From contig NZ_SGUC01000017.1 of NCBI RefSeq assembly GCF_005435165.1, positions 1 to 64,000 on the forward strand: a stretch of DNA of 64,000 nt. Direction: 5' to 3'. The stretch comes from Halorubrum sp. GN11_10-6_MGM (GTDB lineage: Archaea > Halobacteriota > Halobacteria > Halobacteriales > Haloferacaceae). Below the pieces are notes generated by a model. It was not told the DNA's origin. It made no database searches and saw only the letters and a list, made by a program, of their open reading frames with translations. Below are positions 1 through 64,000 of this stretch, piece by piece. How positions within the stretch are numbered: position 1 is the stretch's first letter; each line of letters starts with the position of its first letter. Made by a program: the position numbers and the translations under genes.

Positions 1-99
1 AGACTCACACCATATCTCCGAGCGTTTCAGCTCCGTCGTGAAGTGTTCCGAAAACCGGGGAAAGAAGCGCTCAAAACCATCCTCGAAACTGCGCTATGA
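1..99 (+). other. possible C-terminal tail of an unidentified CDS at the left edge
   Basis: Frame 1 is open from base 1 and stops with TGA at 97-99, giving 32 residues rich in Arg, Lys and Leu (RLTPYLRAFQ near its start). The composition is more G+C-rich than the DNA after about base 130. It overlaps the open frame of the nuclease gene in another frame, so only one of the two can be coding here. It could be the end of a transposase or neighbour that truncated the nuclease gene. I do not recognise the family. Confidence 0.2.
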
Positions 100-1234
100 C
101 TCACCAACAATCTCCGCCACAAGAGCGTTATTTTTATTGGTTGAAGACGAGATCGAGGAGCAATTCGGAGACTCAAACATTGTTAATAAATCTGAAGACG
201 ATTTAGTTGTCTTATACGATAGTCCTGAGGCATATCTTCATCCACAGCTCCAATTGAATTTCTTAAATTATATTAAAGACTATTTAAACCAAAAGTCGGA
301 TTCGAACCGTAAGGTACAGATCATCATGTGTACACACTCGAAAATGATCATTGATAATACTCCTGACGATTCACTTTACTTCCTATTTTATCCAGATCAA
401 GTTGAAGAAAATCAATTACGCTCTGCTTCGGAGGTTCCAGACGAACTTCGTAATTTAATCAGTAAAGAAATGGGTTTAACAGCGTTGTCATCTGGTGAAG
501 ATATACTACTAGTGGAGGGCAGAGACGATAGGGAGGTTATTCAAAGAATTGATGATGAAATCGAAAAAGAACTCAGTGTCATTGAAATGGGGGGAAAAGA
601 CCCGATCGTAAATCTGGATGAGACATTTAATAAAATGGTCCCAAAATTAGATGGAGTTGATCTGTACGCAATTGTGGATCGTGATAGAGGTATGAAATTG
701 AATAAACAAATACCAGATAATATACACGTTCTTCCAGTCACCTCTGTAGAGAATTTAATCCTAAAACCAGATGTTATATTTGAGACAGTTCAAGACATTC
801 TCGGTCGAAAACTAAAAACAGAGGGATACGAATCACCACAAGATATTGAAAACTTGTTATCCAATATTGTATTACACGAGAATTTCATCGAAAAAGAGGC
901 ACACACTAGATGGAACGAACAGTTTGGTGAATTACATCTTAGCTATAGAAGTTTTGAAAAATCAAAAGGATTTGATGATATTGGTTCATTCGCAAAAAAT
1001 GAATTGGGAAATAAATTAGATGATGTGAGTGAGTTTTCAGAGATCCGGAAGGAAGTTGAACAGCTAGCAGAGAATGGAAACATTGATCAACTTCAGGGCA
1101 AGGAGATACTCAAAGAACTGTCCAATCAATTTAATATAAAGACAGAGCGCTTGCTCCGTATGTGTGCGAGAAGGTTGGATGTGGAAGATCTCCCTGATGA
1201 AACGAGAGACTTCATCCAAGAGGCCAAATCATAA
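2..1234 (+). CDS. OLD-like AAA/TOPRIM ATP-dependent nuclease, C-terminal part (5' end missing)
   Basis: C-terminal two thirds of an overcoming-lysogenization-defect type protein. Numbering from a GTG at 38, residues 57-69 hold an ABC-type Walker B and D-loop (VVLYDSPEAYLHP), His100 in CTHS is the switch His, and a TOPRIM domain follows with Glu160 (LLVEGRDD) and DRD at 214-216. No Walker A P-loop is present, so the ATPase N-terminus is either beyond the left edge or lost; the frame is open to base 2 and has no convincing start. The residue after the Walker B Asp is Ser where the family normally has the catalytic Glu. The gene is strikingly A+T-rich (17 G/C in the 60 bases 241-300) against a very G+C-rich background, which suggests recent transfer. 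Such proteins often serve in phage defence; that role is inference. Confidence 0.75.
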   Translation, partial: DSHHISERFSSVVKCSENRGKKRSKPSSKLRYDSPTISATRALFLLVEDEIEEQFGDSNIVNKSEDDLVVLYDSPEAYLHPQLQLNFLNYIKDYLNQKSDSNRKVQIIMCTHSKMIIDNTPDDSLYFLFYPDQVEENQLRSASEVPDELRNLISKEMGLTALSSGEDILLVEGRDDREVIQRIDDEIEKELSVIEMGGKDPIVNLDETFNKMVPKLDGVDLYAIVDRDRGMKLNKQIPDNIHVLPVTSVENLILKPDVIFETVQDILGRKLKTEGYESPQDIENLLSNIVLHENFIEKEAHTRWNEQFGELHLSYRSFEKSKGFDDIGSFAKNELGNKLDDVSEFSEIRKEVEQLAENGNIDQLQGKEILKELSNQFNIKTERLLRMCARRLDVEDLPDETRDFIQEAKS

Positions 1235-1380
1235 TACTTGGCACATGACGTGGTATAATCTCGTGGACTTCCCTCCTCGAAATCCAAGCACAGAGTATCC
1301 GTAGTCCACTCCGCCGCTCTTAGTATCGTAATTGTTCAGCGCCGCCGCTCACAAGTGTGAAAACGTCGCCGGCGGCGGTC

Positions 1381-1396
1381 CACTGTGCCCACAGTG
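1381..1396. repeat. inverted repeat near the 3' end of the glycosyltransferase gene
   Basis: CACTGTG-CC-CACAGTG is a perfect 7-base stem with a 2-base loop. It lies 47 bases beyond the stop of the minus-strand glycosyltransferase gene, in the 209-base gap separating the A+T-rich nuclease gene from ordinary chromosome. It may be a transcription end signal or an operator half. No T-run follows, so a terminator role is uncertain. Confidence 0.35.
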
Positions 1397-1443
1397 TACC
1401 TCCGGACCGCCGTCCGACGACGGCGTCGAGGGGAGAAGTGCCC

Positions 1444-2259
1444 TCAGAAGCGCCGCAGCTGCTCTTCGAGACAGACGGTGACGATCGACTTCGCGATGGC
1501 GGCGCCGCCGCCGATCGGGTCGAGCTTCGTGTCGCCGAGGCGCTCGGCGTAGGCGATCGGGCGCTCCCGCACGTCGTACCCGCGCATCAGGGGCCGGATG
1601 AGGAGTTCCGCCGAGAGGCCGGTGTTCTCCGTCCACCCGATCTCCTCGACGACCTCGCGGCGGTACGCGCGCATCCCCGTCGTGGTGTCGTGGACGCGCT
1701 CGCCCATCAGCAGGCTCGCGAGCGCGGCGAACGCGTGGTTCCCGAACCGGTTGAACGCCGGCATCGCCTCGGCCCCGTGATAGAGCCGGTCGCCGCTCAC
1801 CACGTCGGCGCCGTCGTTGACCTCCGCGAGGAACTCCGGCAGCGCCTCCATCGGATAGGTGTCGTCGCAGTCCGTCGTGACGACCACGGGGCGGTCGGGC
1901 GTCAAGATCGCCTCGCGGACGGCGACGCCGTACCCCTGCGGCTCCTGTTCGATGACCTGCGCCCCGTGTTCGCGGGCGATCTCCGCGGTCCGGTCCGAGG
2001 AGCCGTCGACGCAGACGACCTCCGCCTTCCCGTCGGTCACCTCGTCGATGTCGTCGAGGACGGTCGCGATCGCCTCCTCCTCGTTGTACGTCCCCATCAC
2101 GACGCTGAGGTCGTCGAAGGTGTACTCGTCGCCCCGGGCCGCCTCGTCGGCGGCGGCGCCGACCGCCGCGTCCGACCCTTCGGTTTGGTCCGTCTTGTCG
2201 GCCGAGTCCGCCCCGACCGACGCCGCCGACCCGTTCGTCGCGTGTGCTGAGTCGCTCAT
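1444..2259 (-). CDS. family 2 glycosyltransferase (dolichyl-phosphate sugar synthase type)
   Basis: Predicted 271-residue GT-A enzyme that would transfer a sugar from a nucleotide donor to a lipid phosphate or glycan on the cytoplasmic face. After about 48 low-complexity acidic residues, the GT2 fold starts at LSVVMGTYNEE; the donor-binding VDGSSDRT and metal-binding DCDD motifs are present, as is the acceptor-side TTGMRAYRREV. No C-terminal membrane helices are evident, unlike AglD-type proteins, so it resembles the soluble DPM1/AglJ-like class. The ATG at 2259 follows a DtxR-type palindrome at 2291-2308 that overlaps its probable TATA region, so iron or manganese control is likely. It is transcribed in the same direction as the GMC oxidoreductase upstream. 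The substrate is unknown. Confidence 0.85.
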   Translation of the reverse strand: MSDSAHATNGSAASVGADSADKTDQTEGSDAAVGAAADEAARGDEYTFDDLSVVMGTYNEEEAIATVLDDIDEVTDGKAEVVCVDGSSDRTAEIAREHGAQVIEQEPQGYGVAVREAILTPDRPVVVTTDCDDTYPMEALPEFLAEVNDGADVVSGDRLYHGAEAMPAFNRFGNHAFAALASLLMGERVHDTTTGMRAYRREVVEEIGWTENTGLSAELLIRPLMRGYDVRERPIAYAERLGDTKLDPIGGGAAIAKSIVTVCLEEQLRRF

Positions 2260-2290
2260 TACCCGTCTCTCAGTCCGGACGCACTTGAGT

Positions 2291-2308
2291 TTTTAGGTTT
2301 ACCTAAAA
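2291..2308. promoter_or_regulatory. DtxR/IdeR-type operator upstream of the glycosyltransferase
   Basis: TTTTAGGTTTACCTAAAA is an 18-base near-perfect palindrome (8-base arms, TT centre). The TTAGG...CCTAA arms match the half-sites of iron- or manganese-dependent DtxR/IdeR/SirR repressors. It lies 32 bases upstream of the glycosyltransferase ATG, overlapping its probable TATA element, and 17 bases past the stop of the GMC gene. A second copy of the same TTTAGG-N4-CCTAAA core lies at 4545-4560. Confidence 0.65.
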
Positions 2309-2324
2309 TAGTGGCAAACGACCG

Positions 2325-3980
2325 TCAGTTCGTCTCTGAGAGCCGGGCGTCCACGTCGTCGGCGACGCGGAGCGCGAGCGCGGCGATGGTGAGCGTGGGG
2401 TTCATCGCCCCGCTCGTCGGGAAGACGGAGCTAGACGCGATCCAGCAGTTGTCGAGGTCGTGGGTCCGACAGTCGGCGTCGACGACGCCGCGCTCGGGGT
2501 CGTCGCTCATCCGCGTCGTGCCCATGTGGTGGTAGGCGGGTCCCGTCGCGTCCGGCCCGGCGACCCACTCCACGTCGGCGCCGAGCTCCTCTAAGATCGC
2601 GACTTGGACCTCGTTCGCCCGCTCGATCGTGTCGAGCGCGCGGTCGCCGACGGTCCACTCGATCCGCGGCACGGGGTTGCCGCGGTCGTCCGTCCGGTCG
2701 TCGGCGAGGGTGATCCGGCTGTCGGCGTCGGGGGCCTGCTCGACGAGTCCGCCCATCGCGACGTGGGTCCCGTACCCGTCGCGGAGCCGCTCCAGCAGGG
2801 AGTCGCCCCAGTCGTCGCCGGTGAGCGCCATCTCCACCGGCGAGGGTCCGGCGTAGTTGAAGAACTCCAGCTTGAACGGCGCCTGCGTCTCGTCGGCCTC
2901 GTCGTAGAACTGGTCGCAGGCGCTGGTGTAGAAGCCGACGTGGTTCTGTCTGGTCGGCTCGTCGAGCGTGCCGCCCGCGCCCGCGAACAGGTGGTCCATG
3001 AAGAACTCGCCGACGTGGCCGCTCCCGTTCGCGAGCCCGTCGGGGTAGCGGTCCGAGGCCGACAGCAGGAGGAGCCGCGGCGTCTCCACCCCGCCGGCGG
3101 CGACGACGAACGCGTCCGCCGCCTGCCGGTGCCGCTCCCCGTCCGGCGTCGCGTAGACGGCGCCGGTCACCCTGTCGTCGCTGTCGTGTTCCAGCCGCTC
3201 GACCGGGGCGCGGTCGATGACGGTGGCCCCCTGTTCCTCGGCGCGCTCGACGTGGACCGTCGCGTCGTACTTCGCGCCGCTCGGACAGACGGGCTGGCAG
3301 GTGCCGTAGCCGACGCAGGGCGAGCGGTCGTCGTACGGCTCGGAGTTGCGCGCGTTCGGCACCGAGTGCATGTCGATCCCCAGCTCCTCGCAGGCCTCGG
3401 CGAACAGCGAGTCGCTGTAGGAGGGCTCGAACGCGGGCATCGGGTGGGGCTCCTCGCGAGGCGGCGCGTAGGGGTTGTCCGACGCGCCCGCCACACCAAG
3501 CTCGCGTTCCGACTCAGCGTAGTAGGGGCGCAGGTCGGCGTAGTCGATCGGCCAGTCGGGGCCGACGCCCCGCGCCGTTCCGGAGTTGAAGTCGTCCTCG
3601 TGGAGCCGCATCACCATCCCCTGCCAGTGGAGCGTCGACCCGCCGACCCCCTTCACGCGGGCGTGGTTGAGGGGGTACGAGCGGTCGCCGGCGTTCTCGT
3701 AGGCGTCGCGCGCGCCGCCGCCACCCCATACGTCCGGTCGCCCGTAGAAGGGGCGTATCGCGCGCTCCTGTCTGGCGAGGCGGTCCGCGGGGTCGAACCG
3801 CGGCCCGGCGTCGAGGACGACGACCTCGTGGTCGGCCGCCAGCCGGTCGGCGACGAGCGCTCCGGCCGGGCCGGCCCCGACGACGCAGACGTCCGCGTCC
3901 GGGACCGGCGTGCGGTTGACGTCGCGGCCGGCGTCGCCGCCGTCCGACCGCTCGTTCCCGACGCTCTCGGCGCCGCTCAC
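2325..3980 (-). CDS. GMC family oxidoreductase, gluconate 2-dehydrogenase-like large subunit
   Basis: A 551-residue FAD flavoprotein of the membrane dehydrogenase branch of the glucose-methanol-choline family, oxidising a sugar or alcohol and passing electrons on. The ADP-binding VVGAGPAG motif lies near residue 34, the flavin loop GVGGSTLHWQ near 111, the catalytic-region HHMGTTRMS near 480, and GAMNPTLT near the C-terminus. Cys222, Cys228 and Cys232 (CVGYGTCQPVCP) match the three-cysteine 3Fe-4S site of FAD-glucose dehydrogenase-type enzymes. The frame continues open upstream, but a GTG at 3980 overlapping the TGA of the small subunit (GTGA) is the best start. It is co-transcribed with subunit 3 and lies downstream of the iron-type operator at 4545-4560. 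The electron acceptor and substrate are unknown. Confidence 0.88.
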   Translation of the reverse strand: MSGAESVGNERSDGGDAGRDVNRTPVPDADVCVVGAGPAGALVADRLAADHEVVVLDAGPRFDPADRLARQERAIRPFYGRPDVWGGGGARDAYENAGDRSYPLNHARVKGVGGSTLHWQGMVMRLHEDDFNSGTARGVGPDWPIDYADLRPYYAESERELGVAGASDNPYAPPREEPHPMPAFEPSYSDSLFAEACEELGIDMHSVPNARNSEPYDDRSPCVGYGTCQPVCPSGAKYDATVHVERAEEQGATVIDRAPVERLEHDSDDRVTGAVYATPDGERHRQAADAFVVAAGGVETPRLLLLSASDRYPDGLANGSGHVGEFFMDHLFAGAGGTLDEPTRQNHVGFYTSACDQFYDEADETQAPFKLEFFNYAGPSPVEMALTGDDWGDSLLERLRDGYGTHVAMGGLVEQAPDADSRITLADDRTDDRGNPVPRIEWTVGDRALDTIERANEVQVAILEELGADVEWVAGPDATGPAYHHMGTTRMSDDPERGVVDADCRTHDLDNCWIASSSVFPTSGAMNPTLTIAALALRVADDVDARLSETN

Positions 3981-4537
3981 GGCGGCCCCCGCCGGTAGCT
4001 CTCGGCGCCCCCGGCGTACCCCTGCGGGTTCTCGATGCCGACCAGCTCGCCGCCGGTCGGCGAGGCGTACAGCGCGAGCAGCAGCTCGTTGACGACGAAG
4101 AAGCGGACCCGCTCCGCGGTCGTTCCGTCCGGATTCTCGTCGGCCACGTCCGCGCCGAGCTCCCGGAGCAGCCCGTCGCGCTCGGCGGGCGAGAGGTCGG
4201 TGACGGGGGAGTCGTACCACGATCGGGCCGCCGACTCGACCTCGGCGGCCGCGGCGCGGACCCCCGCCGCGTGCGCCGACCCGTCGAGGCGCCCGTCGAG
4301 GAAGCCGCCGACGAACGCGTCGACGCCGGAGACCGCCTCGGGGTAGACGACTCGGGCGACCGCGGTCATCGCCTCGCGGACCGCCTCGTCGGAGAGCGCC
4401 GCGCCGTCCGACGAGGGGTCGGGGCCTCCCGCTCCGCTGTCGGCTCCCCCGGTCGTTCGACGGACACCGAGCGCGACGCCGCCGGTCGCGCCGATCGCGG
4501 CCAGCGCGGCCGCCGCGTCGCGTCGCGTCAGTTCCAT
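3977..4537 (-). CDS. gluconate 2-dehydrogenase subunit 3 family protein
   Basis: A 186-residue small subunit that partners GMC dehydrogenases, usually helping their folding and Tat export. It starts METLRRD-like with a twin-arginine (TRRD) followed by a hydrophobic stretch of about 17 residues, a Tat signal or anchor. The body is helical with the family pattern around VVYPEAVSGVDAFVGGFLDG and a conserved VVNELLLALYASPTGG end. Its stop overlaps the GTG of the GMC gene by four bases. The ATG at 4537 is about 27 bases downstream of a minus-strand TATA-like TATAAGAA, so the mRNA is probably leaderless, and the operator at 4545-4560 lies between the two, where a bound repressor would block transcription. 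Confidence 0.85.
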   Translation of the reverse strand: MELTRRDAAAALAAIGATGGVALGVRRTTGGADSGAGGPDPSSDGAALSDEAVREAMTAVARVVYPEAVSGVDAFVGGFLDGRLDGSAHAAGVRAAAAEVESAARSWYDSPVTDLSPAERDGLLRELGADVADENPDGTTAERVRFFVVNELLLALYASPTGGELVGIENPQGYAGGAESYRRGPP

Positions 4538-4544
4538 GGAGTAT

Positions 4545-4560
4545 TTTAGGTAGCCCTAAA
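4545..4560. promoter_or_regulatory. DtxR/IdeR-type operator between dehydrogenase operon and ferric permease
   Basis: TTTAGG-TAGC-CCTAAA is a perfect 6+6 palindrome with a 4-base spacer, the same core as at 2292-2307. It sits 8 bases upstream of the ATG of the dehydrogenase small subunit, between that start and a TATA-like element at about 4563-4570, and about 100 bases upstream of the plus-strand permease start. One bound repressor could control both directions. Confidence 0.7.
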
Positions 4561-4659
4561 TTCTTATATCCGTCGGAGCGCGGTCGTTCCCAACGGGCGA
4601 TCGGAACCCCTAACGCCGGGCGCGACCACGCTCCGACAGACAGCCTCCGTCTCCGCACA

Positions 4660-6270
4660 ATGACCCTGCGAAACCGGCTCCGCGACCGCTTGACCGACGG
4701 CGACGACAGGCTCCCGCTCGGGCTGACGCTGCTCTGCGCGGCGATCGCCGCCACGCTCGTGTTCCCGCTGGCGTGGCTCGTCATCGAGGCGGTGGCGGTC
4801 GAGCGCGAGCGCGCGGTCGGCCTGCTCTTCAGCGCCGGGACCGCCGACGTGCTCGCCAACAGCCTCCTGCTGATGGCGGGCGTCACCGGCTTCTCGATCG
4901 CGATCGGCGTGCCCCTCGCGTACCTCACGGCTCGGACCGACCTCCCCTTCCGCCGGTTCTGGTCGGTCGCGGCCGCCCTCCCGCTCGTCGTGCCGAGCTA
5001 CGTCGGCGCCTTCTCGTTCGTCTCGGCGTTCGGCCCGCAGGGCGAGTTCCACGAGGTGCTCGCCCCGCTGGGCGTCGAGCGCGTCCCGGAGATCGGCGGG
5101 CTCTCCGGCTCGATCCTCGTCATCACGCTGTACACCTACCCGTACGTCTACCTAACGACCCGGGCGGCGCTCCTGTCGTTCGACACGACCCTCCTCGAAG
5201 CGGCTCGGACGCTGAACCACGGGCGGCTCGCGGCGTTCCGCCGCGTGACGCTCCCGACCATTCGCCCCGCGATCGCCGCCGGATCGCTGCTCGCGGCGCT
5301 GTACGCGGTCTCGGACTTCGGCACGCCGTCGATAATGCGGCTCCCGGTGTTCACTCGGCAGATATACGTCGAGTACAACGCGTTCGGTCGCGACTACGCC
5401 GCGCTGTTGTCGCTCCAACTGCTCGTCGTCGTCGTCCTCGTGCTGGCCTTGGAGTGGGCGGTCCGCTCGAACCGAGAGACGAGCGGCGACGACGCGGGCC
5501 GCACCGACGACCGGGTGTCGCTCGGGTGGCTTCGCTGGCCGGCGACGCTGCTCCCGGCCGGGGTGTCCGCGTTCGCCCTGTTGGTCCCGCTGTGGATTCT
5601 CGGACTGTGGCTGGTCAACTCCGAGGCCGGCCGCCGGCCCTCGCTCGCCTTCGAGCCGATACAGGTGCTCAACTCCGTGTCGGTCTCGGCGGCCGCCGCG
5701 GTCGTCGCCGCGCTCGCCGCGATCCCGATCGCGTACTTCGCCGCGAACCACGACTCGCCGCTCGCGGTCGTCTTCGAGCGGGCGACGTACGTCGGCTTCG
5801 CGGTGCCCGGCATCGTGCTGGCGCTCGCGCTGGTGTACTTCGGCTCCGGCTACGCGCCGTGGATCTACCAGACGCTCCCCCTCTTGGTGTTCGCGTACGT
5901 CGTCCGGTTCCTCCCGCAAGCGGTCGGGTCGACCCGGACGTCGATCCTTCAGGTCGACCGTCGGCTCGTCGAGGCCGGGCGCACCCTCGGCGAGTCGCCG
6001 ACCGGGGCGTTCAGACGCGTGACGTTCCCGCTCACGCGCTCGGGCATCGTCGCCGGGGCCGCACTCGTGTTCCTCACGACGATGAAGGAACTCCCGGTCA
6101 CGCTCGTGCTCCGCCCCACCGGGTTCGACACGATCGTCACGCAGATCTGGCGCGCACAGGAGACCGCGCTCTACCAGTACGCGGTGGTGCCGACGCTGAT
6201 CCTGCTGGCCATCTCCGGGCTCTCGATGGTCGTCCTCCTCGCGCAGGAGGACGGTCAAGAGGGACTGTGA
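4660..6270 (+). CDS. ferric iron-type ABC transporter permease (two fused permease domains)
   Basis: A 536-residue polytopic membrane protein of the FbpB/SfuB class, forming the channel of a binding-protein-dependent importer, usually for Fe(III). It contains two tandem permease modules; each carries a cytoplasmic EAA loop for the ATPase, near EAARTLNHGRLAAFRRVTLP in the first half and EAGRTLGESPTGAFRRVTFP in the second. About twelve helices are apparent. No binding protein or ATPase gene lies next to it, so those subunits must be encoded elsewhere. The iron assignment rests on family architecture plus the DtxR-type operator about 100 bases upstream. A TATA-like CTTATAT at about 4564-4570 implies a leader of roughly 65 bases. 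Confidence 0.88.
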   Translation: MTLRNRLRDRLTDGDDRLPLGLTLLCAAIAATLVFPLAWLVIEAVAVERERAVGLLFSAGTADVLANSLLLMAGVTGFSIAIGVPLAYLTARTDLPFRRFWSVAAALPLVVPSYVGAFSFVSAFGPQGEFHEVLAPLGVERVPEIGGLSGSILVITLYTYPYVYLTTRAALLSFDTTLLEAARTLNHGRLAAFRRVTLPTIRPAIAAGSLLAALYAVSDFGTPSIMRLPVFTRQIYVEYNAFGRDYAALLSLQLLVVVVLVLALEWAVRSNRETSGDDAGRTDDRVSLGWLRWPATLLPAGVSAFALLVPLWILGLWLVNSEAGRRPSLAFEPIQVLNSVSVSAAAAVVAALAAIPIAYFAANHDSPLAVVFERATYVGFAVPGIVLALALVYFGSGYAPWIYQTLPLLVFAYVVRFLPQAVGSTRTSILQVDRRLVEAGRTLGESPTGAFRRVTFPLTRSGIVAGAALVFLTTMKELPVTLVLRPTGFDTIVTQIWRAQETALYQYAVVPTLILLAISGLSMVVLLAQEDGQEGL

Positions 6271-6391
6271 GGACCGAGGCCGACGGCGCGGCGCCGACCG
6301 CTCGACGGCGCGCGACGGACCGATCGCTCCCGTTTTGTCATCTGTTTTGGAACAACTGAACAATACCGCGGACGCGACGGCGGAACGTCGG

Positions 6392-7456
6392 TCAGTCGGC
6401 GGTCGACGTCTGCTGTTGCCGCGTCACGCGGAGCGAGGTGACCGTCGTGTAGAGGACCGCGAACGCGACGACGACCGCCGCGCCGATGACGAGCACTAAG
6501 CCGAGCAGTTCGAGCGTCGCGTTGCCGAGGTACGAGCCCACCTCGCCGATACCCACGGCGACGGAGCCGACCAGCAGCATCCCGCCGAAGTACACCTTGA
6601 TCTCGTCGGCGTCGACGACGGCCGTCGCGGCGGACCCGACGCGCGCGCCGAGCGCGCTCCCGAACAGCAGCGGGACGACGATACCGAGGTTCACGCCGCC
6701 GCCCTGACCGTAGAGGTAGCTCCCGAGCCCGCCCGAGAAGACGATCTCGAAGAGGTCGGTGCCGACCGCGACGGGCACCGGAACGCCGATCGCGTAGATC
6801 ATCGCGGGCATCCGGATGAACCCCCCGCCGACGCCGAGGAACCCGGAGAGGACGCCGGTCGCGAAGGCGACGGCCGTGATCACCCATGCGGAGACGCGGA
6901 CGTCGCCGCGGAGCGTCACCATCGGCGGAATCCGGACTGTCTGCTGAATCTTCTTGGCGATCTCGGGGATCTCGTACTCGTCGAGGTCCTTATCGGCGGT
7001 CTCGTGGTCGACGCCGCCCCCGCCGCCGTTGAGGGCGTCGCGGGTCACCATCGCGCCGACGCCGCCGAGCAGGACGACGTAGGCGACGCTGATGACGCCG
7101 CCGGCGAGCCCCAGCGATTCGAGGTAGTAGACGCTGGCGCGCCCGGCCTCGATACCGATCGTCGTCCCGGTGATCATGATCACGCCGAGCTTGTAGTCCA
7201 CCTGCCCGAGGTCGTGGTGTTTCAGCGTCGCGATGACGGCCGTCCCGAAGACGAACGCCATCCCGCTGCCGACCGCGACGGGCGCCGGGTAGTCTAACAT
7301 TAGCAGGGCCGGCGTGACGAGGAACGACCCGCCCATGCCGAAGAACCCGAACAGGACGCCGACGACGAGGCCGAACCCGGCGAACAGGGCGAGCATCTCG
7401 GGGCTCGTCCCCAGGAAGCCGGGTCCGCTGAGGAGGCTACCGAGCACTCGCGTCAC
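6392..7456 (-). CDS. TauE/SafE (TSUP) family membrane transporter, probable sulfite exporter
   Basis: A 354-residue integral membrane protein of the TSUP family, which moves sulfite, sulfonates or other organosulfur anions. Two homologous halves are visible: the first has GFFGMGGSFLVTPALL and the second GFLGVGGGFIRMPAM, the paired glycine-rich signatures of the family, separated by a hydrophilic loop of about 50 residues (around VDHETADKDLDEYEIPEIAK). Its ATG lies inside the 3' end of the small membrane gene upstream, with a 20-base overlap in another frame, so the two are probably translated together. Its place at the edge of the sulfur island suggests it removes sulfite made by the persulfide-oxidising enzymes; the substrate is inferred. 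Confidence 0.88.
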   Translation of the reverse strand: MTRVLGSLLSGPGFLGTSPEMLALFAGFGLVVGVLFGFFGMGGSFLVTPALLMLDYPAPVAVGSGMAFVFGTAVIATLKHHDLGQVDYKLGVIMITGTTIGIEAGRASVYYLESLGLAGGVISVAYVVLLGGVGAMVTRDALNGGGGGVDHETADKDLDEYEIPEIAKKIQQTVRIPPMVTLRGDVRVSAWVITAVAFATGVLSGFLGVGGGFIRMPAMIYAIGVPVPVAVGTDLFEIVFSGGLGSYLYGQGGGVNLGIVVPLLFGSALGARVGSAATAVVDADEIKVYFGGMLLVGSVAVGIGEVGSYLGNATLELLGLVLVIGAAVVVAFAVLYTTVTSLRVTRQQQTSTAD

Positions 7457-7601
7457 CTCCGACGACGAGCCGCATCAGATGGGGGCCGACGAGCCGTTCG
7501 AGGCCGCCGTACCCCACGTACAGTACGAACGCTTCGAAGAGGATCGCGCCGATAAGCAGGGCCGTCTCCGGGTCCCACGTGGGTATCTCTAGTCCCGCCA
7601 T
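7437..7601 (-). CDS. small single-helix membrane protein preceding the TSUP gene
   Basis: A 54-residue protein beginning MAGLEIPTWDPETA with one hydrophobic helix (LLIGAILFEAFVLYVGYG) and a short charged tail. I chose the ATG at 7601; an in-frame start 19 codons upstream adds a polar leader with no membrane character. Small proteins like this commonly sit just before TauE/SafE genes in haloarchaea (I recall the label DUF7512, unverified). The overlap with the exporter start argues for a coupled partner or accessory subunit. Function unknown. Confidence 0.72.
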   Translation of the reverse strand: MAGLEIPTWDPETALLIGAILFEAFVLYVGYGGLERLVGPHLMRLVVGGDASAR

Positions 7602-7982
7602 CGACGCTCCCTCCGACTTCCGAACACGGAAATTCGCTTCTGGCACATTTCTGCTCACTCCCCTCTACCTGCTTCGTGCCTATAACGGTTTTGGGCTCGC
7701 TGTACAATACTATATTCCGGTAACCTCGGTCGGAGTACCGATAACTTACAGAGAGGATATGGCCTCCGCGAGGACTCCGCGAGGGACCGCGATCGACCGG
7801 TGGGCATCGCGGACCGGCCGGCGAGCGTCGCGGACCGGCCGGCGGGCGTCGCGCCCGACACACCTGACCTATCGAACGAAATCGCGTTGTCGCGGTGTCA
7901 CGCGCTGGCCGCCAGCGACGGAGCCGCCGGCGACGCCGCCGCTTCGGACAGTTCTAAGCGATCGGCGCCGCGGCGTCCCCGG
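7602..7982. other. intergenic region with promoter elements and a short tandem repeat
   Basis: This 381-base gap holds no convincing gene. For the minus-strand TSUP unit there are A+T-rich elements at 7683-7720 (TATAACGG and ACAATACTATATT). Bases 7809-7850 are two tandem copies of a 21-base unit beginning GCGGACCGGCCGGCG, differing at one base. Several overlapping open frames here have no recognisable protein character. Confidence 0.5.
7809..7850. repeat. 21-base tandem duplication
   Basis: Two adjacent 21-base copies starting GCGGACCGGCCGGCG differ only at A/G in the sixteenth base. They lie between the PiT-type permease stop and the TSUP promoter region. The repeat contains the palindrome CCGGCCGG, so it could also form a hairpin. 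Confidence 0.7.
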
Positions 7983-9158
7983 CTATAACAGGAGGAACGC
8001 GACACCGTACGCGAGCGCGAACGAGAGGCCGAACGACCCGGCCCACGCGCCGACCGTCGTGAGGATCTTTCCGGCGTCCACCGCGTCGCGCCCCCCGACC
8101 GCCGCGCCGCTGCCGATGATGGCGCTGACGACGATCTCGTTGAACGAGACGGGGACCCCGAGCAGCACCGCCAGCTGCGCGATCAGGAACGACGGGACGA
8201 GCGCGGAGATGGAGCGACGCGGCCCGAGCGAGGAGTAGTCCTGCGAGAGCGACTTGATCATCCGGGGCGCGCCGGTCCACGAGCCGACGAGCATGCCGAA
8301 CCCGCCGCCGACGAGGACGGCGGTCGTCGAGGCCATCCCCACCTCGTCGAGCAGCGGTAACAGGGGGCCGACCGCCAGCCCGACCTGACTCCCGCCCGCG
8401 GAGAACGCGACGAGCGACCCGAGCGAGAGCAGGACGCGCCGGAGCCCGCCCTGTTCGTCGCGGCGCACGTCCCACCGGACGACGGATGCGACGGCCAGCG
8501 CCGCGAGGCCCGTGATCGCGACCGCCGACGCGAGCCCGTCGACCGAGAGGGTCCGCTGCGCGAGTCCGCGGACGGTCCCCGGCGCGGGCCCCTCACCCAG
8601 AAAGCTGAACCGGACGTTCACGAGGACTGCGCCGACGAGCCCGGCGAGCGCCGCGACGGTGTACCGCTCGGGAACTCCGGGCCGCGGGAGGACCGAGGCG
8701 ATCCCGAACGCGATGCCGCCGCCGACGAACGGCGTCAGCAGCCAGACGGCGCCGATCTGCCCGTACTTCGACGGGACCGGCGTCCCCCCGAGCGCGAGGC
8801 CGACGCCGATGACGGCGCCGGTCACGGTGAACGCGGTCGCGATCGGGATCCCGGTGATGATGCCGACCGCCATCAGCCCCGCACCGAGGAGGAGTACGAG
8901 GATGACGCCGGCGACCGGGAGGCTGATCCCGCCGACGAGGCCGCTGCCGACGGCTTCCGAGACGTTGCCACCTTGGGTGACGGCGCCGGCGAAGCCGAAG
9001 ACGCCGACCAGGAGCGCGGCCCGCATCGTCCCGATGGCGTTCGCGCCGACCGCGGGGGCGAACGGCGTCGCGCCGCTCGACCCGGCGCCGATCACCCACG
9101 CCATGAACAGGCTGGCGAGCGCTGCGCCGACGAAGAGCGCGATAAGAGCGGGGTCCAT
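7983..9158 (-). CDS. PiT-family anion permease (phosphate or, from context, sulfate/thiosulfate)
   Basis: A 391-residue membrane protein of the inorganic phosphate transporter family. The duplicated family signature is present: an N-terminal GANAIGT-type motif (AVGANAIGTMRAALLVGVFG) and the second-half counterpart near FLIAQLAVLLGVPVSFNEIV, with about ten helices. Classical PiT members import phosphate with sodium or protons, but CysP-type members import sulfate. Here it is the last gene of a unit with two YeeE proteins and a persulfide dioxygenase-like fusion, 12 bases after the preceding stop, so a sulfur oxyanion is the more likely cargo. That assignment is inference from neighbours; sequence alone supports only the family. 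Confidence 0.85.
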   Translation of the reverse strand: MDPALIALFVGAALASLFMAWVIGAGSSGATPFAPAVGANAIGTMRAALLVGVFGFAGAVTQGGNVSEAVGSGLVGGISLPVAGVILVLLLGAGLMAVGIITGIPIATAFTVTGAVIGVGLALGGTPVPSKYGQIGAVWLLTPFVGGGIAFGIASVLPRPGVPERYTVAALAGLVGAVLVNVRFSFLGEGPAPGTVRGLAQRTLSVDGLASAVAITGLAALAVASVVRWDVRRDEQGGLRRVLLSLGSLVAFSAGGSQVGLAVGPLLPLLDEVGMASTTAVLVGGGFGMLVGSWTGAPRMIKSLSQDYSSLGPRRSISALVPSFLIAQLAVLLGVPVSFNEIVVSAIIGSGAAVGGRDAVDAGKILTTVGAWAGSFGLSFALAYGVAFLLL

Positions 9159-9170
9159 CGTGCGGGCGTG

Positions 9171-9629
9171 TCAGTCCGCGCCCGCCGCGGCGGCGTCGCG
9201 GGTCTCGCTCCGGCTCCGCCAGTACCCCTGCGCGTACGCGCCGAGGAACATCCCGCCGAGCGCCCAGAGGATGGTGACGTTGCCGACCCCGAGGCTGGCG
9301 TACGCCGCCCCCGGACAGATGCCGGAGAGCCCCCAGCCGACGCCGAAGACGGCGCCGCCGACGAGGACGTTCCGGTCGAACGGCTTCAGCCGCCGCTCGT
9401 AGCGATCGCCCGTGAGGGGCGCGCCCTCCCGGAGCCGGGGCAGCAGGGCGAACGCGACCCCGGAGACGATCGCGGCCCCGAACATCACGAACGGGAGCCC
9501 CAAGTCGTCGAACTGGAGGAAGTTCAACACGACCTCCGGCCGCGCCATGTGGCTGAATCCGAGCCCGAACCCGAAGATCAGCCCGCCGACGAACACCAGG
9601 GGCTTGAACAGCGGGTGCCGACCGCTCAT
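9171..9629 (-). CDS. YeeE/YedE family protein, C-terminal-type half
   Basis: A 152-residue membrane protein of the YeeE/YedE sulfur transport family, whose members include the thiosulfate importer TsuA. It has four probable helices and the conserved cysteine loop GLSGICPGAAYASLG; such cysteines handle the thiosulfate sulfur in TsuA. Full-length YeeE proteins carry two such halves in one chain; here they are separate adjacent genes. I chose the ATG at 9629 because it overlaps the stop of the upstream half (ATGA, 9626-9629) and an extended start has no membrane character. It probably dimerises with the 9626-10183 product. Confidence 0.86.
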   Translation of the reverse strand: MSGRHPLFKPLVFVGGLIFGFGLGFSHMARPEVVLNFLQFDDLGLPFVMFGAAIVSGVAFALLPRLREGAPLTGDRYERRLKPFDRNVLVGGAVFGVGWGLSGICPGAAYASLGVGNVTILWALGGMFLGAYAQGYWRSRSETRDAAAAGAD

Positions 9630-10183
9630 GGACTCACCCCCAGCGCGGCGACGACCTGTGCGGTCCCGATCGCCACGGTCAGGAACGTCGCGACGCCGAC
9701 CAGCGACGTCTTCGACGCCGAGCCGACGCCGCAGACGCCGTGGCCGGACGTACACCCCTTCCCGATCCGGGTGCCGATACCGACCAGTATTCCGCCGAAG
9801 AACAGGCGCCACGGCTGGACGTCGGTCGCCCAGAGCGTCACGCCGGCGACCTCGTACAGGCGGCCGGTCGTCCCGGGCTCGTACAGCGAACTGGTGACTA
9901 CGCCCGACTGGAACGTCGCGGCGAACGCGAGTCCGCCGAGGACGATCCCGGCCGTGAACACGAGCCGCCAGTCGCGCGAGGCGACGTACCGCCGGAACCG
10001 CGGCTGGTCGGAGACGTACGACAGCGTCGACTCCAGGAACGTGCTCGCCCCGGCGGGGATGCCGGTACCGGCGTAGATGACGACGGTCCCGAGGCCGACG
10101 AGCAGTCCGCCGACGGCGTACCGGCCGATCCCGTTGGGGAACAGATCGGCGATCGCCTGAAGCAGTACTGGGTCAGCAACCAT
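9626..10183 (-). CDS. YeeE/YedE family protein, N-terminal-type half
   Basis: A 185-residue membrane protein pairing with the next gene to form a YeeE/YedE transporter for thiosulfate or related sulfur compounds. Several hydrophobic helices are evident, and the signature cysteine loop GKGCTSGHGVCG follows a glycine-rich helix (FFGGILVGIGTRIG). It begins 8 bases after the rhodanese-lactamase stop and overlaps the second YeeE gene by four bases, so all are one transcription unit. An insertion of charged residues (SYVSDQPRFRRYVASRDWR) separates its helices. Confidence 0.87.
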   Translation of the reverse strand: MVADPVLLQAIADLFPNGIGRYAVGGLLVGLGTVVIYAGTGIPAGASTFLESTLSYVSDQPRFRRYVASRDWRLVFTAGIVLGGLAFAATFQSGVVTSSLYEPGTTGRLYEVAGVTLWATDVQPWRLFFGGILVGIGTRIGKGCTSGHGVCGVGSASKTSLVGVATFLTVAIGTAQVVAALGVSP

Positions 10184-10191
10184 CGGCGTCG

Positions 10192-11385
10192 TCAGTCACC
10201 CGCGAGCGAGTCCTGGCTGGCGGCGCAGTTGTTCGGGCCGAGTTCGAGGGTGAACGCCTCCTCGTCGTCGACGGCCTCCTGGCCGAGGTTCGTCGCAATG
10301 ATGTCCTCGTAGTTGGCCGGGCGGGGGGGCATGTCCGAGAGGATCAGGTCGACGAACTCGTCTTCGGCCATCGTGAGCGCGTCCATCTCCCCGACGAGCT
10401 CGCCGACCGGCGCCGTGTAGGTGCCGTCGGCGGCGGGGTCGGCGGCGTCGCTGAAGTGCGCGCCGCCGATCAGGGTGTCGTCGGGCAGCGTCAGCACGCG
10501 CTCCTGAAGCGACTCGTACAGCATGCGCGCGGCGTCGGGGGCGCCGTCGTCGCCCTCTTCGAGGTCCGGGCGGGCGACGCTCTCGACGAACAGCCCGTCG
10601 CCGGTCGCGAGGAGGCTCTCGTCGACGAGGTAGGAGGTCATCCCGGTCGTGTGGCCGGGGGTGTAGACGGCCTCGATCGTCGCGTCGCCGACCGCGAACG
10701 CGTCGCCGTCGGCCGCCGTGGTCAGCTCGTCGGCGTAGGTGACGCCGCGGTCGACCGCGGCGTCGGGGATGACGCCTTCGACGCCCTCGGCGTCGAGGTC
10801 GCGCACGCCCGAGATGTGGTCGGCGTGGACGTGCGTGTCGATGGCGTACGTCAGCTCGACGCCGAGGTCGTCGGCGTCGTCGAGGTAGCGGTCGGTGAAG
10901 GCCCGAAGCGGGTCGATGATCGCGGCCTCGCCGTCGTCGTAGAGCAGGTAGCCGAGACAGCCCGAAGAGGGGCGCTGGTACTGGAGGAGCGTGCCGGCGC
11001 CGTCGTAGCGGTCGACCTCGACGGCCTCGTAGATGCTCGCCCAGCCGTTCATCCCGTCTTCGAGGTGGTCGACGTCGTAGCCGCGCTCCGCGAGCGTGCC
11101 CGCGACGTACTCGCTGGCGCCGCCCTTCGCGCAGAGGACGGTCACCTCGCGGTCGTCGGGGATCCGGTCGAGGACGTCGTCGTCGACGTCGTCTTCGAGG
11201 AACTCGAAGTACGGAACGTTGATCGACGTGACGTTCTCGCCGTCGATGCGCCACTCGTCGTAGTCCGACTGCATGCGCGCGTCGAGGATCGCGACGTCCT
11301 CGCCGGCGTCGATTCGATGTTTGAGCGAGTCCGGGTCGACGGAGTCGACGTCGACGTCCGGAGTCGGAAAGTCGTCGGCATTCAT
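10192..11385 (-). CDS. rhodanese-metallo-beta-lactamase fusion, probable persulfide dioxygenase/sulfurtransferase
   Basis: A 397-residue cytosolic enzyme. The rhodanese domain comes first (about residues 12-125) with active-site Cys85 in VLCAKGGAS. A metallo-beta-lactamase domain follows, with the metal site HVHADH at 185-190, His245 in GHTTG and Asp263 in ATGDGLF. This is the reverse of ETHE1-rhodanese fusions, which carry the lactamase first. ETHE1-type domains oxidise glutathione or protein persulfide to sulfite with iron and oxygen; the rhodanese domain would pass the sulfane sulfur. It heads the unit with two YeeE genes and the PiT gene. ATG at 11385 is preferred; an in-frame GTG three codons earlier is the alternative. 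A+T-rich elements at about 11420-11440 are the likely promoter. Confidence 0.88.
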   Translation of the reverse strand: MNADDFPTPDVDVDSVDPDSLKHRIDAGEDVAILDARMQSDYDEWRIDGENVTSINVPYFEFLEDDVDDDVLDRIPDDREVTVLCAKGGASEYVAGTLAERGYDVDHLEDGMNGWASIYEAVEVDRYDGAGTLLQYQRPSSGCLGYLLYDDGEAAIIDPLRAFTDRYLDDADDLGVELTYAIDTHVHADHISGVRDLDAEGVEGVIPDAAVDRGVTYADELTTAADGDAFAVGDATIEAVYTPGHTTGMTSYLVDESLLATGDGLFVESVARPDLEEGDDGAPDAARMLYESLQERVLTLPDDTLIGGAHFSDAADPAADGTYTAPVGELVGEMDALTMAEDEFVDLILSDMPPRPANYEDIIATNLGQEAVDDEEAFTLELGPNNCAASQDSLAGD

Positions 11386-11633
11386 GTTTCGCACTCGGTT
11401 GTACCGGGTCGACGCACAAAAGTATTTTCATAGTATTTCCTTTTCTAAGCAATACTACTACCCGGTCAAACCGTCAGAAAACCTTCTACTGCCTTCTGGT
11501 GCGGTTTGTAAACCGCCTAAACCGGTTTTACCTTATACAGTAGTTGGCGCTCTTCACAAGAATCGACAATCTTTTACTGTACCAGGGGGTATTGTGCGCT
11601 AGCTCCAATACAGACGACCGGAGCAGATATCCC
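11386..11633. promoter_or_regulatory. divergent promoter region between two sulfur units
   Basis: This 248-base gap separates the minus-strand rhodanese-lactamase unit from the plus-strand TusA-DsrE unit. It is unusually A+T-rich. Minus-strand TATA-like runs lie near 11420-11440 (AAATACTATGAAAATACT), and plus-strand candidates are CTTATACAG near 11531 and CTTTTACTG near 11573. GTTTGTAAACCGCCTAAACC at about 11506-11525 is a loosely repeated AAACCG motif. Shared regulation of both units is plausible but no operator is proven. Confidence 0.5.
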
Positions 11634-11879
11634 ATGAGTGCCGAATTCGACATCGCGGAGACGCTCGACGTGAAAGGCGCATCGTGCCCCATGCCAGTGG
11701 TGAAGACGAAGTCCGCTATCGACGGCCTCGACGCGGGCGAGGTCCTCGAAGTGCTGGCGACCGACCCCGGAAGCATGAGCGATATCGAGGGCTGGGCCGC
11801 CGGCACCGAGGGCGTCGAGCTCGTCGACCAGACGGAGGGCGACGACGTGTACAAACACTACGTCCGCAAGACGGAGTAA
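11634..11879 (+). CDS. tusA: TusA family sulfur carrier protein
   Basis: An 81-residue protein of the TusA/SirA fold that carries sulfane sulfur as a persulfide on one cysteine. The family motif CPMP follows a beta strand, with Cys18 as the persulfide site, and the helix VVKTKSAIDGL and strand EVLEVLATDPGS match the family. The frame is open for 30 more codons upstream, but the ATG at 11634 places the motif at the usual distance from the N-terminus. The DsrE-like gene starts 2 bases after the stop. It probably accepts sulfur from the flavoprotein or rhodanese and hands it to DsrE. Confidence 0.92.
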   Translation: MSAEFDIAETLDVKGASCPMPVVKTKSAIDGLDAGEVLEVLATDPGSMSDIEGWAAGTEGVELVDQTEGDDVYKHYVRKTE

Positions 11880-11881
11880 CG

Positions 11882-12466
11882 ATGAGCACGGACACGCCCG
11901 ACGCGTCGGCCGAGGACGCGTCGACCGACGACGCACCCTCGCGCGCGGAGCTGGCCGCGCGCGTCGACGAGCTCGAGGAGGCGCTCGCGGAGGCCACCGA
12001 CGACGGGGACAAGAAGATGAGCATCATCGCCACGAAGGGGACGCTGGACATGGCGTACCCGCCGCTCATCCTCGCGAGCACCGCGGCCGCGTTCGGCTAC
12101 GACGTGACCGTCTTCCACACGTTCTGGGGGCTCGACATCCTCCACGAGGAGCGCTCGAAGAGCCTCAAGCTCAGCTCCGTCGGCAACCCCAACATGCCCG
12201 TTCCGAACGCCGTCGCCGCGCTCCCCGGGATGGACCGCGTGACGACGAAGATGATGGAAAAGCGGATCGCGGACAACGACACCGCCACGATCGAGGAGCT
12301 CCTCGAGACGAGCCTCGACATGGGCGTGGAGTTCCAGGCCTGTCAGATGACCATCGACCTGATGGGATACGACGAGGCCGACTTCTACGACGGCGTCACC
12401 ACGGGCGTCGGCGCCGCGACCGCCCTCCAAGACATGGCCGACGCCGACATCCAACTGCTCGTCTGA
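11882..12466 (+). CDS. DsrE2-like sulfurtransferase (DsrE/DsrF/DsrH family)
   Basis: A 194-residue protein of the DsrE family, resembling the DsrE2 branch that receives persulfide sulfur from TusA. An acidic N-terminus of about 20 residues and a short coiled coil (ELAARVDELEEALAEA) precede the alpha/beta core that begins KKMSIIATKGTLDMAYPPL. Cys154 in FQACQMTIDLMG occupies the active cysteine position. DsrE2 proteins elsewhere often carry a membrane hairpin; the stretch around LILASTAAAFG is only mildly hydrophobic, so this one may be soluble or peripheral. It forms a two-gene unit with tusA and converges on the DUF1641 gene. Confidence 0.88.
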   Translation: MSTDTPDASAEDASTDDAPSRAELAARVDELEEALAEATDDGDKKMSIIATKGTLDMAYPPLILASTAAAFGYDVTVFHTFWGLDILHEERSKSLKLSSVGNPNMPVPNAVAALPGMDRVTTKMMEKRIADNDTATIEELLETSLDMGVEFQACQMTIDLMGYDEADFYDGVTTGVGAATALQDMADADIQLLV

Positions 12467-12515
12467 CCACCGCCGACCGTCCCCCGGTTCCGATTCTCGA
12501 ACGACTGTTCCGCCG

Positions 12516-13169
12516 TTATCGCGACTCCGCAGCGGTGCCCTCGCGGTCGGCGCGCTCGCGACCGATCGCGCCCGCCACCGCCAGCAGGTAGCCCAGCCCG
12601 TACTGGACCTCCGGATCGCGCACGCCGCGGAGCAGTCCGACGGCACCGACCCGCTCGGGCGGCTCGCGCTCCGCCTCGCCGACGCCCGCGAGCAGCGTCT
12701 CGACGCCGTCGCGGGTGTCGTCGTCGGCCGCGGTCTGCGCCACCTCACCGAGCGCGGCGCCGGTGCCGGCCAGCGACCGCACCATCTCGTCGTCGAGGGC
12801 CGCGGTCGCCAGCGAACCGACCTCGGCGATCTCGGCCAACTCGTCGAGGGTGCCGCTCCGCTGGAGTTCCAGCAGCGTGTCGAGCGCCGCCCGAAGGTCG
12901 TCGCCGTTCTCGCCGACGGCCTCGGCCAGCGCTACGGTCTCGTCGGTGGCGAGGCCGTCGGCGGACTCCGCGAGCGTCGACCCCGTGGCCGAGAGCTCGC
13001 GGACCATCTCGTCGTCGAGCGCGCCCTCGCCCAATGAGAGCACGTCCAGCAGCTCGTTGACCGCGTCGAGCCGCTCCACGAACGCGGCGACCGCCTCCGG
13101 GTTCTCCGCGATCGCCGCTTCGAGGTCTGTCGGCTCGGCGGCGTCCGTCTGGGCGTCCGTCTCGGACAT
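12516..13169 (-). CDS. DUF1641 domain protein with internal duplication
   Basis: A 217-residue acidic helical protein of the DUF1641 family, often encoded beside sulfide:quinone-type flavoproteins, DsrE and TusA in archaea and Firmicutes. An internal repeat is visible: GALDDEMVRELSATG near residue 50 and AALDDEMVRSLAGTG near residue 125. The C-terminus ends with the family segment VGAVGLLRGVRDPEVQYGLG followed by a small hydrophobic stretch. It starts 2 bases after the flavoprotein stop, so it is the last gene of a TusA-flavoprotein-DUF1641 unit. It may be a partner or scaffold for the flavoprotein; the biochemical role is unknown. Confidence 0.85.
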   Translation of the reverse strand: MSETDAQTDAAEPTDLEAAIAENPEAVAAFVERLDAVNELLDVLSLGEGALDDEMVRELSATGSTLAESADGLATDETVALAEAVGENGDDLRAALDTLLELQRSGTLDELAEIAEVGSLATAALDDEMVRSLAGTGAALGEVAQTAADDDTRDGVETLLAGVGEAEREPPERVGAVGLLRGVRDPEVQYGLGYLLAVAGAIGRERADREGTAAESR

Positions 13170-13171
13170 GG

Positions 13172-14317
13172 TCAGAGCAACCCTCGCGCGGTGAGCCAGT
13201 ACGACTCGTTGTACGCCAGCTTCGACCAGTGGAGCTTCTCCGAGGGGGGCGCGGGCGACGGCGGGCGCTCGTAGTCGAACTCGACGAACGAGGCCGCGTC
13301 CATCCCCGTCTCGATGAAACACAGCGTCTTGCCGTCGTACGTCGCCGTGGCCGGGCGGCCGCGGACCTCGCTCGCGAGCCGCTGTCCGACCACGCCGGCT
13401 TGGTAGTGCGCCACGCTGCCCGCGTTCGGGACGCCGGTGTCGGCGGTGTCGCCGAGCGCGTAGACGTTCTCCGCGTTCTCGGCCTCCAGCGTGTGCTTGT
13501 CGACGTCGACCCAGCCGTCGTCGCCGAGCCCGGCCGCCTCGATCAGGTCGATGCCGCCGTGGGGCGGGATCGCCACGAGGAGGTCGTAGTCGAGCTCGGT
13601 CCCCTCCATCGACGCGAGCGTCTCCGCGTCGGGGTCGACCGACTCGGCGTTGAAGAACGTCTCCACCTCGATATCCCGCTCCTCCATGATGGGCCGGGCC
13701 CACTCGGCGATGTGGGGGTTCCCGTGGACGCGCTGGATCGGGTAGGTGTAGGTGACCTCGACGTCGTCGCGCAGGCCGCGCTCGCGGAACCAGTCGTCGG
13801 CCATGAAGACGAACTCCAGCGGCGCGGCCGGACACATGTGCGGCGTCCCGATCACGCTCAACACGAACTCGCCCTCGGTGAACGACAGCAGCTCGTCGCG
13901 GAGGGCGGTCGCGCCCGACTCGCTGTAGTAGTCGTGCCCGCCCGCCGCGAGACCGGGAATCCGTTCGGGTTCCAGCGTCGACCCGGTCGCCAACACGAGG
14001 CGGTCGTACTCCATTGGCGGCCCGTCGCCGTCGAACCGGAGCCGCTGCGACTCGGTGTCGACCTCGGTCACTCGGTCGATCCGGAGGTCGACCGCGTCGT
14101 CGATCAGTTCGTCGAGCGCGCGGCGACCGTCCGCCGGCTCTCGCTGGCCGAACGGCACGTACAGCCACACCGGCTTGTACACGTGCTCGGGGTCGTCGTT
14201 GATCAGGGTGACCTCGACGTCGCCGGCGTCGAGTTCGGGTTCGAGCCGGTCGGCGAGGTCGTTGGCGAGCACCGACCCGCCGGTCCCGCCCCCCACGATG
14301 ACGACGCGCTCGGTCAT
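13172..14317 (-). CDS. sulfide:quinone oxidoreductase-type FAD flavoprotein
   Basis: A 381-residue two-dinucleotide-binding flavoprotein related to sulfide:quinone oxidoreductase and type II NADH dehydrogenase. It has GGGTGGSVLAND at the N-terminus for FAD, LVLATGS near 108, and the second FAD motif NVYALGDTAD near 284. Cys162 (PHMCPAAP) and Cys333 (TLCFIETG) match the two cysteines of the SQR redox site; a third canonical cysteine is missing, as in some SQR subtypes. The C-terminal WSKLAYNESYW segment is typical of quinone-reducing, membrane-associated members. It overlaps the upstream tusA stop (ATGA). It would oxidise sulfide to persulfide and reduce menaquinone; substrate is inferred. Confidence 0.88.
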   Translation of the reverse strand: MTERVVIVGGGTGGSVLANDLADRLEPELDAGDVEVTLINDDPEHVYKPVWLYVPFGQREPADGRRALDELIDDAVDLRIDRVTEVDTESQRLRFDGDGPPMEYDRLVLATGSTLEPERIPGLAAGGHDYYSESGATALRDELLSFTEGEFVLSVIGTPHMCPAAPLEFVFMADDWFRERGLRDDVEVTYTYPIQRVHGNPHIAEWARPIMEERDIEVETFFNAESVDPDAETLASMEGTELDYDLLVAIPPHGGIDLIEAAGLGDDGWVDVDKHTLEAENAENVYALGDTADTGVPNAGSVAHYQAGVVGQRLASEVRGRPATATYDGKTLCFIETGMDAASFVEFDYERPPSPAPPSEKLHWSKLAYNESYWLTARGLL

Positions 14318-14568
14318 GCTTTCTCCACGTAGAACGCGCTGTGGTCGTCGAGCTCCTCGACGGCGAGCAGCTCGTTGCCGGCCTCCTCGGCCCACTCGGG
14401 GACGTCGGTGAGCGACCCGTCGCTGTCGCTCAGCAGTCGGACGACGTCACCCGAGTCGGCGCTCCGAATCGCGCCGATGAGGTCCATCAGCGGGCCGGGA
14501 CACGCCGCGCCCCTGGCGTCGACGGTGTCGTCGGGCTCGATGTCGGTTGCGGGTTCGGTGTCGGTCAT
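14314..14568 (-). CDS. tusA: TusA family sulfur carrier protein (second copy)
   Basis: An 84-residue TusA-like protein with the motif CPGP, Cys23 being the persulfide site, followed by the helix LMDLIGAIRSA. It differs clearly in sequence from the TusA at 11634-11879, so the copies are not a recent duplication and may serve different partners. It leads the unit with the SQR-type flavoprotein (4-base overlap) and DUF1641 gene, suggesting it takes persulfide directly from the flavoprotein. The ATG at 14568 is preceded by A+T-rich candidates for a promoter at 14600-14640. Confidence 0.92.
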   Translation of the reverse strand: MTDTEPATDIEPDDTVDARGAACPGPLMDLIGAIRSADSGDVVRLLSDSDGSLTDVPEWAEEAGNELLAVEELDDHSAFYVEKA

Positions 14569-14685
14569 GGCTGTCTCACACGCGGTGGTTACCGACGCGC
14601 GGTATTAGTCTTGTGCGTATATTCCACTATTCTGAAAATACTGATGCCCGCCGACCCACCGACGGCCGCGGCGGCGGTCGCGCGG

Positions 14686-15279
14686 CTACCGTTCGAACAC
14701 GAGCGCGTAGTGGTACGGCGGCAGATCGACGCGCCCGTTCAACTCGAACGGCGCGGCGCGACTCACGGCGCCTTCGGTTTCCTCGGGACCCATCCGAAGA
14801 TCCGTGGGCGGTCCCCGGGATTCGTTCCCGACTGTCGTCGCCTCGCGCGGGCGGTCGTGCCAGTTGACGACGATCAGGCGCCCGCCGGGTTCGACCGCTT
14901 CGAACGCCTCCTCGACGAACCCGGACCGGTCGTCGACGCCGTGGAAGGTGTTCGCCACGACGAGCGCGTCGACCCGCTCCGGGAGCAGATCGGTCAGGTC
15001 CCGGGCGTCGCCGCGGACCGGAACGACGTTCTCGATCGCCTGTCGCTCGGCGAGCGATTCGAGCTCGTCGAGCAGCGCCGCGTCCAGGTCGACCGCGTAC
15101 ACCGGTGCGGGCTCGACGATCCGGGCGGCGGGGAGCGCGAAGTAGCCGCTCCCGCAGCCGACCTCGGCGACCGACCGACCGGCCCCGATACCGAGGTCTC
15201 GGAGCGTCGCGCCCGGCGTCGGCCAGAGCTTTCCCCACCAGTCCCAGTCGGGCTGGCCGGTGTTCCGAAAGCGCTCCAT
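14686..15279 (-). CDS. class I SAM-dependent methyltransferase
   Basis: A 197-residue methyltransferase with the Rossmann motif I VAEVGCGSGYFALP, the acidic motif II AVDLDAALLDE, an intermediate VRGDARDL and a motif near DALVVANTFHGV. It starts MERFRNTGQPDWDWWG. The substrate cannot be read from the sequence; the fold is shared by UbiE-like, arsenite and small-thiol methyltransferases. It lies just upstream of the SQR unit on the same strand, with 117 bases between, so a link with sulfur compounds (for example thiol methylation) is possible but unproven. Its promoter is probably around 15400-15430, giving a leader of about 100 bases. Confidence 0.8.
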   Translation of the reverse strand: MERFRNTGQPDWDWWGKLWPTPGATLRDLGIGAGRSVAEVGCGSGYFALPAARIVEPAPVYAVDLDAALLDELESLAERQAIENVVPVRGDARDLTDLLPERVDALVVANTFHGVDDRSGFVEEAFEAVEPGGRLIVVNWHDRPREATTVGNESRGPPTDLRMGPEETEGAVSRAAPFELNGRVDLPPYHYALVFER

Positions 15280-15507
15280 CGTCAGCGCGAGCCGGCCGCG
15301 TCGGCCGTGTCGGCGTCAGACGGGCGGTGCGAGGGGGAGCGTCGGTCGCCTCCGACGACCGCGGACCCGCGCTCGTCGCCCGCGCGGGACCGTCCGCTCG
15401 CCGCATTAGTATTGTACTTCATACCCACTAATGGAACAGTCCGGTATCTAAGTCTTTCCTCCCCGCTTCGGCTCTCCGGCGAGCGCGCCCTCCCGCTCGC
15501 CTGCGGA
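15280..15507. other. gap with a candidate promoter for the methyltransferase
   Basis: No gene is visible in this 228-base gap. At 15404-15436 an A+T-rich stretch contains ATTAGT and ACTAAT as inverted arms about 19 bases apart, with AGTATTGT at 15408-15415 in between. On the minus strand TACAATACTA could be a TATA element. This is a possible operator-promoter, weakly supported. Confidence 0.35.
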
Positions 15508-16827
15508 CTACTCCCGGTCGATCTCGGTCCGCCACGCCGCCGGAAGCCGGGCGTAGACGACCGCGTTGCCGACGAGTGCGTCGACGGGGACGTGCTCATC
15601 GGGCGCGTGGAGCGTGTCGGTCCCAAGCGCGAACTCCACGGTCGATATCCCGGCGTTTCGGAGCTTCTTGGCGTCGCCGCCGCCCGTCGCGCTCCGCCGG
15701 AAGACCCGGTCTCCCGTCACGTCCGCCGCCGTCGACGCGACGGCCTCGACGAGGGGGCCGTCGGGATCTTCTGCGGTGCCGACGCTCCAGGACGCGTCCG
15801 CGACCGTGATCCCCTCGCAGTCGGCGACGCACTCGCGGATCCGTGCGAGCACCTCGGGCGTGTCGACCCCGGCCGTCAGCCGCACGTCGATCTCGGCGCG
15901 CGCGGACCCCGGGACGGCGTTCACCGCGTCGCCGCCCTCGAAGACGCCGAGGTTGATCGACGGGTACCGGAAGAGGTCCCGGGCGGCCGCCTCGCCCATC
16001 GACGGCGCGTAGTACGCGACCGACTCCTCGACGATCGGCTCCGTCTCGGCGCCGATCGCCAGCCGCTCGGAACCGAACCGGTCGCGCAACGTCTCGACGG
16101 CGTCGTAGAGCCGGTCGACGGCGTTGACCCCGAGCGTCGGCCGGGAGCCGTGCGCCGCCTCGCCCGCCGCTTCGAGCGTCAGCCAGATGCTGCCTCGGTC
16201 CGCCACCGTGACCGAGTGACGGCCCCGCTCGCAGGTCGGCTCCCCGATCACGCACGCGTCCGCGTCGAGAATGTCCGCGCCGAAGCTCTCCGCGTCGAGC
16301 GCCCCCGCGTCGAGCAGCGCCGGAAGCCCGGCGTCGCCGCCGACCTCCTCGTCGCTCACGAACGCGAACAGGAGGTCGACGGGCGGTTCCGTGTCGGTCG
16401 CGGCGAACGCCCGGATCGCGAACAGCATCGACGCGACGGCGCCCTTCATGTCGGTCGCGCCCCGCCCGTAGACGCGGTCGTCGTCGCGCTCGCCGAGCGG
16501 GTCGCGCGTCCACGCGTCGGCGTCGAACGGCACCGTATCGAGGTGTCCGTTGTACAGCAGCGTGCGGTCGGACTCGCCGGGAACTCGCACGAGGAGGTTC
16601 GCCTTCGCCGGGTCGACGGCGAACCGCTCGACGTCGACCGGAAGCGGGTCGAGGTACCGCTCGATCGCGGCGACGATCTCGCGCGTGTCGCCGGGCGGGT
16701 TCGACGTCTCGACCGCGAGCAGGTCGAGAGCCAGCGAGACCAACGCCTCGCGGTTGGTTCGCACGTACTCGGCGGGAGCCTCGCCGCCGGTCGCCGTCGG
16801 TGGGGCCGCTCCCGTGTCTTCGGCCAT
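15508..16827 (-). CDS. M20 family zinc peptidase/deacylase (ArgE/DapE/ACY1 type)
   Basis: A 439-residue di-zinc amidohydrolase that removes acyl groups from amino acids or cleaves dipeptides. Family metal ligands are visible: His in YNGHLDTVPF, bridging Asp in GRGATDMKGAVAS, catalytic Glu-Glu in SDEEVGGDAG and the terminal His in LHAPDEHVP. The dimerisation lid lies between, around GEPTCERGRHSVTVADRGS. A start at 16827 (MAEDTG) is chosen; the frame is open 52 codons further but that segment is non-acidic and lies within promoter DNA. A TATA-like ATTTATTTAT at 16851-16860 is 27 bases upstream, suggesting a leaderless transcript. The substrate is not determinable. Confidence 0.87.
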   Translation of the reverse strand: MAEDTGAAPPTATGGEAPAEYVRTNREALVSLALDLLAVETSNPPGDTREIVAAIERYLDPLPVDVERFAVDPAKANLLVRVPGESDRTLLYNGHLDTVPFDADAWTRDPLGERDDDRVYGRGATDMKGAVASMLFAIRAFAATDTEPPVDLLFAFVSDEEVGGDAGLPALLDAGALDAESFGADILDADACVIGEPTCERGRHSVTVADRGSIWLTLEAAGEAAHGSRPTLGVNAVDRLYDAVETLRDRFGSERLAIGAETEPIVEESVAYYAPSMGEAAARDLFRYPSINLGVFEGGDAVNAVPGSARAEIDVRLTAGVDTPEVLARIRECVADCEGITVADASWSVGTAEDPDGPLVEAVASTAADVTGDRVFRRSATGGGDAKKLRNAGISTVEFALGTDTLHAPDEHVPVDALVGNAVVYARLPAAWRTEIDRE

Positions 16828-16987
16828 ACGTCTCCGTTCGTCGCCCGGCGATTTATTTATTTTGTATATATTAAACAATACTGTGCTGCCGGGGGACAGC
16901 CTCGAAGCGATACGACCGGCGGCCGCGCTCCGATATCGACGCGATATCCGAAGGGATTTTGTTACGTAAGCACAAGACAACACACGA

Positions 16988-17428
16988 ATGACGCTCCCAA
17001 TCGACCCGAGTCAGATCGACCCGGAGGACGTCGGCGAACAGCAGGCGACGCTCGAAATGGACCACGAGGCGGCGATCGAACACGTCCGCGAGGTGTTCAC
17101 CGACGCCGGGTTCGGCGTCCCCGTCGAGTTCTCGCCGTCCGAGATGCTCAACGAGAAGGTCGACGCGGGTCGCGACCCCTACTACGTGCTGGGCGCGTGT
17201 AACCCCGAGGTCGCCGACCGGGCGCTCGACGCGACGGACAACACGCTCGGCGCGCTCATGCCGTGTAACGTCGTCGTCTGGGAGGAAGAACCGGGCACGC
17301 AGCGCGTCTACCACGTCTCGATCATGCGCATCGCCCGGCTCGTTGGGATGGCGCCGGACGACGACGAGATGGCGGACATCGTCGCCCACACCGGCGAGCT
17401 CGTCGACGAGGCGTTCGAGAACTTATAA
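16988..17428 (+). CDS. DUF302 domain protein
   Basis: A 146-residue soluble acidic protein of the DUF302 family. It shows the family core: a helix with EAIEHVREVFTDAGFGVPVE, the strand YYVLGACNPEVADRAL, and LGALMPCNVVVWEE with a conserved Cys before the strand. DUF302 proteins often occur near sulfur or thioredoxin-related genes; the two cysteines here (ACNPE and MPCNV) could be redox-active or bind a ligand. It is a single gene divergent from the M20 peptidase. Function is unknown. Confidence 0.85.
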   Translation: MTLPIDPSQIDPEDVGEQQATLEMDHEAAIEHVREVFTDAGFGVPVEFSPSEMLNEKVDAGRDPYYVLGACNPEVADRALDATDNTLGALMPCNVVVWEEEPGTQRVYHVSIMRIARLVGMAPDDDEMADIVAHTGELVDEAFENL

Positions 17429-17502
17429 ACTGCGACGCGCTCGACGCCGCCGATCGCGTTGCGATTCCACACCTACTTACCCGCGACCGCCGACGGGCCG
17501 GT

Positions 17503-18438
17503 ATGAACCTCGCCGATTCGCGCGTCCTCGTGACGGGCGGTGCCGGCCTCGTCGGAAGCCACCTCGCCGCCGCCCTGCTCGACCGGGGTGCGACCGTCCG
17601 GGTCGCGGACGACCTCTCGAAAGGGACCCGCGACCGCGTGCCCGCCGGTGCCGCGTTCGTCGAGGCGGACGTGACCGACCCGGACGCCGTCGCCCGCGCG
17701 GTCACTGCCGACCTCGATATGGTCTTTCACTTCGCGGCGTACACGGACACGAACTACGACGACGACCGGGTCCTCTTCGAGGAGAACACCGAGATGACGT
17801 ACAACCTCTTAGAGCGGATGCGCGAGGTCGGCGTCGACCGCTTTGCGTTCACCTCCTCGTCGACCGTCTACGGTGAGGCGCCGCGGCCGACGCCCGAGGA
17901 TTACGGCCCGCTCGAACCCATCTCGATCTACGGCTCCTCGAAGCTCGCGGACGAGGCGCTCATCTCCACGCACGCTCACTCGTACGGGATTCAGTCGTGG
18001 GTGTTCCGGTTCGCGAACATCGTCGGCCCGCGCCAGCGCGGCAACGTGATCCCGGACTTCATCGAGAAGTTAGACGAGTACCCGAGCGAACTGGAGATCC
18101 TCGGCGACGGCCGACAGGAGAAGTCGTACATGTACGTCTCGGAGTGCGTCGACGCCATCCAGCACGTCGTCGAGACTGCGGACGACGCGTACAACGTGTA
18201 CAACCTCGGGACGCGGACGACGACTTCCGTCACCGACATCGCCGACATCGTCAGCGAGGAACTGGGCGTCGCCCCCGAGTACAGCTACACCGGCGGCGAC
18301 CGCGGCTGGACGGGCGACGTGCCGAAGATGCGGCTGTCGATCGAGAAGCTGGTCGAACTGGGGTGGGAGCCCTCGATCGAGAGCGACGAGGCGGTCAGAC
18401 GGAGCGCGCGTGAACTGATCGACGAGATCGTGGAGTAG
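17503..18438 (+). CDS. NAD-dependent nucleotide-sugar epimerase/dehydratase (extended SDR)
   Basis: A 311-residue extended short-chain dehydrogenase like UDP-glucose 4-epimerase. It has the NAD-binding GGAGLVGSHLA at the N-terminus, the FHFAAYTD strand, catalytic Ser-Ser-Thr-Val in TSSSTVYGE and the active Tyr-Lys pair in YGSSKLADE. The C-terminal half carries the substrate-binding NVIPDFIEKL and DGRQEKSYMYVSECV motifs. The product is probably a UDP-sugar used for S-layer or lipid-linked glycans. No glycosylation genes adjoin it; the nearest is the glycosyltransferase 15 kb away. Exact epimerase specificity is unknown. Confidence 0.88.
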   Translation: MNLADSRVLVTGGAGLVGSHLAAALLDRGATVRVADDLSKGTRDRVPAGAAFVEADVTDPDAVARAVTADLDMVFHFAAYTDTNYDDDRVLFEENTEMTYNLLERMREVGVDRFAFTSSSTVYGEAPRPTPEDYGPLEPISIYGSSKLADEALISTHAHSYGIQSWVFRFANIVGPRQRGNVIPDFIEKLDEYPSELEILGDGRQEKSYMYVSECVDAIQHVVETADDAYNVYNLGTRTTTSVTDIADIVSEELGVAPEYSYTGGDRGWTGDVPKMRLSIEKLVELGWEPSIESDEAVRRSARELIDEIVE

Positions 18439-18449
18439 CCTCGCGAGCG

Positions 18450-18644
18450 CTACACCTCCGGACTGATCTCGTCCGGGGTGAACCCGTGGAAACACCTGAA
18501 ACACCGATAGAGGCGTGCGGTCCCGGGAGCGTCATCGGACCGCGGATACCCGTGGGTTCGCACTCTCACCACGAGGTAGGTGCTTCCGCACCCGGGACAG
18601 GAGGGCCCGTCGAACACGGCCCTGAGATCGGTGCGCACGGACAA
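18450..18644 (-). CDS. zinc-ribbon microprotein
   Basis: A 64-residue protein with two CxxC-type knuckles, CPGC at residues 16-19 and CFRC near residue 48, and the tail FHGFTPDEISPEV. It converges on the epimerase gene with a 11-base gap. Such short zinc ribbons are common in haloarchaea and probably mediate protein or nucleic acid contacts. The spacing of the four cysteines is the only functional evidence. Confidence 0.65.
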   Translation of the reverse strand: MSVRTDLRAVFDGPSCPGCGSTYLVVRVRTHGYPRSDDAPGTARLYRCFRCFHGFTPDEISPEV

Positions 18645-19199
18645 AAAACCGGGCCCGTGGATCGACTCGGACAGAGCTGGGTAGACTCCCGAAGCCCCAG
18701 TCGCTCGGCTGTACGTTGCTGTCCTTGTTTATAAGCGGCCGATCGACACAGACACCGCCGAAGCCCCAGTCGCGAGGCGGGCAGACGCTTGCTGCGCTCC
18801 TCGCTCGCGTTGCTCGCTGCGGTGCTTACGTCGCCTCTGCCCGCCTCGCGACTGCCCCTTCGAGTCCCGCCCCGCACAGCACCACCGGAAGACGGTCCTG
18901 CTCGCTCACTGCGTTCGCTGTCGTTCGAAAATCGAAGATTTTCGTGATAACGAGAATCTCTGATTCTCGAACCACGCGGGCTGCGACTTCCGCACTCCCG
19001 TTCGGTCCCTCCGGTCGCTCACGGGACCGCAGCCTCACACCTCCCCAGCCTCGTCGCGCGTGCTCCTCGCGGCCGCCACCGGCGGCCGCTCGCAGGCACG
19101 CGCCACCGCACCTCATCTCCAAATTGTGTTGCGTCTCCCGTTCTCCTGACGCCGAGCCGCTTCGGAAGGGCCTTTTAACCCGCCCGTCGAACGGACGGT
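18645..19199. repeat. non-coding repeat-rich block upstream of argS
   Basis: This 555-base gap has no credible gene. CCGAAGCCCCAGTCGC occurs twice, at 18689-18704 and 18758-18773, with a TATA-like TTTATA at 18727-18732 between. Two adjacent hairpins lie at 18932-18980: CGAAAATC/GATTTTCG and CGAGAATC/GATTCTCG. Further on are CCCGT/ACGGG arms near 18993-19022 and a GCGGCCGCCACCGGCGGCCGC palindrome-like stretch near 19069-19090. CCTCCCCAGCCTCGTCG at 19040-19056 recurs at 31473-31489. The motif CGCTCACTGCGTTCGCT near 18904 resembles the element beside the tRNA at the right edge. These look like dispersed haloarchaeal intergenic elements. Confidence 0.6.
19172..19179 (+). promoter_or_regulatory. 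TATA box of argS
   Basis: CTTTTAAC is centred about 25 bases upstream of the argS ATG, the spacing expected for leaderless haloarchaeal transcripts. It shows that argS has its own promoter independent of the TTTATA in the repeat block upstream. Confidence 0.6.
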
Positions 19200-21008
19200 A
19201 TGTTCAGGCAGTTCCGGTCGGAGGTCGAGGCGGCGCTCGCGGACGCGCTCGACTCGCTCGACCTCCCGACCGACGACCTCGGCATCGAGCGCCCGCCCGA
19301 CGACATGGACGCGACGCTCGCCTCCAGCGTCGCCTTCCGACTCGCGGGCGAGGTCGGCGACGCGCCGCCGAACGTCGCGGCGACGGTCGCCGAGGCGGTC
19401 TCGGTCGCCAACGCCGACTACATCGCGGGCGTCGACACCGCGGGGCCGTACGTCAACTTCCACGCGAACGAGCGCTACCTCGCGGACACGCTCGATTCGG
19501 CCGCCGTCGAGGCCGACTACGGCGCGCTCCCCGACCGCGACACGTCGGTCGTGGTCGAACACACCAGCGCGAACCCGACCGGCCCGGTCCACGTCGGCCG
19601 CGCGCGCAACCCCATCGTCGGCGACGCCGTCGCGAACCTCATGGCGTACGCGGGCTACGACGTCGACCGCCACTACTACGTCAACGACGCCGGCCGGCAG
19701 ATGGCGGTGTTCACGTGGGCGTACGAGCGGTTCGACGAGTCCGACCTCGACGAGGAGCCGGCCCGCGACCGCGCCGAGTACGACCTCGTGCGCTACTACC
19801 GCAAGGGGAACTCGTTCTTGGAGGAGGCCGACGCCGACGCGGTCGAGGCCGCGGAGGCGGAGATCCAGTCGATCCTTCAGGGGCTCGAAGCGGGCGACGA
19901 GGAGACGTACGAGCGCGTCGGCGAGGTCGTCGACGCGGTGCTCGGCGGGATGAAGGACTGTTTGGCGCGCCTCCCCGCTGAGTTCGACGAGTTCGTCAAG
20001 GAGACGCGGTTCATGCGCGACGGCTCCACCGACGAGATCGCGGCGCGGCTCAAGGAGACCGACAACGCCGTCTACGAGGAGGACGCGTGGCAGCTGGAGC
20101 TCGACGACTGGGGGATCGACAAGAACCTCGTCTTCCTCCGCTCGGACGACACCAGCCTCTACACCACCCGCGATCTGGCCCACCACGAGTGGAAGTTCGC
20201 GAACTACGACCGCGCCGTCACCGTCCTCGGCGAGGACCACAAGCTCCAGGCCGACCAGCTCGACGCGACCCTCGAACTGCTCGGCAACGACACCGACCGG
20301 CTCGGCCACGTCATCTACTCGTACGTCAACCTCCCCGACGGGAAGATGTCGACCCGGCAGGGGACCGGCGTGATGCTCGACGACCTCCTCGACGAGGCGA
20401 TCGACCGCGCCCGCGACGCCGTCGAGTCCCGGATGGACGACCGCATCCGCGACGATGACCTCACCGACGAGGACGTCGAGCGCATCGCGCATCAGGTCGG
20501 GATCGGCGCGGTCCGGTACGACATCGTCTCGAAACAGCCCGCGAAGGCGATCACCTTCGAGTGGGAGGACGCGCTCGACTTCGAGGCCCAGTCGGCCCCG
20601 TTCGTCCAGTACGTCCACGCGCGCTGCGCCGGCATCCTCGACGAGGCCGCGGCCGCCGGGATCGACGTGCCGGGCGTGACGGCCGACGCCGACGGCGCCG
20701 TCGACCCCGACGCGCTCGACGTGGACGCGAGCGCGCTCGAAACCGACGCGGCCCGCGAGCTCCTCCGCGAGGTCGCCCGCTTCCCAGCGGTGATCGAGGG
20801 CGCCGCGGACGACCTCGAACCGCACACGGTCGCGACGTTCACCCGCGAGTTCGCCGACGCCTACAACGCGTTCTACCGCGAGTGCCCGGTCGTGACCGCC
20901 GAGACCGAGCCCCTCCGCGACGCGCGGCTCGCTGTCGTCGCCGCCGCCAAACACACGATGGCGAACGCGCTCGACGTGCTGGGCGTCGAGGCGCCGGAGT
21001 CGATGTAG
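19200..21008 (+). CDS. argS: arginyl-tRNA synthetase
   Basis: A 602-residue class I aminoacyl-tRNA synthetase that charges tRNA-Arg in the cytosol. The Arg-N (Add-1) domain covers about the first 105 residues; the HIGH-type motif appears as HVGRARN after [10 protein letters not shown], and the KMSKS counterpart is KMSTRQG near residue 382. The C-terminal all-helical anticodon-binding (DALR) domain ends with [21 protein letters not shown]. The length is normal for an archaeal ArgS. The ATG directly follows a TATA box with archaeal leaderless spacing. It stands alone, followed after 75 bases by the aRF1 gene with its own promoter. Confidence 0.97.
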
Positions 21009-21083
21009 GCCGGCGAGACGGCCGCTTCCGGCCGTATCGATAGGTCAAAGCTTACTTACACGCACGCGACCGTATTCAGGATA

Positions 21084-22334
21084 ATGAGTAGCGACGCACA
21101 GGAGGCGAACGAGGACCGCCGGAAGTACGAGTTCCGCAAGGTCATCGAGGAGCTCAAAGACTACGAGGGCTCCGGCACCCAGCTCGTCACCATCTACATC
21201 CCCGAAGAGAGGCAGATCTCCGACGTGGTCGCTCACGTCACCCAGGAGCACAGCGAGGCGTCGAACATCAAGTCGAAGCAGACTCGGACAGCCGTCCAAG
21301 ACGCGCTCACGTCGATCAAAGACCGGCTGCGCTACTACGACACGTTCCCGCCCGAGAACGGGATCGTGATCTTCTCCGGCGCGATCGACAGCGGCGGCGG
21401 GCAGACGGACATGGTCACCCGGACGCTGGAGTCGCCCCCGCAGCCCGTCGAGTCGTTCCGGTACCACTGCGACTCGGAGTTCCTCACCGAGCCGCTCGAA
21501 CACATGCTCGAAGACACCGGGCTGTTCGGGCTCATCGTCTTGGACCGCCGCGAGGCCAACGTCGGCTGGCTGAAGGGGAAACGCGTCGAGCCCGTCAAGT
21601 CCGCCTCCTCGCTCGTCCCCGGCAAACAGCGGAAGGGGGGGCAGTCCGCACAGCGGTTCGCCCGTCTGCGCCTCGAAGCGATCGACAACTTCTATCAGGA
21701 GGTCGCGGGGATGGCCAACGACCTGTTCGTCGACAAGCGCCACGAGCTCGACGGCATCCTGGTCGGCGGCCCCTCGCCGACGAAAGACGAGTTCCTCGAC
21801 GGCGACTACCTCCACCACGAGCTCCAGGACAAGGTGCTCGGCAAGTTCGACGTCGCGTACACCGACGAGTCCGGGCTGAAGGACCTCGTCGACGCGGGGC
21901 AGGAGGCGCTCGCCGACCAGGAGATCGTTCAGGACAAAAACGACATGGAGGAGTTCTTCGAGAAGCTCAACACCGGCCAGGAGGCCACCTACGGCTTCGA
22001 TCAGACCCGCCGGAACCTGATCATGGGCTCCGTCGACCGCCTGCTCATCTCCGAGGACCTCCGCTCGGACGTCGTCGTCTACGACTGTCCGAACGACCAC
22101 GAGGAGTACGAGGTGGTCGACGCCCGCCACTCGACGCCCGACCACGAGTGTAGCGAGTGCGGCGAGACGGCCGCGGTCGAGGAGCGCGAGGACGTCATCG
22201 AACACCTGATGACCATCGCCGAGCAGCGGGGCACCGAGACGCGGTTCATCTCGACCGACTTCGAGAAGGGCGAGCAGCTGCTCGACGCCTTCGGCGGTAT
22301 CGCCGGGATTCTGCGGTACTCGACCGGCGTCTAA
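21084..22334 (+). CDS. prf1: peptide chain release factor aRF1
   Basis: A 416-residue archaeal release factor that recognises all three stop codons and triggers peptidyl-tRNA hydrolysis. The stop-codon reading motif NIKS occurs in SNIKSKQTR, the catalytic GGQ in RKGGQSAQRFARLR, and a C-terminal mini-zinc-ribbon in YDCPNDHEEY...HECSECGE. The start is fixed by ATG 21084, about 27 bases after a TATA-like CTTACTTAC. Length and domain order are standard. Its 3' end faces the frameshifted DtxR-family gene on the other strand. Confidence 0.97.
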   Translation: MSSDAQEANEDRRKYEFRKVIEELKDYEGSGTQLVTIYIPEERQISDVVAHVTQEHSEASNIKSKQTRTAVQDALTSIKDRLRYYDTFPPENGIVIFSGAIDSGGGQTDMVTRTLESPPQPVESFRYHCDSEFLTEPLEHMLEDTGLFGLIVLDRREANVGWLKGKRVEPVKSASSLVPGKQRKGGQSAQRFARLRLEAIDNFYQEVAGMANDLFVDKRHELDGILVGGPSPTKDEFLDGDYLHHELQDKVLGKFDVAYTDESGLKDLVDAGQEALADQEIVQDKNDMEEFFEKLNTGQEATYGFDQTRRNLIMGSVDRLLISEDLRSDVVVYDCPNDHEEYEVVDARHSTPDHECSECGETAAVEEREDVIEHLMTIAEQRGTETRFISTDFEKGEQLLDAFGGIAGILRYSTGV

Positions 22335-22366
22335 AACGATTCGCTGACGGCTTTCCACGACCGCTC

Positions 22367-22811
22367 TTACTGCTGTTCCGGCTCGACCGGTGCCGCCGCG
22401 ACCTCCAGACACGCGCAGGCGTCCGTCTCGGGGTCGAAGCAGTCCGGGCACTCCGGCTGGCGGTCGATGATGGTGTCGAGCCGCTCGGCGACCGTGTCGT
22501 CGATGACGGCCTCCAGCTCCCGGGCTTCCGCCTGGAAGTCCTCGACCGCGAGGACGTTCGCGAGGAAGCGCTCGATGATACAGTAGGTCTGGAGCGCGTC
22601 GCGGGCGCGAACGATAACCGTCGTCGGTCAGCTTGACGCCCTTGTACTTCTCGTGTTCGGCGAGCCCCCGCTCTTCGAGCTTGCCGATCATCTCGTTGGC
22701 GCTGGCCGGGCTGACGCCGAGCGCGTCGGCTATCGACCCGGTCGAGGCGGGACCGTCTTCTTCGTCCTGTACGACGTATATCGTCTTGAGGTACTGGTCT
22801 GCGGTGTTCAC
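22367..22811 (-). pseudogene. DtxR-family metal-dependent regulator with a frameshift
   Basis: The N-terminal winged helix is read from GTG 22811 (starting MNTADQYLKTIYVVQ, then TGSIADALGVSPASANEMIG, ending KLTDDGYR). The dimerisation/metal domain continues in the next frame (RDALQTYCIIERFLANVLAV, then a C-terminal CPDCFDPETDACAC) and stops at 22367-22369. The total is 445 bases, one base too many; dropping one of the two A at 22610-22611 restores a continuous protein of about 147 residues. The relatives I recall are the SirR/Idr repressors of iron, manganese or zinc genes. At the first metal-ligand position, where MntR has Asp8 or DtxR Met10, this protein has Gln6. It lies downstream of sufCBD and a ferritin-like gene. 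Either a recent mutation, a sequencing error or programmed shifting could explain the break. Confidence 0.8.
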
Positions 22812-22854
22812 GGCTGTCCTCCGTCGGCGCTCGTCGGCGACTCGTCTGCCCGGT

Positions 22855-23343
22855 TCATCGGCGCTCCATGACCTCCGTGACTTCCCGTACGCCCTCGGCC
22901 TCCTCGTCGCGGATCGCCGTCAGGGTCGCGATCAACTCCTCGCGGTCGATCGAGAACGTCGCGTCGGAGCCCTCGATCGCCTCGATGAGGTCGTCGTAGA
23001 ACTTGTACGCCGTCTCCTCGTTGCACAGCTGGTCGTACAGCACGTCGTCGAAATCCTCCGGCCGCGTCCGCCCGTAGCGGGCGTCGACCAGCGACTCGAT
23101 CTCGTCGAACGGGACGCTGTCGACGCCGAGCCCCTCGATGAGCGCTTCGAGCCGCTCGCGGTGGTCGGCCGACTCCTCGGCGGCGTCCGCGAGCAGCGCC
23201 TCCACCTCCTCGTCGAGCTCGGCGTCCAGCTGCTGGTAGTGGCGGTGCGTTCGCGCTTCGACGACCTCCTCGAGCACGATTCCGATCTGGAGCAGCCGCG
23301 CGAGCTGGTCGTCGGAGGCGACCCGCTGGCTCACGCTCACCGC
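22855..23343 (-). CDS. ferritin-like domain protein
   Basis: A 162-residue acidic, fully helical protein with Glu/His patterns of a ferritin-like four-helix bundle: GIVLEEVVEARTHRHY, EESADHRERLEALIE, EETAYKFYDDLIEAI and RDEEAEGVREVTEVMERR. These could form a di-iron or iron-storage site. I chose the GTG at 23343 (MSVSQRVASDD); other GTGs lie 6 codons upstream and 2 downstream. It lies after sufD and 44 bases before the broken DtxR-family gene, so it fits an iron or iron-sulfur maintenance unit. Its enzymatic role is not known. Confidence 0.75.
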   Translation of the reverse strand, partial: AVSVSQRVASDDQLARLLQIGIVLEEVVEARTHRHYQQLDAELDEEVEALLADAAEESADHRERLEALIEGLGVDSVPFDEIESLVDARYGRTRPEDFDDVLYDQLCNEETAYKFYDDLIEAIEGSDATFSIDREELIATLTAIRDEEAEGVREVTEVMERR

Positions 23344-23494
23344 GACCACCCGAGACGGCACGAGACGCGGGTTCGCATACCCCGGACTCGGGCGTCGTCG
23401 GTCTTAAGCCGTTCCCCTCGCGCGCCGGTCGCTCCGCGGGCGGGTCGGGGCCGGAAAAATCCGTTCGGCGGGCGAACCGCGAGCGCCGACCGGT

Positions 23495-24733
23495 CTACTG
23501 GAGGCGCTCGAAGACGAGTTCCTCGACGTCGTCGCGGAACTCGTCGACCGCGATCTCCTCTAAGACGGGCACGAAGAAGCCCTCGACGAGCATATTCCGG
23601 GCCGTCCGCGAGTCGATAGAGCGGCTCTCGAGGTAGAACAGGTCCTCGGCGTCGACCTGTCCGACCGTCGCCGAGTGGGACGCCTCGGTGTCGTGGTTGT
23701 GGATGATGAGCTTCGGCGACGCGTCCGCCTCGGCCTCGTCCGACAGCATCAGCGTGTTCTCGCGCTGGTAGCTGGAGGTGTTCCACGCGTCCTCGCCGAC
23801 GTCCTGAACGCCCTCGTAGACGGAGCGGGCGACGTCGTCGAGCACGCCGCGGGTGACCAGGTCGGCGGTCGTCTGCTCGGCCTGGTGCCACACGCGGGCG
23901 TTGATGTCGAAGTGCTGGTCGTCCGTCCCGAAGAACGTCCCGACGATCTGGCTCTCGGAGCCGTCGCCGTTGAGCTCGGTCTCGATGTCGGAGCGGGTGA
24001 GCTTCGAGCCGAAGTTGCTCTCGATCCAGTCGACCGTCGCGTACGTGTCCGTCACGCCGCGCTTCAGCGAGTAGGTGTACGCGTCGGAATCGAGGTTCTG
24101 GAGCGAGCCGAACTGGACGTTCGCGTTCTCGCCCGCGACGACCTCGACGAGGTTCGAGAAGTACCGGTCGCCGTCGACCGTTCCCGAGGCGGCGGCCTCG
24201 CCCTCGCCGTCACCCGACGTGATCGATTCGAGGATCGTCACCGACGACGACTCCTCGGCGACGACGAGCGTCTGGCTGAACAGCGAGCGGGAGTTCATCT
24301 CCGCGCGCACCGTCACGTCCTCGACGTCGACGCCCTCGGGGACGTAGACGAACGTGCCGGTGGTGAACAGCGCGACCGAAAGCGCCGTGAGGTAGTTGTG
24401 TTCGGGGTCGAGGACGGAGCCGAAGTTCGCCTCGATCACGTCGCCGTACTCGGCGAGCGCCTCGGTGAACGGGAGGACGACGACCTCGTCGTCGCCCGCG
24501 GTCCGCTCGGTCTCGTCCGACTGGTTCAGCGGGTCGACGAGCGCCTCGAAGTCGAGCGCCTCCAGGTCGGTCCAGCGGCGCCCCGGCGTCTGGATGACGT
24601 CAGGGAGATCCGCCGTCTCCAGCGCGGACAGCGCGTTCAGGCGGGTTTCGAGGAGCCACTCGGGCTCGTCGCGTTCGTCGGCGATGCGTCGTACCGTGTC
24701 CTCCGAGAGGCTCTCGATTGCTTGCGTGCTCAT
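23495..24733 (-). CDS. sufD: Fe-S cluster assembly protein SufD
   Basis: A 412-residue SufB/SufD-family scaffold component. It has the N-terminal helical region with EPEWLLETRLNAL and the long beta-helix core (YVPEGVDVEDVTVRAEMNS onwards), with the C-terminal HSATVGQVDAEDLFYLESR and RNMLVEGFFVPVLEEI. His in NHDTEASHSATVG matches the family His involved in cluster assembly. It starts 1 base after the sufB stop, so translation is probably coupled. The SufBCD complex builds Fe-S clusters in the cytosol using ATP from SufC; no SufS or SufE homologue is in the window. Confidence 0.95.
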   Translation of the reverse strand: MSTQAIESLSEDTVRRIADERDEPEWLLETRLNALSALETADLPDVIQTPGRRWTDLEALDFEALVDPLNQSDETERTAGDDEVVVLPFTEALAEYGDVIEANFGSVLDPEHNYLTALSVALFTTGTFVYVPEGVDVEDVTVRAEMNSRSLFSQTLVVAEESSSVTILESITSGDGEGEAAASGTVDGDRYFSNLVEVVAGENANVQFGSLQNLDSDAYTYSLKRGVTDTYATVDWIESNFGSKLTRSDIETELNGDGSESQIVGTFFGTDDQHFDINARVWHQAEQTTADLVTRGVLDDVARSVYEGVQDVGEDAWNTSSYQRENTLMLSDEAEADASPKLIIHNHDTEASHSATVGQVDAEDLFYLESRSIDSRTARNMLVEGFFVPVLEEIAVDEFRDDVEELVFERLQ

Positions 24734-24734
24734 G

Positions 24735-26165
24735 TTATCCGAGCGAACCCTCCATCTCCAGCTCGACGAGCCGGTTCAGCTCGACGGCGTACTCGATCGG
24801 CAGCTCCTCCGTGATCGGCTCGATGAACCCTGAGACGATCATCTGTTTCGCGTCGTCGTCGTCGAGACCGCGCGACTGGAGGTAGAAGATGTCCTCGTCG
24901 CCGATCTTGCCGACGGTCGCCTCGTGGGCGACGTCGACCTTCGACTCGTTGATCTCCATGTACGGCATCGTGTCCGACGTCGACTCGTTGTCGAACATCA
25001 GCGCGTCGCACTCCACGGCGGTCGAGGAGTTCTCGGCGCCGTCCGCGATGTGGACGAGCCCGCGGTAGTTGGTGCGGCCGCCGTCCTTCGCGATCGACTT
25101 CGACTCGACGGTGGACTTCGTGTTCGGCGCGTTGTGGTACACCTTCGCGCCGGTGTCGATGTCCTGCCCCTCGCCCGCGAAGGCGATAGTAATGTGGTTG
25201 TCGGAGGCGCCGCGACCCTTCAGGATCGTCGACGGGTACAGCATCGTCGCCTTCGACCCCATCGAGCCGGAGATCCACTCCATGCGCCCGCCCTTCTCGG
25301 CGATTGCGCGCTTGGTGTTGAGGTTGTACGTGTTCTTCGACCAGTTCTGGACGGTCGAGTACTGGACGTGAGCGTCCTCGCCGACGAACACTTCTACGCC
25401 GCCGGAGTGGAGGTTAAACGCCGAGTACTTCGGCGCCGAACAGCCCTCGATGTAGTGGACCTCGGAGCCCTCCTCGGCGATGATGAGCGTGTGCTCGAAC
25501 TGGCCCATCCCCTCGGAGTTCATCCGGAAGTACGCCTGGACGGGCATCTCGACCGTGGTGTTCTCCGGCACGTAGACGAACGAGCCGCCGGACCAGATGG
25601 CGCCGTGAAGCGCCGCGAACTTGTTGTCGCTCGGGGGGACGCACTTCGTCATGAAGTGCTCGCGGACGATCTCCTCGTGCTCTTGGACCGCCTTGTCCAT
25701 GTCACAGAAGATGACGCCCTTCTCCTCCCAGCGCTCCTGCATGTTCTGGTAGACGATCTCGGACTCGTACTGCGCGCCGACGCCCGAGAGCGCGTTCTTC
25801 TCCGCCTCCGGAATGCCGAGCTTGTCGAAGGTGTCCTGGATCTCCTCCGGGAGGTCCTCCCAGCTCTCGGCGCCGCCGCGGGTCTCGATGTCCGGGCGGA
25901 TGTACGGCACGATCTCGTCGATGTCGACTTCCGAGAGATCCGGCTGGCCGGGCCAGTCGGTCGGCATCGGCATCTCCTGGAACTGCTCTAACGCGCGGAG
26001 GCGGCGCTCCAGCATCCACTCCGGCTCGTCTTTGTCCTCCGAGATGACGCGGACCGTCTCCTCGGTGAGGCCCTTCTCGCTTTTGAAGGCGGAGTTCTCC
26101 TCCTTCTTGAACTCGAAGCGGGCCTCGGTGTCTGTCTCCTTGAGGTCGTCCTGTTGTGAACTCAT
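24735..26165 (-). CDS. sufB: Fe-S cluster assembly protein SufB
   Basis: A 476-residue SufB, the main scaffold on which Fe-S clusters form. The N-terminal SufB signature region has EPEWMLERRLRALEQF and GVGAQYESEIVYQ; the beta-helix core holds IEGCSAPKYSAFNLHSGGVE, with Cys in the EGCSAP motif, and WSKNTYNLNTKRAIAE. The C-terminal half has the family EATVGKIGDEDIFYLQSRG. It lies between sufC and sufD in the order C-B-D on the minus strand. A leading acidic segment precedes the core, typical of haloarchaea. Confidence 0.96.
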   Translation of the reverse strand: MSSQQDDLKETDTEARFEFKKEENSAFKSEKGLTEETVRVISEDKDEPEWMLERRLRALEQFQEMPMPTDWPGQPDLSEVDIDEIVPYIRPDIETRGGAESWEDLPEEIQDTFDKLGIPEAEKNALSGVGAQYESEIVYQNMQERWEEKGVIFCDMDKAVQEHEEIVREHFMTKCVPPSDNKFAALHGAIWSGGSFVYVPENTTVEMPVQAYFRMNSEGMGQFEHTLIIAEEGSEVHYIEGCSAPKYSAFNLHSGGVEVFVGEDAHVQYSTVQNWSKNTYNLNTKRAIAEKGGRMEWISGSMGSKATMLYPSTILKGRGASDNHITIAFAGEGQDIDTGAKVYHNAPNTKSTVESKSIAKDGGRTNYRGLVHIADGAENSSTAVECDALMFDNESTSDTMPYMEINESKVDVAHEATVGKIGDEDIFYLQSRGLDDDDAKQMIVSGFIEPITEELPIEYAVELNRLVELEMEGSLG

Positions 26166-26217
26166 AGTGTGTTGTTACGGATTCCCGTGTTTACGTGTGT
26201 CGCGTGCCCGCATTCGG

Positions 26218-27141
26218 TTACGCCGCCTCGAAGGCGTCCTCGCGGACCCAGTCGTACCCCTCGTCTTCGAGCTTCTCGGCGAGCTCCGCGCCGCCGCTCT
26301 TGACGACCTCGCCGTCCAGCATGACGTGGACGTGGTCGGGCTCGACGTAGTCGAGGATGCGCTGGTAGTGGGTGATCTGGAGGATGCCCGTGCCCTGCTC
26401 GTCGCGGAGCGCGTTGATCCCCTTCGAGACGTCCTTCAGGCGGTCGATGTCGAGCCCGGAGTCGATCTCGTCGAGCACGGCGACGCTCGGCTCCAACATC
26501 GCGGCCTGGAGGACCTCGTTCTGCTTCTTCTCGCCGCCGGAGAAGCCGGCGTTGAGGTAGCGCTGCATGAACTTCTCGTCCATGTCGAGCAGCTCCATCT
26601 TCTCCGAGAGGATCTCCTGGAACTCGGCGACGCCGATCTCGCCGTCGTCCGCCGGGCCCTCCATCGGGGAGGTCTCGTAACCCTCGTCCTCGTCGTCGTC
26701 CGCTTCGGCCTCCGCCTCCTCCTCGTCCTCGAACAGCTCCTCGCGCTCGTCCGCCTTCGCGTTGAGGGCCTGGCGGAGGAAGTTCGTCATGGTGACGCCC
26801 TCAATCTCGGCGGGATACTGGAAGCCGAGGAAGATGCCGAGCGCGGCGCGCTCGTTCGGCTCCAGCTCCAGCAGCTCCCAGTGGTAGTCGTCGTCGTCGA
26901 GGTCGACGTCGACGTCGTCGACGTCCGCCTCGTCCAAGTGGAGGGAGATCGACCCGTCGGTCACCTCGTAGGCCGGGTGGCCGGCGATCACCTTCGCCAG
27001 CGTCGACTTCCCGGAGCCGTTGGGACCCATCAGCGCGTGGATATCCCCGGACTCGACGGTCAGGTCGACGCCGCGAAGGATCCGTTCACCGCCCTCTTCG
27101 GCCACTCGTGCCCGAAGGTCGTTGATTTCGAGAGTTGCCAT
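26218..27141 (-). CDS. sufC: Fe-S cluster assembly ATPase SufC, with acidic insertions
   Basis: A 307-residue ABC-type ATPase driving SufBCD. Walker A is GPNGSGKSTLAKV near residue 39, the signature is AGFSGGEKKQNEVL, Walker B is SVAVLDEIDSGLDID, and the H-loop is LQITHYQR. It is about 50 residues longer than typical SufC because of two acidic segments: residues 69-86 (Asp-rich) and about 131-168 (Glu/Asp-rich, ending at MEGPADDGEIG). The ATG at 27141 leads the suf operon; the upstream gap to polB is 145 bases. Confidence 0.96.
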   Translation of the reverse strand: MATLEINDLRARVAEEGGERILRGVDLTVESGDIHALMGPNGSGKSTLAKVIAGHPAYEVTDGSISLHLDEADVDDVDVDLDDDDYHWELLELEPNERAALGIFLGFQYPAEIEGVTMTNFLRQALNAKADEREELFEDEEEAEAEADDDEDEGYETSPMEGPADDGEIGVAEFQEILSEKMELLDMDEKFMQRYLNAGFSGGEKKQNEVLQAAMLEPSVAVLDEIDSGLDIDRLKDVSKGINALRDEQGTGILQITHYQRILDYVEPDHVHVMLDGEVVKSGGAELAEKLEDEGYDWVREDAFEAA

Positions 27142-27286
27142 TGTGTTCTCGTGCCTCGTGTCCGTACAGTGGGTATTGCGGGGGTTAACGGTTACGCATC
27201 TCCGCCTCAAAACTCGCAGATCGAACAAGAAATTTTCTTCCGATCGAAAACTGCTTTTGACGCTCGGCGTTTCCCCTCGCGGCCGG

Positions 27287-30106
27287 TCACATGAACGAGC
27301 CGAGCCCGGTCTGCTCTTGGCCCGTCTTCACCTCCTCCCACGACATTCCGAGCGCCTCGATGACGCGCTCTATCGGTCCCTGAAGGGTCTTGTCCAGCAT
27401 CTTCTCCCAGTCGACCTCGAACTCGTCGGGCACCTGGTCGGCGTACTCGAAACAGATCACGTCCGGATCGCGTTTGAACTCCCCGTACAGGGGGTCGCGC
27501 TGTGGATCGAGTCCCTCCTCGTCTTCCATCCGCGCCCAGAAGTCGGGGTGGACCTTCTCGATGTACAGCCGCTTCGGCTTCGATCCGCTCCCGAAGTTGG
27601 TCCCGAGCATGAGGTTCGCGTACTTCGCGCCGCGGACCTGCGCGGTCGGCGTGTCGTAGGCGTCCAGCTTCTTGCCGATCCCGCCGGGAATCCCGATCTC
27701 GTCGAGGTCGACGTCGCCGTCGAGCACTCGCGCGATGACGTCCACTAGGTACGACTTCACCTCCTCTAAGTCCTCGTCGATGTCGTCGCCCGTCACGATC
27801 GTCTCGATGACGTTCTGCTGGACCTCCTTCGTGATGCCGGCGATGTCCGAGCGCTTGTACTCGAAGCCGGTGATGTCGATGTCGTCGACGTCTTTCCCCT
27901 CCTTCCAGATGATGTGGCCCGCGTACCGCTTCTTCTTGCCCGCCTGGAAGAAGCGCCGGTAGAGCTTCTCGAACTCGATCTCGAAGCGGTGCGAGTCGGC
28001 GTTCAGCTCCTCGCGCGCGAAGTCGTCGTAGCGCTCGTTGATGTGGTCCGCTATCTCGAAGGAGGTCTCGATCGCACTTTCTTTCGACAAGTCACCAAGC
28101 GAAAGCATGACGCTGTCGGTGTCCCCGTACGTGACTTTCCTGTCTAGCTCTTCGGTCACGCCGGCGGTGAAGTCGATCACCTCGCGGTTGGTCGAGGTGA
28201 CGCCCGCGCTCATCTCGCGGTCGTACAGCCGGAACCGGTCCCAGCCGAAGACGCCGTACAGGCTGTTCATCAAGACCTTCACAGCTCCCTGTTGGCGGTC
28301 GTACTGCTCGTACGCCTCGGTTCCCGGATCGTGCTGGTTTCGAAGCGCCTTCTTCTCTTCGCGCTCGTCGAGCAGCTCGTTCACCATCTCTCGGATGATC
28401 CCGTCTGGTTCCTTCCGGAAGTGAACGCCCGTGGGGGTCCGATACGTCTCCCCGTCGTACTCCTCGGGGTCGACCTTCGTCTCCGGCGAGGCGTTGATCG
28501 TCACCATCGACATCGGGTAGAGGCTCTTCAGGTCGAGCACGCTCACCATCTCGCGGACACCCGAGATCGGGTCGAACACCGCGCCGCCCTCGAACTCCTC
28601 GGCCTGCTGTTGGCCCTTGGAGGGGAGCGCGAAGTTGCCGTACGCCATGTGGAGCACGTACATGTCGACCGCGTCGCCCGGCGTCGTCGCGTCCTCCAGC
28701 TTACAGCCGACGATCTTGCGGGCGTCGTCCCAGAAGGCGATCACGTCCTGCGCGCGGTCGATCTCGACGCACAGCTCCACGTCGCGGATGCTGTACTCCA
28801 GCAAGCGCTCGGGGTCCTGCTCCCAGAGGTCGCCGATGTCGCCCGTGTAGCGCTCCTTGCCGACGCCCAGCTCGCGCTCGCCGACCGCGTCGAGGCGGTA
28901 CGACTCCAGCTCCGTGAACATCGTGCGCTTGTAGGCGTACAGCAGGTCGAAGACGACCCGCCCTTTCACGTCCGGGCCGCCCCAGCCCGAACGCCACACC
29001 TCGCCGATCCGGGAGAGACGGTCGACGGAGAGGTCGTACTGGCTCCCGTCGTCGAGCACCTCCAACCGGTCGAGGACGTACGGCATGTCGAAGTCCTCGA
29101 AGTTCCACCCGGTCAGTACGTCCGGGTCCGTCTCGTCGAGGTAGTCGACGAACGCGTCGAGCATCGCGGCCTCCTCGTCGAACGTCCGAACCTCGAAGCC
29201 GATCTCGCCGTCCCCGACGATCCCCTCGTAGTCGGGGAGGTCCTCCGGCGGCGGGATCTCGGCCTCCGGCGCGTCGTACAGCCAGACGACGTACTCGTCG
29301 TCGTAGGAGTCGTGGCTGGTGAGACAGATGATCGGCTCCTCGCCGTCCTCGGGGAACCCGCGACGGTCGTCAACTTCGATGTCGAAGGTGTTCACCCGCA
29401 GTTCGGCGTCGACGTCCGCGGGTTCGAGATGTCCTTGGTGGACCTGTATCGTTCCATCCTCGTCGTCGAGCCGTCGCTCCTCGACGCGGATCCCGCCGTT
29501 GAGTCCGTTGTCGATCAGGAGCCGATTCGGGAAGAGGATGTCCGCCTCGAAGCTGGTCTCGAAGTCGTCGCGGATGTTCCCCACGTCCCGGGGCGTCCGC
29601 GTGACGATCCGGGTGAGCGGCTCGCCGCGGATGCTCTCGTAGGGCTCGCCGTCGGGATCCTCCTCGCGCGTCCCGATCACCACGTCGTACTCCTCGACCG
29701 GATCGCGGTCGAGGTCGGCGGTGGGGACGTAGAAGTACGGCTCGACGCCGAGCACGCGGAGGTGTTCGACGGCGTCGTGGTCCGGGTCTCCGTCGACGTG
29801 TTCGGCCTCCCCGTCGACCTGTTCCGCGGGTCGTCGGCCGAACACGTGGACGACGGGGTACTCGTCGCTGCCGTACCCCTCGACGGCGTAGTCGTTCTGG
29901 GTGATCATCAGCTCGACGGTCCCGGTCGACTCCGGGAACTTCGCCTCGTCGATGTCGACGACGTCGCTGACGTGGCCTCGTCCGCCGCCGGCGACGACGG
30001 CCGCCTCCTGGGCGGCCAGCTCCTCCCGTTCGGTGTCCGTGTCGCCGTCGGCCTCGTCGCCCGCGTCGCCGCTCGACGAGAAGTCCGACAGCCCCGACTG
30101 AGTCAT
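27287..30106 (-). CDS. polB: family B DNA polymerase (PolB), intein-free
   Basis: A 939-residue replicative or repair DNA polymerase. Exonuclease motifs are FDIEVDD (Exo I), NFEDFDMPYV (Exo II) and YSIRDVEL (Exo III); polymerase motifs are LDLKSLYPMSM, KVLMNSLYGVFGW and YGDTDSVML. All three sites that commonly host inteins in haloarchaeal polB are uninterrupted. The C-terminus ends QTGLGSFM, a probable PCNA-binding PIP box. An acidic, poorly conserved N-terminal 40 residues precede the core. The ATG at 30106 is followed by MTQSGLSDF. It is oriented toward the suf operon, but a gap of 145 bases containing T-rich minus-strand runs separates them. Confidence 0.96.
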   Translation of the reverse strand: MTQSGLSDFSSSGDAGDEADGDTDTEREELAAQEAAVVAGGGRGHVSDVVDIDEAKFPESTGTVELMITQNDYAVEGYGSDEYPVVHVFGRRPAEQVDGEAEHVDGDPDHDAVEHLRVLGVEPYFYVPTADLDRDPVEEYDVVIGTREEDPDGEPYESIRGEPLTRIVTRTPRDVGNIRDDFETSFEADILFPNRLLIDNGLNGGIRVEERRLDDEDGTIQVHQGHLEPADVDAELRVNTFDIEVDDRRGFPEDGEEPIICLTSHDSYDDEYVVWLYDAPEAEIPPPEDLPDYEGIVGDGEIGFEVRTFDEEAAMLDAFVDYLDETDPDVLTGWNFEDFDMPYVLDRLEVLDDGSQYDLSVDRLSRIGEVWRSGWGGPDVKGRVVFDLLYAYKRTMFTELESYRLDAVGERELGVGKERYTGDIGDLWEQDPERLLEYSIRDVELCVEIDRAQDVIAFWDDARKIVGCKLEDATTPGDAVDMYVLHMAYGNFALPSKGQQQAEEFEGGAVFDPISGVREMVSVLDLKSLYPMSMVTINASPETKVDPEEYDGETYRTPTGVHFRKEPDGIIREMVNELLDEREEKKALRNQHDPGTEAYEQYDRQQGAVKVLMNSLYGVFGWDRFRLYDREMSAGVTSTNREVIDFTAGVTEELDRKVTYGDTDSVMLSLGDLSKESAIETSFEIADHINERYDDFAREELNADSHRFEIEFEKLYRRFFQAGKKKRYAGHIIWKEGKDVDDIDITGFEYKRSDIAGITKEVQQNVIETIVTGDDIDEDLEEVKSYLVDVIARVLDGDVDLDEIGIPGGIGKKLDAYDTPTAQVRGAKYANLMLGTNFGSGSKPKRLYIEKVHPDFWARMEDEEGLDPQRDPLYGEFKRDPDVICFEYADQVPDEFEVDWEKMLDKTLQGPIERVIEALGMSWEEVKTGQEQTGLGSFM

Positions 30107-30208
30107 ATCCGCCCTTCGGCGGCACCCGGCTAAAAAACTCGGCTTTCGGGTGCGGCGAGGTCTCCCGCCACGGAAAGGCATATATTGTGTGACTTCTTAC
30201 CACGGTCT

Positions 30209-30379
30209 ATGTCTTCGGACCCACGCTCCGAACCGGTGGCTCGCCCGGCCGACTCCGACGCGGTCGACGCCGAGGTGGAGGCGTACGAAGACGACGGGAA
30301 CGTGGTGCTTTTCGACGCCACGAACCCCCTCGCGTGGGTCGAAGCGAGCCGAACCGTACGGCTCGCCGACGCGGTCTGA
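30209..30379 (+). CDS. short haloarchaeal acidic protein of unknown function
   Basis: A 56-residue protein beginning MSSDPRSEPVARPADSD with the conserved-looking core VEAYEDDGNVVLFDATNPLAW. I recall similar short proteins labelled DUF7331, which I cannot verify. The ATG at 30209 is preferred to an in-frame ATG at 30185. It is divergent from polB across a 102-base gap with TATATT near 30180. No metal motif or membrane segment is seen. Confidence 0.65.
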   Translation: MSSDPRSEPVARPADSDAVDAEVEAYEDDGNVVLFDATNPLAWVEASRTVRLADAV

Positions 30380-30437
30380 CCGACGAACCCCGTCTGACGG
30401 ACGGAACCCCTTTGACCCGGCGCGGCGTACGACCGGC

Positions 30438-30860
30438 GTGTTCAGCCTCGACGAGGACGACGAGGGCGAGATCTCCGTCGGCGAGAGCTCCGACGCCGAG
30501 CGGGAGATGACGCCCGACATCCCCGAGGCGCCGTCGGTGAAGACGTTCGACGACGGTGGTGACTTCGAGGACGCGAGCGACGTGGATCAGGGAACCCTCC
30601 GCGCGTTCGTCGCCGCCGTCATCTACGCCAACGCCGCGGTCCTCCTCGTCGCGCTCGGTCCGATGGTGTGGTTCTTCGAGGGCTGGTCGCGGATCGGTTT
30701 GGCCCTGCTCGTCGGCGGGCTCCTGGCGGGCGTCCGGACCTACCAGACGTACCGGGCGTGGAAGCGGTCCCGGGACGAGGCCGAGGCGGACGCCGACTCC
30801 GACGACTCGGTGTCAGGGGCGGCCGATCCGGACGCCGACGCGACGTCCCCGGAAGCTTGA
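30438..30860 (+). CDS. small two-helix membrane protein of unknown function
   Basis: A 140-residue protein with an acidic N-terminal half (about residues 1-55), two hydrophobic helices (FVAAVIYANAAVLLVALGPM and IGLALLVGGLLAGVRTY) and a charged tail. I chose the GTG at 30438; upstream in-frame codons overlap the preceding gene and are not acidic. I recall the haloarchaeal label DUF7322, unverified. The stop codon TGA lies at 30858-30860 within a segment resembling an IS200/IS605 end, so an insertion may have changed its C-terminus. Confidence 0.7.
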   Translation: MFSLDEDDEGEISVGESSDAEREMTPDIPEAPSVKTFDDGGDFEDASDVDQGTLRAFVAAVIYANAAVLLVALGPMVWFFEGWSRIGLALLVGGLLAGVRTYQTYRAWKRSRDEAEADADSDDSVSGAADPDADATSPEA

Positions 30861-30893
30861 CATCCTCCCCGCGCTGAGGCGCGAGGCCTTCTC
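30856..30893. mobile_element. probable end remnant of an IS200/IS605-type element
   Basis: The stretch starts CTTGACATCCTCCCCGCGCT and contains the hairpin CGCGCTGAGGCGCG followed by AGGCCTTCTCC. It closely resembles the right ends of haloarchaeal IS200/IS605 (tnpB-type) elements and derived PATE miniature elements. No transposase or tnpB gene is adjacent. It supplies the stop codon of the upstream membrane protein. Identification rests on remembered end sequences. Confidence 0.5.
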
Positions 30894-30913
30894 CTCGAAT
30901 CTCCGGAAGCGTA

Positions 30914-31381
30914 ATGTCCGGCGAACGCCCTTCTCCGACCATGCAGACGGTCCGCGACGGCGACGGCGAGACGTACCTCCTCGTGAAGCGGTCCGCCGAG
31001 TCCAGCCGCGTCCGCGATCCGGACACCGGCGCGGAGCGGTACGTCGACAACGACGACCTCCGCGTGGTGGACGGCGAGTCGGCGCTCGCGACCGCCGCCT
31101 CCGGCGTGCCGGATCCCGTCCGCCGGACGCTCGGCGCGGTCCGCGGCGACCGGTCGCTCGGCCTGCTCGCCGTGATCGTCGACGAGGGGCCGATCGCGGC
31201 GATCGACCTCCTCAACGCCGCCGACATGTGCGAGTCGGACCTCCACGGGACGATCACGGAGTTCCGCGCGGCGGGACTGGTCGACGAGGCCGATGTCGCG
31301 GGGCGACGCGGCTACGATGCGACCCCGGTCGCGGTTGAGGCGCTGGGGCTGTTGCGGGGCGAGTCCGAGGGAGGCGAGTAG
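30914..31381 (+). CDS. winged-helix domain protein of unknown function
   Basis: A 155-residue acidic protein. The first 60 residues form a small beta-rich domain (VRDGDGETYLLVKRS...ERYVDNDDLRVVDG) and the C-terminal 70 look like a winged helix: LGLLAVIVDEGPIAAIDLLNAADMC, then LHGTITEFRAAGLVDEADVAG. It may bind DNA or act as a small regulator; I recall the label DUF7346 for this type, unverified. It begins 53 bases after the membrane protein, with the IS-like remnant between. No partner is obvious. Confidence 0.72.
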   Translation: MSGERPSPTMQTVRDGDGETYLLVKRSAESSRVRDPDTGAERYVDNDDLRVVDGESALATAASGVPDPVRRTLGAVRGDRSLGLLAVIVDEGPIAAIDLLNAADMCESDLHGTITEFRAAGLVDEADVAGRRGYDATPVAVEALGLLRGESEGGE

Positions 31382-31605
31382 TCGGTTCATAAGCTCGAAC
31401 CGCGGCAGTTCGGGGCGGTTCGCGGCCGTTTGCGGCCTCGATTTCTTCGTTCGGCCGAGCGTGTGCCTCGCGCCTCCCCAGCCTCGTCGGTCGCCCTCCG
31501 CGTTGCTCCGGGCGACCGACTCCCTCGCGGTCCGCTCGCGCCCGGCGGGCGCTCGCGGGCGCGCCGACGTGGAAGGTGCGGAGCGCCGTCAGAGAGACCG
31601 CCCGT
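31382..31605. other. gap with a copy of an intergenic repeat
   Basis: No gene is seen in this 224-base gap between the winged-helix protein and the rad50 stop. CCTCCCCAGCCTCGTCG at 31473-31489 is identical to 19040-19056, and the following G+C-rich segment (CGCCCGGCGGGCG near 31550) forms short hairpins, as in the argS-upstream block. It looks like another copy of the same dispersed element. Confidence 0.5.
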
Positions 31606-34293
31606 TCAGTCGTCCGCGAGCGACGCGACGTCGAGGTCCGCCGCGTCCTCCCGCCGGACGGTCGAGCGGTTCGAGCGCGGGTCCTTCTCGACGGTGACGA
31701 GTTCGTCGGCCGCGCCGACCAGCTCGTCGTCGTGGCTCACGATGACGATCTGACGCACGCCGAACCCGCGCATCTCTTCGACGAGCCGGACGAGCCGCGA
31801 GACGTGGCCGGAGTCGAGGAAGACGGTCGGCTCGTCGAGGATGAGCGGCGGGGTCGGCGCCGCGCCCTCGATCCCCTCGGAGAGCAGCCGGTAGATCGCA
31901 CAGCGCAGCGAGAGGTTGAACAGCGCGCGCTCGCCCCCGGACAGCTGCTCGGGGTCGAGCGGCTCGCCGTCCTTCTGGTAGACGGTCAGGACGTACTCGC
32001 CGTCCAGCTCGATGTGCGAGTAGGCGTCGTTGCCGTAGACGAGCTCGAACGTCTCGTTGAGGGTGCGCTCCAGCTCCGTGACGTTCCGCTGGCGGAGCTC
32101 GGCGCGCAGGTCGCCGTACATCGACTCCAGCTCGCTCGTCTCCTCGTGGAGCGTTCCGAGCGCCGACACCCGCTCGCCGAGCGCCTCGCGCTCCTCGCGG
32201 AGGCCCTCCAACTCGCGGAGTTCGCCTTTCACCCCGCCGATCGCGTTCTGGAGTTCCTCGCGCCGCTCGTCGAGGGCGTCGAGCTCGTCGGCGACCCGTT
32301 CGAGGTACTGCTCGGCGTCTTCCTTCCGCTTTTTCGCCTTCTCGACCGCGGCCTCGTCGACGGCGTCCGCGAGCTCGTCGCGGCGCTCGCGCTTGTCGGC
32401 GAGCCGGTCGCGCCGCTCGTCGTTCACCTCCTCTAGGTTCTCCCGCTTCTCGCGGCGGCGCTCGATCTCGTCTTCGGCGTCCGCGACCGCGGACAGGCGC
32501 TCCTCGACCGCCGTCACCGCCTCGCGGGCGGCGTCGAGCTCGGACAGCGACGCCTCCAGCTCCTCGACGCGTTCCGCGGCCGCCTCGGCCTCCTCGCGCT
32601 TCTCTTCGGCGACCTCGCGGGTCTCCTCGGCCTCGGCGCGAAGCTCGGCGGCGCGCTCGCGCTTCGCTTCGGCGTCCGTTCGTTTCCGCGCCGCCTCCTC
32701 ACGCCGCTCTTCGACGCGCGTTTCGAGGGTCTCGACTCGCCCGTCGATCTCGTCGAGGCGGTCCGCCGCGCTGGCGAGCTCGTCGAGCTCCGTGATCCGG
32801 TCGTCGAGGTCGCCCTCGCGCTCGCGGGCGTCTTCGAGTTCTGACTCCAGTTCGGCGACTCGCTCGCGGTCCGCCTCGATCCCGGTGGCGTGCGGCGAGT
32901 CCTCGACCGGCTGGCCGCACTCGGGACACTTCCCGGCCGCGAGCAGTTCCTCGGCCTCTTCGACGCGCTCGCGGGCGTTCTTCACCTCCGCCGACAGCTC
33001 CGCGATCCGCTCGCGGAGCTCGCCGCGCTCGTCGCGCAGCGCGTCGCGCTCGTCGGCGACGTCGTCGCGGTCGACGTCGGCCGCCGCGAACCGCTCGCGG
33101 AGTCCGTCAGCCTCCTCGCGCAGATCCTCGATCGAGGACTCGCGCTCGTCGGCCTCGGCCGCCGCCGCCTCGGCCTCGTCGGCGAGGGCGTCGGCCTCGG
33201 ATTCGATCTCCGCGGCGCGCTCGACGCGGTCGTCGGCCTTCCCGGCGAGGTTCGTCGCCTGGTTCCGGAACGCCTCGGCGCTCACCCGCTCGTCGTCGAG
33301 ATCCTCACGGATCCCGTCCTCTCGATCGTCGAGCGCCGCGCGACGGTCGGCGACCGCCTCCTCGGTCGCCGCGTCGAGCCCGGCGTCGTCGAGCCGCTCG
33401 TCGATCTCCGCCTCGATCTCGTCGATCCGCTCGCGCGTCTCGCGGATCGCGTCGCGGTGGTCGTCGCGCTCGCGCTCGGCCTCTCGGATCGACGCCTCGA
33501 TCTCGTCGATCTCCGCCTCGACCGACTCCAGCGTCTCCCGCTTCTCCGCGTGGATCGACAGCGTCTCCGCGGCCGCGTCGCGCGTCTCCTTCGCCTGCTC
33601 CCGCTGCGTCTCGTACCGGTCGATCTCGTCGGTGACCTCGCCGAGTTCGCTCTCCAGTTCGTTGAGCCGGGCGTGGAGGTCGCGGTCCTCCTTCGCGGCG
33701 ATCTGCTCGTCGAGCTGGTCGAGGCGCCCCCGTCGGTTTTCGAGGACGTCCTCGACGCCGAGCCGGGCGTCGCCGGCGCGCTCGCGGTACTCCTCCAGCT
33801 TCCCCAGCTGGAGCAGGTCGTCGATCGTGTCCTGCCGTTCGCGCGGGGTCGCGTTGATCAGCTTGTTCACCTCGCCCTGCCGCACGTACGCGCAGTTGAC
33901 GAACGCCTCGGCGTCCATCCGGAGCAGCTCCGTGACGAACTCGCGCACGGCGCGGGCGCCGTCGCGAGTCACGTCGCTTCCGTCGGTCGATTCGAGCGTA
34001 CACTGGTGGTCGATCCGGCCGTCGTAGGACTTGAGCCGTCTCTCGACGTGGTAGGCGACCCCGTCGTGGGTGAACCACAGCTCCACCTCCGTCTCCTCCT
34101 CGCCGTTGGTGATGACGTCGTCGAGAGTGCCGTCGATCGCCTTCGACCCGTACAGTGCGAAGAAGCAGGCCTCAAGGAGCGACGACTTCCCGCTGCCGTT
34201 GAGCCCGTGGATCACGGTGACGCCCTCCGTCAGCCGCAAGTCGGCGTCGCCGTACGGCTTGAAGTTCGCGAGCCGGACGCGGTCGAACTTCAC
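31606..34293 (-). CDS. rad50: DNA double-strand break repair ATPase Rad50
   Basis: An 895-residue SMC-like ATPase that works with Mre11 on DNA ends. Walker A is LNGSGKSS at residues 31-38, the zinc hook CPECGQPV begins at residue 456 near the centre of two long coiled coils, the ABC signature LSGGERALFNLSLR lies near residue 780, Walker B is PLILDEPTVFLDSGHV and the H-loop is VIVSHDDEL. Coiled-coil segments are very Glu/Arg-rich. Its ATG overlaps the mre11 stop by four bases, so the two are co-translated. The length is normal for haloarchaeal Rad50. Confidence 0.97.
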   Translation of the reverse strand: MKFDRVRLANFKPYGDADLRLTEGVTVIHGLNGSGKSSLLEACFFALYGSKAIDGTLDDVITNGEEETEVELWFTHDGVAYHVERRLKSYDGRIDHQCTLESTDGSDVTRDGARAVREFVTELLRMDAEAFVNCAYVRQGEVNKLINATPRERQDTIDDLLQLGKLEEYRERAGDARLGVEDVLENRRGRLDQLDEQIAAKEDRDLHARLNELESELGEVTDEIDRYETQREQAKETRDAAAETLSIHAEKRETLESVEAEIDEIEASIREAERERDDHRDAIRETRERIDEIEAEIDERLDDAGLDAATEEAVADRRAALDDREDGIREDLDDERVSAEAFRNQATNLAGKADDRVERAAEIESEADALADEAEAAAAEADERESSIEDLREEADGLRERFAAADVDRDDVADERDALRDERGELRERIAELSAEVKNARERVEEAEELLAAGKCPECGQPVEDSPHATGIEADRERVAELESELEDAREREGDLDDRITELDELASAADRLDEIDGRVETLETRVEERREEAARKRTDAEAKRERAAELRAEAEETREVAEEKREEAEAAAERVEELEASLSELDAAREAVTAVEERLSAVADAEDEIERRREKRENLEEVNDERRDRLADKRERRDELADAVDEAAVEKAKKRKEDAEQYLERVADELDALDERREELQNAIGGVKGELRELEGLREEREALGERVSALGTLHEETSELESMYGDLRAELRQRNVTELERTLNETFELVYGNDAYSHIELDGEYVLTVYQKDGEPLDPEQLSGGERALFNLSLRCAIYRLLSEGIEGAAPTPPLILDEPTVFLDSGHVSRLVRLVEEMRGFGVRQIVIVSHDDELVGAADELVTVEKDPRSNRSTVRREDAADLDVASLADD

Positions 34294-35627
34294 AGGTAGT
34301 CCTCCATGGAGACCTGTCCGTCGGCCGCCGACGGGTCGGGATCGGTCGCGTCCGCGGGGTCGGATTCGGTGTCCGATTCGTCGGCGTCGGATTCCGGTTG
34401 GTCCGACTTCGATTCACCGCCGCCGTCGTCCTCTCTGTCGGCGTCGTCCACGCTGCCGCCGGCGTCGCCGGCTTCGGCGGCCGTCTCGACCGCTTCGAAC
34501 GCGTCAAGCCCCTCCGTTTCGTCGTCGAGCCGCTCCTCGATCCTGCGTTTCACCGTTTCGCGGACGTTGGCGTCGGGGACGGTGTCCTCGCGGACCGTGC
34601 GCTCGACGTCGCGCGCGGCGGTCGACAGCGCCATCTCGTCGAGCCGGTCGCGGACCGCGTCTTCGGGGTCGGCGAAGCTCACGTCCACCTCGCCGTCGGC
34701 GTCGACCTCGCGGCGGTCCGTGACGCGCGCGATGAGCGCGCCCTCGTCGGTCGCGAACTCCTCGACGACGGCCGGCGTCACCGGGTCGCCCTCGCCGGTG
34801 ATCTCGACGTGGACGACCGCCTCCGCGAGGTCGAACTCGCGAACGCGCTCGCGGACCCGCGACTCGCCTTCGCCCTCGCGGAGTTCGACCGAGACGAAGA
34901 CGAACGGGCGCGTGTCGAGCGCGCGCCGCCGGATCTCGACCCGGTCGTCGCCGCCGGCCCCGTCGGCGTCGAAGACGACGAGGTTGTAGCCGCGCCCCTC
35001 GCGCTCGCTCGCGCTCGCGCGCTCGGTCGAGCCCGGATACGTGACCCACGTGTCGGCGACCTCCGCGGTGTCGGGCGTGTGGTTGTCGCCGAGGAGCATC
35101 GCGTCGAACGCGACGTCGCTCTCGGTCAGCACGGTCTCCGTGTCCCAGTCAGCGTACCCGAACGGCTCGAAGAGGCCGTGCGCGACGAGGGCGGCGTACT
35201 CGACGTCGTGGTCGGCGAAGGCGTACTCGAGGTCGTCGCGCCGCGAGACGGGGACGTGGTCGAGGCCGTAGAAGGCGGTGTCTCCCACGACGACCGGCTC
35301 GTCGCCGAGCCGGGTGGCGAGCCCGAGGCGCTCGAAGAGGTCGAGCCACTGGCCGCCCCGCGTCGACTCGTGGTTGCCGACGACCGCGAGGAAGGGGACC
35401 CCGGCGTCGTCGAGCCGGCGGAGGACGGAGATGGTCCCCATCAGGTCGCGGAGTTCGGGCCGCCGGTCGTGGAAGAGGTCGCCCGCGTGGACGACGGCGT
35501 CGACGCCGTCGTCGACCGCGTCGTCGACCACGGCCTCGAACGCGTCGAGGAAGTCCTGGCGTCTGACCGGCGAGTGGTACTGCGAGTACCCGATGTGGGT
35601 GTCGCCGGTGTGGATCACCCGTGTCAT
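34290..35627 (-). CDS. mre11: DNA double-strand break repair nuclease Mre11
   Basis: A 445-residue calcineurin-like nuclease. Metal-binding motifs are GDTHIGY near the N-terminus, AGDLFHDRRP, GNHESTRGG, VAHGLF and GDNHTP, followed by the capping YPGSTERASASE. The last 75 residues are low-complexity Asp/Ser/Glu and end SMEDYL. It is flanked by a small conserved gene upstream (4-base overlap) and rad50 downstream (4-base overlap), a tight three-gene unit on the minus strand. It trims DNA ends with manganese in a complex with Rad50. Confidence 0.97.
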   Translation of the reverse strand: MTRVIHTGDTHIGYSQYHSPVRRQDFLDAFEAVVDDAVDDGVDAVVHAGDLFHDRRPELRDLMGTISVLRRLDDAGVPFLAVVGNHESTRGGQWLDLFERLGLATRLGDEPVVVGDTAFYGLDHVPVSRRDDLEYAFADHDVEYAALVAHGLFEPFGYADWDTETVLTESDVAFDAMLLGDNHTPDTAEVADTWVTYPGSTERASASEREGRGYNLVVFDADGAGGDDRVEIRRRALDTRPFVFVSVELREGEGESRVRERVREFDLAEAVVHVEITGEGDPVTPAVVEEFATDEGALIARVTDRREVDADGEVDVSFADPEDAVRDRLDEMALSTAARDVERTVREDTVPDANVRETVKRRIEERLDDETEGLDAFEAVETAAEAGDAGGSVDDADREDDGGGESKSDQPESDADESDTESDPADATDPDPSAADGQVSMEDYL

Positions 35628-36085
35628 CTGTCCGGCCCTTGGCCGGTGTCGGGCTTAGGGATTCCGGGGCCGGAGCGGAAGTGGTCGCGGGCGCAGCGGT
35701 CCGCCCCCGGCGGCCCGTCGCCGTCGCCACCGGCGGTCGCCTCGGTGCCGTCGTCCTCGGCGGTCGCCCCGGTGTCGTCGTCTCCGGCGGTCGCCTCCGG
35801 ACGGTCTCCGACGGCGTCGCCCGCCGCCGCCCGTCGAAACGCCCGGTACGCGGCGAGCGCGTCGCGGCCGCGCTCGGCGGCGGCCTCGTCGCCCGCGCGG
35901 TCCGCGGCGTCGACCGCGTCCGCCAGCCGATCGAGGCCGACGGCGTCGACGAACCCGGCCGCGCGCCGGAGGTCGGTTCGCGCGGCGTCCGCCTCGTCGA
36001 TCACGGCGACGTACGGGCGTCTCGCGGTGTCGGTGCGCGTCGCGAGCGCGGCCAGCGCGCGCTTGACGGCGGTAGTCGAGACCAC
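35624..36085 (-). CDS. conserved helical protein at the head of the mre11-rad50 operon
   Basis: A 153-residue protein with a helical N-terminal domain (MVSTTAVKRALAALATRTD, then VAVIDEADAARTDLRRAAGFV) and a long low-complexity stretch with a repeated Glu-Ala-Thr-Ala-Gly pattern near residues 97-125. The C-terminus has one Cys (DRCARDHF). Its stop overlaps the mre11 start (ATGA), so it is likely made with the repair complex, but no known repair domain is visible. The repeated segment is also a DNA-level repeat (CGGTCGCC units at about 35730-35800). Confidence 0.72.
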   Translation of the reverse strand: MVSTTAVKRALAALATRTDTARRPYVAVIDEADAARTDLRRAAGFVDAVGLDRLADAVDAADRAGDEAAAERGRDALAAYRAFRRAAAGDAVGDRPEATAGDDDTGATAEDDGTEATAGGDGDGPPGADRCARDHFRSGPGIPKPDTGQGPDR

Positions 36086-36160
36086 GGACCGACTGGCGCG
36101 GCATCCGATATAAACCGTCGCGGACGGTCGGTGACGCCGAGACTCGGCGGCGCGTCGGGT

Positions 36161-36424
36161 TCAGATGCCGAGCGAGTACAACCGTTTGCGCGCGTCCGAA
36201 AAGGAGAACCGGGAGTCGACGACGCCCTCGTCTTCGAGCCGCGACAGCGCGTACCGGACGGTCCGCGGCGGCAGCAGCGTCTCCTCTGCCAGTTCGCTCT
36301 GGGTCAGCGTGTCGTTGTAGTCCAACACCTTCGCGACCAGCTTCGCGCTCGGGGGGAGGTCGCGAACGGCGGCCCAGCGGTCCGCGGTCCCGTCGTCGGC
36401 GGTGACGGCGTCGGTCGTGCTCAT
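36161..36424 (-). CDS. small MarR-like winged-helix transcription regulator
   Basis: An 87-residue DNA-binding protein, mostly a single winged helix: PPSAKLVAKVLDYNDTLTQS, the recognition region LLPPRTVRYALSRLEDEGVV, and the wing DSRFSFSDARKRLYSL. Haloarchaeal relatives are widely conserved global regulators of this size. I chose the ATG at 36424; an in-frame ATG seven codons upstream (36445) is the alternative. It is divergent from PAN, with an A+T-rich region at 36450-36500 (GATAATATTTACTATAC) holding its TATA element. No ligand domain is present. Confidence 0.82.
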   Translation of the reverse strand: MSTTDAVTADDGTADRWAAVRDLPPSAKLVAKVLDYNDTLTQSELAEETLLPPRTVRYALSRLEDEGVVDSRFSFSDARKRLYSLGI

Positions 36425-36577
36425 GCGTGTCCCGATCGTCGTCATGCTAGTTGATAATATTTACTATACACTCTAATTACCTACAAGCATTATTACGTGA
36501 CGCACTCGCGGCTCCGAGGCGTCGTCGTCCGCCGTCTCGCTCCCGAGACAGGCGCTATCGTGCCCCCACCCGAAGCC

Positions 36578-36585
36578 TCTTATCC
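36578..36585 (+). promoter_or_regulatory. TATA box of the PAN gene
   Basis: TCTTATCC is centred about 26 bases upstream of the ATG at 36608, suggesting a leaderless transcript. TTTAATAA at 36595-36602 is too close to the ATG to be the TATA element for that start. Confidence 0.5.
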
Positions 36586-36607
36586 GCGAGACGCTTTAAT
36601 AAGCACA

Positions 36608-37825
36608 ATGAGCGACACGGTCGACGACGTCGACATGCCCTACGACGAGGGTTCGGCGTCGAAACAGGAGAAGATCGACTCCTTACAGGAGCGGCTCGAC
36701 GTCTTAGAGTCCCAGAACGAGGAGATGCGCGACAAGCTCCTCGACGCCAACGCGGAGAACAACAAGTACCAGCAGAAGCTCGAACGGCTCACGCACGAGA
36801 ACAAGAAGCTGAAGCAGTCCCCGCTGTTCGTGGCGACGGTCCAGGAGATCACGCCCGACGGGGCCGTGATCAAACAGCACGGAAACAACCAGGAGGCGCT
36901 CACGGAGATCACCGACGAGATGCGCGAGAAGCTCGACCCCGACGACCGCGTCGCGGTCAACAACTCGCTGTCGGTGGTCAAGAAGCTGGAGAAGGAGACG
37001 GACGTCCGCGCCCGCGTGATGCAGGTCGAACACTCGCCGGACGTCACCTACGCCGACATCGGCGGGCTCGAGGACCAGATGCAGGAGGTCCGCGAGACCG
37101 TCGAGATGCCCCTCGAACACCCCGACATGTTCGAGGACGTCGGCATCACCCCGCCGAGCGGCGTGCTGCTGTACGGCCCGCCCGGGACGGGCAAGACGAT
37201 GCTCGCGAAGGCCGTCGCCAACGAGACGGACGCGACGTTCATCAAGATGGCCGGCTCCGAGCTGGTCCACAAGTTCATCGGCGAGGGCGCGAAGCTCGTC
37301 CGCGACCTGTTCGAGGTCGCTCGCGAGAACCAGCCCGCCGTCCTGTTCATCGACGAGATCGACGCCATCGCCTCGAAGCGCACGGACTCGAAGACCTCGG
37401 GCGACGCGGAGGTCCAGCGCACGATGATGCAGCTGCTCTCCGAGATGGACGGCTTCGACGAGCGCGGCGAGGTCCGCATCATCGCCGCGACCAACCGCTT
37501 CGACATGCTCGACCCCGCCATCCTCCGCCCCGGCCGCTTCGACCGCCTCATCGAGGTGCCCAAGCCCGAGACCGAGGGCCGCGAGATCATCTTCCAGATC
37601 CACACCCGCAACATGAACCTCGCCGACGGCGTCGACTTCGCGGAGCTGGCCGAACTGACGCCCGACGCCTCCGGCGCCGACATCAAGGCGATCTGTACGG
37701 AGGCCGGGATGTTCGCCATCCGCGACGACCGCACCGAGGTCACCCTCGACGACTTCCTCGAAGCCCACGACAAGCTCCGGCAGGACGAGGAGACGAGCGC
37801 CGACGACTCGCTGGCGTTCGCCTGA
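36608..37825 (+). CDS. pan: proteasome-activating nucleotidase (PAN)
   Basis: A 405-residue AAA+ ATPase that unfolds proteins and feeds them into the 20S proteasome. An N-terminal coiled coil (residues about 17-75, with DSLQERLDVLESQNEEMRDK) is followed by the OB domain and then the AAA module: Walker A GPPGTGKTMLAKAVA, Walker B LFIDEIDAI, sensor 1 IIAATNRFD and arginine finger RPGRFDR. The C-terminus ends LAFA, a weak match to the proteasome-docking HbYX motif. The frame is open upstream of 36608 but the ATG there follows a TATA box at leaderless spacing and yields the standard length. The proteasome genes are not in this window. Confidence 0.96.
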   Translation: MSDTVDDVDMPYDEGSASKQEKIDSLQERLDVLESQNEEMRDKLLDANAENNKYQQKLERLTHENKKLKQSPLFVATVQEITPDGAVIKQHGNNQEALTEITDEMREKLDPDDRVAVNNSLSVVKKLEKETDVRARVMQVEHSPDVTYADIGGLEDQMQEVRETVEMPLEHPDMFEDVGITPPSGVLLYGPPGTGKTMLAKAVANETDATFIKMAGSELVHKFIGEGAKLVRDLFEVARENQPAVLFIDEIDAIASKRTDSKTSGDAEVQRTMMQLLSEMDGFDERGEVRIIAATNRFDMLDPAILRPGRFDRLIEVPKPETEGREIIFQIHTRNMNLADGVDFAELAELTPDASGADIKAICTEAGMFAIRDDRTEVTLDDFLEAHDKLRQDEETSADDSLAFA

Positions 37826-37904
37826 TCGGACCGACTTCGCCTCGATTCGAAACCCGCAGCCCGATCACTGTTTTCCGACGGTCGGTTTCGGTCGAAGCGC
37901 CCCG

Positions 37905-38036
37905 CTACAGCGCCGCGACGGCCAGGGACGGCACGACGAAGAACAGCAGAAACACCAGGCCGACTGCGAGCGCGTATCCGGCGCCGACGCCGGCGAGCGC
38001 GAGCCATCCGTCGTCGAGCGCGTCAGCGACGTCCAT
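37905..38036 (-). CDS. 43-residue single-pass membrane microprotein
   Basis: Reading the minus strand from ATG 38036 gives MDVADALDDGWLALAGVGAG followed by one long hydrophobic helix (LAVGLVFLLFFVVPSLAVAA) and TAG at 37905-37907. The acidic N-terminus and single helix resemble small conserved haloarchaeal membrane proteins. It sits convergent with PAN and 87 bases upstream of the DHH phosphoesterase 3' end. Another frame gives a longer Ser/Arg-rich reading that looks non-coding. Confidence 0.6.
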   Translation of the reverse strand: MDVADALDDGWLALAGVGAGYALAVGLVFLLFFVVPSLAVAAL

Positions 38037-38123
38037 GTCGGACGAACCGCGTCCCGGGACTTAAATCCGCACGCTCGGTCGGTGCCGACGGTCCAGCGTC
38101 CCGGTCGCACCGCGTCGGCTCGG

Positions 38124-39299
38124 TCACACGTCGCCGGCCATCGCTCGGAACAGGCCGTCGGCGAGCGCGTCCCGGTCGACGGCCTCCGTCTCTCCCTCTC
38201 CGGTCGGGTCGACCTCCGGTTCGATCGTCCCGCCGCCCATCCGGGAGTGCCCCCCGCCGTTCCCGTTGTCGACGTCGTCTAACACCGCCGCGATCGCGTT
38301 GCCCATGTGGACCCGGTCGTCGCGCGACCGCCCCGAGAGGTGGACGGTCCCGTCCCGCTCGCCGATCACCACGACGGCGCTGACCCCTTCCAGCTGGATC
38401 AGCTCGTCCGCGGCCTGCGGGATCGCGTCGACGTTGTTCACGCCGCCGACGTCGGCGACTGCGAACGATCCCTCGACGCGGCGTCCCGCGATCGCGCGGG
38501 CCTTGACCTCCAAGACCTCCGCGTCGACCGCGGGGTTCGCGATCCGGTCGAGCCGGTCCTGGTCGACGCCGGGATAGAGGTAGGCGGCCGCCGCGAAGTC
38601 GGGCTCGCTGGCGCCGACGGTGAGGTGTTTCGTGTCGGCCAAGATCCCGTACAACAGCCCGGTCGCGGTGTCCGTCGACAGCGTCAGGTTGCTCCCGGTC
38701 TCGCTCGCGTGGTTGTCCGGCGGGACCGGGACCGCGTCGTTGTCCCGGAAGTACTCGGCGACCACCGAGGCGCTCGCGCCGTAGTCGGTCCGCACGTCGG
38801 TGAACGACTCCCCGGCGCCGTCCCCCGGGTGGTGGTCGATAACGGCCGTCGGCAACACGCCGTCGGCGCCGGCGAACCCCCGGGGCTCGTTGTGATCGAC
38901 TAAGACGACCGACTCCGCCGCGAGGTCGCTCACGTGTTCTATCGGCTCCAGTTCGAGGTCGAGGACGGTACGGAACGCCCGGTTCTCTTGGTGGCGGATC
39001 TGTCCGGGATACTGGACGGTCGCCTCGACGTCGACCTGGTCCGCGAGCGACGCGACGCCGACGGCGGCCGACATCGCGTCGGGGTCCGGGTTCGGGTGCA
39101 TCAACACCGCGATCTCGTCTTCGTCGGCCAGCAGTCGGCGGAACCGGACCCCCGCCGTCCGCCGGGCCCGGACGAAGACGAGGACGACCGCGACGGTGAA
39201 CAGGACGGCGAGCGCCACCCCGACGGCGACCTCGGGATTTTCGCGGACCACGGCTTCCGCCGTCGAGAATCGGTCGCCGGCGGCGCTCATCGCTCCCAT
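38124..39299 (-). CDS. membrane-anchored DHH/DHHA1 phosphoesterase
   Basis: A 391-residue protein with one N-terminal helix (VAVGVALAVLFTVAVVLVFV) and a cytoplasmic DHH phosphoesterase domain. The metal motifs are MHPNPDPDAMSA, LVDHNEP and the namesake IDHHPGD; the DHHA1 domain ends GGGHSRMGGGTI. Such enzymes cleave nanoRNA, pAp or cyclic dinucleotide products. The ATG at 39299 is taken, but a second ATG three codons on is equally possible. It is a single gene, separated from the SDR gene by 121 bases. Substrate is unknown. Confidence 0.85.
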   Translation of the reverse strand: MGAMSAAGDRFSTAEAVVRENPEVAVGVALAVLFTVAVVLVFVRARRTAGVRFRRLLADEDEIAVLMHPNPDPDAMSAAVGVASLADQVDVEATVQYPGQIRHQENRAFRTVLDLELEPIEHVSDLAAESVVLVDHNEPRGFAGADGVLPTAVIDHHPGDGAGESFTDVRTDYGASASVVAEYFRDNDAVPVPPDNHASETGSNLTLSTDTATGLLYGILADTKHLTVGASEPDFAAAAYLYPGVDQDRLDRIANPAVDAEVLEVKARAIAGRRVEGSFAVADVGGVNNVDAIPQAADELIQLEGVSAVVVIGERDGTVHLSGRSRDDRVHMGNAIAAVLDDVDNGNGGGHSRMGGGTIEPEVDPTGEGETEAVDRDALADGLFRAMAGDV

Positions 39300-39420
39300 G
39301 AGTCGATGCCAGTCTCTCCCAGCACATGAAGGTTCGTCACTGTTCCGACCGATCGGAACCGACGAAATCGAACGCACTCGTCCCGGACCGAGCCGACGAG
39401 CTCCCTCGTTGGGGGACGCG

Positions 39421-40323
39421 CTATCCGTTCGCGGCCCGATACGCGCGCACGGCGTCGCGGTACCCCGACCGGAACGTGGGGTGGGCGAACTCGTAGCCGA
39501 GTTCGCGGAGCAGCGCGTTCGAACAGCGCTTGCTGGTCCGTATGCGACGCTCCGCCGCCGCGGAGAGGTCGCCCGCCGCGATCCGCTCGTCCTTCGACAG
39601 CTTCTCCGGGCGCGGAACGCCGCAGGCGTCCGCGAGCCAATCGGCGAACGCGTGTTTGTCGACCGGCTCGTCGTCGACGACGAGGACGGCGCTGTCGCGC
39701 GCGCGGTCCGTCTCCAGCAAGTACCGGATCGACCCCGCGGCGTCGTCGCGGTGGACCATGTTCAAGTAGCCGGCCGTCACCGGCCCCTCTACGTACCGCT
39801 CCAGCCGGTAGCGCTCGGGACCGTAGAGTCCCGCGAACCGGACGACGGTCCCGTCGATCCCCCGGTCGGCCGCGTGTTCGGTCGCGACTCGCTCGGCCTC
39901 GGCGAGGACGCGGGTCTTCTCGGTCGTCGGCTCGACCGGCGTCTCCTCGTCGACCCATCCACCGTCGTGGTCGCCGTACACGCCCGTCGAGGAGGTGTAC
40001 ACGAGTCGGTCCGGGGGGGAGGCCCGCGAGCCGTACTCGTCGACGACGTTCGTCAGCCCATCGACGTACACTTCGCGAGCCGCCTCGGCACCCTTCCCGC
40101 CCGAACTGGCCGCGAAGACGACCGCGTCCGCGTCCGGGAGCGCCGGGAGCGACTCCGGGTCGGTCGCGTCCGCCCGGACGGCCTCGACGCCGGGTCCGAC
40201 GGCGTCGACCGCATCGAGCCCGCCGTCCGACCGCCGGACGCCGGTGACCGAGTGCCCGCGAGCGTGGAGCTGCTCCGCCAGCGTCAGCCCGACGTAACCG
40301 CAGCCGACGACGACGACCCTCAT
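39421..40323 (-). CDS. NAD(P)-dependent epimerase-like protein (atypical SDR)
   Basis: A 300-residue Rossmann protein with GCGYVGLTLAEQLHARGH at the N-terminus, in place of the usual GGxGxxG, and TSSTGVYGDHDGGWVDE around the catalytic Ser and Tyr. It lacks a clear YxxxK pair, the typical state of YeeZ-like atypical SDRs. It overlaps the stop-start of the DUF5791-like gene (ATGA), so the two are one unit. The reaction is unknown; it may bind NAD(P) and act on a sugar or as a sensor. Confidence 0.8.
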   Translation of the reverse strand: MRVVVVGCGYVGLTLAEQLHARGHSVTGVRRSDGGLDAVDAVGPGVEAVRADATDPESLPALPDADAVVFAASSGGKGAEAAREVYVDGLTNVVDEYGSRASPPDRLVYTSSTGVYGDHDGGWVDEETPVEPTTEKTRVLAEAERVATEHAADRGIDGTVVRFAGLYGPERYRLERYVEGPVTAGYLNMVHRDDAAGSIRYLLETDRARDSAVLVVDDEPVDKHAFADWLADACGVPRPEKLSKDERIAAGDLSAAAERRIRTSKRCSNALLRELGYEFAHPTFRSGYRDAVRAYRAANG

Positions 40324-40772
40324 GGCTTCCGGCGCTCGATTACCGCGAGGATCTCGGCGAGCTGTCCGAGCGTCATCGTCGTTCGGCCCTCCAGCGCCTG
40401 CTGGACCTCCTGTCCGGTGAGGTCGGCGTCGATCTTCGCGGCGATCGAGTCGACGTCGAGGACGGCCGTCGCCATTCCCATCAGCAGGTGATCGCGGACC
40501 TCGGCGACCATCGTGTCGGCGTCGCGATCCGGGTTCGCCGCCGCGAGGACGGCCGTCGCGTCCGCGAGCGAGAGGCCCGCGACATCCCCGCCGCGGACGG
40601 CGTTCGCGGACGCTTCAGTCAGTCCGACCTCTCCGACCAGCCCGTCGGGATCGACGCCCGCCGCCGCCTGCGTTACCATCGCCTCGAAGGCGGCGAGCAG
40701 GTCATCGGCCGCCGGCTCGTCGGCGTCGACGTCGGGTCCGGCTCCGCGACCGTCGACGACCTCGTGGAACAT
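40320..40772 (-). CDS. conserved helical protein (DUF5791-like)
   Basis: A 150-residue acidic, all-helical protein beginning MFHEVVDGRGAG and ending LGQLAEILAVIERRKP. Segments such as LLAAFEAMVTQAAAGV and VRDHLLMGMATAVLDVDSIA repeat an amphipathic pattern. I recall it as DUF5791, unverified. It precedes the SDR gene with a 4-base overlap. No catalytic motif is visible. Confidence 0.75.
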   Translation of the reverse strand: MFHEVVDGRGAGPDVDADEPAADDLLAAFEAMVTQAAAGVDPDGLVGEVGLTEASANAVRGGDVAGLSLADATAVLAAANPDRDADTMVAEVRDHLLMGMATAVLDVDSIAAKIDADLTGQEVQQALEGRTTMTLGQLAEILAVIERRKP

Positions 40773-40831
40773 AGGGTCTCTCGGTCGCGCCGTCTCAAAA
40801 CGCCTGCGGTCGGCGGCCTCGACGGCGTCCG

Positions 40832-43800
40832 TCAGTCCCCCTGCGCGGCTTCGCAGTCGTCGCCCGCCTCCGGCGACGCGGTCAGCGGTCCCGGGCACGG
40901 CCAGCCGCCGGACGTCTCCTCTCGCGTCCCGTCGACGTCCCCGACGCCGGGGGGACCGGCGGGAACTGCGACGACGACGACCGTCCGCGTGTCGAACGCG
41001 ACCGGCTCCGTGGCGCCGAGCGTCACCGACTCGCCGTTCACCTCGACGGCGACCTCGCCGGGCTCCCGAACGTACTCGAACGGCCGGTCTGGGGTCCCGA
41101 CGTCCGCTCGGAGCGCGAACCGGGGATACTCTCCTCGCACCTCGACGTTCCACGCGTTGACGGTCGCCACCCAGTACCCGGGCACGGGCGCGACCGGCAG
41201 CCCCGCTCCGACGCTGCGAACGGGCTTCGGAACCCGCTCGTCGGGCACCGACGCGACCGCCTTCTGGGCGCGGGCTTCGATCTTCGACTCGACCTTGTCC
41301 CGGCGGATAGTTCGGGACGCCGCCGTCGTCGCGTCGACGAATCGGGCCGGTATCCGGACCGCGTCTCGTCCCGCCGCTTTCCGCACCTCGACGCGGAGGT
41401 GTGCCGCGAGTCCGATCCGCTCGGCCCTCGACAGCGATCCCACTCGGGCCGCCTCGGTCGCGACCCGGTTCGGGTACTCGCCGTCGCCGACCGCGACCGC
41501 TCTGTCCCCGAGCGAGTCGTACTCGGCCGCGACGTCCTCCACGACCGCGTTCCGCGCCTCGCGCGAGAGGTCGGTCCGGCTCGCGAGCCGGTCTTTCAGC
41601 GCGCCGTCGACGCGTCGCAGCGCGTCGTCGACCCGTCCGGCGAGCGCGTTCCGATCGGCGCGAAGGTCGTCGTCGTCCGCCGCCGCGAGCGCCTCGTCGG
41701 CCGCGAGGAGCGACCGCCCGGCGACGCCGAGTCGGACCGTGTCGTCGGTCCCGAGGATCCGATCGGCGATGCCGCCGGAGACGTCGCTGTACGGGAGCGT
41801 GACGTAGTTCACGTTTCGCGTCGCGAGCGGTCGCGTCGTCGTGCCGTCGACGCCCTCGACGCGCTCGCCGTCGACCGTCGTCCGCGGGAGGTATCCCGGT
41901 GACCCCTCCGGGGCGAACGTGACGGCGCCGCCCGGCCCGTCGTCGCCGACGGCGTAGGTTCCCGGGTCGCGGGCGGCCTCGCGGCTGGCGATCACTTCGC
42001 CCACGGGAGGCCCCCCGAACGCGTCGTTCACTCGGTCCAAAACCCCGTCAGTCGCCGCTTCCCTGTCTTCGGCGGCCGACTCCAGTTCCTCGATCACGGC
42101 GTCGAGATACGCGGCGCGCGCGGCGACCCGCCCGCGGTCGACCGCGCCGTCGTACCTCGCCGGGGCGTCGCGGAGCGCGTCGCGGCGGTCGCGCACGGTC
42201 GCGGCGAGATCGCGGTACGGCGTCGACTCGCCGGTCGCTGCGTCGGCCATCGACGCCTCGGTCTCTAAGTCGCGAACGCGTTCCGACAGCGACGAGACGT
42301 CCCTCGCGATCCGGGCTCGGTCCGCATCCGACCGGTCGCCGTACACGACCGCCGACCGCCGCTCGTCGCCCGCTTCGACGGCGGCGCGCGCCAGCCGATC
42401 GACGTCGGCGTCCGTCTCGATGTCCAGCTCCGCTCTCGCGGTCGCCGGCGTGTCGGCGAGGTCCGGCCCGTCGAGCCCCCGGCCGTCGGCGGCGCCGAAC
42501 GTCGCCGTCGGCCTGTCGGGGGCGTCGCCGCGGGGCGCGTACGTTCCTGTCACCGATACGCGGACGCGATACCGGTCCGTCGCATCGTCGCTCGTCACGG
42601 CGCGGTCGATGCGCACGTCCTGAACCGTCCCGTTCGGCCCGCGCTCGACGATCCGTCGCTCCCACGTCGCGGTCGCCTCGCGCTCGACGACGACCTCCCG
42701 CGTCGCGCCCCCGAACGACACCGACTCCCCGGCCGACACCGTCGCGCCGTCCGTCCCCGTTCGGAGGTCGCTCCCGCCGGTCACGCGGACGCGCTCCGTC
42801 CGCGACGTGTCGACCCGCCGCCAGGGCTCGTCGCGCAGCGATCGGGGCCGGTCCGGCGTCACGTGACCGCCGTCGGCGACCTGCGTCGTCTCCGTCTCCA
42901 CGGTCGCTTCGACGCGGTGGCTCGCCCGAACGATCGATCCGAGACCGTCGTGGACGCGGGTCGCGGCGCGGTCGGCCGCGTGTCCGACCTCGACCGACGC
43001 GGTCTCGCTCGTCGCGTCTCCGGCCGGGTCGAACGCGGCGTCGACGCCCGCCGTCGCGTTTCTGCTCGCCGTCGCGTCTCCGCTCGCCGCCGCACTCTCC
43101 GTCGAGGTCGAATCAACTCCCCCGGCGCCTCCCGTCGGCGTCGGCGCTCCGAGGACGGCGTCCGTCCACGAGGCCTCGTCGACGCCCGTCGGCGAGAGCA
43201 GGTCGGTCACTCCGGTTCGAGCCGTCGCTCGCGCGACGCCGCCGCGGGCGTCGGGGTCGCTGGCTCCGAACACGTCCCGCTGGACGCGGACGATCCCGGC
43301 GTTCGTCGACAGCTCGACGTGGCGGTTCGCGACGACGTTCTCGACGGGAGCGCCGGCGTACTGGCCGTACCCCCGAGCCCACGCCATCGCGTAGAGGCTG
43401 GCGGTGACCTGTCGGCCGAGTCCGGGCCCCTCGACCGGTCCGCGGTTGAGCCGGCGCTCGAACCGCTCCGTTCGCTCGTGAGCGGCCAGCGTCGGCACGG
43501 CGACCGTGACCGTCCGGGACCGCGTCCGGTTCACGACGGTCCGACCGTCCCGCGTCGCCGTGGTCGCGACGCCCTCGAACGTCACCCGCGTCGCGGTCCC
43601 GTTCGCGGCCGGCTCGACGCGAACTCGTTCGCGGGCGGCGACGAGGTCCGCCGCCGAGTCGACGGTCGGTAGCGAGACGCTCGCCCCGGTGTCGCCGACC
43701 TCGGTCTCGATCTCGCGAAGCGCCTCGGCGCCGGCGATCGCGAGTCGGACTCGCAACGCGTCCTCGAACGCGGACGCCTCGCGGATCGCCTCGGCCGCCG

Positions 43801-44092
43801 GTCCGTCCGGCGCACGCGTCACCGGCTCCGTCGCCGCGTCGTGGGCCGCTTCCCGAGCCGCGCTCCTGAGCGCGGCGGTGGCGTCGGCGTCGACGCGCTC
43901 GACGGCGCGCTCGACGCGCCGATCCTCGCCGACGAGCCCCTGATCGGCGAGTCCAGCCGCGTACGCCGAACTCGTCACGAGCAGCAGCACGCCGACGAGC
44001 GCGAACGGCACTCGCGCTCGCTCGTCGACGGTGAACGTCCGCGGCCGTCGGTCGACGCTCGATCGGCCGTCGTCGCGACTCCCCACGGTCAC
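40832..44092 (-). CDS. large pilus-cluster protein of unknown function (DUF7286-like)
   Basis: A protein of about 1086 residues with one N-terminal membrane helix (FALVGVLLLVTSSAYAAGL) and a long, extracellular-looking body rich in Arg, Asp and Ala, with Thr/Ser-rich low-complexity stretches (around residues 300-360). The rest has no recognised enzymatic motif. It is the last gene of a unit of four uncharacterised pilus-associated genes. I chose GTG 44092, which overlaps the TGA of the preceding gene (GTGA); the frame allows GTG one codon earlier. I recall it as DUF7286, unverified. It might be a minor pilin-like surface or assembly component. Confidence 0.78.
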   Translation of the reverse strand: MTVGSRDDGRSSVDRRPRTFTVDERARVPFALVGVLLLVTSSAYAAGLADQGLVGEDRRVERAVERVDADATAALRSAAREAAHDAATEPVTRAPDGPAAEAIREASAFEDALRVRLAIAGAEALREIETEVGDTGASVSLPTVDSAADLVAARERVRVEPAANGTATRVTFEGVATTATRDGRTVVNRTRSRTVTVAVPTLAAHERTERFERRLNRGPVEGPGLGRQVTASLYAMAWARGYGQYAGAPVENVVANRHVELSTNAGIVRVQRDVFGASDPDARGGVARATARTGVTDLLSPTGVDEASWTDAVLGAPTPTGGAGGVDSTSTESAAASGDATASRNATAGVDAAFDPAGDATSETASVEVGHAADRAATRVHDGLGSIVRASHRVEATVETETTQVADGGHVTPDRPRSLRDEPWRRVDTSRTERVRVTGGSDLRTGTDGATVSAGESVSFGGATREVVVEREATATWERRIVERGPNGTVQDVRIDRAVTSDDATDRYRVRVSVTGTYAPRGDAPDRPTATFGAADGRGLDGPDLADTPATARAELDIETDADVDRLARAAVEAGDERRSAVVYGDRSDADRARIARDVSSLSERVRDLETEASMADAATGESTPYRDLAATVRDRRDALRDAPARYDGAVDRGRVAARAAYLDAVIEELESAAEDREAATDGVLDRVNDAFGGPPVGEVIASREAARDPGTYAVGDDGPGGAVTFAPEGSPGYLPRTTVDGERVEGVDGTTTRPLATRNVNYVTLPYSDVSGGIADRILGTDDTVRLGVAGRSLLAADEALAAADDDDLRADRNALAGRVDDALRRVDGALKDRLASRTDLSREARNAVVEDVAAEYDSLGDRAVAVGDGEYPNRVATEAARVGSLSRAERIGLAAHLRVEVRKAAGRDAVRIPARFVDATTAASRTIRRDKVESKIEARAQKAVASVPDERVPKPVRSVGAGLPVAPVPGYWVATVNAWNVEVRGEYPRFALRADVGTPDRPFEYVREPGEVAVEVNGESVTLGATEPVAFDTRTVVVVAVPAGPPGVGDVDGTREETSGGWPCPGPLTASPEAGDDCEAAQGD

Positions 44093-44679
44093 CACCTCCG
44101 GACGACGATCCGGACCACGGCGCCCGCATCGGCGGTGTCTGGCGCCGATCCGACGTCCGTGCCGCCCGGAAGCGGCTGTCTAACGACCGCGACGCTGACC
44201 GTGGCGTCTCGCGGCGGTTCCGGTCCGACGGCGACCGTCCACCGAGTCTCGCCCGCGCTCGACCCGAACGAGGCGGTCGACGATGACTCCCCCCGCGTCC
44301 GATACCGCTCCGGCACGCCGGCGACCCGTTCGTCCGTTCGTGTCGGTTCGTCGACGGTCACGTCGACGCGCGTCCGCGGACCGACGCCGGTACGAACCGC
44401 GTCGACCGCACGGCGGTCGAACGCCGCCTTCGTGCCGCCGTCCGCGACTCGTTCGGCGACCAGCGCGAGCAGCTCAGCTCGGGTCGCGTGAACGCGGCGC
44501 GTGTCGTTCGGCGCGCCCCCGTCGGGATACGTCACGGTCGCGGTCTCGGTGACGAGTCGGTCCGCGGCGTCGCTCGCGGTCGGACCCTCCGGACCGCCGA
44601 CACCGCTCGCCCCGAGCGTGACGACGCTCGCGGAGACGCAGAGCAGCAGTACGGTCACGTCGAGGACAGTGCTGGTCAT
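44089..44679 (-). CDS. pilus-cluster membrane protein (DUF7284-like)
   Basis: A 196-residue protein with an N-terminal hydrophobic helix (TSTVLDVTVLLLCVSASVVTL) that looks like a type III signal/pilin-type N-terminus, then an extracytoplasmic domain. It overlaps its neighbours by 4 bases on both sides (ATGA with the upstream gene, GTGA with the downstream one). I recall DUF7284 for this position, unverified. The N-terminus suggests a pilin-like or pseudopilin role, but no clear prepilin peptidase site is readable. Confidence 0.72.
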   Translation of the reverse strand: MTSTVLDVTVLLLCVSASVVTLGASGVGGPEGPTASDAADRLVTETATVTYPDGGAPNDTRRVHATRAELLALVAERVADGGTKAAFDRRAVDAVRTGVGPRTRVDVTVDEPTRTDERVAGVPERYRTRGESSSTASFGSSAGETRWTVAVGPEPPRDATVSVAVVRQPLPGGTDVGSAPDTADAGAVVRIVVRRW

Positions 44680-45137
44680 CGCCACACCACCGCCCGAAGC
44701 GTTCCGCGGACGTTCCGCCCCGGTGCGATCCGGACCGTCACCCGCCGTTCGGCGGTCGCGACCGCCTTCGGAACGCGGACGCCGGGCGGGCCCGGAGCGT
44801 CGGGTCCCGACACGGCCAGCCACCGTTCGCCGTCCGCTTCAACTTCGATCGCGGTCTCGGTCCCCGGCGCTTCGATCTCTCGCATCCGGCTCGGATCGAC
44901 GACGCCGCCGACGGTGACTCGCTGATCGACGCGATCGAGGGCCGCCTCCGCGCGCGCCCGGTCGCCGTCCGGCATCGCGTCCGCGAACGCGCCGGCGTAC
45001 AGGCCCAGCGCGAGTCCGACGACGACGACCGCGACGAGCGCGGCGAGGGGTTCGACGGCGGCGCGGTCGGCGGTCGAGAGCGGCTTCGTCGGACCAATCG
45101 GTTCCGAATCTCTCGTCGGGGTTGAACTGTCCGACAC
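44676..45137 (-). CDS. pilus-cluster membrane protein (DUF7285-like)
   Basis: A 153-residue protein with a 30-residue hydrophilic N-terminus, one helix (AALVAVVVVGLALGLYAGAF) and an extracytoplasmic domain with PGTETAIEVEADGERWLAV. The layout resembles archaeal pilin-like proteins with a charged leader before the helix, and the stretch around the helix start could be a cleavage site. It is 6 bases from the preceding gene and overlaps the next by 4. I recall DUF7285, unverified. Confidence 0.72.
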   Translation of the reverse strand: MSDSSTPTRDSEPIGPTKPLSTADRAAVEPLAALVAVVVVGLALGLYAGAFADAMPDGDRARAEAALDRVDQRVTVGGVVDPSRMREIEAPGTETAIEVEADGERWLAVSGPDAPGPPGVRVPKAVATAERRVTVRIAPGRNVRGTLRAVVWR

Positions 45138-45143
45138 GCGAGA

Positions 45144-45641
45144 TCACCCGACGAGCGTGACGCGGACGCCGCCGTAATGCACCCGTCGAACCGTGAGCCG
45201 ATCCGGGGCGGGCGTCCACTTCGCGTCCGCCGCCCTCGCGCGGTCGGCCGCCGCCGCGAACGCCGCCGGATCGTCGAACGCGGCGTCCGGCGGGGCGCCG
45301 TCGAGGACGCGCCGGAGTCTCGCGTCCGTCGTCGCGTTCGGTGCCGCGGCGGGCGGCCGGACCACCGGCGTGATACGGGGTGCGTCAAGCGCGGCCCGCG
45401 CGGTCCCCCGATCGTCGCCGAGGGAGACGGAGCCGCTCGCGAGTCGGATCCGCTCCGCCGCCAGTCCGTGTTCGGCGGTCGCCGGATACTCACCGTCCGC
45501 GACCGAGTCGACCGTGCGCGCGAGGCCGTCGGCGTCCGGCGGCGGGGAGGTCGGGAAGGCGGCGGCCACGCCGACGGCCGCGACGCTCACGACGGCCAGC
45601 CCGAGCCACGCGTACGTCGCGTCGAGGTGTATCTCGAACAT
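45144..45641 (-). CDS. pilus-cluster membrane protein (DUF7283-like)
   Basis: A 165-residue protein with a short N-terminus (MFEIHLDATY), one hydrophobic helix (AWLGLAVVSVAAVGVAAAF) and an extracytoplasmic domain of about 130 residues. It opens the four-gene unit and has its own TATA box 27 bases upstream of the ATG at 45641. I recall DUF7283, unverified. The topology fits a minor pilin or secretin-like anchoring component of the archaeal type IV system. Confidence 0.75.
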   Translation of the reverse strand: MFEIHLDATYAWLGLAVVSVAAVGVAAAFPTSPPPDADGLARTVDSVADGEYPATAEHGLAAERIRLASGSVSLGDDRGTARAALDAPRITPVVRPPAAAPNATTDARLRRVLDGAPPDAAFDDPAAFAAAADRARAADAKWTPAPDRLTVRRVHYGGVRVTLVG

Positions 45642-45663
45642 GGCGCGGCTGGCCGCGGCTTCG

Positions 45664-45671
45664 TATATAAA
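45664..45671 (-). promoter_or_regulatory. TATA box of the DUF7283-like pilus unit
   Basis: On the minus strand, TTTATATA is centred about 27 bases upstream of the start at 45641. It lies between this unit and the stop of the TadC-like gene, so the four small pilus genes have a promoter separate from the ATPase-TadC pair. Confidence 0.65.
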
Positions 45672-45726
45672 TGGTCGGCGTCGGGGGCCGGATCCGATCG
45701 CCGTCGCAGTCCCGGAACCGACCGGC

Positions 45727-47559
45727 TCAAAACAGGAGGCCGGCGCCGGCGAACGAGACGAGGAACGTCGCGGTGGCCGTCGGCAGCGCGATACCGATCC
45801 GATACGCCACCAGCGTCCGGTCGAACCCCCGCTCTAGGCCGGTCGCCAGCCCGGTGAGGAGCGCCGCGAGCAGCAGCACGTACGTCCCCACGATCCGCCC
45901 GAGTACCGGTACTGACAGGACCCCCGCGCCGCCGCCCGTCTCGGCCGCGCCGCTTCCCCCGGCCGCGCCACTGGTGCCGGCGGCCGCTCCGCCGCCGGGA
46001 CCCAGCCCGCCGCCACCGAGCGCGTCTGCGCCCGCCGCCGCTCCGGCGCCCAGACTCCCGACGTCGGCGGCGTCGATACCCGTGGCGAGCGCGATCGTCG
46101 CCCCGCCCACGAGGGGCGCGAACACCGCGGCGGTGTTCGAGAGCGTCCCCGTCACGGTCGCCAACTGGCGGCGTGCGTCGCGTTCGAGTTCGCGTAGCGA
46201 CTCCAGCTGATCCGCGAGTTCCAGCAGCACGTCGCCCGCGGGCCGCCCCTCGCGCGCGGCGACGGAGAGCAGCGCGATCGCGCCCCTGACCCTGGGCGAC
46301 GGGACGTCGGCCGCCGGGCCGCCACGTCCGAGAAACGCCTCGCGGACGCCGACGCGCAGCGTGTCGCTCCGTCGCCCGGCGCGCTCGAACACCTCGCCGG
46401 TCGCGCCGTCCAGCCGCTCGCCGGCGTTCGCGACCGCGGTCTCGACCGCGACCCCCTCCGCCACGTCCCCGCCGATCACGGTCATCGCGTCCGGGAGCCC
46501 CCGCTCGACGTCGCGCACGTCCGACAACACCGCCCGGCGCGGTCGCGCGAGGACGAACAGCGCGCTCCCGACGCCGACGCCGATCCCCGCCACCGGCCAC
46601 GCCCACGGCGCGACGGCTCGCGCGGTGACGACAGCCGCGGCGGCGCCGAGGGCGCACCCGGCGAGGAGTGCGTGGACGCGTCGCTCCGGCACGTCGGGGT
46701 GATCGCCGCCGATCCGTGGCGGCGGGAACGCGACCGGTCGGCGGAAGAGCAGCCACGCCGAGGCGGCCACCAGCCCCCCGGGAAGCGCGACGAGGTACAG
46801 GCCGGCGACGAGCCGGGGACCGATCGCGACGCCGGCCGCGGCGCCCGCGGGAAGCAGCGCGATGAGCGCGAGCGGGAGTAACACGCCGAACGCGTACAGC
46901 GCGGAGACCGGCCCGCGCACCGCGCCGACGAACGAGGCCAGCCGGTCGGTCGTCCCCGAGAGCGTCGCGTCCAGGGCACGGTCGAGACACCGCCCGCGGC
47001 GCTCCGGCGGTGCGGTCGCCGCAGTTCGGACGAGGGCCGCGGCGCGATCGATCGCCGGGAACCACGGGCGCCACTCGCGGGCGAACGCCTGGAGACCGCT
47101 CGTCGGCCCGTCCGCGCTGCCTCGCTCGTGGCGGGAGAGCGCAGCGGCCAGCGGCCCGTCGCCCGTCCGCGCGGCGAACCGCACCGCCCGCTCCGCCGAG
47201 GGGTCGAGCCGCATCCGCAGCACGAGCCGTCCGACCAGCCCCGGCGCCGCGCCGAGCGCCCGCGTCCGACGGAGCGACGCCAGCCACACCGGCGTCCGGT
47301 GGACGGCGTGTACCACGCCGACGAAGGCGGCAATCCCCGCCGGTGCCGCAGTGACCGCGCCGCCGACGAGCGCGGCGACGGCGGTGACGACCGCGCCGGC
47401 GGCGGCGCCGATCCGGTATCCGACGGCCACGACGCGCTCGGCTGAGACGTCCCACCCGAGGAACGCGACCGCTCGTCGCAGCTCCTCCGAGGCGTCCGCC
47501 TCGTCGCCGGCGGCGGAACGACGCGACCCGCCGGACGGGTTCGATCGGGTTCCCGTCAT
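45727..47559 (-). CDS. type IV pilus/type II secretion membrane platform protein (PilC/TadC-like)
   Basis: A 610-residue polytopic protein of the GspF/TadC class that anchors the assembly ATPase. Two T2SSF-like repeats are present; the second has the family pattern around RGLPDAMTVIGGDVAEGVAVE and RELERDARRQLATVTGTLSN. Helical pairs near PLALIALLPAGAAAGVAI and a Gly-rich C-terminal loop (GGGLGPGGGAAAG) before the last helices are visible. It starts ATGACG overlapping the ATPase stop by 4 bases. It works with the PilB-like ATPase to assemble pili. Confidence 0.86.
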   Translation of the reverse strand: MTGTRSNPSGGSRRSAAGDEADASEELRRAVAFLGWDVSAERVVAVGYRIGAAAGAVVTAVAALVGGAVTAAPAGIAAFVGVVHAVHRTPVWLASLRRTRALGAAPGLVGRLVLRMRLDPSAERAVRFAARTGDGPLAAALSRHERGSADGPTSGLQAFAREWRPWFPAIDRAAALVRTAATAPPERRGRCLDRALDATLSGTTDRLASFVGAVRGPVSALYAFGVLLPLALIALLPAGAAAGVAIGPRLVAGLYLVALPGGLVAASAWLLFRRPVAFPPPRIGGDHPDVPERRVHALLAGCALGAAAAVVTARAVAPWAWPVAGIGVGVGSALFVLARPRRAVLSDVRDVERGLPDAMTVIGGDVAEGVAVETAVANAGERLDGATGEVFERAGRRSDTLRVGVREAFLGRGGPAADVPSPRVRGAIALLSVAAREGRPAGDVLLELADQLESLRELERDARRQLATVTGTLSNTAAVFAPLVGGATIALATGIDAADVGSLGAGAAAGADALGGGGLGPGGGAAAGTSGAAGGSGAAETGGGAGVLSVPVLGRIVGTYVLLLAALLTGLATGLERGFDRTLVAYRIGIALPTATATFLVSFAGAGLLF

Positions 47560-49505
47560 CGGTCGCCTCCGGCGTACCGTGCCGGCGCGATCCGACCCGT
47601 TCGAACCGCGTCGCGAATTCGGTCGCTCCGACGCTCGACGGCCTCGCGAACCGCAGCGTACGGTTCGTCCGGCTCCGCGAGATCCTCGATCAGCCGGCTT
47701 TCGCCGCGGTCGATCCGGCCCGTCGCGACGAGCCCGGTTTCGGTCCGTTCGAAGAGCGGATCGAAGTGTACGCCCCCCTCGTGGCCGCCGACTTCGACGA
47801 TCGACGCGAGGCGGTGGTCGTCGAACACGGCGATCAGGTCGGTCGCGCCGAACGAGGAGCGGTGGACGCCGAGGTCAGTGACGACGCGCTCTTCGACCGC
47901 CGCCGGGTCCTCACCGTGGATCGTCCCGAGAACCGTCTCGCCGGCGGCGCCGACCCGCATCGCCTCGTACAGCGCCTGTGCCTCCTCGCCCCGAACCTCG
48001 CCGACGCTGATCGCGCCGCCGCCCATGCGGAGCGCCGTCCGGACCGCGTCCGCCGGCGCGAGCTCGGCTCCGTCCCCGACCCGGAGCCGCTGTGCGTCCC
48101 GTCCGGCGTCGGCGAGCGCGTCCACCGGGAGCTCCGGCGTGTCCTCGATAACGATCGTCCGCGTCTCGGCCGGTAGCTCCCACAGCAGCGCTCCGAGGGC
48201 CGTCGTCTTTCCGGCCGCCCGTCCGCCGGCGATCAGCCCGGTCACGCCGCGCTCGACGGCAACCGACAGCAGCCCGGCCGCCGCGGGCGTGAGGGTATCG
48301 ACGGACACCAGCCGAGCGAGCGTCCACGCCTCCGGATCGCCGCGCCGGAAGGTAAAGGAGAGACCGTCGCTCGCCGGGGCCGTAGCCGCGGCGACTCTGA
48401 CGCGCCCGGTCTCGGACTCGATCGTCGCGTCGAGCGTCGGCGTCGCCCGCGAGAAGGCCCGTCCGCTCGACCGCCGGAGCCGCGACGCGAGCGTGGCGGC
48501 CCCTTCCGGCGGGAGTCGCACGTTCGTCCGACACCGCTCGCCGTCGAGGACGACGCGCAGGGGGTTCTCCGCGACCGGCGCCGTCACCGTCGCGTCACTC
48601 ACTCGGTCGTCGGCGAAGACGTGCTCGAACGTCCCGTAGCCGTGCGTGTGCCGCCGCAGGATCTCGGTCAGATCCGCGATCGGATCGTCGTCGTCCGCGG
48701 CCGCCCGCACCGCGCGCCCGGGTGCCCTGTCACCGCCCTGTGGATCGTCGAGCAGACGGTCTCTCGCGGCGGCGAGGGTCGCCACCGCGTCCGCGTCGAG
48801 ATCGGCGGTCGGCGGCGTGAGGTGGTACGTCCTGAGGGCGTCGTCGCCGTCGTAGAGGCGCACCGTCGCCCCGGTCGGGACCGTCCAGCGGTCGACCAGC
48901 GTCGCGCCCGGCGGGGGCGCGGCCGCGACGCGCGCGGTCGCGGCCGTCGGACCGACGTGCGCGCGCAGACTCTCGCTCAGATCGCGTCCGTTCTCTCCCG
49001 CGTCCGCGTCTCCGGCGAGGTCCTCGGCGGCCGTAAGCAGCCCCGCCTCGTTCGCGATGCGGTTCGCCGCCCCCGCGCGTCCCGCCGCCTCCGCCGCCGC
49101 ACCGAACGGATCGCGAACGACTCGGTCGGCGAGCCGCTCCTCGTGGAACCCGATCCGTTCTCGGAAGCGTCCCGCGGCGATCAGGAGGTCGGCCGCGCGG
49201 TCGGCGTAGGTGCGCTCCCGCCCGCGGTGTCGAGTTCGGATCACGTCGGCGTCGCGGTCGGTGAGCGCCGTGACGACGGTCGCGAGGCAGTCCGGGCTCG
49301 CGGCGAGGTCGCCCCGCCCGGGGCAGCCGTTGGCGTCGACGTCGAGCACGGCCCGGCCTTCGACTCCCGTCCCCACCGGTTCGCGGAACGTCGGTTCGCA
49401 CCGACAGTCCCCGGTGTCGTCGTCGATCCACGGAAGCAGTCGGCGCGGCAGATCGCCGGTTTCCTCGGCATCGCCGGCGATCCGCTCGGTGAGATCGAGG
49501 TCCAT
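47556..49505 (-). CDS. type IV pilus/secretion assembly ATPase (PilB/GspE-like)
   Basis: A 649-residue cytoplasmic hexameric ATPase driving pilus assembly. The N-terminal half (about 250 residues) is acidic and divergent, then a two-domain ATPase core follows, with Walker A GGRAAGKTT near residue 430, Walker B in GGGAISVGEVRGEEA, and a His-box in GTIHGEDPAAV. It has its own TATA box upstream and overlaps the PilC-like gene. Archaeal relatives power either pili or secretion; the DUF-type neighbours favour a haloarchaeal type IV pilus of unknown function. Confidence 0.88.
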   Translation of the reverse strand: MDLDLTERIAGDAEETGDLPRRLLPWIDDDTGDCRCEPTFREPVGTGVEGRAVLDVDANGCPGRGDLAASPDCLATVVTALTDRDADVIRTRHRGRERTYADRAADLLIAAGRFRERIGFHEERLADRVVRDPFGAAAEAAGRAGAANRIANEAGLLTAAEDLAGDADAGENGRDLSESLRAHVGPTAATARVAAAPPPGATLVDRWTVPTGATVRLYDGDDALRTYHLTPPTADLDADAVATLAAARDRLLDDPQGGDRAPGRAVRAAADDDDPIADLTEILRRHTHGYGTFEHVFADDRVSDATVTAPVAENPLRVVLDGERCRTNVRLPPEGAATLASRLRRSSGRAFSRATPTLDATIESETGRVRVAAATAPASDGLSFTFRRGDPEAWTLARLVSVDTLTPAAAGLLSVAVERGVTGLIAGGRAAGKTTALGALLWELPAETRTIVIEDTPELPVDALADAGRDAQRLRVGDGAELAPADAVRTALRMGGGAISVGEVRGEEAQALYEAMRVGAAGETVLGTIHGEDPAAVEERVVTDLGVHRSSFGATDLIAVFDDHRLASIVEVGGHEGGVHFDPLFERTETGLVATGRIDRGESRLIEDLAEPDEPYAAVREAVERRSDRIRDAVRTGRIAPARYAGGDR

Positions 49506-49525
49506 GGCGTGGGGGGCCGCGGTTT

Positions 49526-49536
49526 GATATATAAAG
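49526..49536 (-). promoter_or_regulatory. TATA box of the pilus ATPase gene
   Basis: GATATATAAAG on the plus strand is a strong minus-strand TATA element, centred 26 bases upstream of the ATG at 49505. It shows that the ATPase-platform pair starts from its own promoter, separate from the DUF7310/DUF7311-like pair upstream. Confidence 0.7.
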
Positions 49537-49587
49537 GATCGCTCGGACGCTCGTCCGGGTCGTTCGGGTCGTCCCCGTCGCCCCGGC

Positions 49588-50052
49588 TCATCCGACTCGA
49601 CGGATCCGGACCGTCGGCCCGTCGTCGTCGACGTACCGGATCCGGATTCGGTTCACTCCGCCCGGCCGCAGCGCGATCGGTCCCCCGCCGAGGTCGACGG
49701 CCGTCTCTGCGGGACCCGTTCCGACGCGGAGCGTGCGCGCCGGCCGGCCGTCGATCCGATACGTGAGCGCGACGCCGCCCGGCCGGTCCGGTGATTCGAC
49801 GAGCGCGACGCGATCGATATCGGCCGCGGCGAACCCCGTCGGCACGCGCAGGAGCACCGTCGTCTGCGCCGCCATCGCGGGATGGCTCACAGGGGTCGAG
49901 TCCGCGACGACGGCGCCGATCGCCCGCTCCAGTCGCTCGGTTTCGGCGCCGATACGCTCCGCCGTCGTCGCGGTTCGTGCCGTTTCGACTGCGGGCATCG
50001 ACGCCGTCAGGAGGGCGATCGCCACGAGGACGGTGAGGGCCACGCGGATCAC
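49588..50052 (-). CDS. pilus-cluster small membrane protein (DUF7311-like)
   Basis: A 154-residue protein with a hydrophobic N-terminus (VALTVLVAIALLTASMPAVE) and an extracytoplasmic domain (LLRVPTGFAAADIDRVALVE, ending TVRIRRVG). The frame stays open upstream, but I chose the GTG at 50052, 8 bases after the stop of the preceding gene, because the earlier residues are Arg-rich and non-acidic. I recall DUF7311 for this position, unverified. It is probably a signal-anchored component of the pilus machine. Confidence 0.7.
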   Translation of the reverse strand: MIRVALTVLVAIALLTASMPAVETARTATTAERIGAETERLERAIGAVVADSTPVSHPAMAAQTTVLLRVPTGFAAADIDRVALVESPDRPGGVALTYRIDGRPARTLRVGTGPAETAVDLGGGPIALRPGGVNRIRIRYVDDDGPTVRIRRVG

Positions 50053-50059
50053 GGCTCGC

Positions 50060-50800
50060 TCACAGCGACTCCCTGAGGCGATCCAGCGCGTCCGCCGCCC
50101 ACGCGTCGCCGTCATCGTCGCCCGCGGTCCCACCGTCCTCGTCGCGGCCGCGGTCGCCGTCGCGCGGTCCGGGCGCCGGGCGGTCGTCCGGTAGGGCGGC
50201 GTCGAAGGCGCTCTCCGACGGAACGGTACACTCCGAAGCGACGGCGCGTTCGCCGTCGCTCGCGGCTCGCCCGACGCCGTCGCTTCCCGTATCTCGGTCG
50301 CCCGCTCGCCGGGAGCCGCCCGCTCGTCCGGCACCCCTCTCTCGTCCAGCGTCCCCTTCTCTCCCGGCCTCGGTCGCCCGCGCCAGCGCGAGGTCTGCCC
50401 GCCGCTCGACCTCGCGGTTGACCGCTCTGACCGCTCCCGCGTAGCCCCGGATCGCCTGCGTCGCCGCCTCCAGCTCCGCGACGCGCGCTTCGAGGTCGTC
50501 GAGCCGCGATTCGAGCCGCTCGCGCTCGGCCGTCGCCTCCGCGTCCGCGGCGGCGTCGGCCGGTCGCGCGTCGCTCCCGGTCACCGCGCGTTCGACGGCG
50601 CGGAGTCGGGCCTCGATCCGGTCGTCCGGCCCCTTCGTTCCCGCCGTCGCTTCGGTCTTCGCTCCCGCCGCCGCCGCGCCGGTCTCTGCGCTTGTCGCCG
50701 CCGCGTCGGTCTCCCCGCTCGTCGACGTTGCGTCCGTTTCGGCTCCCGTCGCGTCCAGTCCCGCGGTCGTCGGTGCGACGTCCTGCGCGTGGTCGGTCAT
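50060..50800 (-). CDS. coiled-coil protein at the head of the pilus cluster (DUF7310-like)
   Basis: A 246-residue highly acidic protein with a central coiled coil (ERERLESRLDDLEARVAELE) preceded by an Ala/Thr-rich repeat region and followed by low-complexity Asp/Gly-rich tail ending LRESL. It may bind the ATPase or act as a chaperone; I recall DUF7310 coiled-coil, unverified. It starts at ATG 50800, about 30 bases from a TATA element shared with the divergent CetZ-like gene. Confidence 0.7.
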   Translation of the reverse strand: MTDHAQDVAPTTAGLDATGAETDATSTSGETDAAATSAETGAAAAGAKTEATAGTKGPDDRIEARLRAVERAVTGSDARPADAAADAEATAERERLESRLDDLEARVAELEAATQAIRGYAGAVRAVNREVERRADLALARATEAGREGDAGRERGAGRAGGSRRAGDRDTGSDGVGRAASDGERAVASECTVPSESAFDAALPDDRPAPGPRDGDRGRDEDGGTAGDDDGDAWAADALDRLRESL

Positions 50801-50825
50801 GCGGACCCGTTGCCCGCGGTTTCAC

Positions 50826-50834
50826 TCTTAAAAT
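50826..50834. promoter_or_regulatory. shared TATA region of the pilus unit and the CetZ-like gene
   Basis: CTTAAAAT lies 30 bases upstream of the minus-strand DUF7310-like start and about 45 bases upstream of the plus-strand CetZ-like ATG at 50876. The element reads as a TATA-like box on both strands. On the plus strand the leader includes a GAGGGGG run at 50854-50860 that could act as a ribosome-binding site. Confidence 0.5.
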
Positions 50835-50875
50835 CGGGGGAAACAGTATTGTCGAGGGGGACGGTACGTCCTCGC

Positions 50876-51955
50876 ATGAAAGCAGTCCTCCTCGGCGTCG
50901 GACAGGCGGGCGGCAAGCTCACCACCGCCCTCGCGGAGTTCGACGCCGACGCCGGCTACGGCGCGGTCCTCGACGCGCTCGCCGTCAACACCGCCGCGGC
51001 CGATCTCGACCCGCTCCCGCTCGAAACGGTCCTCGTCGGGCAGTCGCGCGTCAGCGGCCACGGCGTCGGCGGCGACAACGAACTCGGCGCGGAAGTGATG
51101 GACGAAGACGCCGTCGAGGTCCTCGACGCGCTCGCCCCGAAGATCACCGCCGAGGCCGAGGCGATCTTCGTCGTCGCCGGCCTCGGCGGCGGGACGGGCT
51201 CCGGCGGTGCGCCGGTCCTCGTCCGCGAGTTGAACCGCGTGTACGACGTCCCCGTCTACGCGATCGGTATCCTTCCCGGCCGCGACGAGGGGACGATGTA
51301 CCAGGTGAACGCCGGCCGGTCGCTCAAGACGCTGGTGCGCGAGGCGGACGCGACGATCCTCTTGGACAACGACGCGTGGCGCTCCGCGGGCGAGTCCGTC
51401 GAGGGCGGCTACGAGGCGATCAACGCGTCGATGGCGAAGCGCGTCGGCCTCATCTTGGCCGCCGGCGAGGCGGTCGAGGGGGTCGGCGAGTCCGTCGTCG
51501 ACACGAGCGAGGTGATCAACACGCTCCGCGCGGGCGGCATGGCCGCGGTCGGCTTCGCCTCGGCGCCCGCGGCCGAGGACCCGCAGGAGAACGTCACCAC
51601 GGTGACGAGCGCGGTCCGCAGCGCGGTGATGACGGGCCTCTCGCTGCCGAACGCCACCGACGCCGACGCCGCCCTCGTCGCGGTCGCCGGCGACCCGGAC
51701 CGGATCTCGCGGAAGGGCGCGGAGAAGGCCCGCAAGTGGCTCCAGGAGGAGACGGGGTCGATGCAGGTCCGCGGCGGCGACTTCCCGCTCGACTCCGACC
51801 GGATCGCCGCCCTGGTCCTCCTCGCGGGCGTCGAACGCTCGCAGCGCGTCGAGGCGTTCTTGGAGCGCGCGCGGCAGGCGGTCCGCGACGAGCGCGAGGA
51901 GAAGCCCGACCCGGCGGCGGCGTTCGAGAACGACGAGCTCGACGACCTGCTCTGA
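50876..51955 (+). CDS. CetZ/FtsZ-like tubulin superfamily GTPase
   Basis: A 359-residue tubulin-superfamily GTPase. The nucleotide-binding start MKAVLLGVGQAGGKL, the G-box VVAGLGGGTGSGGAPVLV and the T6/T7 region DNDAWRSAGESVE are present, with a C-terminal GTPase-activation domain. It resembles the haloarchaeal CetZ family, which controls cell shape rather than division, though its length is somewhat short. The C-terminal tail ends ELDDLL. It is divergently paired with the pilus cluster, so cell shape and surface structures may be linked by a shared promoter region. Its polymer dynamics are unknown. Confidence 0.88.
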   Translation: MKAVLLGVGQAGGKLTTALAEFDADAGYGAVLDALAVNTAAADLDPLPLETVLVGQSRVSGHGVGGDNELGAEVMDEDAVEVLDALAPKITAEAEAIFVVAGLGGGTGSGGAPVLVRELNRVYDVPVYAIGILPGRDEGTMYQVNAGRSLKTLVREADATILLDNDAWRSAGESVEGGYEAINASMAKRVGLILAAGEAVEGVGESVVDTSEVINTLRAGGMAAVGFASAPAAEDPQENVTTVTSAVRSAVMTGLSLPNATDADAALVAVAGDPDRISRKGAEKARKWLQEETGSMQVRGGDFPLDSDRIAALVLLAGVERSQRVEAFLERARQAVRDEREEKPDPAAAFENDELDDLL

Positions 51956-52069
51956 GGCGGCCGCGACGATCGAACCGCGACGCCCGAAGCCGGCTCCGAG
52001 CCGGGCGACGTGCCCGCTCGCGGGACAGGTTCCGCACCTTTTTGGTTCCTGCCGGTGGAGTCGCTTCCG

Positions 52070-52777
52070 ATGAACAACCCGTGGGACGACTGGGACCACG
52101 TGCTGAAGGTCGACCCCGACAAGGACCTGCGGCCGGGGGAGACCTTCGAGGACGTCTGCCGGACCGGGACGGACGCGATCGAGATCGGCGGGACCCTCGA
52201 CGTCACCGCGGAGAAGATGACCCGCGTCGTCGACGCCGCCGCGGAGTACGACGTGCCGCTGTACCAGGAGCCGTCGAACCCGGGCGTCGTGATCGACTCG
52301 CCGGCGCTCGACGGCTACCTGATCCCGACCGTGTTCAACGCGGGGGGCCCCTTCTGGATCACCGGCGCGCACAAGGAGTGGGTCCGCATCGACGACCTCG
52401 ACTGGAGCCGGACCCACACCGAGGCGTACATCGTGATGAACCCCGAGGCGTCGGTCGCCCAGCTGACGGAGGCCGACTGCGACCTCAGCGCCGACGACGT
52501 GGCGGCGTACGCGAAGGTCGCTGAGCGTATGTTCGGCCAAGAGATCGTCTACGTCGAGTACTCGGGCACCTTCGGCGACACGGAGAAGGTCGCGGCCGCC
52601 CACGACGCCGTAGACGAGGCGACCCTCTTCTACGGCGGCGGGATCGGCGACTACGAGTCGGCCAACGAGATGGCCGCCCACAGCGACGTGATCGTCGTCG
52701 GCGACCTCCTTCACGACGAGGGCGTCGACGCCGTCCGCGAGACGGTGAAGGGCGCGAAGGACGCGCACGACGACTGA
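52070..52777 (+). CDS. geranylgeranylglyceryl phosphate synthase (phosphoglycerol geranylgeranyltransferase)
   Basis: A 235-residue TIM-barrel prenyltransferase that joins geranylgeranyl diphosphate to sn-glycerol-1-phosphate, the first committed step of archaeal membrane lipids. The motif [17 protein letters not shown], the phosphate-binding YGGGIGDYE and terminal [18 protein letters not shown] are characteristic. The ATG at 52070 follows a TATA-like CCTTTTTGG at about 52038-52046 at leaderless spacing. It is convergent with the riboflavin synthase gene. The other lipid gene in this window is carS, 5 kb away. Confidence 0.95.
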
Positions 52778-52810
52778 CGCGCTCGCTCCTCTGAAACTGC
52801 GCGTTCCCGC

Positions 52811-53440
52811 TCAGTCGCCCGCGGCGTACCCGTCCAGCATGTTCTCGACGTACTTCGCGATCACGTCGACCTCCAGGTGGACCGGGTCGCCGACCGACTT
52901 CTCCGAGAGCGTCGTCAGCTCGTAGGTCGTGGGGATGATCGCCACGTCGAACTCGTCGCCGCGCTTCTCGGCGACCGTCAGCGAGATGCCGTCGAGCGTC
53001 ACGGACCCCTTGTCCACGAGGTAGTCGCCGTGGTCCTCTGGGATCGCGAACGCGAACCGCCAGTCCTCGCCGACGCGCTCGATCCCCGTCACCTCGGCGA
53101 CGGTGTCGACGTGGCCCTGAACGACGTGGCCGTCGAACCGCCCGTCGGCGGGCATCGCGCGCTCGACGTTGACCGCGTCGCCCGCCTCGACCTCGCCGAG
53201 GTACGTCTTCGCGACCGTCTCGCTCGCGAGGAACACCTCGAACCACTCGCCGCCCCCGTCGTCGCCCTCGTCGCCGCCGCCCGCGAACTCCTCGACGGTG
53301 AGACAGACGCCGCTCACGCTGATCGACTGGCCGTGGTGGAGGTCGTCGAACCCGTCGACGCCGATCCGCAGCCGGAGCCCGTCGTCGGTCTCGGTCCGCT
53401 GGCGGACCGTGCCGGTTCCCTCGACGATGCCGGTGAACAT
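52811..53440 (-). CDS. ribE: riboflavin synthase (alpha chain, RibE)
   Basis: A 209-residue enzyme that dismutates two 6,7-dimethyl-8-ribityllumazine molecules into riboflavin. Two tandem lumazine-binding domains each start with a conserved pattern: MFTGIVEGTGTV with SISVSGVCLTVEEF, then GHVVQGHVDTVAEV with LDGISLTVAEK. A haloarchaeal acidic loop (GGGDEGDDGGGEW) is inserted after the first core. Note that riboflavin synthase is scattered here from ribB and the kinase-regulator about 9 kb downstream. The ATG at 53440 gives the standard length. Confidence 0.93.
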   Translation of the reverse strand: MFTGIVEGTGTVRQRTETDDGLRLRIGVDGFDDLHHGQSISVSGVCLTVEEFAGGGDEGDDGGGEWFEVFLASETVAKTYLGEVEAGDAVNVERAMPADGRFDGHVVQGHVDTVAEVTGIERVGEDWRFAFAIPEDHGDYLVDKGSVTLDGISLTVAEKRGDEFDVAIIPTTYELTTLSEKSVGDPVHLEVDVIAKYVENMLDGYAAGD

Positions 53441-53491
53441 ACCGGAACTGGGGGCGGGTGACGGATATCGGTTCTGGGTCGACGCGCCGAG

Positions 53492-53527
53492 CGTTGCCCG
53501 CTCGCCGATCGCTGCCCGCTCGCCGAT
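53492..53527. repeat. 18-base tandem repeat
   Basis: Two adjacent 18-base copies of CGYTGCCCGCTCGCCGAT (Y is T or C) differ only at one base. The repeat sits in the 150-base gap between ribE and the plus-strand membrane gene, near their divergent starts. Confidence 0.7.
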
Positions 53528-53590
53528 CGCGGGCCGGCCGTCGGCCACGCGCCGCGGTCCTTTTGCCCGCCGGGGATCAACGGAGGGTCG

Positions 53591-53914
53591 ATGCGACTCG
53601 GACTGCTCGATATGATCGGACTGGCGGCCTCGCTCGTGTTCGCGCTCCCGCTCGCGAACTACGCCGTCGTCCGGCTGTTCGCCGGCGAGGTGGCGCTCGG
53701 CGGGGGCCTGCTGGTCGTCGCCGTCGCGATGGTCGTCCTCCCGCAGTACTTCCTCGACCCCGCCAAGATCCTCCGACGGCTGCTCTCCGGACTCCTCCCG
53801 TCCCAGCTCCGCGGCGGTTCCGCCGACCGGGCGTCGGCGGACGACTCGGCCGACCAAAACGACGGGTCCGAGCCGAGCGACGCCGCGGTCGAGGGCGACG
53901 CGGCGAACCGGTGA
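53591..53914 (+). CDS. small two-helix membrane protein
   Basis: A 107-residue protein with two hydrophobic helices (MIGLAASLVFALPLANYAVVR and LGGGLLVVAVAMVVLPQYFL), a basic LRRLLSGLLPSQLRG junction and an acidic low-complexity tail. I recall the label DUF7533, unverified. It sits between ribE (divergent) and the M24 peptidase (convergent). The tail is charged and probably cytoplasmic. Confidence 0.7.
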   Translation: MRLGLLDMIGLAASLVFALPLANYAVVRLFAGEVALGGGLLVVAVAMVVLPQYFLDPAKILRRLLSGLLPSQLRGGSADRASADDSADQNDGSEPSDAAVEGDAANR

Positions 53915-53950
53915 CCGGCGGGGCGACCCGAGCCGGCGCTCAGCTCGCGT

Positions 53951-55315
53951 TCACGCTTCGTCCCCCTCGTCGGTCGGTGCGATCCCGAACGGGTACTCGG
54001 CCAGTATCTCGTACCCGTCGTCGGTGACGAGGATCAGGTCCTCCAGCCTGACGCCGCCGACCTCGGGGTCGTAGACGCCGGGCTCGACCGTCACGACGTG
54101 GCCCGGCCGAAGCTCGCCGGCGCCCGTCAGCGACGGCCCTTCGTGGAGGCTCACGCCGACGCCGTGGCCGGTGCCGTGGGTGAACCCGGCCTCGCCCTCC
54201 CCCGCGTTCGGGTCGAAGCCGTAGGCGGCCAGCTCCGCGGCGGCCTCGCCGTGGACGGTCTTCGCCGGGACGCCCGGTTCGACCTCGGCGAGCGCGGCCT
54301 CGCGGGCGGCCTCGACCGCGACGTACGCTCGGCGCTCCCAGCCGCCGTCGCCGTCGACGACGAACGTTCGGGTCGCGTCGCCGTAGTGGCCGTCCGGGCC
54401 GCGCGGCGAGACGTCGAGCAGCACCGTCTCACCCGGACGGACGGGGTCGTCGCCGACGTAGTGGAGGTCGGCCGCGGACGGCCCGGCGCCGATCACCGTG
54501 TTGCCCGCGTCGCGGACGCCGCGTGCGGCGAGGACCGCGTTCACCTCGCGGCGGAGCCGCTCGGTCGTCAGCGGCTCGCCGTCCCACCGGAGCGGCGGAC
54601 GGCGCCCGTCCTCCGGGTCGTCTTCGGCGGTGTCTCCGTCGGCGGGATCGCCCGCCTCGACGACCTCGCTCTCGGCGAGGACCGCCTCGGCGCGGGCGAT
54701 CCCGGCGACCGTCGCGCGCTGGACCCGCCGGAGCCGGTCGACCTCCGCCGGTGTCTTCCGCTCTCTGGCGGCCGCGACCGCGTCCGTCGACGCGAGCTCG
54801 TTGCCCGCCCGTTCGAGGTACACCGCGGCGTCGTGGGGGATCGACGCGGGAGCGAGAACGGTGCGATCGCCGCGTTCGGCCGCGACGAGGTCGTCGAGGA
54901 CGGCGGCCGCGCGCTCGCCGGCGTGGTCGCCGACGTTCCCGGTCCGGACCTCGCGGACGACCCCGTCGTGAACCGCCGAACCGCCGCCGCTCGTCGGGCC
55001 GGCGTCCGGGTCACGCGCGCTCGCGACGAACTCGCGTTCCGCCTGCTCGCGGAACAGCGCGGGCGCGCAGAGGACGGCGCGGGCGTCGGAGTCGTCACCG
55101 GTCGCTCCGCCCGTCGGAACGACGACCAGCGCGGACGGTCGGTCCGGCCCGGCGAAACGCGTGAGGTAGCGGAGCTCGTCGTCGAAGCGGTCGCCGACGG
55201 CGACGAACGCGTCGGCGTCGGCCGCGTGGACCGCCTCGACGACCGGTCCGAGGTCGGTCCGAAGCGGGCGGAGCTCTCCTCCCGCGTCGTCCGAGTTCGC
55301 CGCGTCCTCGCTCAC
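53951..55315 (-). CDS. M24 family peptidase (Xaa-Pro aminopeptidase-like)
   Basis: A 454-residue metallopeptidase with an N-terminal creatinase-like domain and a C-terminal pita-bread fold. Metal ligands fall in LLDVSPRGPDGHYGDATRTF (two Asp), HGTGHGVG (His), TVEPGVYDP (Glu) and VRLEDLILV (Glu). A long insertion (around residues 120-230) is acidic. The GTG start at 55315 overlaps the TGA of the UvrD-like helicase gene (GTGA), so it is translated with it. It probably removes N-terminal residues next to proline. Confidence 0.86.
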   Translation of the reverse strand: MSEDAANSDDAGGELRPLRTDLGPVVEAVHAADADAFVAVGDRFDDELRYLTRFAGPDRPSALVVVPTGGATGDDSDARAVLCAPALFREQAEREFVASARDPDAGPTSGGGSAVHDGVVREVRTGNVGDHAGERAAAVLDDLVAAERGDRTVLAPASIPHDAAVYLERAGNELASTDAVAAARERKTPAEVDRLRRVQRATVAGIARAEAVLAESEVVEAGDPADGDTAEDDPEDGRRPPLRWDGEPLTTERLRREVNAVLAARGVRDAGNTVIGAGPSAADLHYVGDDPVRPGETVLLDVSPRGPDGHYGDATRTFVVDGDGGWERRAYVAVEAAREAALAEVEPGVPAKTVHGEAAAELAAYGFDPNAGEGEAGFTHGTGHGVGVSLHEGPSLTGAGELRPGHVVTVEPGVYDPEVGGVRLEDLILVTDDGYEILAEYPFGIAPTDEGDEA

Positions 55316-57156
55316 GGCTCGGGTTCGGGCACCGCCACCTCGGATTGGACCTCCTCGACGAGCTCCTGTGGCGGCTCCTCGCGGAGTTCGTTGAACAGCA
55401 GGACGCTTATCGGGAGCGTCGGCGCGCCGCCGATGAGGCTCTCCATGATCACGAGCCGCTCGCGGGCCCGAGACATCCCGACGTAGAAGACGCGGCGCTC
55501 GTTGTCGGTGAGGACCGGGACGGGGCTCGTGGACTTCGTGAACTCCTCGACGCCGTCGACGTCGGTCGGGTCGTCGATGGAGGCCGCCATCTGCTCGACG
55601 ACCTTCTCCGTGAGGTCTGTCGCGACGAACACGTGGTCGGCCTCGCGGCCCTTCGCGGAGTGGATGGTGCCGACGCGGACGCGGGTCGGGTCGGTCCCCT
55701 GGTACTCGCCGTCGAAGTACGCGCCCATCGACTTGCGCTGGAAGCTCGTCACCTTCCGGACCATGTCGTCGGCGCTGGCGGTGTCCGGCATGAACGGGAT
55801 GTACTCGTCGAGCGTGTCGGCCGCGACCTCGATCTCGGCCACGTCGTCCGCGTCGGCCGCCTCCTCGCGGTCGTCGAGGAAGTCGTAGAACTCCTCGCGG
55901 TCGTGGGTGCCGAACGCCGACTCCTGGAGCATGTCCGCCAGCCGTCGCGCCTCCAGCCCGGTGACTGGATCGCCGTCCTCGGCCTTCTCGACGGCGCTGA
56001 CGTAGTCTTGGACGCGGTCGGTCCACATCCGCCCGTCGGTGAGCATCGTGAACGGGATGCCGTGGTCGATGAACTCGTCGATGAAGTCGAACATCTGGTA
56101 GCGCGCCCGGAACAGGCACATCACGTCGCCCTCGTCGTCCTCGATGGTGTACCGCACGTTCCGGACGAGCTCGATCATCGACGGCGACTCGATCGCCTCG
56201 ACCGTGCCGCCCTCCTTACGCGGGTGGAGGTCCTTCTCCTGCCGCTTGTCGATGTGCCGGATCTCGGCGTTGACGACGTTGAGGATCTCCGAGGGGAGCC
56301 GGTAGGAGTTCGGGAGGACGACGTCCTCGTCGACGTCGGTGTCTAAGAGGAGGTCGGGGTCGGCGCCCTGCCACGCGTAGACGACCTGGTCGTCGTCGCC
56401 GGCGATGAGCACCTTCTCGGTGTGCGGGCGCCACTCCTCGAAGACGTTGTACTGGAGCGTCGTGATGTCCTGGAACTCGTCGATGATCAGGTAGTCGACG
56501 CTGGGGACGAGCGAGCGCTGCGCGACCCGTTCGAGCATGTCGGCGAAGCCGACCAGATCGTTGTCGCCCTTGTACGCGCGCCACGCCCGGATCGTCTCGG
56601 GTATGTCGATGCGGTCGTCGTCGGAGGGCCACGTCGGCGTGTACTTGTTCCCCTGCTGGGCGTTCGGGTCCTCCTCGGGCGGGAGTCGGACCTCCTCGAC
56701 GTTCCACTGGAAGGGAACGTCGTACCAGTCGGCTACGTCGCGCTCGGTGCGCTGGAGCCACTGCGAGGTGGCGATGATCTTGTTACCGATCGTCGTCGAG
56801 CGCGCGGTCCGGCGGCCGGCGCCGCCGTGCTGGTCCTCGAACTCGATGCCGTACTCCTCGCAGAACGCCTCCTTGTCGTCCTCGCCGACCACGTCGCCCC
56901 GCGAGAGGTCGAGCAGCTCGTACGCCTTCGCGTGCATCGTGCTCACGTTCCCTTGGAGGCTACGCGGGGAGATGTCGAGCCGCTCGGCGAGCCGCTCGCG
57001 GATCTCGGCGGCCGCGGCGCGCGTGTACGAGACGACCAGCACGTCGCGAACGTCGGCGCCCTCCTCGTCGAGAATCTCCTCGACGCGGTCGAGGAGCGCG
57101 GTCGTCTTCCCGCTCCCGGGCCCCCCGAACAGCCGCGTCGCCGTGGTATCAGTCAT
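55312..57156 (-). CDS. UvrD/Rep-family superfamily 1A DNA helicase
   Basis: A 614-residue ATP-dependent 3'-5' helicase. Motif I is GGPGSGKTTALL, motif II is LIIDEFQDI, motif III GDDDQVVYAWQGAD, motif V IHSAKGREADHVFV and motif VI YVGMSRARERLV. Motif Ia (SYTRAAAAEIRERL) is also present. The C-terminal tail ends acidic VAVPEPEP. It overlaps the M24 peptidase gene, but a shared function is not evident. Haloarchaeal UvrD-type proteins are usually linked to repair or plasmid replication. Confidence 0.92.
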   Translation of the reverse strand: MTDTTATRLFGGPGSGKTTALLDRVEEILDEEGADVRDVLVVSYTRAAAAEIRERLAERLDISPRSLQGNVSTMHAKAYELLDLSRGDVVGEDDKEAFCEEYGIEFEDQHGGAGRRTARSTTIGNKIIATSQWLQRTERDVADWYDVPFQWNVEEVRLPPEEDPNAQQGNKYTPTWPSDDDRIDIPETIRAWRAYKGDNDLVGFADMLERVAQRSLVPSVDYLIIDEFQDITTLQYNVFEEWRPHTEKVLIAGDDDQVVYAWQGADPDLLLDTDVDEDVVLPNSYRLPSEILNVVNAEIRHIDKRQEKDLHPRKEGGTVEAIESPSMIELVRNVRYTIEDDEGDVMCLFRARYQMFDFIDEFIDHGIPFTMLTDGRMWTDRVQDYVSAVEKAEDGDPVTGLEARRLADMLQESAFGTHDREEFYDFLDDREEAADADDVAEIEVAADTLDEYIPFMPDTASADDMVRKVTSFQRKSMGAYFDGEYQGTDPTRVRVGTIHSAKGREADHVFVATDLTEKVVEQMAASIDDPTDVDGVEEFTKSTSPVPVLTDNERRVFYVGMSRARERLVIMESLIGGAPTLPISVLLFNELREEPPQELVEEVQSEVAVPEPEP

Positions 57157-57262
57157 TATTACCCCCAGATTCCGGTTCTCCTTAAACGCCGTGGCTCGGT
57201 AATCGCCCGTGCGAGCGTCGCTTCGGCGGCGACGAAGCGGCGACGCATCGCCCGCTCCCGCC

Positions 57263-57421
57263 TCAGCTCCCCCGCGTCGCGCGCGCTTCCCGGACGTCGG
57301 CGCCGTCGCGGACCATGTCCTCGCAGGCCGGGCAGACGCGGGGACGATCGACCTCGTTCGGGGTGAACACCCGAACGTAATCTGTCGTGACGAACGAACC
57401 GCAGTTCTGACAGGTCGGCAT
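57263..57421 (-). CDS. zinc-finger microprotein with two CxxC knuckles
   Basis: A 52-residue protein beginning MPTCQNCGSFVT and continuing FTPNEVDRPRVCPACEDMV. The four cysteines (CQNC and CPAC) form one zinc ribbon. The ATG at 57421 is about 29 bases from a minus-strand TATA-like TAGTATTATG at 57445-57454; an in-frame ATG 10 codons upstream lies within that element. I recall the label DUF7563, unverified. It probably binds nucleic acid or protein. Confidence 0.7.
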   Translation of the reverse strand: MPTCQNCGSFVTTDYVRVFTPNEVDRPRVCPACEDMVRDGADVREARATRGS

Positions 57422-57507
57422 GGTAGCCTCTATCGAGTAATTCCACATAATACTACCGGGGAGATTAGCGGAAAGAAAAATCGCGAAACGCGGTGTCGCC
57501 GCGGACG

Positions 57508-57690
57508 TCAGCTCGGCCGCCAGTCGCAGACCGAACACCTCGCGGTTCCTTCCTCGTGGAGCGCACCGCACTCGGGGCACTGGAGCTTGTTATAGGATCG
57601 CTCCCAGCTTACGATCTCCGTCTCGTGGCCGCGGTCGGAGAGGAACTCGTCGAACACGTCGCCGTCCGAGCTGGGTGCACTACTAGACAT
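57508..57690 (-). CDS. HVO_0416-type zinc-finger microprotein
   Basis: A 60-residue protein beginning MSSSAPSSDGDVFDEFLSDR and ending with a CPEC...CSVC ribbon (LQCPECGALHEEGTARCSVC). The pattern matches the haloarchaeal HVO_0416 zinc-finger family as I recall it. It has a strong minus-strand TATA at 57715-57724, 29 bases from the ATG, so the transcript is leaderless. It does not depend on its neighbours. Function unknown, probably regulatory. Confidence 0.72.
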   Translation of the reverse strand: MSSSAPSSDGDVFDEFLSDRGHETEIVSWERSYNKLQCPECGALHEEGTARCSVCDWRPS

Positions 57691-57714
57691 GCGTGATATG
57701 GTATGCCACACCAA

Positions 57715-57724
57715 CATATATATC
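57715..57724 (-). promoter_or_regulatory. TATA box of the HVO_0416-type gene
   Basis: CATATATATC on the plus strand is a clear minus-strand TATA element centred 29 bases from the start at 57690. A palindrome GTTCTCGAGAAC follows at about 57745-57756 and could be an operator. Confidence 0.65.
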
Positions 57725-57872
57725 TTTCTCCCGTTCTCGTTCTCGAGAACATAGCGGACGGACGATCAGTTATCTCGGCAAACAGGTCTCAATACGAATA
57801 TTCACACCGCTCGGGGCGGGCGGGCGTCGGACCCGTCTCACCGCGGCTCGTTCGAGGGCGGTGTCCGGCCGC

Positions 57873-58415
57873 TCACCACGGTTCGTTTTTCAGTCCGAGC
57901 GCGTACGCCCCGACGTTCGTGAGGACGTGGAGGACGGGGGTCATCACGAGGACGACCGCGAGGACGCGGGGCGTGAACACCGCGAGCGCCCAGTCGGTGT
58001 CGACGACGAACGCGAGCGCGAGCGCCCCGACGACGAAGTCCAACTGGTCTAAGCCGGGGAACGCGGCGCCGCGCTCTCGGCCGGACCGCCGTTTGAGGAA
58101 CGAAGCGCCGATGTCGCCGCACATCGCGCCGAACGCGAGCGCGACCGCGGCCGGAAACGCGAACGTCGGGAGGGAGACGCCGAGCGCGGCGCTCGCGGGG
58201 TCGGCGAGGGCGTTGAGCGCGAGCGCGAGGAGGACGCCGACCAGCGTCCCCGCCGCGGTGCCGCGCCACGTCTTCCCGTCGCCGAGCAGCCGCGCCCCGC
58301 GCCACTCGCGTCCCCCGTCGATGGGACGGCCGCCCCCCGCCAGCACCGCGGCGTTGTTCGGAACGTACGCCGGGAGCATCGCCCAGAACGCGGTCGCGAC
58401 AAGCGTACCGATCAT
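57873..58415 (-). CDS. carS: CDP-archaeol synthase
   Basis: A 180-residue membrane enzyme that activates archaeol by transferring CMP to the lipid phosphate, giving CDP-archaeol before head-group attachment. It has five helices, and the conserved loop [32 protein letters not shown] and GASFLKRR match CarS. The ATG at 58415 follows the family start [20 protein letters not shown]. It is divergent from proline dehydrogenase. The GGGP synthase of the same pathway lies about 5 kb away. Confidence 0.93.
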
Positions 58416-58545
58416 GTCTCCACGGGCGACGCGCGGCGTGTTATAAACCTCGGATCGGCCTTCCGGTCGCGGGCCTCGGGTCGGCCTTCCGGTCACGGCC
58501 GCCGGGTCGCCAAAGGTAAAGTTCGCTCCGTCCGGAACTATCAGT

Positions 58546-59385
58546 ATGCTCCCCCCTATCGCCCGTCGGTTCGTCGCCGGCGAGAGCGTTCCGACGGCCC
58601 TTGACCACGCCCGCGCCGCGAACGAGGACGGCGTCGCCGTCATCCTGAACCTGCTCGGCGAGCACTACGACGATCCCGCCGACGCGCGTGCCGACACGGA
58701 CGCGTACCTCCAGCTCCTCGACGACATCGCCGACAGCGGCCTCGACGCCTGCGTCTCGGTGAAGCCCTCGCAGATCGGGATGGACGTCTCGCCCGACCTG
58801 TTCGAGGAGCACTACCGCGAGATCGTCGCCCGCGCTCACGAGCTCGACGCGTTCGTCTGGTGCGACATGGAGGACGCCGACACCACCGACGCCACCCTCG
58901 ACGCGTTCGAGTCGATCGCCGCCGACTACCCGTGGAGCGTCGGCCAGTGTCTCCAGTCGAACCTCAGGCGGACGGCCGACGACCTCGACCGCCTCGTCGA
59001 CGTCCCGGGGAAGATCCGGCTCGTGAAAGGGGCGTACGACGAGCCGTCGTCGATCGCGTACACCGACAAGGCGCGCGTCGACGAGGCGTACCGCGACGAC
59101 CTGCGCTTCCTCTTCGAGCGGCGCGACCGCGGGATCGCCGTCGGGAGCCACGACCCGGCGATGATCTCGCTCGCGGACCGGCTCGCGCGCGAACGCGGTG
59201 CGACGTACGAGGTCCAGATGCTGATGGGCGTCCGCGAGGACGCCCAGCGCGACCTCGCCGCGCAGGGGATCGACGTGTATCAGTACGCGCCGTACGGCGA
59301 CAAGTGGATCTCGTACTTCTACCGTCGCGTCCGCGAGCGCAAGGAGAACCTGACGTTCGCGGTGCGGGCGGTGTTCGGTCGGTAG
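58546..59385 (+). CDS. proline dehydrogenase (PRODH-domain flavoenzyme)
   Basis: A 279-residue FAD enzyme oxidising proline to pyrroline-5-carboxylate. The TIM-barrel PRODH domain shows [56 protein letters not shown] and the terminal [18 protein letters not shown]. It lacks a fused P5C dehydrogenase. The ATG at 58546 gives the standard length and follows an AAAGGTAAAG stretch about 30 bases upstream. It stands alone; the enzyme feeds electrons to the respiratory chain. Confidence 0.92.
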
Positions 59386-59472
59386 TCGAGCGCAGCCAGC
59401 CGGGCCGGCCGCCCCGCCATCCGATCGCGTAGAAGCCCTCTTAAGGGTCGCCGACGCATACCAACGCGATAG

Positions 59473-60180
59473 ATGTCCACGTGGAAACGCGACTTCGCCA
59501 GCGGGCTCATCGTGCTGGCGCCGCTCCTTGTCCTCCTGTTAGTCCTCCGCTGGATCTACCAGTACATCGCCTCGATCCCGCTGATAGAGGACCTCCAACC
59601 GGCGGTCATTCCCGGGCCGCTGGAGCCCCTCTCCCGGGTCGTCATCGCGTTCGCGGTGTTCGCGACCGTCGTGCTCGCGGTGGGGTACTTCATGCGGACC
59701 ACCCTCGGTCGGCTGGCGGAGTCTGCGGTGGACGACACGATCAACCGGATCCCGGCGCTCCGGGTGGTGTACAACGCCTCGAAGCTCGCGATCGAGACGG
59801 CGATCTCCGGCACCGACGAGCTACAGAGCCCGGTGTACATCGAGACGTGGCCCGGGATCCGGATGACCGCCTTCCGGACCGGGAAGAAGACCCGCGACGG
59901 TAAGATCGTCCTGTTCATGCCGACCGCGCCGAACATCACCACCGGCTTCGTCATCGAGGTCGAACCCGAGCGCATCGAGGAGACCGGCGAGACCGTCGAA
60001 GAGGGGATGACGCGCGTCCTCTCCGCAGGGTTCGCGGAGTCTGCCCATCAGGTCCCCGTCCACGAGGAGGAGCCCGGCGACGCCGACGGGACTCCCGGCG
60101 GATTCGGGCGCGTGCGGACGGACGGAACCCCCGGGAATAACGGGGGGACACCGGGCGACGAGAGCGGTTCGAGCGAGTAG
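59473..60180 (+). CDS. DUF502 family membrane protein
   Basis: A 235-residue protein with two N-terminal helices (GLIVLAPLLVLLLVLRWIYQ and VVIAFAVFATVVLAVGYFMR), then a cytoplasmic domain with RIPALRVVYNASKLAIETAI and KIVLFMPTAPNITTGFVIEV, the DUF502 pattern. The C-terminus is a Gly/Pro-rich low-complexity tail (GNNGGTPGDES). The 3' end runs into a 16-base tandem repeat that includes the stop codon. Function unknown; plant relatives include COV proteins. No operon partner is seen. Confidence 0.87.
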   Translation: MSTWKRDFASGLIVLAPLLVLLLVLRWIYQYIASIPLIEDLQPAVIPGPLEPLSRVVIAFAVFATVVLAVGYFMRTTLGRLAESAVDDTINRIPALRVVYNASKLAIETAISGTDELQSPVYIETWPGIRMTAFRTGKKTRDGKIVLFMPTAPNITTGFVIEVEPERIEETGETVEEGMTRVLSAGFAESAHQVPVHEEEPGDADGTPGGFGRVRTDGTPGNNGGTPGDESGSSE

Positions 60181-60217
60181 CGGTTCGGGTGCGTAGCGGT
60201 TCGGGTGCGTAGCGGCT
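60177..60217. repeat. 16-base tandem repeat at the DUF502 stop
   Basis: GTAGCGGTTCGGGTGC occurs twice in tandem (60177-60192, 60193-60208) with a third partial copy. The first copy contains the TAG stop of the DUF502 gene, so slippage here would change the C-terminus or the stop. Confidence 0.75.
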
Positions 60218-60254
60218 CCGAAAAACTGGTCGGGAGAACGGCGGCCGAGGCGAA

Positions 60255-61184
60255 CTACAGGTACGTGAACCACTCGTCGTGGTCGTCCGTGCGGCGCTCG
60301 ACGAGGTCGAAGAAGGCCTGTTGGAGCTCCTCGGTGACCGGCCCGCGGGTGCCGGCGCCGATCTCCGTGTCGTCGACCGAGCGGATCGGCGTGACCTCGG
60401 CGGCGGAGCCGGTGAAGAACAGCTCGTCGGCGGTGTACAGCTGTCCGCGGGAGATGACCGCCTCGTCGTGGACCTCGTAGCCCCGCTCTTTGGCCAGCGC
60501 GATCAGGGTGTCCCGGGTGATCCCTTCGAGGATGGACTGCGCCGGACCGGTGGTGTATATCTCGCCGTCGTTGACCATGAAGACGTTCTCGCCCGGCCCC
60601 TCCGCGACGTTCCCCTCCTTGTTCAAGACGATCGCCTCGACGTAGCCGTTGCGGCGCGCCTCCTCGCCCGCGAGCATCGAGTTGACGTAGAGCCCGGTGG
60701 TCTTCACGTTCGTCGGCACCTGCGAGGAGGCGTGTTTCCGCCACGAGGAGACCATCACGTCGACGCCCCCTTCGAGGGCCTCCTCGCCGAGGTACGCGCC
60801 CCACGGCCACGCGGCGAGCACGAGGTCGGTCGGGCAGTCCTTCGGCGAGACGCCGAGCGAGTCGTAGCCGTAGTAGGCGATCGGTCGGATGTACGCGGAG
60901 TCGAGGTCCTGCCGGTCGAGCAGTTCGAGGGTGGCCTCGGTGATCTCCTCGCGGGAGTGTTCGATATCCATGTCGTACATCTTCGCGGAGTCGAACAGCC
61001 GGTCGAGGTGTTCCTCCCACCGGAACACCGCCGGTCCCCGCTCGGTGTCGTAACAGCGGACGCCCTCGAACACGCCGCTCCCGTAGTGGAGCGCGTGGGT
61101 CAGAACGTGGGTGGTCGCGTCCTCCCAGTCGAGGAACTCCCCGTTCTTCCAGATCGTGTCGACGTCCATCTCGTCGAATCCCAT
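60255..61184 (-). CDS. ilvE: branched-chain amino acid aminotransferase
   Basis: A 309-residue fold-type IV PLP enzyme that transaminates leucine, isoleucine and valine. Lys161 in TNVKTTGLYVNSML is the PLP lysine; the GSGVFEGVRCYD and EGPGENVFMVNDG regions, GITRDTLIALAKE and TGSAAEVTPIRSVDD match IlvE. The first ATG (61184) gives MGFDEMDVD; a second ATG five codons on is possible. It stands alone and is divergent from the next gene. Confidence 0.95.
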   Translation of the reverse strand: MGFDEMDVDTIWKNGEFLDWEDATTHVLTHALHYGSGVFEGVRCYDTERGPAVFRWEEHLDRLFDSAKMYDMDIEHSREEITEATLELLDRQDLDSAYIRPIAYYGYDSLGVSPKDCPTDLVLAAWPWGAYLGEEALEGGVDVMVSSWRKHASSQVPTNVKTTGLYVNSMLAGEEARRNGYVEAIVLNKEGNVAEGPGENVFMVNDGEIYTTGPAQSILEGITRDTLIALAKERGYEVHDEAVISRGQLYTADELFFTGSAAEVTPIRSVDDTEIGAGTRGPVTEELQQAFFDLVERRTDDHDEWFTYL

Positions 61185-61296
61185 ACTCGGTCGTTGCGGT
61201 CGGCGGGCTTAAAACTGTGACAAGCGGCCGGGGGCTGCCGGAACGCTCGCCGCGGACCCCCCGAAGGCCTATGACGCGCCGGGGTTCAGATCCGAC

Positions 61297-61815
61297 ATGG
61301 CCGATCCGCCGTCACCGACCCTCGGCGCTCTCCGCCCGCGACGCGCGCACGACCTCCCGTTCCTCGTCGCCGCGTACGTCCTCGGCTGCGGCGGCGTCCT
61401 CGCGCTCGACCCGTGGCCGTGGGTCGTGAAGGCGCTGTTCTTCGCCGCGCTGCCGCTGCTCGCGTACGCCGCGGCCGCGGGCTTCGTCGCGCTCGCCCCC
61501 GACCGCGTTCCGACGCCCTCGCGGTCGCGGGCAGTCAAGACCGCCGCGCTCGCCGGGGTCACCGCGATAGGCTTCACCGTCTGGCTCACCGACGCGCTGT
61601 CGATCGCCGTCGTCGGGCTCCCGGCGGCCGCCGTGCTCGCGTGGCCCATGGCGGCCGCCGTGTACCTCGGTGTCATGGTCGCTTGGTCGGGGTCGTCGCC
61701 GCTGATCGCCATCGCCCTGTTCGCGCTCGGGGCGGCGGGGACGGCGGTCTGGCAGTACTGGCTCGTCGGGTGGTCCAGTCGGCGGATCGCGGCGATACGA
61801 GCGAGCCGACGGTAG
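61297..61815 (+). CDS. multi-helix membrane protein of unknown function
   Basis: A 172-residue protein with five or six hydrophobic helices, for example LPFLVAAYVLGCGGVLALD and LSIAVVGLPAAAVLAWPMAA, and an Arg-rich C-terminus (SRRIAAIRASRR). No transport or enzyme motif is recognised. It is convergent with ribB with a 38-base gap. It may be an orphan haloarchaeal membrane protein. Confidence 0.7.
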   Translation: MADPPSPTLGALRPRRAHDLPFLVAAYVLGCGGVLALDPWPWVVKALFFAALPLLAYAAAAGFVALAPDRVPTPSRSRAVKTAALAGVTAIGFTVWLTDALSIAVVGLPAAAVLAWPMAAAVYLGVMVAWSGSSPLIAIALFALGAAGTAVWQYWLVGWSSRRIAAIRASRR

Positions 61816-61853
61816 GAGAACGGCGGGCCGGAGCGCGGGCGCCGGCGAACCGA

Positions 61854-62585
61854 TTACTTCAGCGCCTCGACGAGGGTCGCCCCCTCGACGTAGGGGATGT
61901 CGCGGCGGGCCGCGTAGGCGGCGGCGTCGGCGGGCGCCAAGGCGTCGCCGGTCTCGTCGTCGAGCATCTCGCAGACCACGGCGGCGGGTGCGGTGCCCAC
62001 GGCCTCGGCCATCGCGAGGCCGAGTTCCGTGTGGCCGGTCCGCCCCGCGAGACCGTCGTGGTCGCCGCGCAGCACGTGGACGTGACCGGGTGCGCGGAAC
62101 TCCGCGGCGAAGTCGTCGGGGCCGTAGGCGGTCGGGTCGTCCCGGACGCGGCCGGCCGCGTTCGCCACCTCGACGATGGTCTTCGCGCGGTCCGCGTCCG
62201 TGATCCCGGTGAACGTCTCGCGGTGGTTCACGGGTAACGAGAACGAGGACCGGTCGTCGTAGTCGGGGTCGTCGTCGACCGCGGGGTGGTCGATGGCGTC
62301 GGCGAGGAACGGCAGGTCGAACGCGTCGCCGACCGCGTCGCTCACGGCCACGCAGATCAGCCCGCCGGCGTCGTTGCGCATGTGCGCGACCGCGGCCTCG
62401 TCGACGGCGCCCGCCGGGTAGACGATGTCCGTCTCTCCCTCGCGGTCCGCGAAGTCGTGGACGCAGACGGGGTCGCCGGCGCGGAAGGCGTCGAGCGCGC
62501 GCTCGACGGGGTCGGTGGTCTCGGCGTCGACCGACTCTCTCGCCCCCGGGGTCGCCTCCGCGTCGGCGTCGACGTCGGCGCGCAT
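61854..62585 (-). CDS. ribB: 3,4-dihydroxy-2-butanone 4-phosphate synthase
   Basis: A 243-residue riboflavin pathway enzyme converting ribulose 5-phosphate into dihydroxybutanone phosphate. The acidic metal site is in DFADREGETDIVYPA; RNDAGGLICVAV, the substrate loop FSLPVNHRETFTGITDADRA and the GRTGHTELGLAMAEA segment are conserved. The ATG overlaps the kinase stop by one base (TGATG), so the two are translated together. The N-terminus has an acidic extension of about 22 residues. Confidence 0.95.
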   Translation of the reverse strand: MRADVDADAEATPGARESVDAETTDPVERALDAFRAGDPVCVHDFADREGETDIVYPAGAVDEAAVAHMRNDAGGLICVAVSDAVGDAFDLPFLADAIDHPAVDDDPDYDDRSSFSLPVNHRETFTGITDADRAKTIVEVANAAGRVRDDPTAYGPDDFAAEFRAPGHVHVLRGDHDGLAGRTGHTELGLAMAEAVGTAPAAVVCEMLDDETGDALAPADAAAYAARRDIPYVEGATLVEALK

Positions 62586-63343
62586 CAGGCGGCCTCCGTC
62601 TCGACCGCGGTCGCCTCCGGCTCGTCGGCGCGACTCGTCGGCTCGACGCGAACCTCTACCGCGTCGCCGTCCGCGAGGTCGAGCGCGTCGCGCAGACGGT
62701 CCGGCGCGATCAGTTCGAGCTGGTCGTCGTCGTGGTGCGTGCGGTCGGGGACGATGGCGTGGACCTCCTCGTAGCGCTCGTCGCCCGCGACGAGGGTGAC
62801 CCCGTAGCAGGTGGCCGCCCCGTAGGTGCGGTCCTCGCCCTCCCACGCGTCGATGGGCACGGCGTCGATGCCGGCCATCTCGCCGCGCCGGCGGACGCTC
62901 TCCTCGGTGAGGTCGACGTTGAGCGTGCCCGGGAACGGGTCGTAGCCGAGTCGCTCGCGGAACTGATCGGCGTACCCCGGGAGCGTGATGTAGTGGCGTC
63001 CCTCGCCCATTCCGCCGGTGACCGACCCGCGGAGCGACAGCTCGACGTCCGACTCGAACAGCCGGCGGTAGTCGGCGTACTCCGCGCGGAGCGCGGCCTC
63101 GCCCGCGTCGGTCACCCGGACCCACTGCCCGTCGCTGACCACGTCGCGCTCGATGTAGCCCGCGGATTCGAGCGTCTGGAGCCGCCGCGAGGCGGTCTGC
63201 GTGGAGGCGTCGAGTCGGTCGCCGAGCGCCGCGCACGACACCTTCGTCTCGGAGAGGCCGCCGACCAGCCCGACGTGTTTGAGGGCCGCGAGCGCGGCCG
63301 GGTCCACGTCGGTGTCCGCGTCGGTCGCCGTCGCGTCTGACAT
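62585..63343 (-). CDS. rbkR: CTP-dependent riboflavin kinase with N-terminal winged helix (RbkR type)
   Basis: A 252-residue bifunctional protein. The N-terminal winged helix (about residues 18-90) has [20 protein letters not shown] and a recognition helix [13 protein letters not shown], followed by the archaeal riboflavin kinase domain with [19 protein letters not shown] and [11 protein letters not shown]. It makes FMN from riboflavin and CTP and represses riboflavin genes in some archaea. It is upstream of ribB in the same unit, with a probable promoter at about 63365-63375. Its operator cannot be assigned from the sequence alone. Confidence 0.93.
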
Positions 63344-63452
63344 ATCTCACGGTCGGTCGTCCGCGGGCAAAAGAGTAACGAATGTGGAATGCGTCTCAGA
63401 AACGTTAATCGACGAGGCCGACCGGAGACCGCCTGACGAATACGTTCCCTCG

Positions 63453-63469
63453 CGGGGTACCTAACCCCG
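63453..63469. repeat. short inverted repeat upstream of rbkR
   Basis: CGGGGT-ACCTA-ACCCCG is a 6-base perfect stem with a 5-base loop. It lies 110 bases upstream of the rbkR start, in the 255-base gap before the tRNA gene. It may be a terminator or a regulatory site; nothing else is visible in this gap. Confidence 0.4.
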
Positions 63470-63566
63470 TCGGTGCCGGCCGCGTTCGCGGGTGTCGGCC
63501 GGCTCGATCGAACCCGTTCGGTCCCGAAGTGGGAACCGCTCGCGTGCCGGTCACCGAAAGGTAAGG

Positions 63567-63574
63567 TACAAATA
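63567..63574 (+). promoter_or_regulatory. TATA box of the tRNA-Ala gene
   Basis: TACAAATA is centred about 28 bases upstream of the first tRNA base at 63599, the normal archaeal TATA spacing. Confidence 0.6.
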
Positions 63575-63598
63575 CGAACGGCGATTGGTTCGTCGTGA

Positions 63599-63670
63599 GG
63601 GCTCGTAGATCAGTGGCAGATCGCTTCCTTCGCAAGGAAGAGGCCCGGGGTTCAAATCCCCGCGAGTCCA
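63599..63670 (+). tRNA. tRNA-Ala (anticodon CGC)
   Basis: A complete 72-base cloverleaf: the acceptor stem GGGCTCG pairs with CGAGTCC (one G-U), the D-arm uses GATC/GATC, the anticodon stem CTTCC/GGAAG carries the loop TTCGCAA with anticodon CGC for the Ala codon GCG, and the T-stem CGGGG/CCCCG holds the loop TTCAAAT. A discriminator A follows and CCA is not encoded. There is no intron. The 3' end is repeated 80 bases downstream at 63738-63750. Confidence 0.95.
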
Positions 63671-63750
63671 CTCCTGCGCTCACTTCGTTCGCTTAGTCGT
63701 TCCCTCGCGTGGTCCCGTTCGCTGCCGCTCACGGGACCCCCGCGAGTCCA
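63658..63750. repeat. direct repeat of the tRNA 3' end flanking an 80-base segment
   Basis: CCCCGCGAGTCCA occurs at 63658-63670, the tRNA-Ala 3' end, and again at 63738-63750. The segment between them contains CGCTCACTTCGTTCGCT and a perfect 8-base hairpin, GGTCCCGT (63711-63718) with ACGGGACC (63731-63738). The second copy is followed by TGTTTTTG, a T-run that could be the original tRNA terminator. This is the footprint expected for a tRNA attachment site, or a miniature insertion. Confidence 0.6.
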
Positions 63751-63786
63751 TGTTTTTGTACCGCGAGCAACGTCGCGAGCGGCGTC

Positions 63787-64000
63787 TCAGTACTCGCGGA
63801 CTTCAACGTCCGGGATCCGATTGAAATCCGCTGGATTGCCGGTGATAACCGGTTCGTCGTGACGGATCGCAGTCGCGGCAATCTTGATGTCGCCCTGTCC
63901 GATGCGACCTCCCTCGCGACGGAGTTGTCCGTCGATACGTCCGGCGTGTTTCGCAACGTCCTCGGTGAGACCGACGATGGGACGCGACTCCAACACGGAC
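63787..64000 (-). CDS. PIN-domain protein, VapC-like toxin (N-terminus beyond the window)
   Basis: The last 71 residues of a VapC-type PIN ribonuclease: a helical segment (VGLTEDVAKHAGRIDGQLRR) leads to GDIKIAATAIRHDEPVITGN, which holds the conserved Asp and the Thr-Gly-Asn strand of the PIN active site, and the end PADFNRIPDVEVREY. The stop lies at 63787-63789 and the frame is open to the right edge, so the start and the VapB antitoxin are outside. Location just after the tRNA-Ala repeat suggests it lies on a mobile island. It would cleave RNA with magnesium or manganese. Confidence 0.82.
   Translation of the reverse strand, partial: SVLESRPIVGLTEDVAKHAGRIDGQLRREGGRIGQGDIKIAATAIRHDEPVITGNPADFNRIPDVEVREY

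Follow-up and report, generated by a model that had tools for sequence, protein, structure and literature searches.

Gene content and organization of the locus

The window analyzed here is a stretch of 64,000 nucleotides that forms part of contig C78 (67,228 bases) of a draft Halorubrum genome (G000), which comprises 3,321,212 bases in 200 contigs and is 99.63% complete. On its minus strand, sufC-type, sufB-type, sufD-type, ferritin/rubrerythrin-like, and DtxR-type genes follow one another in that order, and the release factor aRF1 gene (21084..22334, plus strand; TIGR03676, 542.8 bits) is convergent to the last of them. The sufC-type ATPase gene (26218..27138) was named from its own sequence, with an inferred start codon, while the sufB-type (24735..26165) and sufD-type (23495..24733) genes were recognized by profile matches to the SUFBD core. 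The ferritin/rubrerythrin-like gene (22855..23361) matched PF02915 with 21.7 bits, just below the cut-off of 22.8. A scan for terminators near the end of the DtxR-type gene, performed with a tool built for bacterial signals, found none.

Orthologs were collected as 109 loci, made up of 29 same-genus loci (L004-L032) and a further 80 (L033-L112); the two sets overlap, and 84 distinct proteins are represented. The ferritin/rubrerythrin-like gene was the immediate upstream neighbor of the DtxR-type gene in all 80 of the latter loci, and a sufD match was found upstream in 70 of them. Among the 10 loci without a sufD match, six (L086, L091, L097, L099, L102, and L109) have approximately 10 kb of upstream sequence and the other four have only 0.9-5.5 kb. 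The convergent aRF1 gene adjoins the DtxR-type gene in 34 of the 80 loci. The gene encodes a DtxR-type regulator of a common kind, conserved widely among haloarchaea, and closes a suf/ferritin-like cluster.

The DtxR-type gene (22367..22811, minus strand) begins with GTG at 22811 and ends at the normal stop codon at 22367-22369, which gives 445 bases, or 148 codons plus one base, and the frame is lost after codon 65. The head (22605..22811), in which the frame is intact, contains the winged-helix DNA-binding domain PF01325 (69.5 bits, cut-off 26), and its translation ends with KYKGVKLTDDG before running out of frame. The tail (22370..22615) lies in a different frame and holds the dimerization domain PF02742 (31.2 bits, cut-off 27; 35.3 bits in frame in the intact relative L004) together with a part containing four cysteines. 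Within the 86 codons of the tail's own frame there is no ATG, GTG, or TTG. The break creates a reading frame of 588 residues (21045..22811, minus strand), which crosses aRF1 in antisense and closes with a stop at 21045. A preliminary description had reported a DtxR-family gene beside suf broken by a single base, with family sequence retained in both halves. Both points were borne out, the first by the SufD and SufB genes upstream in the same orientation and a gene length of 3n+1, and the second by the separate passage of each half over its Pfam cut-off.

Position of the extra base

Comparison with every relative examined places the extra base in the pair 22616..22617, which reads AA on the plus strand and TT on the minus strand. 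This placement follows from the codon-level reading of the same-genus loci, since ATC comes directly after a Gly codon (GGN ATC) in 29 of 29, followed by GTN in 26 and by ATC or ATT in three; the window reads GGT-T-ATC-GTT at this point. Alignment with G025, a same-genus comparison genome in a 3-contig assembly, likewise opened a gap at 22617. Orthologs continue past the break point as GI(V/x)RA, with Ile at residue 66 in all but three of the 109 loci. The base had earlier been assigned to 22610-22611, approximately 6 bases away; its removal there would restore the frame but would leave Tyr-Arg where Ile66 is conserved.

Comparison with relatives

The gene was open in all 109 orthologous loci, which encode proteins of 142-151 residues. 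A search of 51 other same-genus genomes gave 48 with a match spanning the site, and every one of these lacked the extra base: at the site, 47 were one base shorter than the window and one was four bases shorter. The three genomes without a spanning match were G033 and G043, in which no ortholog was found, and G035, in which only bases 1-143 were matched; these are either incomplete or also without the ferritin-like neighbor. In G043 (94% complete), neither the DtxR ortholog nor the ferritin-like neighbor had a match, so the pair may have been lost together in that genome.

The tail showed no measurable decay. Its translation is identical to the G025 protein at 82 of 82 residues, and 18 of its 19 nucleotide differences from G025 fall at third codon positions. 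Relative to the 29 same-genus loci, the tail has two nucleotides private to the window genome, both at third positions, and the head has no private nucleotide; private amino-acid changes in the tail were absent in the same comparison. Judged from these alignments, the frame break is an event private to the window genome and very recent.

Survey of frame breaks in the assembly

Of the window genome, 541,615 bases (16%) were compared with 760,000 bases of G025, and 449,452 bases could be aligned. A codon model identified two in-gene single-base breaks, both of them insertions in the window genome, at 22617 and at approximately position 1605 of contig C70. The latter insertion stands beside a run of eight G, and codon-position bias also marks the window genome as the broken one. 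A third insertion, at approximately position 27234 of C70 (G3 to G4), was seen in the alignment and reading frames and did not pass the codon model. No in-gene single-base break was seen in G025 over the same stretch.

The codon model listed 12 rows; on visual inspection, all but 22617 and C70:1605 were assigned to gene junctions or extended clusters of gaps and left uncounted. Initial protein-based lists contained 14 candidates per direction, most of which were, by codon-position bias, stop-to-stop extensions into upstream sequence. A region of C20 near 38.6 kb with several indels and an uninformative site at C20:10315 were left out of the count. A stretch of approximately 240 bases in the same assembly (C70:12680-12923) matches G025 partially at about 60 positions and is probably a dispersed short repeat or a miniature transposable element.

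Origin of the frame break

We lean slightly toward a sequencing or assembly overcall, rather than a fresh mutation, as the source of the extra T (minus strand, 22616-22617), with the gene intact in the living strain. Base-call overcalls often fall in G runs, and we infer a technical rather than a biological cause because all three surveyed breaks are insertions in the window genome, two of them in G runs; the intact relatives and the undecayed tail were also counted in its favor. Against an overcall, the site is merely TT, with no long run, and only two or three breaks were found per 449 kb aligned, a rate so low that a generally bad assembly is no explanation. The tally of three insertions against none is, moreover, a small sample, and had a mutation arisen in the strain or during culture, it would leave exactly this picture.

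The alternative, that the strain itself acquired a one-base insertion very recently, either in nature or in culture, and so lost the regulator, is accorded a chance somewhat short of even. The event is clean and single, with both flanks conserved, and the undecayed tail fits a recent origin. The low background of such breaks in the assembly points the same way, as does the missing start codon in the tail frame (0/86), which leaves ordinary re-initiation unable to rescue the second half. Set against this, the gene is open in all 48 same-genus genomes with a match across the site, which indicates that its loss is not favored in the genus, and the breaks seen were all insertions in this assembly, with none in G025. 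The preliminary description had looked to intact relatives as evidence against the break; the relatives are indeed intact, but a mutation specific to this strain is not thereby refuted, because other species are uninformative about this strain's reads.

That description had offered a programmed shift as a third choice beside recent mutation and assembly error, and the latter two both survive. Production of the full protein through a +1 frameshift, whether programmed or tolerated, is very unlikely, because the relatives contain no conserved shift site. The sole point for it is the intactness of the two halves and their location in adjacent frames, but the base occurs in none of the 48 spanning same-genus genomes, the break occurs in none of the 109 loci, and GGT followed by ATC is also found unshifted in relatives; it was rejected since no relative shares the base. 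Nothing beyond the break itself speaks for an old pseudogene or for two separate genes, and their probability is close to nil: the former was ruled out by the third-position divergence (18 of 19 differences after the break) and the absence of private coding changes, the latter by the lack of a start codon in the tail frame, and relatives have one gene.

Predicted consequences and iron control

Were the base real, the ribosome would leave the frame after codon 65, before the dimerization domain, and would meet no stop for 1.3 kb, reading on through hundreds of codons to 21045. The product would be expected to carry a DNA-binding domain without its dimerization partner domain. Because the shifted frame is open to 21045, a message ending near the normal gene end may carry no stop codon, and with no ATG, GTG, or TTG in the tail frame, ordinary initiation would yield no separate dimerization part.

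The presence of iron-box operators elsewhere in the window, as described earlier, was confirmed to the extent that two iron-box-like palindromes, both perfect matches to TTAGGN4CCTAA, are located at 2293-2306 and 4546-4559; none was found in 100 shuffles. The box at 4546 lies 100 bases ahead of an ABC-permease gene (4660-6270, PF00528); a gene for a Gluconate_2-dh3 protein (PF13618) is next to the same box. The scan of the window found no TTAGGN4CCTAA site near the suf genes or the DtxR-type gene, so the positions of the boxes lend no support to the link that had been drawn between them and this regulator. In G025, five TTAGGN4CCTAA sites were noted in the stretch C1:1166606-1176120.

A second DtxR protein is intact at C120, with PF01325, PF02742, and FeoA domains and a readable canonical His/Glu pattern, and a weaker third match to the family, above the family cut-off, is present in C41. 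The suggestion that loss of the suf-linked regulator could change iron control is plausible, but the effect would be less direct than was stated, given that most of its canonical metal ligands are gone, that no box lies at suf or at the gene, and that the second DtxR protein is intact. As found, a one-base break confined to a single draft genome is of limited import, and the record may come to be annotated as missing a regulator that the cell has. The family-level observation is the more useful one: a widespread suf-linked regulator lacks most of the iron/manganese ligands of DtxR and has four invariant cysteines instead.

Metal ligands and cysteines of the suf-linked group

Like members of the DtxR/MntR family, the suf-linked gene encodes PF01325 and PF02742 in the same order, with the second domain out of frame in the window. 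An intact relative matched 33 PDB sequences at E values up to 0.01, IdeR, DtxR, MntR, SloR, and ScaR among them, and the best match was 5zr4 (3.5e-16). The metal ligands of DtxR are His79, Glu83, His98, Cys102, Glu105, and His106, and these positions were mapped onto the group through the alignments with the PDB matches. The residues found at the DtxR ligand positions across the 109 loci were Tyr (109/109), Glu (108/109), Arg, Gln, or Pro (mostly Arg), Glu (109/109), and Ala, Ser, Pro, or Thr. Unlike DtxR, the group has retained just the Glu pair among the six ligands and, unlike the FeoA-bearing DtxR proteins, its members are short and without a FeoA domain.

Cysteines 77, 121, 124, and 132 are invariant in all 109 loci (L004-L032 and L033-L112). 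With most of the DtxR ligands absent and these four cysteines invariant, the group is unlikely to have the Fe(II)/Mn(II) site typical of the family. Fold and domains uphold its membership in the DtxR family, and the residue patterns argue against a repressor of the canonical type that depends on Fe(II)/Mn(II). A cysteine-based, possibly Fe-S, sensor in the suf/ferritin-linked group is plausible from the same patterns. A structure was predicted for the protein of L033, an intact relative, from an alignment of 30 rows drawn from the 109 loci, L033 included. The model had a mean pLDDT of 73, with low confidence in the C-terminal half and values of approximately 45-50 in the cysteine part, too low to judge the proximity of the cysteines.

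A more specific proposal is speculative and, in our estimate, rather unlikely to hold as a whole: the suf/ferritin-linked DtxR-fold regulators of haloarchaea may have lost their Fe(II)/Mn(II) sites and may bind an Fe-S cluster, or a metal ion through Cys, with C77 and C121-x2-C124-x7-C132. They would thereby signal the Fe-S state of the cell to the suf and ferritin-like genes and would be an archaeal equivalent of SufR on a DtxR fold. The window strain would then be a natural knock-out if the extra base is real. If the cysteines do hold an Fe-S cluster, the group would provide a testable sensor of Fe-S status in archaea. A literature search found no paper on Fe-S or cysteine sensing by haloarchaeal DtxR-type regulators, which is no proof of novelty because the main studies of TroR and of archaeal DtxR regulons were outside its coverage.

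Comparison with known regulators

Haloferax volcanii TroR (HVO_0863) is reportedly a regulator of iron homeostasis, and its gene presumably sits just after the sufCBD genes in that organism. Based on this gene order, the DtxR-type gene of the window can probably be regarded as a candidate ortholog of TroR. Published primers flanking HVO_0863 had no match, with up to three mismatches allowed, in locus L111 of one related species, Haloferax massiliensis. PMC11349517 gives the DtxR proteins of Haloferax volcanii as Idr, SirR, and TroR.

Among Fe-S regulators, SufR is mentioned in PMC11218638. SufR and IscR belong to the ArsR-type and Rrf2 families. The DtxR-type protein belongs to a different family, and an Fe-S cluster in it is hypothetical. 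By analogy only, it resembles SufR and IscR, the bacterial Fe-S-sensing repressors of suf and isc, in its place beside suf and in its conserved cysteines.
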